Shown here: positions 1 through 35,916 of the stretch, piece after piece
How the letters are laid out: each line of letters starts with the position of its first letter
Numbering within the stretch: position 1 is the first letter of the stretch
Assembly (NCBI GenBank): GCA_036005065.1
Contig: DASYQW010000290.1
Coordinates: 1 to 35,916, forward strand
DNA: 35,916 bases
From: Candidatus Methylomirabilota bacterium
GTDB lineage: Bacteria; Methylomirabilota; Methylomirabilia; Rokubacteriales; DASRDR01
Direction: 5' to 3'
Position numbers and translations under genes: made by a program
Notes under the pieces: model-generated
Seen by the model: the letters and a program-made list of their open reading frames with translations, nothing else
What the model was told of the DNA's origin: nothing
Databases searched by the model: none

Positions 1-107
1 AAGGCCGTGATGAGCATCCAGTAGAAGGGGAAGAGCGTTCCCACCACGAAGAGCGCGAGGGGGATGTAGAAGAAGACCCACTTGCGCCAGTGCGCTCCTT
101 CGACCAT
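1..107 (-). CDS. Sugar ABC transporter permease, MalG-like (N-terminal fragment)
   Basis: Reading the minus strand from ATG at 107 gives about 35 residues with a charged, tryptophan-containing N-terminus followed by a hydrophobic first membrane segment that ends in an FPFYWML sequence. This is the usual start of MalG-type (CUT1) inner-membrane permeases. The gene runs off the left edge of the window, so the EAA loop cannot be seen. A GTG at 137 is in frame and could add ten residues; a G-rich stretch lies just upstream of the ATG. It follows the MalF-like gene on the same strand and would supply the second half of the transmembrane pore. The family call rests on the first segment and on context only. 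Confidence 0.7.
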   Translation of the reverse strand, partial: MVEGAHWRKWVFFYIPLALFVVGTLFPFYWMLITA

Positions 108-213
108 CCCGGCCCCCGACCCGGCCTTCCGCCTCACGTGACCCGCCTGAGTCCGGCGTGATAGCCGTGTGGTGCGGGGCCAAGTAACGAGCATAGCGAG
201 GACGCAGGGAGGA

Positions 214-252
214 GGCCCGCCGAGGCGTATGCCGCATACGTTGAGTCGGGCC
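214..252. repeat. Imperfect palindrome between the two permease genes
   Basis: A 7-bp perfect inverted repeat (CGTATGC / GCATACG, 226-240) with a one-base centre is nested in a longer imperfect hairpin closed by GGCCCG (214-219) and CGGGCC (247-252). It lies in the 277-nt gap between the permease genes. It could be a REP-like element or a structure limiting expression of the distal gene. No U-run follows, so it is not a classical terminator. Confidence 0.5.
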
Positions 253-324
253 GACGACCGAGGACGAAGCTAGGCGAAGGTAACCCTGATCGGCAAGAAA
301 TGGGTGGGCCATGAGCCCTTCTTA

Positions 325-352
325 CCCTCTCCCTCCCACAGGAGGGAGAGGG
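325..352 (-). repeat. Perfect 12-bp hairpin downstream of the MalF-like gene
   Basis: CCCTCTCCCTCC (325-336) and GGAGGGAGAGGG (341-352) are perfect reverse complements separated by 4 nt. The hairpin begins 33 nt after the stop codon of the MalF-like gene. There is no T-rich tract on the minus-strand 3' side, so it may be an mRNA-stabilising or attenuating hairpin, or a REP-type palindrome, rather than a full intrinsic terminator. Confidence 0.6.
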
Positions 353-384
353 AGCGGATAGAAGCGGAGATAATTGGCCCCGCA

Positions 385-1371
385 CTAGGCGCCCTCGACG
401 CGGCGGATATACCACAGCTGCGCCACGACGATGAAGAACAGGATGGGGAACATCGCGAGGGAGGCCGCGGCACCTTCGCCCAAGAGCCCGGTGGCGATCC
501 CGATCTGATAGGCATAGGTGGCGAAGAGATGGGTCGAGTTGGCCGGGCCGCCGCCGGTCAGCACGTACACGAGCTGGAAGTCGGCGAACGTCTGGATGAC
601 CGAGAAGAGGGTCACCACCATCGTGACCGGCAGGAGGAGCGGCCAGGTGATCCGCCAGAAGCGGTGCCAGGCGTTGGCCCCGTCGATGGCCGCGGCCTCG
701 TGCAGCTCCGGATTGACCGTCTGGAGCCCGGCCAGGAGCGTGATCGCGTAGAACGGCATGCCCCGCCAGACGTTCACGATGATGACGGACCCCAGGGCCA
801 GGGTCGGATCGGTCAGCCAGCCGATTCGGGTCTGGATGACGCCGAGATGGTAGAGGCTCCAGTTGAGCACGCTGAAGGTGGGGTCGAACATCCACTTCCA
901 GGCGAAAGTCGAGAGCACGGTCGGGATGATGAAGGGGAGCAGCATCGAGGCCCGGACCAGGCGCTTGCCCTTGAAGTGGCGGTTCAGGAGGAGCGCCAGC
1001 CACATGCCGAGGACGAGCTTCCCGACGGTGGCGATCGCCGTGTAGACGAACGTGTTGTAGGCGGCCTGCTGGAAGATGGTGTCGTTCCAGATCTTGGCGA
1101 AGTTCCCGAGCGCGACGAACACCCCGGGATTGCCGACGGTGGCGCTGGTGAGGGAGAGCCAGACGCCTTTGACGAACGGGTAGGCGATGAACAGGGCCAG
1201 CAGGACCACGGTCGGGACGAGGAGGAGGACCCCGAGGACGCGCTCGTCTTCGAGGAGGCGGGCCACCGTCCCCATGCGGGGCGCGGCCCGCGGCAGGGCC
1301 GCGAGGCCGGCGGTCGCCTCGCCCGCCTGGCCGACGCCGCCGGCGATTGGCTTCAGGCGCCCATCAGCCAT
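385..1371 (-). CDS. Sugar ABC transporter permease, MalF-like
   Basis: This 328-residue inner-membrane protein has about six hydrophobic segments and the conserved EAA loop of binding-protein-dependent permeases (residues about 225-244, with EAAAIDGA followed by an RITWPLL-type sequence), which docks the ATPase subunit. The first membrane segment begins near residue 47. The start at 1371 gives a 32-residue Ala/Gly-rich lead; a second Met at residue 33 is also possible. It lies downstream of two binding proteins and upstream of the MalG-like gene, so the four belong to one CUT1-type carbohydrate uptake operon. No ATPase gene is in view; it may lie beyond the left edge, or a shared MsmX-like ATPase could serve. 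Confidence 0.9.
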   Translation of the reverse strand: MADGRLKPIAGGVGQAGEATAGLAALPRAAPRMGTVARLLEDERVLGVLLLVPTVVLLALFIAYPFVKGVWLSLTSATVGNPGVFVALGNFAKIWNDTIFQQAAYNTFVYTAIATVGKLVLGMWLALLLNRHFKGKRLVRASMLLPFIIPTVLSTFAWKWMFDPTFSVLNWSLYHLGVIQTRIGWLTDPTLALGSVIIVNVWRGMPFYAITLLAGLQTVNPELHEAAAIDGANAWHRFWRITWPLLLPVTMVVTLFSVIQTFADFQLVYVLTGGGPANSTHLFATYAYQIGIATGLLGEGAAASLAMFPILFFIVVAQLWYIRRVEGA

Positions 1372-1541
1372 GCGACGTCCCGCCGGCCCGCGACCGGATC
1401 ACCGGAAGACGCGCTCGAGCTCCGGTTCGGCCCACCTCGGCGACTCCTCAGGCTCTCGGACATGCTGGGGAAGGCGCACTCCGATTCTACCGCCGGATGC
1501 GTCGCGGGTGCAGCCCCGGGATACCCGTAGGCCCGGCCGGC

Positions 1542-2858
1542 CTATCCGTAGATCTTCCGGAGCTCGCCCTCGGCCCACTTCACCGCCTCTTCGGCCGGCA
1601 TGCCCTGGATGGCCTTGGCATACATGTCGACGACGACGTACTTCGAGTATCCTTCCGAGGCCTTGGCCGATGGCGGCCCGGCATACCCGAAGACGCGGAA
1701 GGCGCGGGCGGCGGTCCGGAACGGCAGCATGACCGGGTCCTGCTCCCACATCTTGTGCTTCTCCCAGTCGGTGGTCGCCCCGACGCTGAACCCCTTCTGG
1801 GCGACGAACCAGGGCTCGAAGTGCTCCTTCGAGTGGAGCCACTTGAGGAAGTCCTTGGCGAGCTTCTGGTTCTTCGAGTAGCCCATGATGGCGTGGTGGA
1901 ACGACGTGTGGTAGTGGTAGGTGCCGGCCGGGCCGGCCGGGTTGGGAGCGTGGAGGATGTCGGTGTGCATCAGGGCGCCGGTCTCCGTCTTGTACTTGTC
2001 CTTGTTCCGCAGCGACTCGACATAGATCGAGGCGCCGTTGATGGTCGCCGCGATCGTCCCCGAGAGGAAGGCCCGGTTGTTGTTGGTGTCGTCCCAGGCG
2101 AGCCCGCCCTCGTCGCAGGCGTCCTTCCAGAAGCCCACGAAGAACTTCACGGACTCGACCGTCTCCTTGGAGTTGATGGCGACGGTCCGGCCGTCCTTCT
2201 CGACCTCCTTGCCGCCCCACGCCCACATGGCCGGGTACCAGAAGGTGGGCGCATCGCCGAAGGTGTGGCCGGCGGTCTGGCCGATCGGGTAGCCCTTGGC
2301 CTTGAGCTTCTTGCCGACCTCGCGGTACTCCTGCCAGGTCTTCGGGAACTCCTTGGCCCCGACCGACTCGAAGAGCGACTTGCGGTAGGCGATCTGGCCC
2401 CCGACGATCGAGTGGGGAACGGCCCGCCAGACCCCGTTGACCCGGTCGAGGTCCTGCGTGACCGGATAATAGCCGCCCTGGGCCTTCCCGATCGCGTCGA
2501 CGACGTCGCCCACGTCCACCAGGCTCTTCTCGTAAAGGTGCGCCCAGTTGTGGAGCAGGTGGAACATGTCGGGGCCGCTTCCCGACGAGATGGCGGCGGT
2601 GATCCGCGGCTGGATGTCGTTGGCGTTGATGCGTTCCAGGGTGATCTGGGCGCCCAGCGCCTTCCCGGCCTCGTCCATCTGCTTGGTGAGCACCTCGTCG
2701 GCGGCCGGCACGAAATCGACCCAGCGCACGAGATGGAGCCTGGCGCCCTGGGCATAGGCCGGCGCCCGCCCGGCGTCCAGGATCCCCGCGAGTCCGGTGG
2801 CTGCCGCCGCTCCGCCCGCCACCTTGATGAACGACCGCCGGTCCATGCTCGTGTCCAT
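1542..2858 (-). CDS. Extracellular sugar-binding protein, family 1, Tat-exported (copy 1)
   Basis: This 438-residue periplasmic solute-binding protein captures substrate for the adjacent ABC permeases. The N-terminus has a twin-arginine motif (RRSFIK, residues 7-12), an Ala/Gly-rich segment and a likely cleavage site after AYA (residue 36). The body has the family-1 binding-protein pattern: a WVDFVP start, a GSGPDMF block and a GDAPTFWYPAMW block. An AGGGAGG ribosome-binding site lies 4 nt before ATG 2858; a second in-frame ATG lies four codons in. It is clearly paralogous to the gene immediately upstream (2939-4303), 80 nt away. The actual sugar cannot be told from sequence. Confidence 0.9.
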   Translation of the reverse strand: MDTSMDRRSFIKVAGGAAAATGLAGILDAGRAPAYAQGARLHLVRWVDFVPAADEVLTKQMDEAGKALGAQITLERINANDIQPRITAAISSGSGPDMFHLLHNWAHLYEKSLVDVGDVVDAIGKAQGGYYPVTQDLDRVNGVWRAVPHSIVGGQIAYRKSLFESVGAKEFPKTWQEYREVGKKLKAKGYPIGQTAGHTFGDAPTFWYPAMWAWGGKEVEKDGRTVAINSKETVESVKFFVGFWKDACDEGGLAWDDTNNNRAFLSGTIAATINGASIYVESLRNKDKYKTETGALMHTDILHAPNPAGPAGTYHYHTSFHHAIMGYSKNQKLAKDFLKWLHSKEHFEPWFVAQKGFSVGATTDWEKHKMWEQDPVMLPFRTAARAFRVFGYAGPPSAKASEGYSKYVVVDMYAKAIQGMPAEEAVKWAEGELRKIYG

Positions 2859-2938
2859 GAGGCCTCCCTTGTCGGTAGGGGCTGGGCCGAGGCCCCGGGC
2901 GCGCCCCGCGGGCGCACCCGGAGCCGCGACCGTTCAGG

Positions 2939-4303
2939 TCAGGCGTAGATCTTCTTGAGCTCGCCCTCGGCCCACTTCACCGACTCCTCGGCCGCCATGC
3001 CCTGCACGGCCTTGGCGTACATGTCGGTGACGATGTACTTGGTGTAGACCTCGGTCGCCTTGGCCGAGAACGGCCCCGCATAGCCGAAGGCGCGGGCGAA
3101 GCCCGACGCCGTCCGATACGGCTTCATGGGCGGGTCGAGCTTCTCCCACATCGGGTGCTGCTCCCAGAACTTGTTGGACCCGACCGAGTAGCCGGCCTCG
3201 ATCTGGAACCATTTCCCGAACTGCTCTTTGGAGTGCATCCACTTGAGAAAGTCCTTGGCGATCGGCTGGTTCTTCGAGTACTTCATGACCGCGTGGGCGA
3301 AGGGGACGTGATAGGAGAACTGGCCCCCCGGCCCCCCGGGCAACGGGAAGTGGTCGAGGTGCTTCCACATCTGGTCGCCCTTGTCGGTCTTGTACTGGTC
3401 GGGCTTGCGCTTGGCCTCGATGTAGATGGAGGCGCCGTTCAGGGTGGCCGAGATCGTCCCCGAGAGGAAGGCCCGGTTGTTGTTGGTGTCGTCCCAGGCG
3501 AGCCCGCCCTCGTCGTAGGCGTCCTTCCACATCGCCACCAGGAACTTCACCGATTCGATGGTCTCCTTCGAGTTGATGGCGACGGTCTTCCCGTCCTTCT
3601 CGACCTCCTTGCCGCCCCACGACCAGAGATACGGGTAGCTGAAGGTGGGCGCGTCACCGAAGGTGTGGCCCAGGGTCTGGCCGAACGGGAACCCCTTGGC
3701 CTTGAGTTTCTTGCCGGCCTCGCGGTTCTCCTGCCAGGTCTTGGGCGCCTTGGCTCCGGCCTCCTCGAAGAGATCCTTGCGGTACACGACGGCGTTGCCG
3801 ACCACGCCGTAGGGGAGGGCCAGGTACTGCTTCCCGATGAGGGCCGCCTGCTTGGAGAGCTCGTAGTAGGCGCCCTGGTCCTTCTCCTTCCAGGCGGCCA
3901 GGTCGCTCAGGTCGGTGCAGCCCCGCTGGTAGAGGTGCGTCCAGTTGTGGAGCATCTGGATGATGTCGGGGCCGTTCCCCGACTCGATGGCCGCCGTGAT
4001 CCGCGCCTGCATGTCGTTGGCGTTGATCCGCTCGAGCGTGATCTCGGCCCCGAGCTGCTTGCCCGCCTCGCCGACCTGCCGGGTCAGCTCCTCGTCGCCG
4101 GCGGGCACGAAGTCGACCCAGTGCAGGATGTGGACCTTCTTGGCCTGCGCCCAGGCCGGCGCCCGTCCCGACTCGAGGATGGCGGCCATTCCGGCGGCCG
4201 CGGCGGCCGTGGCGGCCGTGGCGCCGCCCGTCACCTTGAGGAACGTCCGGCGCCCGATCTCGGTGCGCCCCCGCGGATCCCGATGCTCGCTCTGCGTGTC
4301 CAT
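2939..4303 (-). CDS. Extracellular sugar-binding protein, family 1, Tat-exported (copy 2)
   Basis: This 454-residue paralogue of the downstream binding protein aligns over the whole mature length; I estimate by eye that more than half the residues are identical. The Tat signal is present (RRTFLK, residues 18-23), with a likely cleavage after AWA near residue 52. The strongest block (GGLAWDDTNNNRAFLSGTI) is identical in protein and also in DNA over 64 nt (3452-3515 versus 2052-2115). A GAGGAGG ribosome-binding site sits 7 nt before ATG 4303. As first gene of the operon it would be the most highly expressed. The two copies may bind different ligands for one permease pair. Confidence 0.9.
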   Translation of the reverse strand: MDTQSEHRDPRGRTEIGRRTFLKVTGGATAATAAAAAGMAAILESGRAPAWAQAKKVHILHWVDFVPAGDEELTRQVGEAGKQLGAEITLERINANDMQARITAAIESGNGPDIIQMLHNWTHLYQRGCTDLSDLAAWKEKDQGAYYELSKQAALIGKQYLALPYGVVGNAVVYRKDLFEEAGAKAPKTWQENREAGKKLKAKGFPFGQTLGHTFGDAPTFSYPYLWSWGGKEVEKDGKTVAINSKETIESVKFLVAMWKDAYDEGGLAWDDTNNNRAFLSGTISATLNGASIYIEAKRKPDQYKTDKGDQMWKHLDHFPLPGGPGGQFSYHVPFAHAVMKYSKNQPIAKDFLKWMHSKEQFGKWFQIEAGYSVGSNKFWEQHPMWEKLDPPMKPYRTASGFARAFGYAGPFSAKATEVYTKYIVTDMYAKAVQGMAAEESVKWAEGELKKIYA

Positions 4304-4479
4304 GCCGTGCCTCCTCAGGCTTGCGAAGTACGAGGTGCCAACCGCTCAGAGCGGCCGAAGGCCGTACAACGTAGCGCCCGGGACGGGAAGCCGTCCCGAA
4401 TGACGCATGATGAGGCGAGGGTCAGGGAACCACTCACTGAGGGTTGAATCCCGACCACATCAGGCAGGGATTGGAAACT

Positions 4480-4508
4480 TACATAGCATCCCCTACGGCC
4501 CCTGTCAA
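4480..4508 (-). promoter_or_regulatory. Candidate sigma70 promoter of the sugar ABC operon
   Basis: On the minus strand a perfect -35 TTGACA (4508-4503) is followed after 17 nt by TATGTA (4485-4480). Transcription would begin near 4473 and give a leader of about 170 nt before ATG 4303. The -10 is weak, so this is moderate evidence. The 289-nt gap 4304-4592 otherwise holds only the end of the MFS transcript, with a CGGAGG / CCTCCG-type inverted repeat near 4562-4585. Confidence 0.5.
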
Positions 4509-4592
4509 CCGGAAAAACGTCGAGGAGTCGGCAGTTTCGGCTCTCCGCGCCATTTCCGGACGCGGAGGGGACGCAGCCTCCTCCGGATGAAC

Positions 4593-5951
4593 TCAGCGCC
4601 CGCCCGCGAACGCCGGGAGCGGCCGGGGTGGGCGGAGGGCGAGGGCGACGGCGATCGCCGCGGTGCCGATCAGGGTGCTCGACAGGTAGAGACTCCAGTA
4701 GGAGCCGAGGAGGTCGAACAGGACGCCCCCGGCGTAGGCCCCGAGCCCCATCCCGATGGCCGAGAGGAAGAAGATTCCGCCAAAGGCCGTCCCGATGATC
4801 CGCTCGCCGGAGAACTCCCGCGCCACCAGCGCGTAGAGGGGCATGACGCCCCCGTAGGTGAACCCGAAGGCGAGGGCCACCAGGAGGAGCGACACCTCCT
4901 GCCGGGCGACGAGATACGTCGAAAGGGTCGCCGCCTGCAGGGTCAGCATCCCGACCAGGGCGGGCTTGCCCCCGATCCGATCGGCCAGGAGCCCGCTCCC
5001 GATCCGTCCGGCGACGCTGGTCGCCCCCGAGAGGCCGAGCATGAGGGCGGCGGGCATCTTGTCCACTCCGAGGTCCATGGCGTGCGCAACCATGTGGAAG
5101 ATCGGCCCCGAGTGCGCCGCACAGCAGCCGAAGTGCACGAGGCTGAGGAGCCAGAAGGCCGGATGGCGGAGCGCCTCGCCGGGCGCCATGCCACGCGCCG
5201 CCGCCGGCCCGCTCGCGCCCGCCGCGGACGCCCCGTACGGCTCGAGGCCCAGATCGGCCGGCCGGTCGTAGAGCCACCGCACGGCCACGAGCGCGACCGC
5301 CCAGATCAGGGCGCCGAACAGGGCGAACGTCGCCCGCCAGCCCAGGGCGGTGATCAGGGCACGGGCCAGCGGCGCGATGACGAGGAGGCCCAGGCCCATG
5401 CCGGCCGAGACGAGGCCGAGGGCGAGGCCGCGACGGGCGGCGAACCACCGCGTCGCCGTCGCCGACAGCGGGACGTAGAAGGCGCTGGAGCCGGCCGCCC
5501 CGAGGATGCCGAAGGCGACGTAGAGCTGCCAGGCGGACGCCACCTGACTGGAGAGGAGCATGGCCGCTCCCAGGAGCCCGGCACCGGCGGTGACGACGCG
5601 GCGCGTCCCGATCCGGTCGGAGAGCGTGCCCCAGACGAAGGCCCCTACCCCGAAGATCAGCCAGTTGACCAGGGCCACGCCCGAGATCAGCGTGCGGCTC
5701 CAGCCGAAGGCCTCCTCGAGCGGCTTGAGGAACACGGCGAGCGAGAAGGTGATACCGACGCCCACGGTGATGATCAGCATGGCGGCGGCCAGGACCACCC
5801 AGCCGTAGAAAAATCGAAGGGGGGCTGCGCCCCCCTCCGAGCCGCCCCCCGGGGTTGCGCGGGCGGAGCCCGCGCTCGGAGCGCTTCGGTCAGGACGCGG
5901 GGCGAGGTTCAACGGTGTTCGGTGTCGGTGAGCGGCGCGAGGGTTGGTCAC
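4593..5951 (-). CDS. MFS transporter, monocarboxylate/oxalate-formate-type
   Basis: This is a twelve-helix major facilitator. The conserved part starts with an FFYGWVV sequence (codon at about 5813), the hallmark N-terminus of monocarboxylate and oxalate/formate antiporter-type MFS proteins. It has a first-half loop with SDRIGTRR and a second-half counterpart with LADRIGGK. The start is unsettled: no ATG, GTG or TTG lies close to FFYGW, because a palindromic repeat occupies that stretch. GTG 5951 overlaps the upstream stop as GTGA and is adopted here; TTG 5912 is an alternative, and GTG 5798 would cut into the first helix. Substrate is unknown; small carboxylates are the family expectation. 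Confidence 0.85.
   Translation of the reverse strand: MTNPRAAHRHRTPLNLAPRPDRSAPSAGSARATPGGGSEGGAAPLRFFYGWVVLAAAMLIITVGVGITFSLAVFLKPLEEAFGWSRTLISGVALVNWLIFGVGAFVWGTLSDRIGTRRVVTAGAGLLGAAMLLSSQVASAWQLYVAFGILGAAGSSAFYVPLSATATRWFAARRGLALGLVSAGMGLGLLVIAPLARALITALGWRATFALFGALIWAVALVAVRWLYDRPADLGLEPYGASAAGASGPAAARGMAPGEALRHPAFWLLSLVHFGCCAAHSGPIFHMVAHAMDLGVDKMPAALMLGLSGATSVAGRIGSGLLADRIGGKPALVGMLTLQAATLSTYLVARQEVSLLLVALAFGFTYGGVMPLYALVAREFSGERIIGTAFGGIFFLSAIGMGLGAYAGGVLFDLLGSYWSLYLSSTLIGTAAIAVALALRPPRPLPAFAGGR
5815..5888 (-). repeat. Dispersed two-hairpin repeat, copy B
   Basis: Read on the minus strand, this element has a GCGCGGGC/GCCCGCGC hairpin (5857-5875, 3-nt loop), a G-rich middle and a second hairpin GGGGGGC/GCCCCCC (5819-5835). 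It matches copies at 8308-8386 and 30644-30717 in order and sequence. It lies where the start region of the MFS gene is expected and is open in that gene's frame. Confidence 0.75.
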
Positions 5952-6412
5952 ACGCGGTCCCAGCGCGCCGCGAGGGCGGCCGCGGCCGTCTCGACGAGCC
6001 GGCGAGCATCCGGGCCGAACGCCGCCGGCTGGTCCGAGTCGAGGTCGATCTCCCCGAATACCTGCCCGCGGTTGCCGAGGATGGGCACCACGAGCTCCGA
6101 GCGCGTCGTGAGCGAGCAGGCGAGGTAGCGCGGGTCTTCCCGGACGTCGTCCACCACGATGGTCCGCCGCTCCCGGGCGGCGGCGCCGCACAGGCCCTGG
6201 GAGAGCGGGATCCGGGTGTGCGGGGTCGGCTTCCCGATCTCGTTGTGAAGGACGAGCGTGGCGCCGTCCAGGAGGTAGATCCCGACCCAGTCGGAGCGCT
6301 CGGCCGAGTCCGCCAGTCCCGACACGGTCGCTCGCAGCGCATCGTCCAGCGTCGGAGCGGCGTCGATCGCGTGGACCAGGCGGTCGGCGAGGGCGTGGTC
6401 GGCCGACGTCAT
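5948..6412 (-). CDS. GAF-domain protein, free methionine-(R)-sulfoxide reductase-like
   Basis: This 154-residue cytosolic protein is a single GAF domain. It carries the fRMsr signature: a GLCG motif (Cys75), a VVDDV..DP segment and Cys99 followed by a SELVVPI strand. In that family these cysteines reduce free Met-R-sulfoxide through a disulfide recycled by thioredoxin. E. coli fRMsr has a third cysteine upstream; its position here seems to be occupied by another residue, so two cysteines would have to do the work. The gene overlaps the following MFS gene (GTGA) and is preceded by a TATACT box only 7 nt from the ATG. A signalling GAF protein is the alternative. Confidence 0.75.
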   Translation of the reverse strand: MTSADHALADRLVHAIDAAPTLDDALRATVSGLADSAERSDWVGIYLLDGATLVLHNEIGKPTPHTRIPLSQGLCGAAARERRTIVVDDVREDPRYLACSLTTRSELVVPILGNRGQVFGEIDLDSDQPAAFGPDARRLVETAAAALAARWDRV

Positions 6413-6419
6413 GGGGTGG

Positions 6420-6425
6420 AGTATA
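6420..6425 (-). promoter_or_regulatory. -10 box of a probable leaderless promoter
   Basis: TATACT on the minus strand ends 7 nt before ATG 6412 and no Shine-Dalgarno sequence lies between. Transcription would start at or next to the A of the start codon. No good -35 is visible. Confidence 0.5.
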
Positions 6426-6442
6426 CACCGTCGCCCGCGGCG

Positions 6443-7660
6443 TCATGCCCACGGCGGGCGGCGCGGCTCGCGCGCGCCAGCGAGAAGCGCGAGCGCCGCG
6501 AGCATCGCCCCGGCCAGCCCATACCACCCCCAGTCGTAAACGCCCAGCCGATCGACGGCCAGGCCGAAGAGGGGCGGCCCGGCGATGACGCCGACGGACG
6601 AGACCGCGAGACAGAGGCCCACCGCGGTGGCGGCCGAGTCTCGGCCGGCGATCTCCGCGAGGAGCGTGTGGTGAACTCCGTTCCAGCCGATGCCGGTCAG
6701 CCCGAAGCCGAGCGCCAGTCCGGCCAGCAGCACCGGCGGCGTCCCGGGGGCGAGCCAGGCGGTGGCCACGCACAGGACGGCAGTCGCGGCTCCGGCCAGG
6801 AGCAGCACGATGAGTCGCCGCCCGCCGAAGAGCCGATCCGAGAGGACGCCGAAGAAGACCCGCCCGATCGCCCCGGCGACCTGGGCCTGGCCGAGGACGA
6901 CTCCGGCGGCGACGGCCGACAACCCGACCACCTCGCTCAGGTAGAGCGGCACGTAGCTGATCCACGACACCTGGACCGCGGCGAAGAGGAGCGTCGCCAG
7001 CGACACGAGCCAGATGGCGCGGCTTTCGAGGACTCCGCGGACGCCCGGCTGGCTCCGCGCCGGAACGCCGTCCGCGCCGTCCCCCTTCGGCTCGCGGTAC
7101 CCGCAGCCGGCCAGCGCCGCGCTGGCAGCGATCAGCAGGGCGGCGACGCCGAGGGCACCCCGCCAGCCCAGCCGGCCGGCCACGGATGGGAGGAGCAGCG
7201 CCCCGAGCGCGCCGCCGAGGGGAAAGCCCGCCTGCTTGACGCCGACCACGGTGGCGCGGCTCCGGGCGGGGAACCACACGAGCACCCCCTTCGTCGACGT
7301 CGGATTCACGGCGCCGAAGCCGACGCCGGCCAGGCCGACGGCGGCCATCAGCGCTCCGTAGCCCGGCGCCAGCATCATGAGCGCGAAGCAGCCGGCCGCG
7401 ATGCCTTGTCCACCGGCAAGCGTCCAGCGGACGCCGAGGCGGTCGGCCAGCCAGCCGGCCGGAAAGGAGGTGAGGACACCACCGACGTAGAAGGCCGAGA
7501 GGAAGGCGCCGGCTTCTTGTCGCGTGAGTCCGAGATCGGCGCGGATCAGCGGGGCCAGGGTGGGAAGTCCGAGCGCCCCGATATTCGCCGCCGTCTGGAC
7601 GCCCATGATGAGCGCCAGCACGACGAACCGGTAGCGCGACGCGGCGGCTTCGGGGATCAC
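6443..7660 (-). CDS. MFS transporter
   Basis: This 405-residue inner-membrane carrier has about twelve helices and the loop motif GWLADRLGVR after helix 2 (near residue 70), repeated as LSDRLFGGRR after helix 8. The sequence resembles nitrate/nitrite-porter-like and sugar-phosphate-type MFS carriers, but the substrate cannot be named. The start is GTG 7660, overlapping the TGA of the upstream oxidoreductase relic (GTGA), which suggests the two were once translated together. If the pair was an uptake-plus-catabolism unit, loss of the enzyme may leave this carrier without its metabolic partner. Confidence 0.85.
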   Translation of the reverse strand: MIPEAAASRYRFVVLALIMGVQTAANIGALGLPTLAPLIRADLGLTRQEAGAFLSAFYVGGVLTSFPAGWLADRLGVRWTLAGGQGIAAGCFALMMLAPGYGALMAAVGLAGVGFGAVNPTSTKGVLVWFPARSRATVVGVKQAGFPLGGALGALLLPSVAGRLGWRGALGVAALLIAASAALAGCGYREPKGDGADGVPARSQPGVRGVLESRAIWLVSLATLLFAAVQVSWISYVPLYLSEVVGLSAVAAGVVLGQAQVAGAIGRVFFGVLSDRLFGGRRLIVLLLAGAATAVLCVATAWLAPGTPPVLLAGLALGFGLTGIGWNGVHHTLLAEIAGRDSAATAVGLCLAVSSVGVIAGPPLFGLAVDRLGVYDWGWYGLAGAMLAALALLAGAREPRRPPWA

Positions 7661-8085
7661 AAGCTGAGCGCGACCTGGAAGCCCTCGTGGTAGGCCTCTT
7701 CCAGGCCGCGGGGCGCGAGGCAGTCACCCACCCGATAGGCTTCGAGGCCGGCGGCGACGAGGGCGTGATAGAGCCCGTCGCGCGGTCGCCCGCCCAGGTC
7801 GTGGACGAGCGTGTCCACCCCGTCGAGGCCCCATTCCTCCCCGGTGAAGCAGTCGCGCAGCACGGCGGCCCCGGCCGACAGACGGACGACCTCGGCGCCG
7901 GTGACCGCGCGCACGCGACCCGCCCGCAGTCGCCGCTCCACGACCGGACGCGTGCTGTAGTCGATGTTGGTGTGGGGCGATAGCGTGATGCGGTTCCGGA
8001 GGGTCAAGGCCTTCCCGAGGGCGAGGGGCGAGAACAGGCGCGGGAAGCGTGGCGAAGCCGGCGGCTCACCTGTCACGGAGCTCAC
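7657..8085 (-). pseudogene. Internally deleted NADH:flavin oxidoreductase (Old Yellow Enzyme / dienoyl-CoA reductase type)
   Basis: The 142 residues join two distant parts of one family. Residues about 12-38 (FPRLFSPLALGKALTLRNRI and following) are the opening strand and helix of the FMN TIM barrel. Residues about 62-142 match the very end of the FAD/NAD half, with a GRRPDD-like segment degraded to GGRPRD and an RVGDCLAPR..EEAYHEG tail. Intact two-domain members have roughly 640-690 residues, so about 500 residues containing the active site, the Fe-S cysteines and both dinucleotide folds are missing. The reading frame is kept across the junction near residues 40-60. The start is GTG 8085. Product activity is very unlikely. 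Confidence 0.8.
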
Positions 8086-8307
8086 GGGCCCGGATGGTAG
8101 CAGATCGCGGTTCGGTGGGCTAAAGCTGGTCCGGCGACGAGCCGAACCGCGGTGGGGGGGTCGCCATGAGGCATCACGTGTGGCCCACCTCCACTTCGAC
8201 GACCGGCTGTGCTATTTCGTGCCGGCCCCCGACCGCCGCCGCGAGGAGCCGCTTAGGCACGCGCGTCGGGAGTGCTGCCGAGCGGATGCCAGACCGCGCG
8301 GGGTGCC
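8086..8307. other. Gap with a possible decayed coding fragment
   Basis: There is no intact gene. The plus-strand frame at about 8180-8257 reads a short segment (HLHFDDRLCYFVPAPDRRRE) that faintly resembles the opening strands of the ubiquitin-like domain of Mut7-C proteins. It is followed by random-looking Arg-rich sequence. The stretch runs into the two-hairpin repeat at 8308. Confidence 0.3.
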
Positions 8308-8386
8308 GAAGCGCGCCGAGCGCGGGCTTCGCCCGCGAAACTTTCCTGGGGGAGGTCTCGGAGGGGGCCGTCGAGGCCCCCTCCGA
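8308..8386 (+). repeat. Dispersed two-hairpin repeat, copy A, abutting the pafA stop
   Basis: The first hairpin is CGCGGGC/GCCCGCG (8321-8337, 3-nt loop). The second is a perfect 11-bp stem CGGAGGGGGCC/GGCCCCCTCCG (8359-8385, 5-nt loop). The second stem starts one base after the pafA stop codon and probably acts as the 3' end hairpin of the dop-to-pafA transcript, though no U-run follows on the minus strand. The order of hairpins and intervening sequence matches copies at 5815-5888 and 30644-30717. Confidence 0.75.
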
Positions 8387-9742
8387 CTAGAAGGAGCGGA
8401 TCAGCCGCTCGACCCGCTCGTCGTGGGCCTGGAAGGGGTCCTTGCAGAGGATGGTCTCGCGCTCCGGGTCGTTGAGCTTCAGGTAGACCCAGTCGACGCG
8501 ATAGTCCTTCCCCTTGAGGTTGGCCCGCCGGATAAACTCCCCCCGCAGCCGGGCGCGGGTGGTCTGGGGCGGGATGTGCTTGGCCTGCTCGATCGCCTCG
8601 TCGGTGGCGAGGCGCTCGACCATGTCGTTCCGGGCCAGGAGGTAGTAGAGCCCGCGGTCGGGCCGGATGTCGTGGTACTGGAGGTCGATCAGCGACACCC
8701 GGGGGTCGCGCCACGACAGCCGGTGCTTCGCCATGTAGGTCTCGATGAGGTCCTTCTTGATCACCCAGTCCACGTCCCGGCTGCACGACATCGGATCGGA
8801 CTCGAGGCGATCGAGGAGGTCGCCCCAGCGCTCGATGATGTCCCGGGTGACAGGGTCGGGTTCCTGGTGCTCGTAATAGGCGCGCGAGGCCTCGAGATAC
8901 TCGCGCTGGATCTCGAGCGCGGTCAGGGAGCGGCCGTCCTTGAGCTTGACCGTCTCCCGGAGCCCGGGATCGTGCGAGATGTCCCGGATGGCCTGGACCG
9001 GCGACTGCAAGCTGTAGTCCCGATCGAAGTAGCCGTCCTCGATCATGTCGAGCACGACCGCCGTGGTGCCGACCTTGAGATAGGTCGCGACCTCGGACAT
9101 GTTGGAGTCGCCCACGATGACGTGGAGCCGGCGATAGCGCTCGGCGTCGGCGTGAGGCTCGTCGCGGGTATTGATGATCGAGCGCGACGACGTCGTCGCC
9201 CCCGAGATCTCCTGACAGATGTGCTGGGCCCGCTGGCTCAGGCAGTAGTGGAAGCCGCGCGGGGTCTGGAGGACTTTTCCGGCTCCGGCGAAGATCTGGC
9301 GGGTGACGAAGAAGGGAATCAAGGCCTCGGCCAGCCGCTGGAAGGAGACGTCCCGGGACACCAGGTAGTTCTCGTGGCACCCGTACGAGTTCCCGGCCGA
9401 GTCGGTGTTGTTCTTGAAGAGCAGGATGTTCCCGGAGATGCCGTCCTCGCGCAGGCGCTTCTCCGCCTGGTGCAGGAGGTCCTCCACGATCCGCTCGCCG
9501 GCCTTGTCGTGGACGCAGAGGTCCATGATGTCGTCGCACTCGGGGGTGGCGTACTCCGGGTGGAACCCGGTATCCAGGTAGAGGCGGGCCCCGTTTTCCA
9601 GGAAGACGTTGGCGTTGCGCGCCCCGGGGATCACCTTCTCGAACAGGTAACGCGCCACGTTGTCGGGCGACAGTCGACGCTGCCCGTTGAGGGTGCAGGT
9701 GAGGCCGTACTCGTTCTCGAGCCCCATGATTCGACGCTTCAT
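8387..9742 (-). CDS. pafA: Pup--protein ligase PafA
   Basis: This 451-residue cytosolic enzyme ligates the C-terminal Glu of Pup to substrate lysines using ATP. Length and sequence follow actinobacterial PafA closely: GLENEYG at 7-13 with the Mg-binding Glu9, LYLD with Asp57 at the proposed catalytic position, [27 protein letters not shown] and the C-terminal KLNDPE..CKDPF..DERV block. It lacks the extra loop seen in Dop. The start ATG 9742 overlaps the prcA stop as ATGA, so the two are translationally coupled. The gene closes the dop-prcB-prcA-pafA series and is followed at once by a strong hairpin. Confidence 0.96.
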
Positions 9743-10482
9743 GGTCTCCCCGTCGAGCGGTCGGCCGCCCCGGCTCCCGTGTCTGGTTGCCCTTCGCCGC
9801 GCCCGAGCTGTGCCCGGAGCTCGGCATCCGCGATGCGCCGGAACTTGCGGCGCTCCCGGTTCCGGTCGAGGACGGCGACTTCCAGATCGCGCTCCGTGAG
9901 CGTCTTGTTCTGGGTCACCGTCAGGGACCGGACCCCTAGCTGGATGGCCTCCGCAAGACTCATGCCGTCCCGATAGTGATCCTTCAGGAAGCGTCGGATC
10001 TCCTCGGCCTGCCCGCCCATGGCCGCGTAGTGGAGCTCGTCCTCGATCGTCCCGTCGTAGAGGATGTGGTACATCTCGTTCTTGCCGTTCGGCCCATCGC
10101 CGACCTCGACCACGAGCACCTCCACCTCGAACGGCTTGATGCCCTCGGTGAAGATGTTCCCCAGCGCCTGGGAATACGCGTTGGCCAGCGCCTTGGCGGT
10201 GACGTCTTCGCGGTGGTAGGAGTAGCCCTTGATGTCGGCGTGTCGAACGCCGGCGATGCGCAGATTCTCGAACTCGTTGTACTTGCCGACGCCGGCGAAG
10301 GCGATCCGGTCATAGATCTCGGAGATCTTGTGGAGGAGGGTGGAGGGGTTCTCGGCCAGGAGCAGGATGCCGTCCCGGTACTCCGCGGCGATCATGGAGC
10401 GGCCGCGCGCGATGCCCTTGCGGGCATACTCGGCCTTGTCCTTCATCATCTGCTCGGGCGAGACGTAGTAGGGCAGCGGCAT
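9739..10482 (-). CDS. prcA: 20S proteasome alpha subunit PrcA
   Basis: This 247-residue alpha subunit forms the outer rings and gate of the bacterial 20S core. It begins [13 protein letters not shown], matching the actinobacterial alpha N-terminus, continues with [10 protein letters not shown] and [15 protein letters not shown], and has no catalytic Thr. Start ATG 10482 is 11 nt after the prcB stop. A frame open further upstream is only the shadow of prcB. The last ~20 residues are Gly/Ala-rich and probably disordered. The stop overlaps pafA. The beta-then-alpha order is the usual one for these clusters. Confidence 0.95.
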
Positions 10483-10493
10483 CGGAACGACCC

Positions 10494-11339
10494 CTACCGG
10501 TTCCCCGAGCTGCCGTGCGCGTTCGCCGCACGGCGCGCGGCCAGCACGGCGTCGAAGTGCTCCCGGACCTCGGGCTCGGCGACCTCCTCGAAGCCGGTCC
10601 GGGTGATGACCTTGATGGACGGGTAGATCCCGTGGATGGGGTCCGGTCCCCCGGTGCCCACGTCTTCCTCGGCCGCGTCCACCAGCGCCTCGGCCGCCAT
10701 GCGCAGGGCCTCGCCGCGGGAGCAGGCGGAGCGATAGAGCTTCTTGAGGGTCGTCCGGGCGTCTTTGCCGCCGGAGCCGGTGGCGTAGTAGTCGATCTCC
10801 TCGTAGCGGCCGCCGGTGACGTCGTACTTGAAGATGCGGCCCTCGCCCCGCTTGAGGTCGAAGCCGGCGAAGATCGGGATGACGACGAGCCCCTGCATCG
10901 CGGCGGGCAGGTTCATCCGGATCATCTGGGCGAGCTTGTTGGCCTTGCCTTCGAGGGAGAGCCCGTCCCCCTCGACCTTCTCGTAGTGCTCGAGCTCGGT
11001 CTGGAACAGGCGGGCCATCTCGATCGACGGTCCGGCGGCGCCCGCGATGGCGATCGCGGAGTAGTCGTCGGCCTTGTAGACCTTCTCGATCCGGCGGTGG
11101 GCCACCTGATACCCCTCGGTGGCCTGGCGGTCCCCGGCCACCACCACCCCCTCGGCGTAGCGGACGGCGAGGATCGTGGTGCCCACCGGCACCCCGGGCG
11201 CGCCGTGGGCTTCGGGCGAGACGGCCGACAGCTCCCGGCGGGCGAGGACCGAGAAGTACTCCGGCGAATGGCCGCGGAAAATGTCGACGAAGCTCGCGTT
11301 GAGATAGTTCCCGAAGAGGGCCTGCCACCGATCGTGCAT
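10494..11339 (-). CDS. prcB: 20S proteasome beta subunit PrcB (precursor)
   Basis: This is the catalytic core subunit, 281 residues as a precursor. The propeptide is about 53 residues and the cleavage site lies in VPVG-TTILA, leaving Thr54 as the N-terminal nucleophile; a conserved VAGDRQAT segment and a GSGG..A active-site region follow. Propeptide length resembles that of Mycobacterium PrcB. I prefer ATG 11339, with GGAG 8 nt before it, over the in-frame ATG at 11360, because the latter lies inside a TATAAT promoter element. The dop stop lies 70 nt upstream, leaving no room for pup. A beta subunit of a eukaryote-like proteasome is excluded by the dop/pafA neighbours. Confidence 0.95.
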   Translation of the reverse strand: MHDRWQALFGNYLNASFVDIFRGHSPEYFSVLARRELSAVSPEAHGAPGVPVGTTILAVRYAEGVVVAGDRQATEGYQVAHRRIEKVYKADDYSAIAIAGAAGPSIEMARLFQTELEHYEKVEGDGLSLEGKANKLAQMIRMNLPAAMQGLVVIPIFAGFDLKRGEGRIFKYDVTGGRYEEIDYYATGSGGKDARTTLKKLYRSACSRGEALRMAAEALVDAAEEDVGTGGPDPIHGIYPSIKVITRTGFEEVAEPEVREHFDAVLAARRAANAHGSSGNR

Positions 11340-11358
11340 GGGGGTATCTCCGAAGGGC

Positions 11359-11367
11359 ATTATAGCA
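11359..11367 (-). promoter_or_regulatory. Extended -10 promoter element upstream of prcB
   Basis: The minus strand reads TGC-TATAAT (11367-11359), a perfect -10 with the TG extension that can replace a -35. Transcription would start near 11352 and give a leader of about 13 nt containing the GGAG of prcB. It lies in the 70-nt dop-prcB spacer and would allow core and ligase genes to be expressed separately from dop. Confidence 0.6.
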
Positions 11368-11409
11368 GGGCGCCGCTTCCTGGCCGGCGACGCACGATCC
11401 GGGTCAGGG

Positions 11410-12906
11410 TCAGACCACGGAGGGCTTGGAGATGTTGCGGAGCAGGTCCCGGGCGGTGGGAGACTCTTCGAGCAGCTGGCGGACGAACACCTCGGTCCCG
11501 CGGAGCGGCTCGAGCATGAAGATCTTCTTCAGGGGGCCTTCCTTGAGGTCGAAGATGATCGAGTCCCAGGAGGCGGACACGATGTCTTCCGAATAGCGCT
11601 GGAGGCACATCCCCCTGAAGTAGGCCCGCGTGTCCTTGGGCGGGTCGTGGATGGCCTTGGTGATCTCGTCGTCGCTGGTGATCCGCTCGACGGCCTCGGA
11701 ATCCTCCAGCTTGTAGAACAGCCCCTTGCCGGGCCGGATGTCGTGGTACTGGAGATCGATCATCGCCACTCGGGAGTCCGTCCAATCGAGGTCGTGCTTG
11801 GCGATGTAGTTCTCGAGCAGGTCCCGCTTGATGACCCAGTCGAGCTCCCGGGAGAGGGTCATCGGATCCTGCTCCAGGCGATCCAGGACGTACTCCCAGC
11901 GGACCAGGACGTCCTTGGTGACCGTGTCCAGCTCCCGATCGCGGTAGTAGCGATGGGCCAGCTCCAGGAACTCCCGCTGGAGGCCGACGGCCGTGACGGT
12001 GCGGCCGTCCTTGAGCCGGAGGGGCGCCCGGCACGCCAGGTCGCGCGAGACCTGGCGGAAGGACTGCACCGGGTTCTCCAGCGCGAGGTCCCGGTCGATG
12101 AAGTCGTCCTCCAGCATGGAGAGGACGATCCCGGTCGTTCCCACCTTGAGGTAGGTGGTGAGCTCCGACATGTTGGCGTCCCCGACGATCACGTGAAGCC
12201 GGCGGTACTTCTCGGGGTCGGCGTGCGGCTCGTCCCGCGTGTTGATGATGGGCCGCGAGTGCATCGTCTCCAGGCCGACCTCGGTCTCCAGGAAGTCCGC
12301 TCGCTGGGAGATCTGGTAGGGGGTGTACTCGAGGTTGTTCTCGGAGCCCACCTTCCCGGCGCCGGTGAAGATCTGCCGGGTCACCAGGAACGGCATCAGG
12401 TGCTGGACGATCCGGGTGAAGGGGCAGCGGCGGTCCATGAGGTAGTTCTCGTGGGTGCCGTAGCTGTTTCCCTTCATGTCGGTGTTGTTCTTGTAGATCA
12501 GGATCCGCTGCTCGGGCGGGGACACGGCTTCCGCCCGCATGCGAGAGATGTTGAGGACGCGCTCGCCGGCCTTGTCCCAGATGACCAGGTCCCGCGGGTT
12601 CGTGCACTCGGGGGTGGAGTATTCCGGATGGGCGTGGTCCACGTAGTACCGCGCGCCGTTGGAGAGGATCAGGTTGATGAGGCGCGACTCCTCCTTGGAA
12701 GGCAGCTCCTTCTCCTCGGCGTACTCGAACCCTCGGGCGTCCCGGAGCGGGCTCTCCGCTTCGTAGTCCCAGCGGATGCGCGCCGTCCGATACGTCTCAT
12801 ACGAGTTGATGAGGAGCAGCGAGGAGAGGATCGGGTTGAAGTCCGGCTGATTCCGGACCGTGATCCCGTACTCCGTCTCGATGCCCATCACCTTGGGGAT
12901 GGCCAT
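11410..12906 (-). CDS. dop: Depupylase/deamidase Dop
   Basis: This 498-residue paralogue of PafA removes Pup from substrates and deamidates Pup-Gln to Pup-Glu. The motif GIETEYG (8-14, Glu10), Asp90 in ARYYVD, KNNTDMKGNSYGTHENY and [10 protein letters not shown] show the shared ligase fold. The segment of roughly residues 38-75, between the first strand and the LSNGARYYVD motif, is the Dop-specific loop absent from PafA. Length agrees with Dop (about 500 residues). A GAGGA lies 4-5 nt before ATG 12906. An intrinsic terminator separates it from mpa, so its transcript depends on read-through or an unseen promoter in the 127-nt gap. If the genomic Pup ends in Glu, only depupylation is needed. 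Confidence 0.95.
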   Translation of the reverse strand: MAIPKVMGIETEYGITVRNQPDFNPILSSLLLINSYETYRTARIRWDYEAESPLRDARGFEYAEEKELPSKEESRLINLILSNGARYYVDHAHPEYSTPECTNPRDLVIWDKAGERVLNISRMRAEAVSPPEQRILIYKNNTDMKGNSYGTHENYLMDRRCPFTRIVQHLMPFLVTRQIFTGAGKVGSENNLEYTPYQISQRADFLETEVGLETMHSRPIINTRDEPHADPEKYRRLHVIVGDANMSELTTYLKVGTTGIVLSMLEDDFIDRDLALENPVQSFRQVSRDLACRAPLRLKDGRTVTAVGLQREFLELAHRYYRDRELDTVTKDVLVRWEYVLDRLEQDPMTLSRELDWVIKRDLLENYIAKHDLDWTDSRVAMIDLQYHDIRPGKGLFYKLEDSEAVERITSDDEITKAIHDPPKDTRAYFRGMCLQRYSEDIVSASWDSIIFDLKEGPLKKIFMLEPLRGTEVFVRQLLEESPTARDLLRNISKPSVV

Positions 12907-12990
12907 GCCGTCCTCGAGTCGCCGGTCCGCGCCTCCCGGTCACAGGGCCGGTCCCACCCAGGGGAGCCGGGCGCGGCCGAACGCTCACAG

Positions 12991-13027
12991 AAAAAGGGTG
13001 AGGGCAGCGCGGACGCCACCCTCACCC
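12991..13027 (-). terminator. Intrinsic terminator after mpa
   Basis: On the minus strand a perfect 9-bp stem GGGTGAGGG/CCCTCACCC (13027-13019 and 13004-12996) with a 14-nt loop is followed directly by TTTTT. It starts 7 nt after the mpa stop codon and points towards dop. This is the best intrinsic terminator in the window. Confidence 0.85.
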
Positions 13028-13033
13028 CTTCGT

Positions 13034-14857
13034 CTACAGGTATTGCCCGGTCGTGATCCGCTCCACCGGGCGGGTCTTCTCCTTGCCCTCGCCCATCAGC
13101 GGCTTCACGTACACGATGCGCTCGCCCTTCTTGCCCGCGATCTTCGCCCAGTCGTCGGGGTTGGTCGTGTTCGGCAGATCCTCGTTCTCCTTGAACTCCT
13201 CCCGGACTGCCGTCAGCAGGTTCTCCAGCATGATGCCCTTCTCGCCCGAGGAGATGTAGCGCTTGAGGGCGAGCTTCTTCGCCCGCCGGACGACCGATTC
13301 CATCATCGCCCCCGAGGCGAAGTCCTTGAAGTAGAGGATCTCCTTGTCGCCGTTGGCGTAGGTGACCTCCAGGAAGCGGTTCTCGTCGGACAGCGCGTAC
13401 ATCTCCTCGACCGCGGTGTTGATGAGCTGCTGAATGACGAGCCCGATGTCGCCGCCGTGCGCGCGGAGCTCCTGCTCGTGGATCGGGACGTCCGGCGTCA
13501 GATACTTCGCCAGGATCTCGACCGCGGCCGCCTTGTCGGGCCGGTCGATCTTGATCTTCACGTCGAGCCGCCCGGGGCGGAGGATGGCCGGGTCGATGAG
13601 GTCCTGTCGGTTCGAGGCCCCGATGACGATCACGTTCTTCAGGCCCTCGACGCCATCGATCTCGGCCAGGAGCTGGGGGACGATGGTGGTCTCGACGTCC
13701 GAGGAGATCCCCGAGCCCCGCGTACGGAAGAGCGCGTCCATCTCGTCGAAGAAGACGACCACCGGCACGTCCTCGGCCGCCTTCTCCTTGGCCTTCTGGA
13801 AGATCTCGCGGATCTTGCGCTCCGTCTCGCCAACGTACTTGTTCAGGAGCTCGGGGCCCTTGATGTTCATGAAGTAGCCCTTGATCTTTTCCCCGCGCTT
13901 CTCCGAGACCTTCTGGGCGAGATTGTTGGCCACGGCCTTGGCGATCATCGTCTTGCCGCAGCCCGGCGGCCCGTAGAGGAGGACGCCCTTCGGGGGCGTG
14001 AGCTTGTGCTCCTTGTAGTAATCGGCGTAGAGATACGGCAGCTCCACGGCATCGCGGATCGTCTCGATCTGCTGCCCGAGCCCGCCGATGTCCTCGTAAC
14101 CGATGTCGGGCACCTCTTCCAGGACCAGGTCCTCGACCTCGCCCTTCGGAAGCCGCTCGAGGAGGTAACCGGACTTGCCATCCATGAGGACGTGGTCACC
14201 GACCTTGAGCTTCGTGAGGCGGAGAGGCTCGGCGATGATCGCCACCTTCTCTTCGTCCGCACGGAGCGTGACGACGGCCCGGCCCTCGTCGAGGACGTCC
14301 TTGAGGATGACCACTTCGCCCTGGATCTCGTAGCCGGCCGTCTCGATGACGTTGAGCCCCTCATTCAGCACGAGCTCCTGGCCGGGCTTGATCCCCTCGC
14401 GCTTGATGGAGGGATGGAGGTTCACCTTCACCTTCCGCCCCGCCGAGAGGATGTTCACGGTGCCGTCCTCGTTGGGCGAGAGGAAGACGCCGTAGGTCGA
14501 GGGCGGGGCGCAGAGCTTGTCCACCTCCTCCTTCAGGGAGGTGATCTGCTCCCGGGCCTCGTAGAGGGCATTGACGAGCTTCTCGTTCTGGTTGAAGGCC
14601 TGCACCAGCTGGCGGTTGGCCTCGCGGAGCTTGTTCTCGAGGATCATCGACTCCTTGGGGGCATCCTCGAGCTTCTTCCGGAGGTGGACGGTCTCCGACT
14701 CCAGCGACCGGATGTAGGCCTGGAGGTCCTGGATCTGGATCTCGTACTCGGTCAGCCGGCGGCGGTACGCGGACTCGGTCATCGGCAGGAACTTGGACAG
14801 GCCCTTCACCCCCTCCGATTCACGGGGCGGATTACCCTTCTTTTCGAACTCTTTCAT
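13034..14857 (-). CDS. mpa: Proteasome-associated AAA+ ATPase Mpa/ARC
   Basis: This 607-residue hexameric unfoldase binds pupylated proteins by its coiled coil and threads them into the 20S core. Domains: coiled coil about 26-117, tandem OB folds about 118-245, AAA+ module with Walker A GPPGCGKT (296-303), Walker B FFDEMD (to residue 374), a GASNR sensor and RPGRLD. It ends in GQYL, the same C-terminal tail with a penultimate Tyr that Mycobacterium Mpa uses to dock in the alpha ring. ATG 14857 is chosen because a strong promoter lies at 14946-14975, upstream of it and overlapping the longer ORF; length then matches Mpa (about 609). Confidence 0.96.
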
Positions 14858-14945
14858 GGCCTCCCATTCCTTTCGTGAGCCAACCGCCCCGCTCACGGCG
14901 CCCCGACGGGACCCCGCCTCCGCAGTGCCCCCGTTAGGCCGAGCA

Positions 14946-14975
14946 AGTATAGGCAGTCGCAAAAAAGATTGTCAA
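14946..14975 (-). promoter_or_regulatory. Strong sigma70-type promoter of mpa
   Basis: The minus strand reads TTGACA (14975-14970), an 18-nt spacer that includes a run of six T, then TATACT (14951-14946). The transcript would start near 14939 with a leader of about 80 nt. A loosely symmetric ATTG...CAAT sequence (14968-14990) overlaps the -35 and could be an operator, but its arms match imperfectly. Confidence 0.8.
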
Positions 14976-15263
14976 GAATATTGGGTCAATACACGCCACC
15001 GCTGCGCCTCATCGTGTCTCACGCTCAAGCACCTACCCTCGAGTGTGCAACGTCGGTGCCAGGGAGATCCCCGCCCCGCGGGCCGCTCTCGTGGGTCCCC
15101 GTGTCACTCCCGCGTCCGGCCGCGGACTCGTCCGGGCAATTCATGCCGATCGGTGCGCCAGGAGATGCACGCGCCACTCTGTCCTAGAAACGTGGATCGC
15201 GCCCCGGCGGCTCCCGCGGTCCCATCTGGGCGCCGCCGAGGCGACGGACCTCACCTCCTCATC
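14976..15263. other. Divergent intergenic stretch between mpa and the family-5 binding protein
   Basis: About 290 nt without a credible gene. Short open frames on the plus strand have random composition; none is acidic or ends in Gly-Gly-Glu/Gln, so no pup is seen here. A GCGGGCC/CGGCCGC-rich portion near 15075-15125 could fold. The mpa promoter bounds it on the left and a TATAAT box on the right. Confidence 0.5.
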
Positions 15264-15269
15264 TATAAT
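15264..15269 (+). promoter_or_regulatory. -10 box of a probable leaderless promoter
   Basis: A perfect TATAAT ends 6 nt before ATG 15276, so RNA would begin on or beside the start codon. No ribosome-binding site is present and no convincing -35 is visible. The same arrangement is seen before the GAF-domain gene at 6412. Confidence 0.6.
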
Positions 15270-15275
15270 CGGCGC

Positions 15276-16964
15276 ATGACCCACGCCCCTCGCGCCAGCC
15301 GCGTCCCCGCCGGCCGCCGGCTCGGGTGGCGATGCGCGGCGGTGGCGCTCCTGGTGCTCATCGTCGCGGAAGCCAGAGGCGGAACGAGCCCCTCCGGCGA
15401 GCTGCGGGTCGGGGTGGCCCAGCTTCCCGCGACCCTCGATCCGACCGCCGTGACCACCGGCCCCGCTCTCATGGTCTTCCGCCAGCTCTTCCAGGGCCTC
15501 GTCGAGCTCGGCGAGCGCGGCGACATCGAACCGGGCATCGCCGGCTCCTGGAGCGTGTCACCGAATGGTCTCATCTGGACTTTTCGGCTGCGTCCCGACG
15601 TCCAATTCCCCAACGGGGTATCGCTGACGCCTGACGTCGTGGTGGCATCACTCAACCGGCACCTCGGAGCCGAAGAAGCGGGCCTCCGGCAGCCGGCCTC
15701 GGCGTGGGCGCGGGTCTTTCGCGGGCCGGGCGCCATCGTGCGGGAGGTGCGCCGGGGGGAAGGCGGCACCGTGCAGATCGAGCTCAGCCAGCCCTTTTCC
15801 CCCGTGCTGGCCGTCCTCGCCCACCCGGCGCTCGCGATCGTGGTGACGCAAAACGATGCCGAGATGCCGTTTCTCGGCACCGGCCCCTACCGGGTGGCCG
15901 AGCGGGCCCCGGGGCGTCTGGTCCTCGAGGCCGGACCGACTTCGGGGAGCCCGCCGTCCCGCGCCGGGCGGCTTCACATCAGCGAGATCGCCGACATCGC
16001 GACGGGCCTCGCTCAACTCGGGCCCGGAGGGTCGCTCGACGTCTACTTCGCACAGTCGCCGCCGGCGTGGGGTGGTCTCGGGCTCCAGACGCTGTCGGCC
16101 CCGACCTCGGAGGTCGGTCTCCTCGCGCTCCGAACCCGTGAGGGACTCTTGGCCCGGAAATCCCTCCGGCAGGCGATCGCGCTCGCCCTCGATCCCGCGC
16201 TGCTGGGACCCGCGCTCGGCCGGTCGGCCCGGCTCTGGCCCGCCCTCCTGCCTCCCGGGTCCTGGGGTCTCCGCGAGGCGCCTCCGGCCACCCACGATCC
16301 CGCGCGGGCCCGCCACCTGCTGGCCCAGGCCCGGGCGACAGGCGCGGCGGTGACGCTTCTCGCTCCGGGCGGATTACCGGGCTCGGACCCCTCCCAGCTG
16401 ACCGAGGCCATTCGCCTCTCGCTGGCAGTGGCCGGGCTCAAGGTCGGGGTACGGCAGGAATCGGGCGACGCCTACTTTCAGGCGCTGCGCGACGGCGAGG
16501 GTGAACTCGCGCTCCACGAAGTGGGCACCGCCGTCAGCGATCCGCACTTCATGCTGCGCCCGCTGCTGGCCTCGGACGCCGCGGTGCGAGGGAGCGCCAC
16601 CAACGTCGCCTTTTACCGGAGCCCGCTCGCCGACAGCCTGCTTCAGCGTGGCAGTCAGCTCGCCTTCCGTCCCGAGCGGCTGCGTCTCTATCAGCGGCTG
16701 CAGGCGGACGTCGCCGAAGAGGTGCCGTATATCCCCCTCTACGTCCGCCTCCAGTGGGCGGTGGCCCGGCCCAGCGTGCGGACCCTGCGGCTCGATCCCG
16801 GCGGTCGTCACCGCCTGGATCGCGTCTGGGTCGAGCCCCCACCCGATGCCCCGCCGGCACCCTCGGCTATCCCGCCGGCACCACCCGCGATGCCGATGCC
16901 GGCCCCGACCATGCCGGCACCACCCCTGCCGCCGTCACCCCCGCCAGGAGCCTCCTCGCCCTAG
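15276..16964 (+). CDS. Family-5 extracellular solute-binding protein (peptide/nickel ABC type)
   Basis: This 562-residue exported protein of the oligopeptide/nickel-binding class opens with an Arg-rich n-region and a hydrophobic stretch ending near residue 30. The mature start has LRVGVAQLPATLDPT, then FQGLVE..GDIEPGIAGSW and FRLRPDVQFPNG, all typical of SBP_bac_5. The last ~40 residues are almost only Pro, Ala, Met and Ser, which is unusual and looks like a flexible, envelope-spanning tail. No permease or ATPase gene is adjacent, so it is an orphan component or a scavenging/sensing protein. ATG 15276 is used; the frame is open far upstream, but a TATAAT box sits just before this codon. Confidence 0.85.
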   Translation: MTHAPRASRVPAGRRLGWRCAAVALLVLIVAEARGGTSPSGELRVGVAQLPATLDPTAVTTGPALMVFRQLFQGLVELGERGDIEPGIAGSWSVSPNGLIWTFRLRPDVQFPNGVSLTPDVVVASLNRHLGAEEAGLRQPASAWARVFRGPGAIVREVRRGEGGTVQIELSQPFSPVLAVLAHPALAIVVTQNDAEMPFLGTGPYRVAERAPGRLVLEAGPTSGSPPSRAGRLHISEIADIATGLAQLGPGGSLDVYFAQSPPAWGGLGLQTLSAPTSEVGLLALRTREGLLARKSLRQAIALALDPALLGPALGRSARLWPALLPPGSWGLREAPPATHDPARARHLLAQARATGAAVTLLAPGGLPGSDPSQLTEAIRLSLAVAGLKVGVRQESGDAYFQALRDGEGELALHEVGTAVSDPHFMLRPLLASDAAVRGSATNVAFYRSPLADSLLQRGSQLAFRPERLRLYQRLQADVAEEVPYIPLYVRLQWAVARPSVRTLRLDPGGRHRLDRVWVEPPPDAPPAPSAIPPAPPAMPMPAPTMPAPPLPPSPPPGASSP

Positions 16965-17320
16965 GACCCATTGGACCGCTGGCCGCCTACGCCTGACCAA
17001 TCCGCGACCACGCCCGGTTCCTTTCTCACCGTCGGACGTGAACTCGGACACGCTCCAACTGGACTAAACAGCGTCGAACTGGTGGGAGGAATTCGGTCCC
17101 ATCTGAGCCGGTGACGCCTCGGGCGAGCTCCGATGGCGACCAGGATCTCACCAGACGTCGTTCCGCAGCGCCAGGCGGGAATCTCGCGAATTCGAGGAGT
17201 TACGTCCGAAGATGACGATGGCCTTGTGGTTGCATCATCGTGGGCCCACATAGCCCCACCCGGGGACGCCGAGGGATTCCCGGCGACCCCGGGGGGGGCG
17301 ATGGTGGGGGAGGGCGGATG
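16965..17320 (+). other. Intergenic stretch upstream of the first leader
   Basis: About 356 nt with no ORF of coding character on either strand and no clear terminator for the upstream gene. A TTGCATCATCG sequence at 17230-17240 has a near match (TTGCAACAACG) at 18454-18464 upstream of the second leader, but at a different distance, so it may be chance. Confidence 0.4.
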
Positions 17321-17423
17321 GGTCCGCACGTGGCGCTCAGTCGGCAACCTGATCTCCACGTCATCTGGTCCTACTTGGGGCTCGCCGGGGAAAAACCCCG
17401 GCGAAAGGTGAGGAGATGACGCG
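17321..17423 (+). promoter_or_regulatory. Conserved 5' leader, copy 1, with RBS-pairing potential
   Basis: This leader shares with 18515-18627 the blocks GGTCCGCACGTGGCGCTCAG (17321-17340), AACCTGATCTCCACGTCATC (17346-17365) and the GGTGAGGAGATGACG start region. ATCTCC (17352-17357) can pair with GGAGAT (17412-17417) at the Shine-Dalgarno, and CGTCATCT (17359-17366) with AGATGACG (17414-17421); the two pairings exclude each other. A perfect hairpin TCGCCGGGG-AAAAA-CCCCGGCGA (17382-17404) stands between. This is compatible with a translational switch; the ligand or signal, if any, is unknown. Confidence 0.6.
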
Positions 17424-18092
17424 ATGAAACCGCCTCGCGGTAAACAGCTGGCACTCGCGCTGGGGCTCGCGGTCGGGTTGCTGGTCACCCTGAGCCCGGG
17501 CCTGGCCCGGGCGGCCGGCCCGACTCCGTTCAGCGCGTCGGGCTCCTTCCTGGCCACGGAGTGCGCCACAGTCCCGTGGCTCATCGATGAAGGCGCCGTG
17601 ACGCCGGCCGGGGAGAGCGGGCGGTTCGTGGTCAAGAACCGCACCGTGTCCGGGACCCTCGATGGCCCCGACATCACCGGACCGTTTCTTCTGGACTTCG
17701 GGACCAACGTTCCGATCGCGACCCAGTCGGGGCAGATTCACGCCAAGCTGACGTTCGCGAACCCGCAGACTCAAGCGTCTGGGAGCGGATCGTCCAATTT
17801 TATCTTGGGACCTGCGGTGGTACCGCCAGGGTTTCCGTGCGACGGACAGCCGAAGGTGGTCGTTGTCCTGGGTATCACCGGCTCCCTGACTTTCACGGGC
17901 GGCGGCGTCCAGGGCAACGGCGACGTCGAGGGGACGTTCACGGTCGCCATCGATCCCGCGACGGGCCACATCGTCGGGCTGGTGCCCAGCGGTCTCCCGC
18001 TCTGCGACCCATCGATTCAGGACACTGGCGAGTGCATCCTCGTCGGGTTCTCATCGACCCAGCTCCAGATTCAGGGCGAGTGGCACCAGTAG
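17424..18092 (+). CDS. Secreted protein of unknown function
   Basis: I do not recognise the family. The 222 residues start with a Lys/Arg n-region, a 15-residue hydrophobic core and a likely signal peptidase site after ARA (residue 30). The mature part is rich in Gly, Ser, Thr and Val with alternating hydrophobic residues, suggesting a beta-sandwich or barrel, and has a few Cys that could form disulfides. Start ATG 17424 has GAGGAG 8 nt upstream; a three-codon frame (ATG 17416) ends on its ATG. The first seven codons resemble those of the gene at 18628 in DNA as well, tying the two to one duplicated leader. It is probably periplasmic or extracellular and monocistronic, with a terminator after it. 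Confidence 0.8.
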   Translation: MKPPRGKQLALALGLAVGLLVTLSPGLARAAGPTPFSASGSFLATECATVPWLIDEGAVTPAGESGRFVVKNRTVSGTLDGPDITGPFLLDFGTNVPIATQSGQIHAKLTFANPQTQASGSGSSNFILGPAVVPPGFPCDGQPKVVVVLGITGSLTFTGGGVQGNGDVEGTFTVAIDPATGHIVGLVPSGLPLCDPSIQDTGECILVGFSSTQLQIQGEWHQ

Positions 18093-18130
18093 GCCTCGAC
18101 TCGGAATCCTGATCGCGACCGAGCAGGACA

Positions 18131-18177
18131 GGGGTCCCGCGGGCCATTGAGAGGCCCGCGTGGACCCCTTCGCTTTT
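18131..18177 (+). terminator. Intrinsic terminator after the first secreted protein
   Basis: The arms 18131-18145 (GGGGTCC-CGCGGGCC) and 18153-18168 (GGCCCGCG-T-GGACCCC) pair with a single bulged base and a 7-nt loop. They are followed by TTCGCTTTT. It lies 38 nt after the stop codon. Confidence 0.75.
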
Positions 18178-18514
18178 GCCGCCGCTTCCCCGCCGAGCTG
18201 GTTGCGTGTTGAGCCCCTGCCGCTCAGTTCCTCACCTCGCTGGTCAGTCCGTATTCGATCCAGGTGCTCCTCCAGTAGATCCGAGCTCACGCAAGCGAAC
18301 GCGAACTGGTGAGAGAGCACGCCTCGTCCGGCGTTTCATTCGGGAATCCGGCCGCACGGCGCCCACGGCGAGCCGCTCAGGGGTGACCCGGTTCCACCTA
18401 AGAAAATGCTGAAATCCCAGGAGTTTGCACGCCACTTCCGCTTGGCCCTGCCGTTGCAACAACGAGCGGGCATGGAAACACTGGGCAGGGTGTGGCGAAC
18501 GGGAAAGGCGGAAT
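18178..18514 (+). other. Intergenic stretch upstream of the second leader
   Basis: About 340 nt without a supported gene; small frames on both strands look random. The end (18475-18514) begins to resemble the sequence before the first leader (a GGCGGA-TGG core), so the duplicated unit may extend some 30 nt further upstream. Confidence 0.4.
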
Positions 18515-18627
18515 GGTCCGCACGTGGCGCTCAGTCGGGCGGGAACCTGATCTCCACGTCATCTTCGGTCGCACTTGGGCCTCGCCGGGTCGACCCGATC
18601 CAGGCGAGAGGTGAGGAGATGACGCCA
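18515..18627 (+). promoter_or_regulatory. Conserved 5' leader, copy 2, with RBS-pairing potential
   Basis: The same ordered blocks as at 17321-17423: GGTCCGCACGTGGCGCTCAG (18515-18534), AACCTGATCTCCACGTCATC (18544-18563) and GAGGAGATGACG at the ribosome-binding site. The central hairpin differs in loop and length but keeps its base: CTCGCC (18581-18586) with GGCGAG (18603-18608), enclosing a GGGTCGACCC palindrome. Keeping the pairing while the apical part changes is what a structured RNA would show, though two copies are few. Confidence 0.6.
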
Positions 18628-19344
18628 ATGGAACCGCATCGCAGTCAACGTGGTGGCTTGAAGGTCGGCCTGCTGGCCGCGGGAGTCCTGCTCGGCCTGA
18701 GCTCGACGACCGCATGGGCGGACGGCTGCGCCTTCCAGGGATTGACGGTGAACGGCACCGTCAAGGCCGTGCTCCGCGAGACGCTCGAGAACGTGTCGTG
18801 GCCGGATGGCACCCGACAGGCCCAGGCGACCGAGATCGGCGATCTCCGCGACGGGTGCGGAACCCTGAGTTCGCTCGTCGGCGCCGCCGAGGCCCACGCG
18901 AACTCGCGGATCCCGGTGCTGGGCGCGCTCCCGAACGGGCTGCCGATCCTGGGCAAGGGTCCCACGTCCGGGACCTTCCTCGTGGACACCGCCGCCAGCG
19001 GGCAACAGCCCGGCACGCTGGATGGCGAGCTCGACTTCACGACGCTCTACGGAAGCCCGCTCTGCGGCGGCCCGTGCCCGTTCGTGCTCGCCTCGGGCAC
19101 CTGGAGCACGCTGGGCGACAACCAGACCGGTGGTGGCTTCGGCGGCGTGGCCCTGGTTCCCTTCGATACCACGCAGGGCTGTCCGGCCGTGCTGAGCCCG
19201 ACGGGCTGGTGCTACCTCGATCCGACCAGTACCCTGACGGGCTTCTCGGTTGCCGGTGGCACGCTGGCGCCGCTCGGCGCGGGCGACTTCAGCCAGCGCG
19301 ACGGGACGCCCCAGGCGATCTTCATCGTCACGCTGTTCCAGTAA
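18628..19344 (+). CDS. Secreted cysteine-containing protein of unknown function
   Basis: The 238 residues carry a signal peptide (hydrophobic core about 13-27, likely cleavage after AWA at 31). The mature part starts DGCAFQGL and has paired cysteines (CGGPC near the middle, later GWC), consistent with disulfides in an oxidising compartment. It is Gly/Thr-rich and likely beta-structured. No family recognised. ATG 18628 has GAGGAG 9 nt upstream; ATG 18619 in the same frame touches the Shine-Dalgarno and is unlikely. It shares leader and first codons with 17424-18092, but the mature parts differ too much to align by eye. The STAS gene follows after 17 nt in the same direction. Confidence 0.8.
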   Translation: MEPHRSQRGGLKVGLLAAGVLLGLSSTTAWADGCAFQGLTVNGTVKAVLRETLENVSWPDGTRQAQATEIGDLRDGCGTLSSLVGAAEAHANSRIPVLGALPNGLPILGKGPTSGTFLVDTAASGQQPGTLDGELDFTTLYGSPLCGGPCPFVLASGTWSTLGDNQTGGGFGGVALVPFDTTQGCPAVLSPTGWCYLDPTSTLTGFSVAGGTLAPLGAGDFSQRDGTPQAIFIVTLFQ

Positions 19345-19361
19345 GGGGAGGGACGGCCGCC

Positions 19362-19715
19362 ATGAGCACGACCGAGATCGCAGCCCCGATGGCGGCCCGG
19401 CCCGGGGTCCCGCCGCCGGAGGACGGCCTGGTCCACCTCCGGCTGCGCGGACCCCTGACCGCGTCGACGGCCCCGACGTTTCGCCGCGTGATCCGGAGCT
19501 ACGCCGAGACCGGCGAGCCCCGGCTCCTGCTCGACCTCGAGGACGTGCCGGCCATCGACGCCAGCGGCGTGGCGGCCCTGCTGGAGGGCCAGCGCGCCAT
19601 CGAAGGGCAGCCTCACGGCGTCCTGTTCCTCCGGTTGAACCCGACCGTCAGCTCGGCCCTGAAGCGCTCGAGCACGATCGCCGCGTTCCGCGTCTGGCGC
19701 GGTCCCGCGGTGTAG
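19362..19715 (+). CDS. STAS-domain protein (anti-sigma-factor antagonist-like)
   Basis: This 117-residue cytosolic protein is one STAS domain: LRGPLTASTAPTFRRVI at the start and DLEDVPAIDASGVAALLEGQ in the middle. The DASG motif keeps the Ser that is phosphorylated by anti-sigma kinases in SpoIIAA/RsbV-type antagonists (DSSG there). A Pro-rich 20-residue lead precedes the domain. No anti-sigma kinase or sigma factor is adjacent, so the partner must be encoded elsewhere. Co-transcription with a secreted protein gene 17 nt upstream is likely, and a terminator follows. Alternatives are lipid-binding MlaB-like STAS proteins; the retained Ser argues for the phospho-switch type. Confidence 0.8.
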   Translation: MSTTEIAAPMAARPGVPPPEDGLVHLRLRGPLTASTAPTFRRVIRSYAETGEPRLLLDLEDVPAIDASGVAALLEGQRAIEGQPHGVLFLRLNPTVSSALKRSSTIAAFRVWRGPAV

Positions 19716-19740
19716 GACCCCGCAACACAGCCCGCCCTCT

Positions 19741-19771
19741 GGCCCCTGAGTCGCGGAGGCGACCAGGGGCC
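19741..19771 (+). terminator. Intrinsic terminator after the STAS gene
   Basis: GGCCCCTG-A-GTCGC (19741-19754) pairs with GCGACCAGGGGCC (19759-19771) with one bulge and a 4-nt loop. The downstream sequence is C/T-rich (CCTTCCGTC) rather than a pure U-run. It lies 26 nt after the stop codon. Confidence 0.65.
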
Positions 19772-19801
19772 CCTTCCGTCATGTGATAGGCTCGAGCCCG
19801 C

Positions 19802-20593
19802 ATGACGACCCTGTCGTTCGACGCGGGCGCCGCCGCCTATGACCGCTTCATGGGCCGCTGGTCGCGGCTCTACGTCCCGGCTCTGCTGGACGGGGTAGAG
19901 CTTGCCGCCGGCCACCGAGTCCTCGACGTCGCCACCGGGACCGGCGAGGCCGCCGAGCCCGCGGCGGCCCGCGTCGGGCCGTCGGGGGGCGTCGTCGGGA
20001 TCGACATCTCGCTTCCGATGCTCCGCGCCGCCAAGGGTCGAGCGGCCGGTCGACTCGCGCTGGCCGCTATGGATGCCCAGGCGCTCGGCTGCCGCGATCA
20101 GGCCTTCGACGCGGTGATCTGCCAGCTCGGGCTCATGTTCGTACCGGATCTCGACCGGGCCCTGCGCGACTTCCGACGGGTGCTTCGTCCGGGCGGACGC
20201 CTGGGGGCCTGCGTGTGGTCGACGCCGGACCGCGTCCCGTTCGTCGGCTTCTTGGCCGACGCGTTGAGCCGGCAGCTCCCCGATCAGCGCGCGGCGCTGC
20301 ACATCGGGTTCTCCCTCGCCGATCCCGCCCGGCTCGGGGAGGCGCTCGCCGGGGCCGGATTCCGGGACGTCCGCACCGCGCGGGAGACGCGCCGGATCGT
20401 CTTCGAATCGTTCGAGGACTACTGGGGTCCGGTCGAGGCGGGCGGGGCCCGATTGGGTCAGGCCTATCGCGGACTCCCCGAGCCCGCCAAGCGCGTGGTC
20501 GTCGAGGAGCTGCGAACCCGCCTGGCCGCTTTCCGGTCCGCCGGTCCCATCGCGATGGAGGCCGACGCCCTCCAGGCCTTCGCCCGCCGCTGA
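19802..20593 (+). CDS. Class I SAM-dependent methyltransferase
   Basis: This 263-residue cytosolic methyltransferase of the UbiE/Methyltransf_11 type has motif I VLDVATGTGEAA (residues 40-51), motif II GIDIS, an AMDAQALGCRDQAFDAV segment and the LRPGG post-motif typical of small-molecule methyltransferases. The opening FDAGAAAYDRFMGRWS is common to this group. The substrate cannot be inferred. An extended -10-like TGA-TAGGCT ends 9 nt before ATG 19802 and there is no Shine-Dalgarno, so it may be leaderless like two other genes here. It stands alone between a terminator and the thioesterase promoter. Confidence 0.88.
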   Translation: MTTLSFDAGAAAYDRFMGRWSRLYVPALLDGVELAAGHRVLDVATGTGEAAEPAAARVGPSGGVVGIDISLPMLRAAKGRAAGRLALAAMDAQALGCRDQAFDAVICQLGLMFVPDLDRALRDFRRVLRPGGRLGACVWSTPDRVPFVGFLADALSRQLPDQRAALHIGFSLADPARLGEALAGAGFRDVRTARETRRIVFESFEDYWGPVEAGGARLGQAYRGLPEPAKRVVVEELRTRLAAFRSAGPIAMEADALQAFARR

Positions 20594-20655
20594 CGTAAGG
20601 GCCGCGCGCGCTCGTGAGGCGACCCGCCGCCGCGACGTGATGCGCGGTCCGCGCC

Positions 20656-20685
20656 TTTACTTCCGCGCGATGCCCCGGTTACAAT
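20656..20685 (+). promoter_or_regulatory. Candidate promoter of the thioesterase-yebC-ruv block
   Basis: TTTACT (20656-20661), an 18-nt spacer and TACAAT (20680-20685) precede the GTG start at 20717. The start site would be near 20692, leaving a leader of about 25 nt with GAAGGGAG as ribosome-binding site. Confidence 0.6.
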
Positions 20686-20716
20686 ATGTCGTTCCGGAAC
20701 ACGAAGGGAGTCGCGC

Positions 20717-21694
20717 GTGCCCACGGTCGGCGAAACGGTCGCCGAGATGGTTCAGTACGTCTTTCCCCAGTACGCGGGCGCGCCCGGGCAGATCTACGGC
20801 GGCCGGATGATGGAATGGATCGCCACGGCCGGGACGCTGGCCGCGTCGAGGGTCGCGCGCGGGCCGGTCGCCCTCGGCGCGATGGACGACATCGACTTCC
20901 TTCACCCCGTCCGGGTCGGAGAGATCGCCATCCTCCGGGCGCGGGTCGAGTGGGTCGGGAAGAAGTCGCTCGAAGTGGGTGTCCGCGTCTACTCGGAGCA
21001 GGCGGCGACCGGCGAGCGACACCCGACCCTCTCGTCGCACCTGGTTTTCGTGGCGATCGACGAGGCGGGCCAGCCGCGGCCGGTCGGCGCCAGGATCACG
21101 CCGGCCGACGCGCGAGAGGTCGCGGTCACGCAGACCGCCCAGGCCCGGCGCGAGGCCCGGCGGGCGCGACTGGCCGTGCGGGCCGAGCGGGCGCGCGAGG
21201 TGCGGGACGAGACGGCCGGCTTCCGCTGGCGGTTCGAGACGACCCGGTTCGTCTTTCCCGAGGACGCGCTCCACGGAAGCCTGATGTTTGCGGGGCGCCT
21301 GCTCCTGATCGTCGACGAGGCGGCGGCGATCCTGGCCGTGCGCTACGCGCGGGCGCCGCTGGCCACGGCATCGATGGACGCGCTCGAGTTCTATGCCCCG
21401 ATCCGGGTGGGCGACATGGTGATGCTGCGCGGCGCCCTGAACCGGGTCGGGACGCGGTCGATGGAGATCGGGCTCCAGGTGCTGGCGGAGGCCCCGCTCA
21501 CCGGCGAGGTGCGCCACACGTGCACGGCGTACCTGACCTTCGTCAAGCTCCGGGCGGCCGGGGGTCCGCTCCCGTCGACGAGCCCGACGACGCCGGTCGA
21601 GCGGCGTCACTGGGAGGAGGCCGAGAAGCGCCAGGCGGCCCGGATCGAGCGCGTGCGGCGGCTCCGGGAAAGTCTCGTGGCCGAGGCGTGGTAG
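20717..21694 (+). CDS. Tandem hotdog-fold acyl-CoA thioesterase
   Basis: The 325 residues contain two hotdog domains (about 10-115 and 165-285). Each has the acyl-CoA hydrolase pattern: GQIYGGRMMEWIATAG then LGAMDDIDFLHPVRVGE in the first, HGSLMFAGRLLLIVDEAAA then ASMDALEFYAPIRVGD in the second. The Gly-Gly/Asn and Asp/Glu residues that line the thioester pocket fall in these segments. An Arg/Ala-rich helical linker (about 128-165) joins them. Such double proteins hydrolyse fatty acyl-CoA and form hexamer-like assemblies. Start GTG 20717 has GAAGGGAG 6 nt before it. yebC follows 32 nt downstream. Acyl specificity unknown. Confidence 0.85.
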   Translation: MPTVGETVAEMVQYVFPQYAGAPGQIYGGRMMEWIATAGTLAASRVARGPVALGAMDDIDFLHPVRVGEIAILRARVEWVGKKSLEVGVRVYSEQAATGERHPTLSSHLVFVAIDEAGQPRPVGARITPADAREVAVTQTAQARREARRARLAVRAERAREVRDETAGFRWRFETTRFVFPEDALHGSLMFAGRLLLIVDEAAAILAVRYARAPLATASMDALEFYAPIRVGDMVMLRGALNRVGTRSMEIGLQVLAEAPLTGEVRHTCTAYLTFVKLRAAGGPLPSTSPTTPVERRHWEEAEKRQAARIERVRRLRESLVAEAW

Positions 21695-21726
21695 CGGCGG
21701 CGCGGGACAAGGGGAGGTGAGGGGAC

Positions 21727-22479
21727 GTGTCCGGCCATTCGAAGTGGGCTCAGATCAAACGCAAGAAGGCGAAGAACGACCAGCAGCGCGGTAAGCTCTT
21801 CTCCAAGCTGATCCGAGAGATCACGACCGCGGCGCGCGTCGGCGGGGGCGATCCCAAGGGCAACATGCGCCTCAAGGCGGCGATCGAGGAGGCCAAGGGC
21901 GTCAACCTGCCCGCGGACACGCTCAAGCGGGCGATCCAGAAGGGCACCGGCGAGCTCCCGGGCGAGACCTACGAGGAGGTCACCTACGAGGGCTACGGCC
22001 CGGGGGGGGTCGCGGTGCTGGTGAAGGTCCTCACCGACAGCAAGAACCGAACGGCTCCCGAGATCCGCCACACGTTCGCCAGGTTCGGCGGACACCTCGG
22101 CGAGGTCGGCTCGGTCGGCTGGATGTTCGAGCGGAAGGGCCTCATCCAGGTCGACGCCACGCGCGTCGGGGAGGACGAGCTGTTCACGCTCGCGCTGGAG
22201 GCGGGGGCAGCCGACATGCGGCGGATCGACAAGCACTTCGAGATCTCCACCGAGCCGACCGAGTTCGAGCCCGTGCGCCGGGCCCTCGAGCAGAAGGGCG
22301 TCCCGATCCAGGCGGCCGAGATCACCTACGTGCCCCAGACCACGATCCGGCTGGAAGGGAAGGAGGCCCAGCAGGTTCTCCGCCTCGTGGAGGGGCTCGA
22401 AGAGCTCGATGACGTCCAGCAGGTCTACGCCAACTTCGACATCCCGGACGAGGTGCTCGAGTCACTGGGAGCCGCCTGA
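21727..22479 (+). CDS. yebC: YebC/PmpR/TACO1 family protein
   Basis: The 250 residues follow the family from end to end: SGHSKWAQIKRKKAKND at the N-terminus, then FSKLIREITTAAR.GG.DP, NLPADTLKRAIQKGTGE and YEGYGPGG. Members are described as DNA-binding regulators and, more recently, as ribosome-associated factors that relieve stalling. It precedes ruvC by 6 nt, the order seen in many bacteria. The start is GTG 21727 with GGGGAGGTGAGGGG just upstream. Normal length, no defects. Confidence 0.95.
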   Translation: MSGHSKWAQIKRKKAKNDQQRGKLFSKLIREITTAARVGGGDPKGNMRLKAAIEEAKGVNLPADTLKRAIQKGTGELPGETYEEVTYEGYGPGGVAVLVKVLTDSKNRTAPEIRHTFARFGGHLGEVGSVGWMFERKGLIQVDATRVGEDELFTLALEAGAADMRRIDKHFEISTEPTEFEPVRRALEQKGVPIQAAEITYVPQTTIRLEGKEAQQVLRLVEGLEELDDVQQVYANFDIPDEVLESLGAA

Positions 22480-22485
22480 AGCTCG

Positions 22486-23010
22486 ATGCGGCCGGACGGC
22501 AGCGGGCTCGGGCTGCGGGCGGTCGGCTTCGACCCGGGCCTTGCGGAGACCGGGTTCGCCGCGGTGGAGGGGGGGCGCGGGAGCCTCGCCGTCCTGGGCA
22601 CCGGAGTCCTGCGGACCAGCGCGGGCGACCCCCTGGAGGTTCGGCTCGAGCAGCTCTACGACGGGATTCAGGGCGTCCTTCAGGTCTATGCGCCCGATCT
22701 GATCGTGATCGAGGAGGTGTTCAGCGCGTCCGCGGTGCCGCGGACGGCGATCCTGATGGGGCATGCCCGCGCCATGATCTGCCTGGCCGGGCGGCAGCGG
22801 AAACTCGGGCTCGTGAGCGTCTCCCCGGCGGAGGTCAAGCGGGCCGTCACCGCCTCGGGCGCCGCCGCCAAGGCCCAGGTGGCGCGGGCGATGCAGGCCC
22901 TCCTCGGCCTCCCCGCCCTGCCGCGTCCCAGCCACGTCGCCGACGCGCTGGCGCTCGCCTTCACCGGGCTCTCCCGGGCGGGCCGGGTGGGGCCGCTCAC
23001 GCTCCGATGA
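22486..23010 (+). CDS. ruvC: Holliday junction resolvase RuvC
   Basis: This 174-residue dimeric nuclease resolves four-way junctions delivered by RuvAB. Catalytic residues are visible: Asp16 in GFDPGLAETG, Glu76 in IVIEEVF, and His150/Asp153 in SHVADALALA. The His at the third position corresponds to the His found in Thermus RuvC where E. coli has Asp. The fold core SVSPAEVKRAVTASG..AKAQV is intact. ATG 22486 lies 6 nt after yebC, and the stop overlaps ruvA as ATGA. Confidence 0.95.
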   Translation: MRPDGSGLGLRAVGFDPGLAETGFAAVEGGRGSLAVLGTGVLRTSAGDPLEVRLEQLYDGIQGVLQVYAPDLIVIEEVFSASAVPRTAILMGHARAMICLAGRQRKLGLVSVSPAEVKRAVTASGAAAKAQVARAMQALLGLPALPRPSHVADALALAFTGLSRAGRVGPLTLR

Positions 23011-23651
23011 TCGCGTGGCTCCGCGGTCGGCTCCGGCGACGATTCGAGGATCGGGTGGTCGTCGAATCCGCCGGGGTCGGATACGAGGTGGTGCTGCCGC
23101 CGGTGGTCCGCGAGGGGCTGGGAGAGGCGGTGGCCGCCGACGGCGACGAGGCCAGCGAGCTGGCGCTCGTGATCTACTACCACGCCTCGCGTGACCAGCC
23201 GCGGCCGGTGCTGATCGGCTTCGCCCGGGAGCTCGAGCGAGAGTTCTTCGAGCGCCTGATCACGGTCAAGGACGTCGGCCCCTTGGTGGCGGCCCGGGCG
23301 CTGGTGGCGCCGGTTTCCGAGATCGCCGACGCCATCGTGCGGAAGGACGAGCGGTTTCTCCGGCGGCTGCCGGGCATCGGCCCCCAGAAGTGCCGGAACA
23401 TCATCGCCCAGCTCGAGGGCAAGGTGGCCAAGTACGCGCTGATGCCGCGCGAGACGCCGTCGCGACCGCCCGTGGAGCGCGACCACGACGAGGTGGGGGA
23501 AGTGGTCCGGGAGGTGCTGGTGCGCCAGCTCGGGCTCCGCCCGGGCGAGGCGGACCAGGCGATCCGCGAGGCGCTGGCCCGCCGGCCGGGGCTGGAGACG
23601 CCCGAGGCGCTGTTCGAGGAGATTTATCGCGCCCGCCGGGAGACGGCCTGA
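23007..23651 (+). CDS. ruvA: Holliday junction branch migration protein RuvA
   Basis: This 214-residue tetrameric junction-binding protein has domain I (MIAWLRGRL...VGYEVVLPP), helix-hairpin-helix regions around [15 protein letters not shown] and [22 protein letters not shown], and a C-terminal RuvB-contact domain (about 155-214). It is more diverged than its neighbours: the usual YGF at the end of domain I is IGF, and the first hairpin reads DVGP rather than GVGP. The ATG overlaps the ruvC stop and its own stop overlaps ruvB by one base, so the three are coupled. Confidence 0.92.
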
Positions 23652-24670
23652 TGGGCACCGAAGAGCTCTTGAGCCGCCTGCCGCTCGCCGACGAGGTCCA
23701 GTTCGAGCGGGCCCTCCGCCCCCAGCGGCTCGACGAGTACATCGGACAGCGGGCGGCAGTCGAGAGCCTCGCCGTCTCGGTGGCGGCGGCCCGGCAGCGC
23801 GGGGAGTGTCTCGATCACGTGCTGCTCTACGGTCCCCCCGGCCTGGGGAAGACCACACTCGCCTACATCATCGCCAACGAGATGGGGAGCCAGATCAAGA
23901 CCACCTCGGGGCCCGCGCTCGAGCGCGGTGACGACCTCATGGGCATCGTCACGAGCCTCGAGCCGCGTGATGTGCTCTTCGTCGACGAGATCCACCGGCT
24001 GCCGCGGGTGGTCGAGGAGCTGCTCTACCCGGCGATGGAGGACTACGAGGTCAACTTCGTCGTCGAGAAGGGCATGCACGCCCGCACGATGCGGATTCCC
24101 CTCAAGCCGTTCACCCTGGTGGGCGCGACCACGCGGCCCGGCATGCTCAGCTCGCCCCTCCGCGAGCGGTTCGGGATCTTCCATCACCTGGACTTCTATA
24201 CTGAGGAGGAGCTGGCCCGCATCGTGGCCCGCTCGGCCGGAATCCTCGGGGTCCCCACCGACGCCGAGGGCGCGCTCGAGATCGCGCGGCGCGCGCGCGG
24301 AACCCCGCGGATCGCCAACCGCCTCCTGCGGCGCGTCCGCGACTTCGCCCAGGTCAAGGCTGACGGGCGCGTCTCGCGGGCCGCCGCCGAGGCGGCGCTG
24401 ACGATGGAGGGCGTCGACGGCCGCGGGCTCGACCGGCTCGACCGGCGCTTCATCCAGGCCATCATCGAGCACTACGGGGGCGGCCCGGTGGGGCTGGAGG
24501 CGATCGCCGCCACCATCAACGACGAGGCCGAGACGCTCGCCGAGATGGTCGAGCCGTACTTGCTCAAGATCGGCTTCGTCGTCCGCAGCCCGAGCGGGCG
24601 CAAGGCCACGGCAGCGGCCTACCACCATCTCGGCTACCGGGCGGAAGGCCCGCTCCAGTTGTCGCTGTAG
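23651..24670 (+). CDS. ruvB: Holliday junction branch migration ATPase RuvB
   Basis: This 339-residue AAA+ motor has Walker A GPPGLGKT (61-68), Walker B LFVDEIH (109-115), sensor 1 [18 protein letters not shown] and sensor 2 [16 protein letters not shown], then a winged-helix C-terminus (about 260-339). The opening [12 protein letters not shown] is the family signature. Length is normal. ATG 23651 shares its A with the ruvA TGA. Confidence 0.97.
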
Positions 24671-24694
24671 TGCGAGGCCAGGGAGTCGGCGCGC

Positions 24695-24922
24695 ATGGCA
24701 GAGATGGGAAAGGTGCTCATCGGCTTCGGGGTGCTGCTGATCGTCATCGGCGGCATCCTGATGTTCTCGGGGTCGGTGGGGGACAAGATCCCGTTCCTGG
24801 GGCGCCTGCCCGGGGACATCCACGTGCAGCGGGGGAACTGGTCGTTTTACTTCCCCCTGACGACCTCGATCATCATCAGCGTGGTCCTGAGCCTCATCGT
24901 GGCGTTCCTGTCCCGGCGATGA
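24695..24922 (+). CDS. DUF2905 small membrane protein
   Basis: This 75-residue inner-membrane protein has two hydrophobic helices (about 6-27 and 53-71) joined by the family signature GDKIPFLGRLPGDIHVQRGN. Function is unknown; it often follows ruvB, as here (24 nt). Its stop overlaps the SpoIID-like start as ATGA. Confidence 0.9.
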   Translation: MAEMGKVLIGFGVLLIVIGGILMFSGSVGDKIPFLGRLPGDIHVQRGNWSFYFPLTTSIIISVVLSLIVAFLSRR

Positions 24923-26061
24923 GCGGACTGCCGGGTGCGCTCGTCCTGCTGGGCCTCCTGGCGGTGTGGCCGGCGGCCGCGGCGGAGCCGGTCCGGGTGT
25001 CGCTCGGGGACGGCCTGCGCACCGTCGAGATAGGGGCGGCTGATCTCGTGACCATCTCGGCGGCGGGAACGCGGCGCTTCGGCATCCCCGCCGGCCGCTT
25101 GATCCGCATCGTGCCGTCGAGGGTCGGGCTCGAGATGACCTGGGGCAAAGCCCGCGCCGAGCGGGCGTCCCTGGCGATGGCCGGGGTGCGTCTGGAGACG
25201 CGGCGCAGTGCGCTGCGGGTGGGTTCCCGGGATTACTCGGGCGTCCTGGAAGTCTGGCGCAGTGGCGACGGCCTCCTCCTGCTCGTCAACGAGATCCCCC
25301 TGGAGGACTACGTCGCCGGGACCGTGCGGGCCGAGAGCTCGGAGAAGTGGCCGGCGGAAGCGCTGCGCGCCATCGCGGTGGCGGCGCGGACCTATGCCGT
25401 TTTCCAGCAGCAGCGGAACGCGAGCAAGCCCTACCACCTGGTCGCCAGCAGCAAGGACCAGAACTACGCCGGCTGGATTGCCGAGAACTCCCCGGCCTGG
25501 GAGGCGACCCGCGCCACCGCCGGCCAGGTCCTGAGCTGGCAGGGGAGCGTGTTCCCTGCCTTTTACCACTCGGACTCCGGCGGCTACACGGAGCCGCCCC
25601 AGACGATCTTCTCGGGTGACGGGATCCCGCCGCTCCCCGGCATCCGGGACGAGTTCTCCCTCGATTCCCCGAACTACGCGTGGGCCACGACGCTGTCCCT
25701 CCGCATCATCGGCGATCGTCTCCGCCAGGGTGGCGTCGACATCGGCGAGGTCACCGGGCTGACCGTGCTCGAGCGCAGCGCGTCCCTCCGCATCGTCCGC
25801 CTCGCGGTCGAACACTCCCGCGGGGCGACGACGCTCAAGGGAACCGACTTCCGGCGCCTGATCGGGTACGATGTGATCAAGAGCACCCTGTTCGTCCCCG
25901 CCCCGGGGCCGGACGGCACCATCCGCTTCGAGGGGCGCGGCTGGGGACACGGGGTGGGGCTTTCCCAGTTCGGGGCCAAGGGCATGGCTGACCGCGGCTA
26001 CGCCTACCCGCAGATCCTGGCCCACTACTACCCCGGCACCTCCCTCGCCACGCTGAAATGA
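24919..26061 (+). CDS. SpoIID/LytB-domain protein (putative peptidoglycan lytic enzyme)
   Basis: The 380 residues start with a signal peptide (cleavage near AAA-EP, residue about 22). The SpoIID domain follows: EIPLEDYVAGTVRAESSEKWPAEALRAIAVAARTYAV carries the catalytic Glu region, then FYHSDSGGYTE and the C-terminal GRGWGHGVGLSQFGAKGMA. In B. subtilis SpoIID cleaves denuded glycan strands during engulfment; non-sporulating bacteria keep the domain as an envelope lytic protein. No sporulation genes are nearby. ATG 24919 overlaps the DUF2905 stop, and its stop overlaps csaA, so it is deep in a coupled series. Confidence 0.92.
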   Translation: MSGLPGALVLLGLLAVWPAAAAEPVRVSLGDGLRTVEIGAADLVTISAAGTRRFGIPAGRLIRIVPSRVGLEMTWGKARAERASLAMAGVRLETRRSALRVGSRDYSGVLEVWRSGDGLLLLVNEIPLEDYVAGTVRAESSEKWPAEALRAIAVAARTYAVFQQQRNASKPYHLVASSKDQNYAGWIAENSPAWEATRATAGQVLSWQGSVFPAFYHSDSGGYTEPPQTIFSGDGIPPLPGIRDEFSLDSPNYAWATTLSLRIIGDRLRQGGVDIGEVTGLTVLERSASLRIVRLAVEHSRGATTLKGTDFRRLIGYDVIKSTLFVPAPGPDGTIRFEGRGWGHGVGLSQFGAKGMADRGYAYPQILAHYYPGTSLATLK

Positions 26062-26387
26062 TCGGCTGGGGCGATTTCGAGAGGGTGGACATGCGGGTCG
26101 GCCGCGTCGTGCGCGCCGAGCCGTTCGCGGAGGCCCGGCGGCCAGCCTACAAGCTCTGGATCGACTTCGGCACGCTCGGCCAGAAGCGCGCGAGTGCCCA
26201 GATCACGGACCACTACCGACCCGACGACCTCGTCGGGCGCCAGGTCGTGTGCGTCGTGAACTTTCCGCCCAAACAGATCGGCCCCTTCGAGTCCGAGGTC
26301 CTCGTCCTCGGGGCCTACGTACACGGGCACGAGGTGATCCTGCTCCGCCCCGACCGCGACGTGGAGCCGGGGAGCCGCATTGGCTGA
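26058..26387 (+). CDS. csaA: tRNA-binding-domain protein CsaA
   Basis: This 109-residue OB-fold protein is of the CsaA/EMAP-II type (DFERVDMRVGRVV at the start, VVCVVNFPPKQIGPFESEVLVLGA towards the end). Family members bind tRNA and act as export chaperones in Bacillus. Length equals that of free-standing CsaA (about 110). The ATG overlaps the SpoIID-like stop (ATGA) and the stop overlaps queA by 8 nt. Its position before queA-tgt and yajC-secDF fits either a tRNA or a secretion role. Confidence 0.9.
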   Translation: MIGWGDFERVDMRVGRVVRAEPFAEARRPAYKLWIDFGTLGQKRASAQITDHYRPDDLVGRQVVCVVNFPPKQIGPFESEVLVLGAYVHGHEVILLRPDRDVEPGSRIG

Positions 26388-27429
26388 GGCCACGGAGCTG
26401 GCGCTCTTCGACTACGGGCTGCCGCCCGAGCGGATCGCCCAGGATCCGGCCGAGCCTCGGGACGCCGCCCGGCTCCTCGTCCTGGACCGGCGGTCGGGGG
26501 CCCGAACGGACGCGCGGGTGCGCGACCTCCGCGTCTTCCTGCGGGCCGGCGACTGCCTGGTCCTCAACGACACGCGGGTGGTGCCGGCCCGGCTCCTCGG
26601 GACGATCGCCGGGACGGACCGGGCAGCCGAGGTCCTCCTCATCCGCGAGCTCGAGGGCGGGGACTGGGAAGCGCTCGTTCGCCCGGCGCGCCAGTGCCCG
26701 CCGGGGACCGCCCTCCGGCTCGCCGACGGCGTCGCGCGGGCCACCGTGACGGCCCTCGGCGAGGCCGGGCGCCGGCGCCTTCGGCTCGAGTGGGCCGGTT
26801 CCGTCGAGAGCCTCCTCGCCGCCCACGGTCTGCCGCCGCTCCCGCCCTACATCCGGCGCTACCGCAAGCCGGGCGGGGAGGACTGGACGCGCTACCAGAC
26901 CGTCTACGCCGCCCGGGACGGGGCGGTGGCCGCGCCGACCGCAGGCCTCCACTTCACGCCTGAGCTCCTCGCGGCCCTGGAGGCGTCGGGAATCGAGATC
27001 CATCGCCTCACGCTCCACGTCGGGCCGGGGACGTTCCGTCCCGTCCGGGCCGCCCGCGTCCGCGACCACCGCATGGAGCCGGAACGCTACCAGGTACCCG
27101 CGGCCACGGCCGAGGCGCTGGGCCGGGCGCGGGCGGAGGGGCGCCGCGTCGTCGCCGTGGGCACCACGACGGTCCGGGCGCTGGAGACGGCCGCCGGCGA
27201 CAACGGTGCCGTGGCGCCTGGGAGCGGGTGGACCGATCTCACCATCACCCCCGGCTATCCGTTCCGCGTGGTGGATGCGCTCCTGACGAATTTTCACCTG
27301 CCCCGGTCGTCGCTCCTCCTCCTCGTCTCGGCCTTCGCCGGCCGGGAGCGGATCCTGGACGCCTACCGTCATGCGGTCGGCGCCGGTTACCGCTTCTACT
27401 CCTACGGCGACGCCATGCTGCTCGGGTAG
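26380..27429 (+). CDS. queA: S-adenosylmethionine:tRNA ribosyltransferase-isomerase QueA
   Basis: The 349-residue enzyme transfers and isomerises the ribosyl group of SAM onto preQ1 in tRNA, giving epoxyqueuosine. Motifs include FDYGLPPERIAQDPAEPRD, LVLNDTRVVPARL, PTAGLHFT and GPGTFRPVR, with the C-terminal NFHLPRSSLL..VSAFAG. It begins with TTG 26380 inside the end of csaA; no ATG or GTG lies near the conserved N-terminus, so TTG must be correct. tgt follows 11 nt after the stop. Substrate preQ1-tRNA is made by the next gene's product. Confidence 0.96.
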   Translation: MAEATELALFDYGLPPERIAQDPAEPRDAARLLVLDRRSGARTDARVRDLRVFLRAGDCLVLNDTRVVPARLLGTIAGTDRAAEVLLIRELEGGDWEALVRPARQCPPGTALRLADGVARATVTALGEAGRRRLRLEWAGSVESLLAAHGLPPLPPYIRRYRKPGGEDWTRYQTVYAARDGAVAAPTAGLHFTPELLAALEASGIEIHRLTLHVGPGTFRPVRAARVRDHRMEPERYQVPAATAEALGRARAEGRRVVAVGTTTVRALETAAGDNGAVAPGSGWTDLTITPGYPFRVVDALLTNFHLPRSSLLLLVSAFAGRERILDAYRHAVGAGYRFYSYGDAMLLG

Positions 27430-27440
27430 GGCGGCCGAGC

Positions 27441-28661
27441 ATGTTCGGGCTCTTGGCTCAGCATGGCGGCGCGCGGCGTGGGCGGCTCACCACTCCCCAC
27501 GGGACGGTCGAGACCCCCGCCTTCATGCCCGTCGGAACGCAGGGCGCCATCAAGAGCCTGACCCCTCGGGATCTCCGGGAGGTGGGGGCGGAGATCGTCC
27601 TCGCCAACACGTACCATCTCTTCCTGCGCCCCGGTCACGCCCTGGTGCGGGAGCTCGGGGGCCTCCATCGCTTCATGAGCTGGGACGGTCCGATCCTCAC
27701 CGACTCGGGCGGCTACCAGGTGTGGAGCCTGGCCGCCCTTCGCACCATCGACGACACGGGCGTCCGCTTCCGCTCGCATCTGGACGGCGGCACCGAGCAC
27801 CTCCTGACGCCGGAACTGGCCGTGGAGATTCAGCACGCCCTGGGCGCGGACATCCTCCATCCGCTCGACGAGTGCCTGCCGCACCCCACGAGCCGAGCGG
27901 AGACCGAGGGCTCACTGGAGCGGACGCTCCGGTGGGCGCGGCGGGCCCGCGCCGCCCACGCGGCCTCAGCCCGGCCCGACCAGGCCTGCTTCGGCATCGT
28001 TCAGGGCGGCATGTTCGGGGATCTCCGGCGGGCGGCCGCCGAGGCGACGTGCGCCCTCGGCTTCGACGGCTACGCGCTCGGGGGTTTCGCGGTCGGGGAG
28101 CCCCAGGGGCTGATGCTCGACCTCGTCGCCGCCACGACGGCGGCGCTCCCGCGGGAGCAGCCCCGGTACCTCATGGGGGTGGGACGGCCGCCGGACCTCG
28201 TGGAGGCGGTGGCGGCGGGAGTGGATCTGTTCGACTGCGTTCTCCCGACGCGGCACGCCCGGACCGGGCAGGTGTTCACGCGCCGCGGGCCCGTCACGAT
28301 CAAGCACGCCGCCCATGCCCGCGATCCGCGGCCGCTCGACGCCGCCTGCCCGTGCTACACGTGCTGCCAGTTCTCCCGCGCCTACCTCCGCCACCTCTTC
28401 CTGGCCCAGGAGCTGACGGTCTACCGTCTCCTCACGCTGCACAACCTGACGTTCTACCTCGGCCTGATGGCCGAGATGCGGGCGGCCATCGCCGCCGGGA
28501 CCTTCGAGACACTCCGGCGCGAGATCACGGACGCCTATGCTTCGGCGCCCGCCGAGACCCTGCCGGGCCGCGACCCCGCGCGGCGAACGCCGCGGGACTC
28601 CCGGCCGAAGTGGTCAACCGTGCCGGCGGTCGAGCCGCCGGCGCAGGAGGAGCTCTCGTGA
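27441..28661 (+). CDS. tgt: Queuine/preQ1 tRNA-guanine transglycosylase Tgt
   Basis: The enzyme (406 residues) swaps guanine 34 for preQ1 in GUN anticodon tRNAs. Asp88 in LTDSGGYQ and Asp265 in LFDCVLPTRHART are the catalytic pair. The zinc site is C303-x-C305-x2-C308 with a His near 318. GGFAVGEP lines the base pocket. The loop after DSGG reads YQVWSL where FQVFSL is usual, a mild aromatic change. The C-terminus has about 30 extra residues, Pro/Arg-rich and likely disordered, compared with ordinary bacterial Tgt (about 375). Its stop overlaps the GTG start of yajC. Confidence 0.96.
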   Translation: MFGLLAQHGGARRGRLTTPHGTVETPAFMPVGTQGAIKSLTPRDLREVGAEIVLANTYHLFLRPGHALVRELGGLHRFMSWDGPILTDSGGYQVWSLAALRTIDDTGVRFRSHLDGGTEHLLTPELAVEIQHALGADILHPLDECLPHPTSRAETEGSLERTLRWARRARAAHAASARPDQACFGIVQGGMFGDLRRAAAEATCALGFDGYALGGFAVGEPQGLMLDLVAATTAALPREQPRYLMGVGRPPDLVEAVAAGVDLFDCVLPTRHARTGQVFTRRGPVTIKHAAHARDPRPLDAACPCYTCCQFSRAYLRHLFLAQELTVYRLLTLHNLTFYLGLMAEMRAAIAAGTFETLRREITDAYASAPAETLPGRDPARRTPRDSRPKWSTVPAVEPPAQEELS

Positions 28662-28996
28662 TCGACCTGGCCTACGCGATGGGGCCCCTGCCCGGCGGGA
28701 ACAGCGGGCCGGCCTCGGTCTTCATCCAGTTCGTGCCCATGATCGCGATCTTCGCCATCTTCTTCTTCCTCCTGATCCGCCCGCAGCAACGGGAGCGCAA
28801 GCGGAAGGAGGAGATGCTGGCCAGTCTCAAGAAGGGCGACCGCGTGGTCACCTCGGGTGGCCTCATCGGCACCATCGTGGGGATCAACGACCAGACGGTC
28901 ACGCTCAAGATCGCCGACTCGGTGCGGGTGGAATGCCTCCGGAGCGCGGTCACCGGGCTCCGGGGCGATACCCGGGCCGAGCAGGAATCGGCCTGA
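28658..28996 (+). CDS. yajC: Sec translocon accessory protein YajC
   Basis: This 112-residue inner-membrane protein has one helix (about 22-43) followed by the signature FFLLIRPQQRERKRKEEMLASLKKGDRVVTSGGLIGTI. It associates with SecDF-YidC. The start GTG 28658 overlaps the tgt TGA. The N-terminal tail of about 20 residues is Gly/Pro-rich. secD begins 19 nt after the stop. Confidence 0.94.
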   Translation: MIDLAYAMGPLPGGNSGPASVFIQFVPMIAIFAIFFFLLIRPQQRERKRKEEMLASLKKGDRVVTSGGLIGTIVGINDQTVTLKIADSVRVECLRSAVTGLRGDTRAEQESA

Positions 28997-29015
28997 GGCG
29001 GGAGGGACGCGAGGC

Positions 29016-30563
29016 ATGCCGCGGTACGTGTGGCTCCGCATCGCCGTGGTGGCAGCGGTCATCGCCGCCGCGGGGTGGTACGTCTATCCGCCCCGCCGGA
29101 CCATCAACCTCGGACTCGACCTGCAGGGCGGGATCCACCTGGTGCTGGGGGTCGACGTCGACAAAGCCCTCGAGCACGTGGTCGAGCGCGCGACGACCGA
29201 TGTCCGGAACCGGCTCCAGACGAAAGGCATCGGAGCCGAGGTGGCCCGGCAGGGCTCGACCATCCTCGTGGTCCAGCTCACCTCGCCCCAGACCGCGAAG
29301 GACGCCCAGGCCGTCCTGGCCGACGTGGCGAACTACACGATCCGGACGACGGACACCGCCGCCGGTCGCTTCGAGCTGGAGCTGACGCAGAAGGAGCTCG
29401 CGAGCCGGCGCGACTCGTTCGTCCGGCAGGCCCTGGAGACGATCCGGAACCGGGTGGATCAGTTCGGGGTCGCCGAGCCGACCATCCAGCGACAGGGGGA
29501 GAACCGCATTCTGATCCAGCTCCCCGGCATCCAGGATCCCGCCCGCGCCAAGGCACTGATCGGCAAGACGGCGGTCCTCGAGTTCAAGCTGCTCGACGAG
29601 CAGGTCGAGGTGGAGAAGGCGCTCCGGGAAGGGGCTCCCCCGGGCGACGAGATCCTCTACGGCCGGCATGTCGAGCGGCAGACCAAGGCCGAGACCCGGG
29701 TCCCCTACGTGGTCAAGAAGCCGGTCCTCCTGACCGGCGACACGATCCGGACCGCGGAAGTCCGCATCTCCGACGCCGGCGAGCCCTACGTCTCGGTCGA
29801 GTTCGACCGGACCGGCACCGCCATCTTCGCCGACGTGACCGAGAAGAACGTGGGCAAGCGTCTGGCCATCGTCCTCGACGGCAGCGTCCACTCGGCGCCG
29901 GTCATTCGGGAGCGGATCCCCTCAGGGCAAGCCCAGATCACCGGGGGCTTCACGGCCGAAGAGGCCCGCGACCTCGCCATCGTCCTCCGGGCGGGCGCCT
30001 TGCCGGCCCCCGTGCAGATCCTGGAGGAGCGGACCGTCGGCCCGTCCCTGGGGGCGGACTCCATCCGGAAGGGCGTCATCTCGACGCTCGCGGGCGCGCT
30101 GGCCGTGGTCCTGTTCATGGTGATCTACTACCGGCTCTCGGGGCTGGTGGCGGACGTCGCGCTGCTCCTCAACCTCTTGATCCTCCTGTCCGCCATGGCG
30201 GGCTTCCATGCCACGTTGACCCTCCCCGGCATCGCCGGGATCGTGCTCACCATCGGGATGGCGGTCGACACGAACATCCTGATCTTCGAGCGGATCCGGG
30301 AGGAGTTCCGGCTGGGCAAGAGCGTGCGGGCCGCCATCGAGGCGGGCTTCAGGCGGGCGTTCACGACCGTCATCGATACCCATGTCACCGTGCTCGTGTC
30401 GGCCGTCATCCTCTATCAGTTCGGGACCGGCCCCGTGAAGGGGTTCGCGGTCACGCTCTTCATCGGCATCCTGGCGAGCCTCTTCACCGCGGTGTTCTTT
30501 ACCCGGCTCATCTTCGACCTCATCTACATGGGTCGGAGCCGGTTGCAGACCCTGAGCATCTGA
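29016..30563 (+). CDS. secD: Protein translocase subunit SecD
   Basis: The 515-residue SecD is the RND-type partner of SecF that uses the proton gradient to pull exported chains through SecYEG. Helix 1 is at about 8-24, followed by the D1 signature LGLDLQGGIHLVLGVDV, the large periplasmic P1 region (about 55-335) and five C-terminal helices with GMAVDTNILIFERIREE, the conserved cytoplasmic Asp-rich turn. Length fits short SecD forms. ATG 29016 has GGGAGGGACGCGAGG upstream. A repeat element separates it from secF by 160 nt instead of the usual tight spacing. Confidence 0.96.
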   Translation: MPRYVWLRIAVVAAVIAAAGWYVYPPRRTINLGLDLQGGIHLVLGVDVDKALEHVVERATTDVRNRLQTKGIGAEVARQGSTILVVQLTSPQTAKDAQAVLADVANYTIRTTDTAAGRFELELTQKELASRRDSFVRQALETIRNRVDQFGVAEPTIQRQGENRILIQLPGIQDPARAKALIGKTAVLEFKLLDEQVEVEKALREGAPPGDEILYGRHVERQTKAETRVPYVVKKPVLLTGDTIRTAEVRISDAGEPYVSVEFDRTGTAIFADVTEKNVGKRLAIVLDGSVHSAPVIRERIPSGQAQITGGFTAEEARDLAIVLRAGALPAPVQILEERTVGPSLGADSIRKGVISTLAGALAVVLFMVIYYRLSGLVADVALLLNLLILLSAMAGFHATLTLPGIAGIVLTIGMAVDTNILIFERIREEFRLGKSVRAAIEAGFRRAFTTVIDTHVTVLVSAVILYQFGTGPVKGFAVTLFIGILASLFTAVFFTRLIFDLIYMGRSRLQTLSI

Positions 30564-30643
30564 GAGCGATGCCGACCCTGCTCACCCGTCCCGGTGGTGT
30601 CTCGAGGTGGCATGGGTTCGATTCGTCCACGCGCTTCTGGTCG

Positions 30644-30717
30644 GAGCGCTTCGAGCGCGGGCTGTGCCCGCGCAATCCCGAGGGGAGGCATCGGAGGGGG
30701 GCGTAGCCACCTCCGAA
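30644..30717 (+). repeat. Dispersed two-hairpin repeat, copy C, between secD and secF
   Basis: Hairpin 1 is GCGCGGGC/GCCCGCGC (30655-30673, 3-nt loop). Hairpin 2 has CGGAGG/CCTCCG arms (30692-30697, 30710-30715) with a GGGGC..GCCAC interior. Same order as the other two copies. The GGAGG inside hairpin 2 is the only Shine-Dalgarno-like sequence before secF and would be paired in the stem. The element is open in the secF frame. Confidence 0.75.
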
Positions 30718-30723
30718 ACCGAC

Positions 30724-31674
30724 ATGCTCCAGATCTTCGTCAGCCCTCGCTACGACTTCATCAGCAAGCGCCGCTGGGCCTACCTCATCTCGCTGGCGGT
30801 GACCCTGGCGGGACTCCTCCACATCGCCTACAAGGGTGGCCTCGAGTACGGGATCGACTTCGCCGGCGGCACGCTCGCCCAGATCCGCTTCGAGCAAGGG
30901 ACGACCGTGGACCGGGTGCGCGGAGCGCTCGACCGTGTCCGGCTCGGCGAGAGCGTCATCCAGGAGTTCGGCGATCGGCAGGAGTACCTGATCCGCGTGC
31001 CAGCGGGCAGCGGCGGCGGCCTCGAGGAGGTCTCGAAGCGGATCGAGAGCGGCTTGCGGGAGGCCGGGCTGCCGAAGTTCGAGGTCCGCCGGCTCGAGTT
31101 CGTCGGCCCCCAGGTCGGGCGGGACCTCCAGCTCCAGGCGCTCTACGCCGTCCTGGCCGGCATGACAGGCATCCTGATCTACACGGCGATCCGCTTCGAT
31201 TTCAAGGGCGGCGTGGCCGCCATCATCGCCCTGGTCCACGACGTTCTGGTCGCCCTGGCCGCCTTGTCGCTGACCAATCGCGAGATGTCCCTGCCCGTGC
31301 TGGCGGCGCTTCTCACCATCGTGGGCTACTCCATCAACGACACCATCGTCGTGTTCGACCGGATCCGCGAGCACCGGGGGCGCGGCCTCCGCAAGGGGGA
31401 GACCCTGGCCGACGTCATCAACACGGCGATCAACCAGACCCTGTCACGCACGATCCTGACCTCCCTCACCGTCTTCCTGGTGGTGGCGGTGCTCTACGTC
31501 TTCGGCGGCGAGGTGCTCCGGGATTTCGCCTTCGCGCTGCTCGTCGGGGTCGTGACCGGGACGTACTCCTCGATTTTCGTGGCCGCGCCGATCATCGTCG
31601 ACTGGGAGGCCTGGATCCGGTCGCGCGAGCGCCGGGCCAAAAAAGCCGTGGCGAAGGCGGGAGCCGGACGATAA
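30724..31674 (+). CDS. secF: Protein translocase subunit SecF
   Basis: The 316 residues have helix 1 (about 18-37), the SecF signature EYGIDFAGGTL, a short periplasmic domain and a five-helix C-terminal block with VGYSINDTIVVFDRIREHR. The start ATG 30724 (MLQIF, then RYDFISKRRWAYL) is where SecF proteins begin. The frame is open upstream to GTG 30607 but only through the repeat element. No free Shine-Dalgarno is seen at the expected distance. Partner of SecD in export; downstream rel starts 65 nt later. Confidence 0.95.
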   Translation: MLQIFVSPRYDFISKRRWAYLISLAVTLAGLLHIAYKGGLEYGIDFAGGTLAQIRFEQGTTVDRVRGALDRVRLGESVIQEFGDRQEYLIRVPAGSGGGLEEVSKRIESGLREAGLPKFEVRRLEFVGPQVGRDLQLQALYAVLAGMTGILIYTAIRFDFKGGVAAIIALVHDVLVALAALSLTNREMSLPVLAALLTIVGYSINDTIVVFDRIREHRGRGLRKGETLADVINTAINQTLSRTILTSLTVFLVVAVLYVFGGEVLRDFAFALLVGVVTGTYSSIFVAAPIIVDWEAWIRSRERRAKKAVAKAGAGR

Positions 31675-31739
31675 ACTAGCTGGATACCCGGCGCGCGGAC
31701 GACGGTGGCAGACTCCGGCGCCGCCGGGAATCGGAGACC

Positions 31740-33884
31740 ATGCGGACGCTGGGCGAGTTGCTCCTGGAGATCCCGCGATACCAGCCCGGGGCCGACCTCG
31801 ACCTCGTGCGGCGGGCCTACGCCTTCTCCGAAGGGGTCCACCAGGGGCAACGCCGTCTCTCGGGCGAGCCCTACCACCTCCATCCCCTGGAGGTCGCGGG
31901 CCTTCTGGTCGATTTCAAGATGGACGTGACCACGGTCACGGCCGGTCTCCTCCACGACGTCCTCGAGGACACCGCGACGAGCAAGGAGATCCTGGCCGAG
32001 CGCTTCGGCGCCGACATCGCGGAGCTGGTCGACGGGGTCACCAAGATCGGGAAGCTCGCCTTCGCCAGCCGCGAGGAGCGGCAGGCCGAGAACTTCCGCA
32101 AGATGCTGGTGGCGATGGCCCGTGACATCCGGGTCCTCATGATCAAGCTGGCCGATCGGCTGCACAACATGCGGACCCTCGAGTACCTTCCGACCGACAA
32201 GCAGAAGAAGATCGCCCAGGAAACCCTGGACATCTATGCCCCGCTCGCCCACCGACTCGGCATGGCGAAGGTCAAGGGCGAGCTGGAGGATCTCGCGCTC
32301 AAGGTACTTCAGCCGGAGGCGTACGACGACCTTCAGCGTCGGGTGGCCAAGCGGCGGCTCGAACGCGAGGCCGAGATCAACCAGGTCATTGCGATACTGA
32401 ATAAGAAGCTGGGCGAGGTCGGGATCGAGGCGCAGATCACCGGCCGCCCCAAGCACTTCCACTCGATCTACAAGAAGATGCAGCAGGGGCGCGAGTTCGA
32501 CGAGATCTACGACCTCACCGCTGTCCGGATCCTCGCCCCGACCGTGCGCGACTGTTACGGCGCGCTGGGGGTCGTGCACTCCCTGTGGAAGCCGGTGCCG
32601 GGCCGCTTCAAGGACTTCATCGCCATCCCCAAGTCCAACATGTACCAGTCGCTCCACACCACCGTCATCGGTCCCAAGGGGGATCCGGTCGAGATCCAGA
32701 TCCGGACGCTGGAGATGCATCGGATCGCCGAGGAAGGGATCGCGGCTCACTGGCTCTACAAGGAGCGAAAGGGCAAGGACGGGTTCGACCAGGCGTTCGT
32801 GTGGCTCCGGCAGCTCCTCGAGTGGCAGCAGGAGATGAAGGATCCCCGGGAGTTCATGGAGACCGTCAAGGTCGACCTGTTCCCGGACGAAGTCTACGTC
32901 TTCACGCCGAAGGGCGACGTCAAGGCCCTTCCCGAAGGCTCGACCTCCATCGACTTCGCCTACGCGATCCACACCGAGGTCGGCAACCACTGTGTCGGCG
33001 CCCGGGTCAACGGCAAGCTGGTCCCGCTCCGCCAGGCCCTGCGGCAGGGCGACATCGTCGAGATCATCACGTCTCCGACCCAAAAGCCCTCGCGCGACTG
33101 GCTCAAGGTCGTCCGCTCCACGCGGGCCCGCTCCAAGATCAAGCAGTGGCTGCGGACCGAGGAGCGCGCGCGCTCCGTGCTGATCGGGCGCGAGCTGCTC
33201 GAGCGGGAAGCCAAGAAGCACCGACTCGCCATCACGTCGATGCTGGAATCCGACGAGCTCAGGAAGCTGGCTGTCGAGCACGGCTACTCGACGGTGGACG
33301 ACCTGCTGGCCGGCCTCGGGTACGGGAAGACCGCCGTCCAGACCGTCATCGCGCGCTTCGTCCCGGCCGAGGCCCTGGTCGAGCCCAAGGCCGAGCCCCG
33401 CCCGACCAAGCCGGCCCGGGCCCGGACGGACTCGGGCGGGGTCACCGTGAGGGGCGTGGACGACGTGCTGGCCCGGTTCGCGAAATGCTGCAGCCCGGTT
33501 CCCGGCGATCCCATCGTCGGCTTCATCACCCGGGGCCGGGGGATCACCGTCCACACCCGCGACTGCCAGAACCTGGCTACCGGGCTGGTGGACAGCGAGC
33601 GCACGGTCGAGGTCGAGTGGGACGTCGCCGACAAGATGCCGCTGCCGGTGAAGATCGCCGTGTTCATCGGCCGTGATCGGCCGGGACTCCTGGCCGACAT
33701 CTCGACGGCCATCTCCTCCCGGCAGGTGAACATCATCAAGGCCGAGGTGACGGTGACGGAAGACCGGAAGGGGATCAACCACTTCACCGTGGAGGTCGCC
33801 GACCTCGATCAGCTGCAGGGCGTGATAGGCGCGATCGCCGCCGTCAAGGACGTGATCGGCGTCGAGCGTCTCCGCGGCCTCTGA
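31740..33884 (+). CDS. rel: Bifunctional (p)ppGpp synthetase/hydrolase (RelA/SpoT family)
   Basis: The 714 residues cover the full RSH architecture. The HD hydrolase domain has His72-Asp73 in GLLHDVLEDT and KLADRLHNMRTL near 136-147. The synthetase domain has RFKD at 289-292 and NMYQSLHTTV; RxKD is the motif of bifunctional enzymes, as opposed to ExDD of RelA-only forms. TGS follows (about 385-445), then a zinc-finger-like CC..HTRDC region and a C-terminal ACT domain (about 645-714). Both activities appear intact. It controls the stringent response in the cytosol. The start ATG 31740 has a weak GGAG four bases before it (GGAGACC). Confidence 0.96.
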   Translation: MRTLGELLLEIPRYQPGADLDLVRRAYAFSEGVHQGQRRLSGEPYHLHPLEVAGLLVDFKMDVTTVTAGLLHDVLEDTATSKEILAERFGADIAELVDGVTKIGKLAFASREERQAENFRKMLVAMARDIRVLMIKLADRLHNMRTLEYLPTDKQKKIAQETLDIYAPLAHRLGMAKVKGELEDLALKVLQPEAYDDLQRRVAKRRLEREAEINQVIAILNKKLGEVGIEAQITGRPKHFHSIYKKMQQGREFDEIYDLTAVRILAPTVRDCYGALGVVHSLWKPVPGRFKDFIAIPKSNMYQSLHTTVIGPKGDPVEIQIRTLEMHRIAEEGIAAHWLYKERKGKDGFDQAFVWLRQLLEWQQEMKDPREFMETVKVDLFPDEVYVFTPKGDVKALPEGSTSIDFAYAIHTEVGNHCVGARVNGKLVPLRQALRQGDIVEIITSPTQKPSRDWLKVVRSTRARSKIKQWLRTEERARSVLIGRELLEREAKKHRLAITSMLESDELRKLAVEHGYSTVDDLLAGLGYGKTAVQTVIARFVPAEALVEPKAEPRPTKPARARTDSGGVTVRGVDDVLARFAKCCSPVPGDPIVGFITRGRGITVHTRDCQNLATGLVDSERTVEVEWDVADKMPLPVKIAVFIGRDRPGLLADISTAISSRQVNIIKAEVTVTEDRKGINHFTVEVADLDQLQGVIGAIAAVKDVIGVERLRGL

Positions 33885-33908
33885 CGCGCCCTCCTCGGGC
33901 GGCGTCCC

Positions 33909-34220
33909 ATGTTTTCCCCCCACGTCAGCGCTGCTCTGACCGTCCTGATGGCGGCGGCCGTGGCGGGGCTGGCCGTGCTGGAGTCGAAGCTGGCGTTCGC
34001 CGGCGAGCACAAGCTGGCCTCGGGGGTCGGAGCTCTCCTCGTGCTGGCGACGCTGGCGATCGTCGTCCTGCTCACGCTGCTCGTGTCTCCTCTGCTCGCC
34101 TGGCTCGGCGCGCGCCCTCAGTGGCGGCGGAGATCCGGACGGACGACGCCCTCCCCGGGCTCGGGCGCGGGGACTCCCGAGTCGTCGATGCGCGCGAAGC
34201 GAGGGGAGCGCGAGCCGTGA
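33909..34220 (+). CDS. Small membrane protein of unknown function
   Basis: The frame encodes 103 residues with two hydrophobic helices (about 6-30 and 40-66) and a basic, Ser/Pro-rich cytoplasmic tail. No family is recognised. There is no clear ribosome-binding site before ATG 33909, but it is 24 nt after rel and its stop overlaps the GTG of the zincin gene (GTGA), which supports translation. The tail region could be non-coding if an earlier stop were expected. Confidence 0.55.
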   Translation: MFSPHVSAALTVLMAAAVAGLAVLESKLAFAGEHKLASGVGALLVLATLAIVVLLTLLVSPLLAWLGARPQWRRRSGRTTPSPGSGAGTPESSMRAKRGEREP

Positions 34221-34594
34221 AGCTCAGCCGCCGGACCTTCGAGCAGCTCGTCCACCGCGCCGTCGCGCGTCTGCCGAGGCGCTTCCGGACGAAGCTCCAG
34301 AACATCGCGATCGTGGTCGAAGACTGGACCGACGACGCCACCCTCGAGGAGATGGGCGTCGAGCCGCCCGACACGCTCTACGGGCTCTATCGGGGGACGG
34401 ACCTCACCCGGCGCGACTCCTTTTACGGCAACGTGCTTCCCGACGTCATCACGATCTACCAGGGGCCGATCCAGGAGGACTGCGAGAGCATCGAGGAGAT
34501 GGAGCAGCTCGTCCAGGACACGGTCGTGCACGAGATCGGCCACTACTTCGGCCTCGACGACGACCGGCTGGAGGAGCTGGAGCAGGAGCCCTAG
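34217..34594 (+). CDS. Minimal zincin-type metallopeptidase (DUF1025-like)
   Basis: This 125-residue cytosolic protein contains the zinc-binding motif HEIGHYFGLDDDRL at 105-118 (HExxHxxGxxD). Preceding it are VIVYQ-like strands (PDVITIYQGPIQ) and an acidic helix with SIEEMEQLVQDTVV. Proteins of this size are annotated as metallopeptidase-family proteins; substrates are unknown. I prefer GTG 34217, which overlaps the upstream stop and has GAGGGG 10 nt before it, over the ATG at 34121 that would overlap the previous gene by 100 nt. Confidence 0.82.
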   Translation: MKLSRRTFEQLVHRAVARLPRRFRTKLQNIAIVVEDWTDDATLEEMGVEPPDTLYGLYRGTDLTRRDSFYGNVLPDVITIYQGPIQEDCESIEEMEQLVQDTVVHEIGHYFGLDDDRLEELEQEP

Positions 34595-34602
34595 GTCATT
34601 TC

Positions 34603-34728
34603 GGGGGGGTCTCGGAAGACCCCCCCCCGATGCCCCCCCGTCGTGGCGGTGGCGAAGCCGCCGCGGCCCCGGTGGTGGCCGCCGCGGTGCGAGGCCGAGG
34701 CGGCGGTTCAGCCGCCGGGGCCGCCGCG
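34603..34728. terminator. G/C-run hairpin and GC-rich palindromes between convergent genes
   Basis: GGGGGGGTCT (34603-34612) and AGACCCCCCC (34617-34626) form a perfect 10-bp stem with a 4-nt loop 8 nt after the zincin stop. The remaining 100 nt are dense with GGCGGC/GCCGCC inverted repeats (for example GGCGGC-N6-GCCGCC near 34700-34720). The stretch separates convergent transcripts and probably ends both, although neither side has a T-run. Confidence 0.55.
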
Positions 34729-35541
34729 CTACTTCCTGAGCTCGTAGCTCCGGCTCAGCTCCGGATTCAGGAGCCGGACGGGGAACCCCGCAGCCTTGAG
34801 TGCGCTCTCGAGATCGGCCGGCGTGGGCGCGCCCGGGGCCGGCTTGAGCCGGTGATGATGCGGGATGATCGTCTTGAGGTTGGGGTTCTCCGTCCGCAGG
34901 AGTCGGACCATCTCGACGACATCCTCCACCTCTCGCCGGTCCGAGAGCGGCAGGATCGCCACGTCGGGCTTGTAGCGGGCGGCCCAGAGCTGCATGTCGA
35001 GCGTCACGGCCGTGCTTCCCGCGAAGTACACCATGAGCCCGTTCTCGAACTGGATCATGAAGCCGAGCGCCGGCCCGCCGTACATCTTGTCCGGGGTCCC
35101 CGAGCCGTGCACCGAGTTGACGCCACGCACGGTGATGCCGTCCAATCGCTGCCGGTCCCCGGGATTGAGCCGGAGGAGCTGGGCCTCCGGCACCTTCCGC
35201 GGCTCGAAATAGGTCCGGAGCAATTCACCGGGGGCGAGGACCTTGGCGCCGGTCTTGATCGCGATCTCGTCGGCGGAGCCGAGTTCGTCCCCGTGGCCGT
35301 CGGCGACGAGGATGACGTCGGCCTTGACGATATCCGCCACCTTGATCGGGCTGTCGGGATTGGTGACGAAAGGATTGGTGAGGATCACCTTGCCTCCGGG
35401 TGATGTGAAGCGGAAATGAGACCACGACAGCCACTCCATCGTGACCGGAGCGGTCTGCGCCTCCGCCCGCGGACCGAGGAGCGCCAGCGCGCCGATGATC
35501 ACTGCGGCGATCCCCCGCCGCGCGTCCCGTGGTGTTCGCAT
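34729..35541 (-). CDS. Exported metallo-beta-lactamase-fold protein (UlaG-like) with altered metal ligands
   Basis: The 270-residue protein has a signal peptide (hydrophobic 11-22, AEA cleavage at 28), so it acts outside the cytoplasm. The MBL fold is recognisable: GGKVILTNPF, VILVADGHGDELGSADEIA, a single His145, VYFAGSTA and IIPHHH (226-230). Compared with the usual THxHxDH and GDT motifs, two His positions are Asp81 and Glu86 and the bridging Asp is Ser176; His83 and Asp85 remain. It may bind metal differently or be a non-catalytic relative. ATG 35541 has GGAGAG 6 nt upstream. Frame upstream of it is non-coding in character. Confidence 0.82.
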   Translation of the reverse strand: MRTPRDARRGIAAVIIGALALLGPRAEAQTAPVTMEWLSWSHFRFTSPGGKVILTNPFVTNPDSPIKVADIVKADVILVADGHGDELGSADEIAIKTGAKVLAPGELLRTYFEPRKVPEAQLLRLNPGDRQRLDGITVRGVNSVHGSGTPDKMYGGPALGFMIQFENGLMVYFAGSTAVTLDMQLWAARYKPDVAILPLSDRREVEDVVEMVRLLRTENPNLKTIIPHHHRLKPAPGAPTPADLESALKAAGFPVRLLNPELSRSYELRK

Positions 35542-35704
35542 CGCCGTCTCTCCTCGCGCGCGCCGGTCCCGACGTCGGAGCCGGACTCCGTCGCGCGGTA
35601 CGTAGTAAGTCGTCACCCGGTAGGTGAACGCCCCGAGGAATAGCTCGCCGACCGACTCTCTGTCAACCAGCGGTCCGCGCCGTTTTGCCCCGGCCACCGG
35701 CGAT

Positions 35705-35916
35705 CTATCGCTGGCTCCACCCCAGGACGCCGGGAGGCGCCAGCCAGAAGAATGCCGCGCGCAGGCGGCGGCGCCGCATCAAGCCGAAATAGTCGGCTTC
35801 CAGCCGGCTACCCTTGGCGCGGATCAGGCGCGAAGCGGGACCGATGGCCCGGCCTCAGGCCGAACCAAGCGATGCGCGCGCCCCGGCCCACATCTCCAAG
35901 CAGCTGCATCGAACCG
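35705..35916 (-). pseudogene. Frameshifted fragment resembling a MOSC domain (edge of window)
   Basis: From the right edge, one minus-strand frame reads a segment with ARIAWFGLRPGHRSRF and stops at 35808. Another frame, open to 35705, then reads KGSRLEADYFG followed by Arg-rich sequence. In MOSC proteins a GRxxWIGLRPxRR opening is followed about 15 residues later by a GLxGDxxG segment, so the two pieces would match if joined across a frameshift. The part after LEADYFG is not recognisable. It may be a decayed copy; the gene's beginning is outside the window. Confidence 0.35.

Follow-up and report, generated by a model that had tools for sequence, protein, structure and literature searches.

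The window, by which we mean the whole stretch of 35,916 nucleotides that was analyzed, comes from a soil or groundwater bacterium. It carries two consecutive genes for secreted proteins, designated here families B and A, followed by a gene for a STAS-domain protein. Each secreted-protein gene is preceded by a copy of the same leader and, farther upstream, by a sigma-54-like promoter. The features, all on the forward strand, are as follows.

17218-17234, + strand: sigma-54-like -24/-12 promoter before leader copy 1, ATGGCCTTGTGGTTGCA; score 12.7 of 15.7, weaker than the site before copy 2
17313-17359, + strand: 5' extension of copy 1, common to copy 2 only, with GGTCCGCACGTGGCGCTCAGTCGG (17321-17344) and GATCTCC (17351-17357) inside it
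17360-17420, + strand: leader core, copy 1, made of the left arm GTCATCT, a bulge, ACTTGG, a hairpin and the Shine-Dalgarno (SD)/AUG strand
17381-17405, + strand: apical hairpin P3, copy 1, CTCGCCGGGGAAAAACCCCGGCGAA
17407-17420, + strand: SD/AUG strand, copy 1, GGTGAGGAGATGAC, with an upstream AUG at 17416
17424-18092, + strand: family B secreted protein, 222 aa, signal-peptide-like N-terminus, no Pfam/NCBIfam match
18442-18458, + strand: sigma-54-like -24/-12 promoter before leader copy 2, TTGGCCCTGCCGTTGCA; score 14.2
18507-18557, + strand: 5' extension of copy 2, from its alignment with copy 1
18558-18623, + strand: leader core, copy 2, conserved across genomes
18581-18608, + strand: apical hairpin P3, copy 2, CTCGCCGGGTCGACCCGATCCAGGCGAG
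18610-18623, + strand: SD/AUG strand, copy 2, GGTGAGGAGATGAC, with an upstream AUG at 18619 in frame with the main AUG at 18628
18628-19344, + strand: family A secreted protein, 238 aa, of an LYEVxE-type family
19362-19715, + strand: STAS-domain protein, directly 3' of the family A gene

An initial annotation of this DNA had described a duplicated leader in front of two secreted-protein genes whose mature products are no longer alike. The duplication is real and lies where it was placed. The two copies (17313-17445 and 18507-18649) share about 82% identity across about 120 nt, far above chance, and a search of the 5.6-Mb genome (G000) with the copy-1 leader (121 nt) found copy 2 with E = 2.6e-25 and no third copy, the best other match having E = 0.05. 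The proteins are indeed of different families, at most very distantly related, with only a weak profile match between them (hhalign probability 31%). The family A window protein has no Pfam match, a sequence search of the PDB returned chance-level matches only, and the AlphaFold models of the two secreted proteins are of low confidence (pLDDT 48 and 46.5).

Identity between the copies was then compared by segment. The far upstream DNA is 56% identical, the 5' extension 91%, the core 86% and the first 22 nt of the coding sequence 82%; beyond those, identity drops to 41%. The copied tract thus runs about seven codons into the coding sequence, slightly past the limits described in the initial annotation. 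Since the similarity takes in these first codons and a lineage-specific 5' extension, for which no conservation was found in other genomes, the closeness of the window pair is mostly a matter of recent copying or gene conversion, the alternative that the annotation had also offered. The core is not specially conserved between the window copies, and therefore their comparison alone does not demonstrate selection on RNA structure.

Homologous leaders were gathered by BLAST and covariance model. Nine full copies of a core of about 60 nt are present in 8 of the 60 genomes of the order, i.e., in the window genome and seven other Candidatus Rokubacteria, and all nine precede secreted-protein genes of family A or B. 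These copies score 66-85 bits with the covariance model and every other match scores at most 24 bits. A second covariance model (R2) with more permissive filters added no copies. The core was not found elsewhere in the phylum (95 genomes searched) or in viral contigs. A GTDB-wide exact-pattern scan gave five Rokubacteria matches and located the leader only in Candidatus Rokubacteria/Rokuibacteriota records; the other four pattern matches were rejected because the covariance model found no convincing leader in them.

The mean pairwise identity of the core among eight lineages is 0.80. The corresponding values are 0.38 for the 40 nt upstream, 0.36 for the first 60 coding nt and 0.34 for the coding body, with shuffling giving about 0.3. 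The downstream proteins are only 22-41% identical. Both the sequence and the position of the core are therefore conserved upstream of homologous genes in several genera, the pattern that characterizes a structured cis-regulatory RNA. This comparison decides whether the window pair could reflect nothing but the copying or gene conversion of some 130 bp, with no selection on RNA structure. The similar identities of the core, the 5' extension and the first 22 coding nucleotides in the window agree with that explanation, which cannot account for the survival of the core in seven further genomes despite flanks and proteins that have diverged nearly to background. We consider it quite unlikely; the core and flank identities refute it as the sole explanation, and it still accounts for the excess similarity of the window pair. 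Family B exists only in the window genome and in G016, where its homologue (L029/L086) carries the same leader, and the presence of one leader before this unlike family in two genomes counts toward the regulatory reading given below. Family A is larger (about 85 matches in 38 of 59 genomes of the order); most of its genes lack the leader, and the leader-bearing proteins are dispersed over its tree. Core length ranges from 59 to 66 nt, and the distance between its conserved blocks differs by up to 9 nt. The length differences are not multiples of three, so that the core does not encode a conserved peptide, and its variable length and spacing likewise speak against a rigid DNA site.

In the RNAalifold consensus of the nine sequences, the upstream segments GUCAUCUU and CUUG both pair with the SD/AUG strand UGAGGAGAUGAC; the hairpin CUCGCC/GGCGAG is enclosed by these pairings, and both the SD and the AUG are occluded. 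The pairing of both left segments with the SD/AUG strand in this fold would explain their conservation. As the initial annotation had noticed, the TCGCC/GGCGA stem of the apical hairpin is kept in both window copies with a differing loop; the apical sequences differ and yet remain paired, and across the set the pairing is preserved through changes in sequence and length (combined P = 8e-6). None of 300 loop shuffles of copy 1 folded as well, and a two-sided G-C to U-G change occurs in L051. The lower helix (GUCAUCUU/GAGAUGAC) is almost invariant across the nine sequences, shows no covariation and is therefore unproven by that measure. Single-sequence folds of L031, L032 and L034 favor other structures. 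Three related leaders (L056, L057 and L063) keep the SD strand and lack the left arm. Both the minimal covariation and the leaders without a complementary segment weaken the lower helix and leave the apical hairpin unaffected. In the nine cores, a longer bulge tends to go with a shorter apical loop (Spearman -0.74, P = 0.02), the total staying at about 60 nt. A short TCATCT/AGATGA hairpin in the leader-less L085 was judged to be at chance level.

The initial annotation had further proposed a switch between two mutually exclusive pairings, ATCTCC with GGAGAT and CGTCATCT with AGATGACG. The complementarity it saw is present in both window copies. However, the ATCTCC/GGAGAT pairing is not conserved: it holds in 74% of cells, 264 of 500 shuffles are as good, and it is poor in L029, L031 and L051. 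When segments of 77-83 nt were folded, it competed in copy 1 (0.53 vs. 0.45) and not in copy 2 (0.008 vs. 0.99). What survives of the proposed selection on RNA structure is a noncoding element able to mask the ribosome-binding site (RBS), conserved across genera before divergent proteins; the two-state switch is not upheld, and neither is the thermosensor considered below.

The AUG inside the GATGAC of the SD strand occurs in two arrangements, and in either of them the first AUG falls within the lower helix. In copy 2, L029, L031, L051 and the remnant leaders, it is in frame with the gene; L031, L037, L042 and L051 likely start there. Copy 1, L027 and L028 have it as the first codon of a three-codon ORF (MTR*) with a stop that overlaps the main AUG. 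This start-stop arrangement, ATGACGCGATGA or ATGACGAGATGA, spans 17416-17427 in the window and is also seen in L098; the overlap suggests possible translational coupling.

Taken as a whole, each copy is probably a cis-acting RNA leader that occludes the RBS and responds to a signal, and we put it forward as a candidate of that kind. The mRNA strand holding the SD and the first AUG would pair with the two left segments, which a bulge containing UGG and varying in length keeps apart, and the CUCGCC/GGCGAG hairpin with its variable paired extension would cap the structure. When closed, the leader would keep translation of the downstream secreted protein low, and it would be opened by a signal, which may be the binding of a protein, a small molecule or a ribosome upstream. 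Repression by occlusion, the trigger and its nature, and regulation in the cell are thus predictions of this model. The predicted cost of opening the RBS is consistent with it: the mean is 12.7 kcal/mol for the leader genes vs. 10.5 kcal/mol for leader-less family A genes (P = 0.02), despite the lower GC content of the former. Could the same structure act without switching, as a constitutive translation or stability element made of a strong SD and a protective 5' hairpin? The extended and strong SD strand GGUGAGGAG is retained where the left arm has been lost, in L056, L057, L063 and partly in L098, which fits such an element. However, it would leave unexplained why TCATCT and ACTTGG, each of them complementary to the SD/AUG strand, do not vary, and we find it rather unlikely.

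The remaining form of control raised by the initial annotation was an RNA thermometer, a hairpin that melts with rising temperature and frees the RBS. The RBS lies in a hairpin made imperfect by bulges and G-U pairs, which recalls ROSE-like elements, and ROSE-like and fourU thermometers likewise sequester the SD in an imperfect 5'-UTR hairpin (PMC11342760, PMC10586365). The leader differs from them in several respects. The ROSE U(U/C)GCU and fourU motifs are absent from all nine cores. Where the SD helix is the predicted fold, it seems too stable, with a predicted left-arm pairing of 0.63-0.96 at 60 C in both window copies, L027, L028, L029 and L051, so that it would stay largely closed up to that temperature. 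The genes are not known heat-shock genes. Moreover, thermometers are described as showing little sequence conservation among themselves (PMC11182007), and the primary sequence of the leader is conserved well beyond what is usual for them. A thermosensor is thus highly improbable here.

The promoters bear on a different explanation, in which the core acts as DNA and serves a regulator of the sigma-54 promoters as its operator or as an enhancer-type site. Sigma-54-like sites scoring at least 12.7 are present upstream of 51% of family A/B genes, while the reverse strand gives 0% and shuffles give 5%; for family A upstream regions and scores of at least 13, the figures are 44%, 0% and 3%. These sites, the location of the genes near sigma-54 activators, and the partial offset of bulge and apical lengths noted above are compatible with a DNA element. 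Against it, the core always adjoins the start codon, the spacing of its blocks is not fixed, and the promoter also occurs before family A genes that lack the leader. Furthermore, the window sites are separated from the core downstream of them by about 100 bp or more. Since such sites precede both window leaders, the leaders should be transcribed, and a role as DNA is decidedly improbable. Several leader copies sit between cluster genes, some of them with no clear sigma-54 site of their own. As a separate observation, family A is a large Rokubacteria family that has no Pfam match and is widely preceded by sigma-54-type promoters (upstream regions L065-L137), and its genes cluster with those for sigma-54 response regulators, HD-domain response regulators, methyltransferases and STAS proteins.

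In the relatives, the leader is often found within a signaling cluster that includes a sigma-54 response regulator, an HD-domain response regulator, a REC protein and one or more UbiE-like methyltransferases, and that continues with the leader and a family A or B gene, then a STAS protein and a histidine kinase. Family B in G016 occupies the slot held by family A in G058, and the STAS gene lies 3' of both. The window has leader-B, leader-A and then the STAS gene.

Among known systems, the riboswitch expression platforms that control translation, a general class of 5'-UTR RNAs overlapping the SD and AUG, resemble the leader in being compact, conserved 5'-UTR RNAs able to hide both elements, with conserved unpaired nucleotides beside helices. 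They differ from it in that the leader has no Rfam riboswitch match, its second pairing is not conserved, it precedes uncharacterized secreted proteins near signaling genes, and any ligand is only putative. Protein-bound translational operators, such as ribosomal-protein leaders and CsrA/RsmA sites, likewise have a conserved hairpin whose specific bulge covers the RBS. Inspection of the copies led us to reject a CsrA/RsmA-type operator, as no GGA outside the SD, in a loop or otherwise, is common to all copies. Searches of Rfam 15 gave no match to the leader (window leaders, E up to 10; eight homologous loci, E up to 2), and the hits obtained at permissive thresholds were unrelated and low-scoring. 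A literature search on riboswitches, candidate structured RNAs and sigma-54 control in Rokubacteria found nothing relevant. The leader is therefore best described as a candidate RBS-overlapping regulatory RNA of narrow distribution that stands outside Rfam.

One specific version of the signal-responsive leader would be a Rokubacteria riboswitch class in which the UUUGG...ACUUGG bulge and the apical hairpin bind a small signal. We regard this as unlikely. If it were true, the bound ligand would either expose or block the RBS of the genes for the secreted A and B proteins. Our guesses for the ligand are cyclic di-GMP, because HD (HD-GYP-like) response regulators share the cluster, or a product of the clustered methyltransferases. 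With or without a small ligand, the proposed RBS-occluding leader gives an uncultured lineage a candidate cis-regulatory RNA and marks a set of uncharacterized secreted proteins, drawn from two families, that are apparently controlled by sigma-54 promoters and RBS occlusion. It also offers a compact model RNA, the core alone of which should carry the activity into a standard reporter strain.

Two other loci of the window, both on the - strand, were noted. A Pup-proteasome locus (8387-14962) encodes two Pup-ligase-family proteins, a proteasome subunit and a proteasomal AAA ATPase with OB domains. At 1542-4303, there are two consecutive solute-binding-protein genes (Pfam SBP_bac_1/8) with similar N-termini, probably a tandem duplication.
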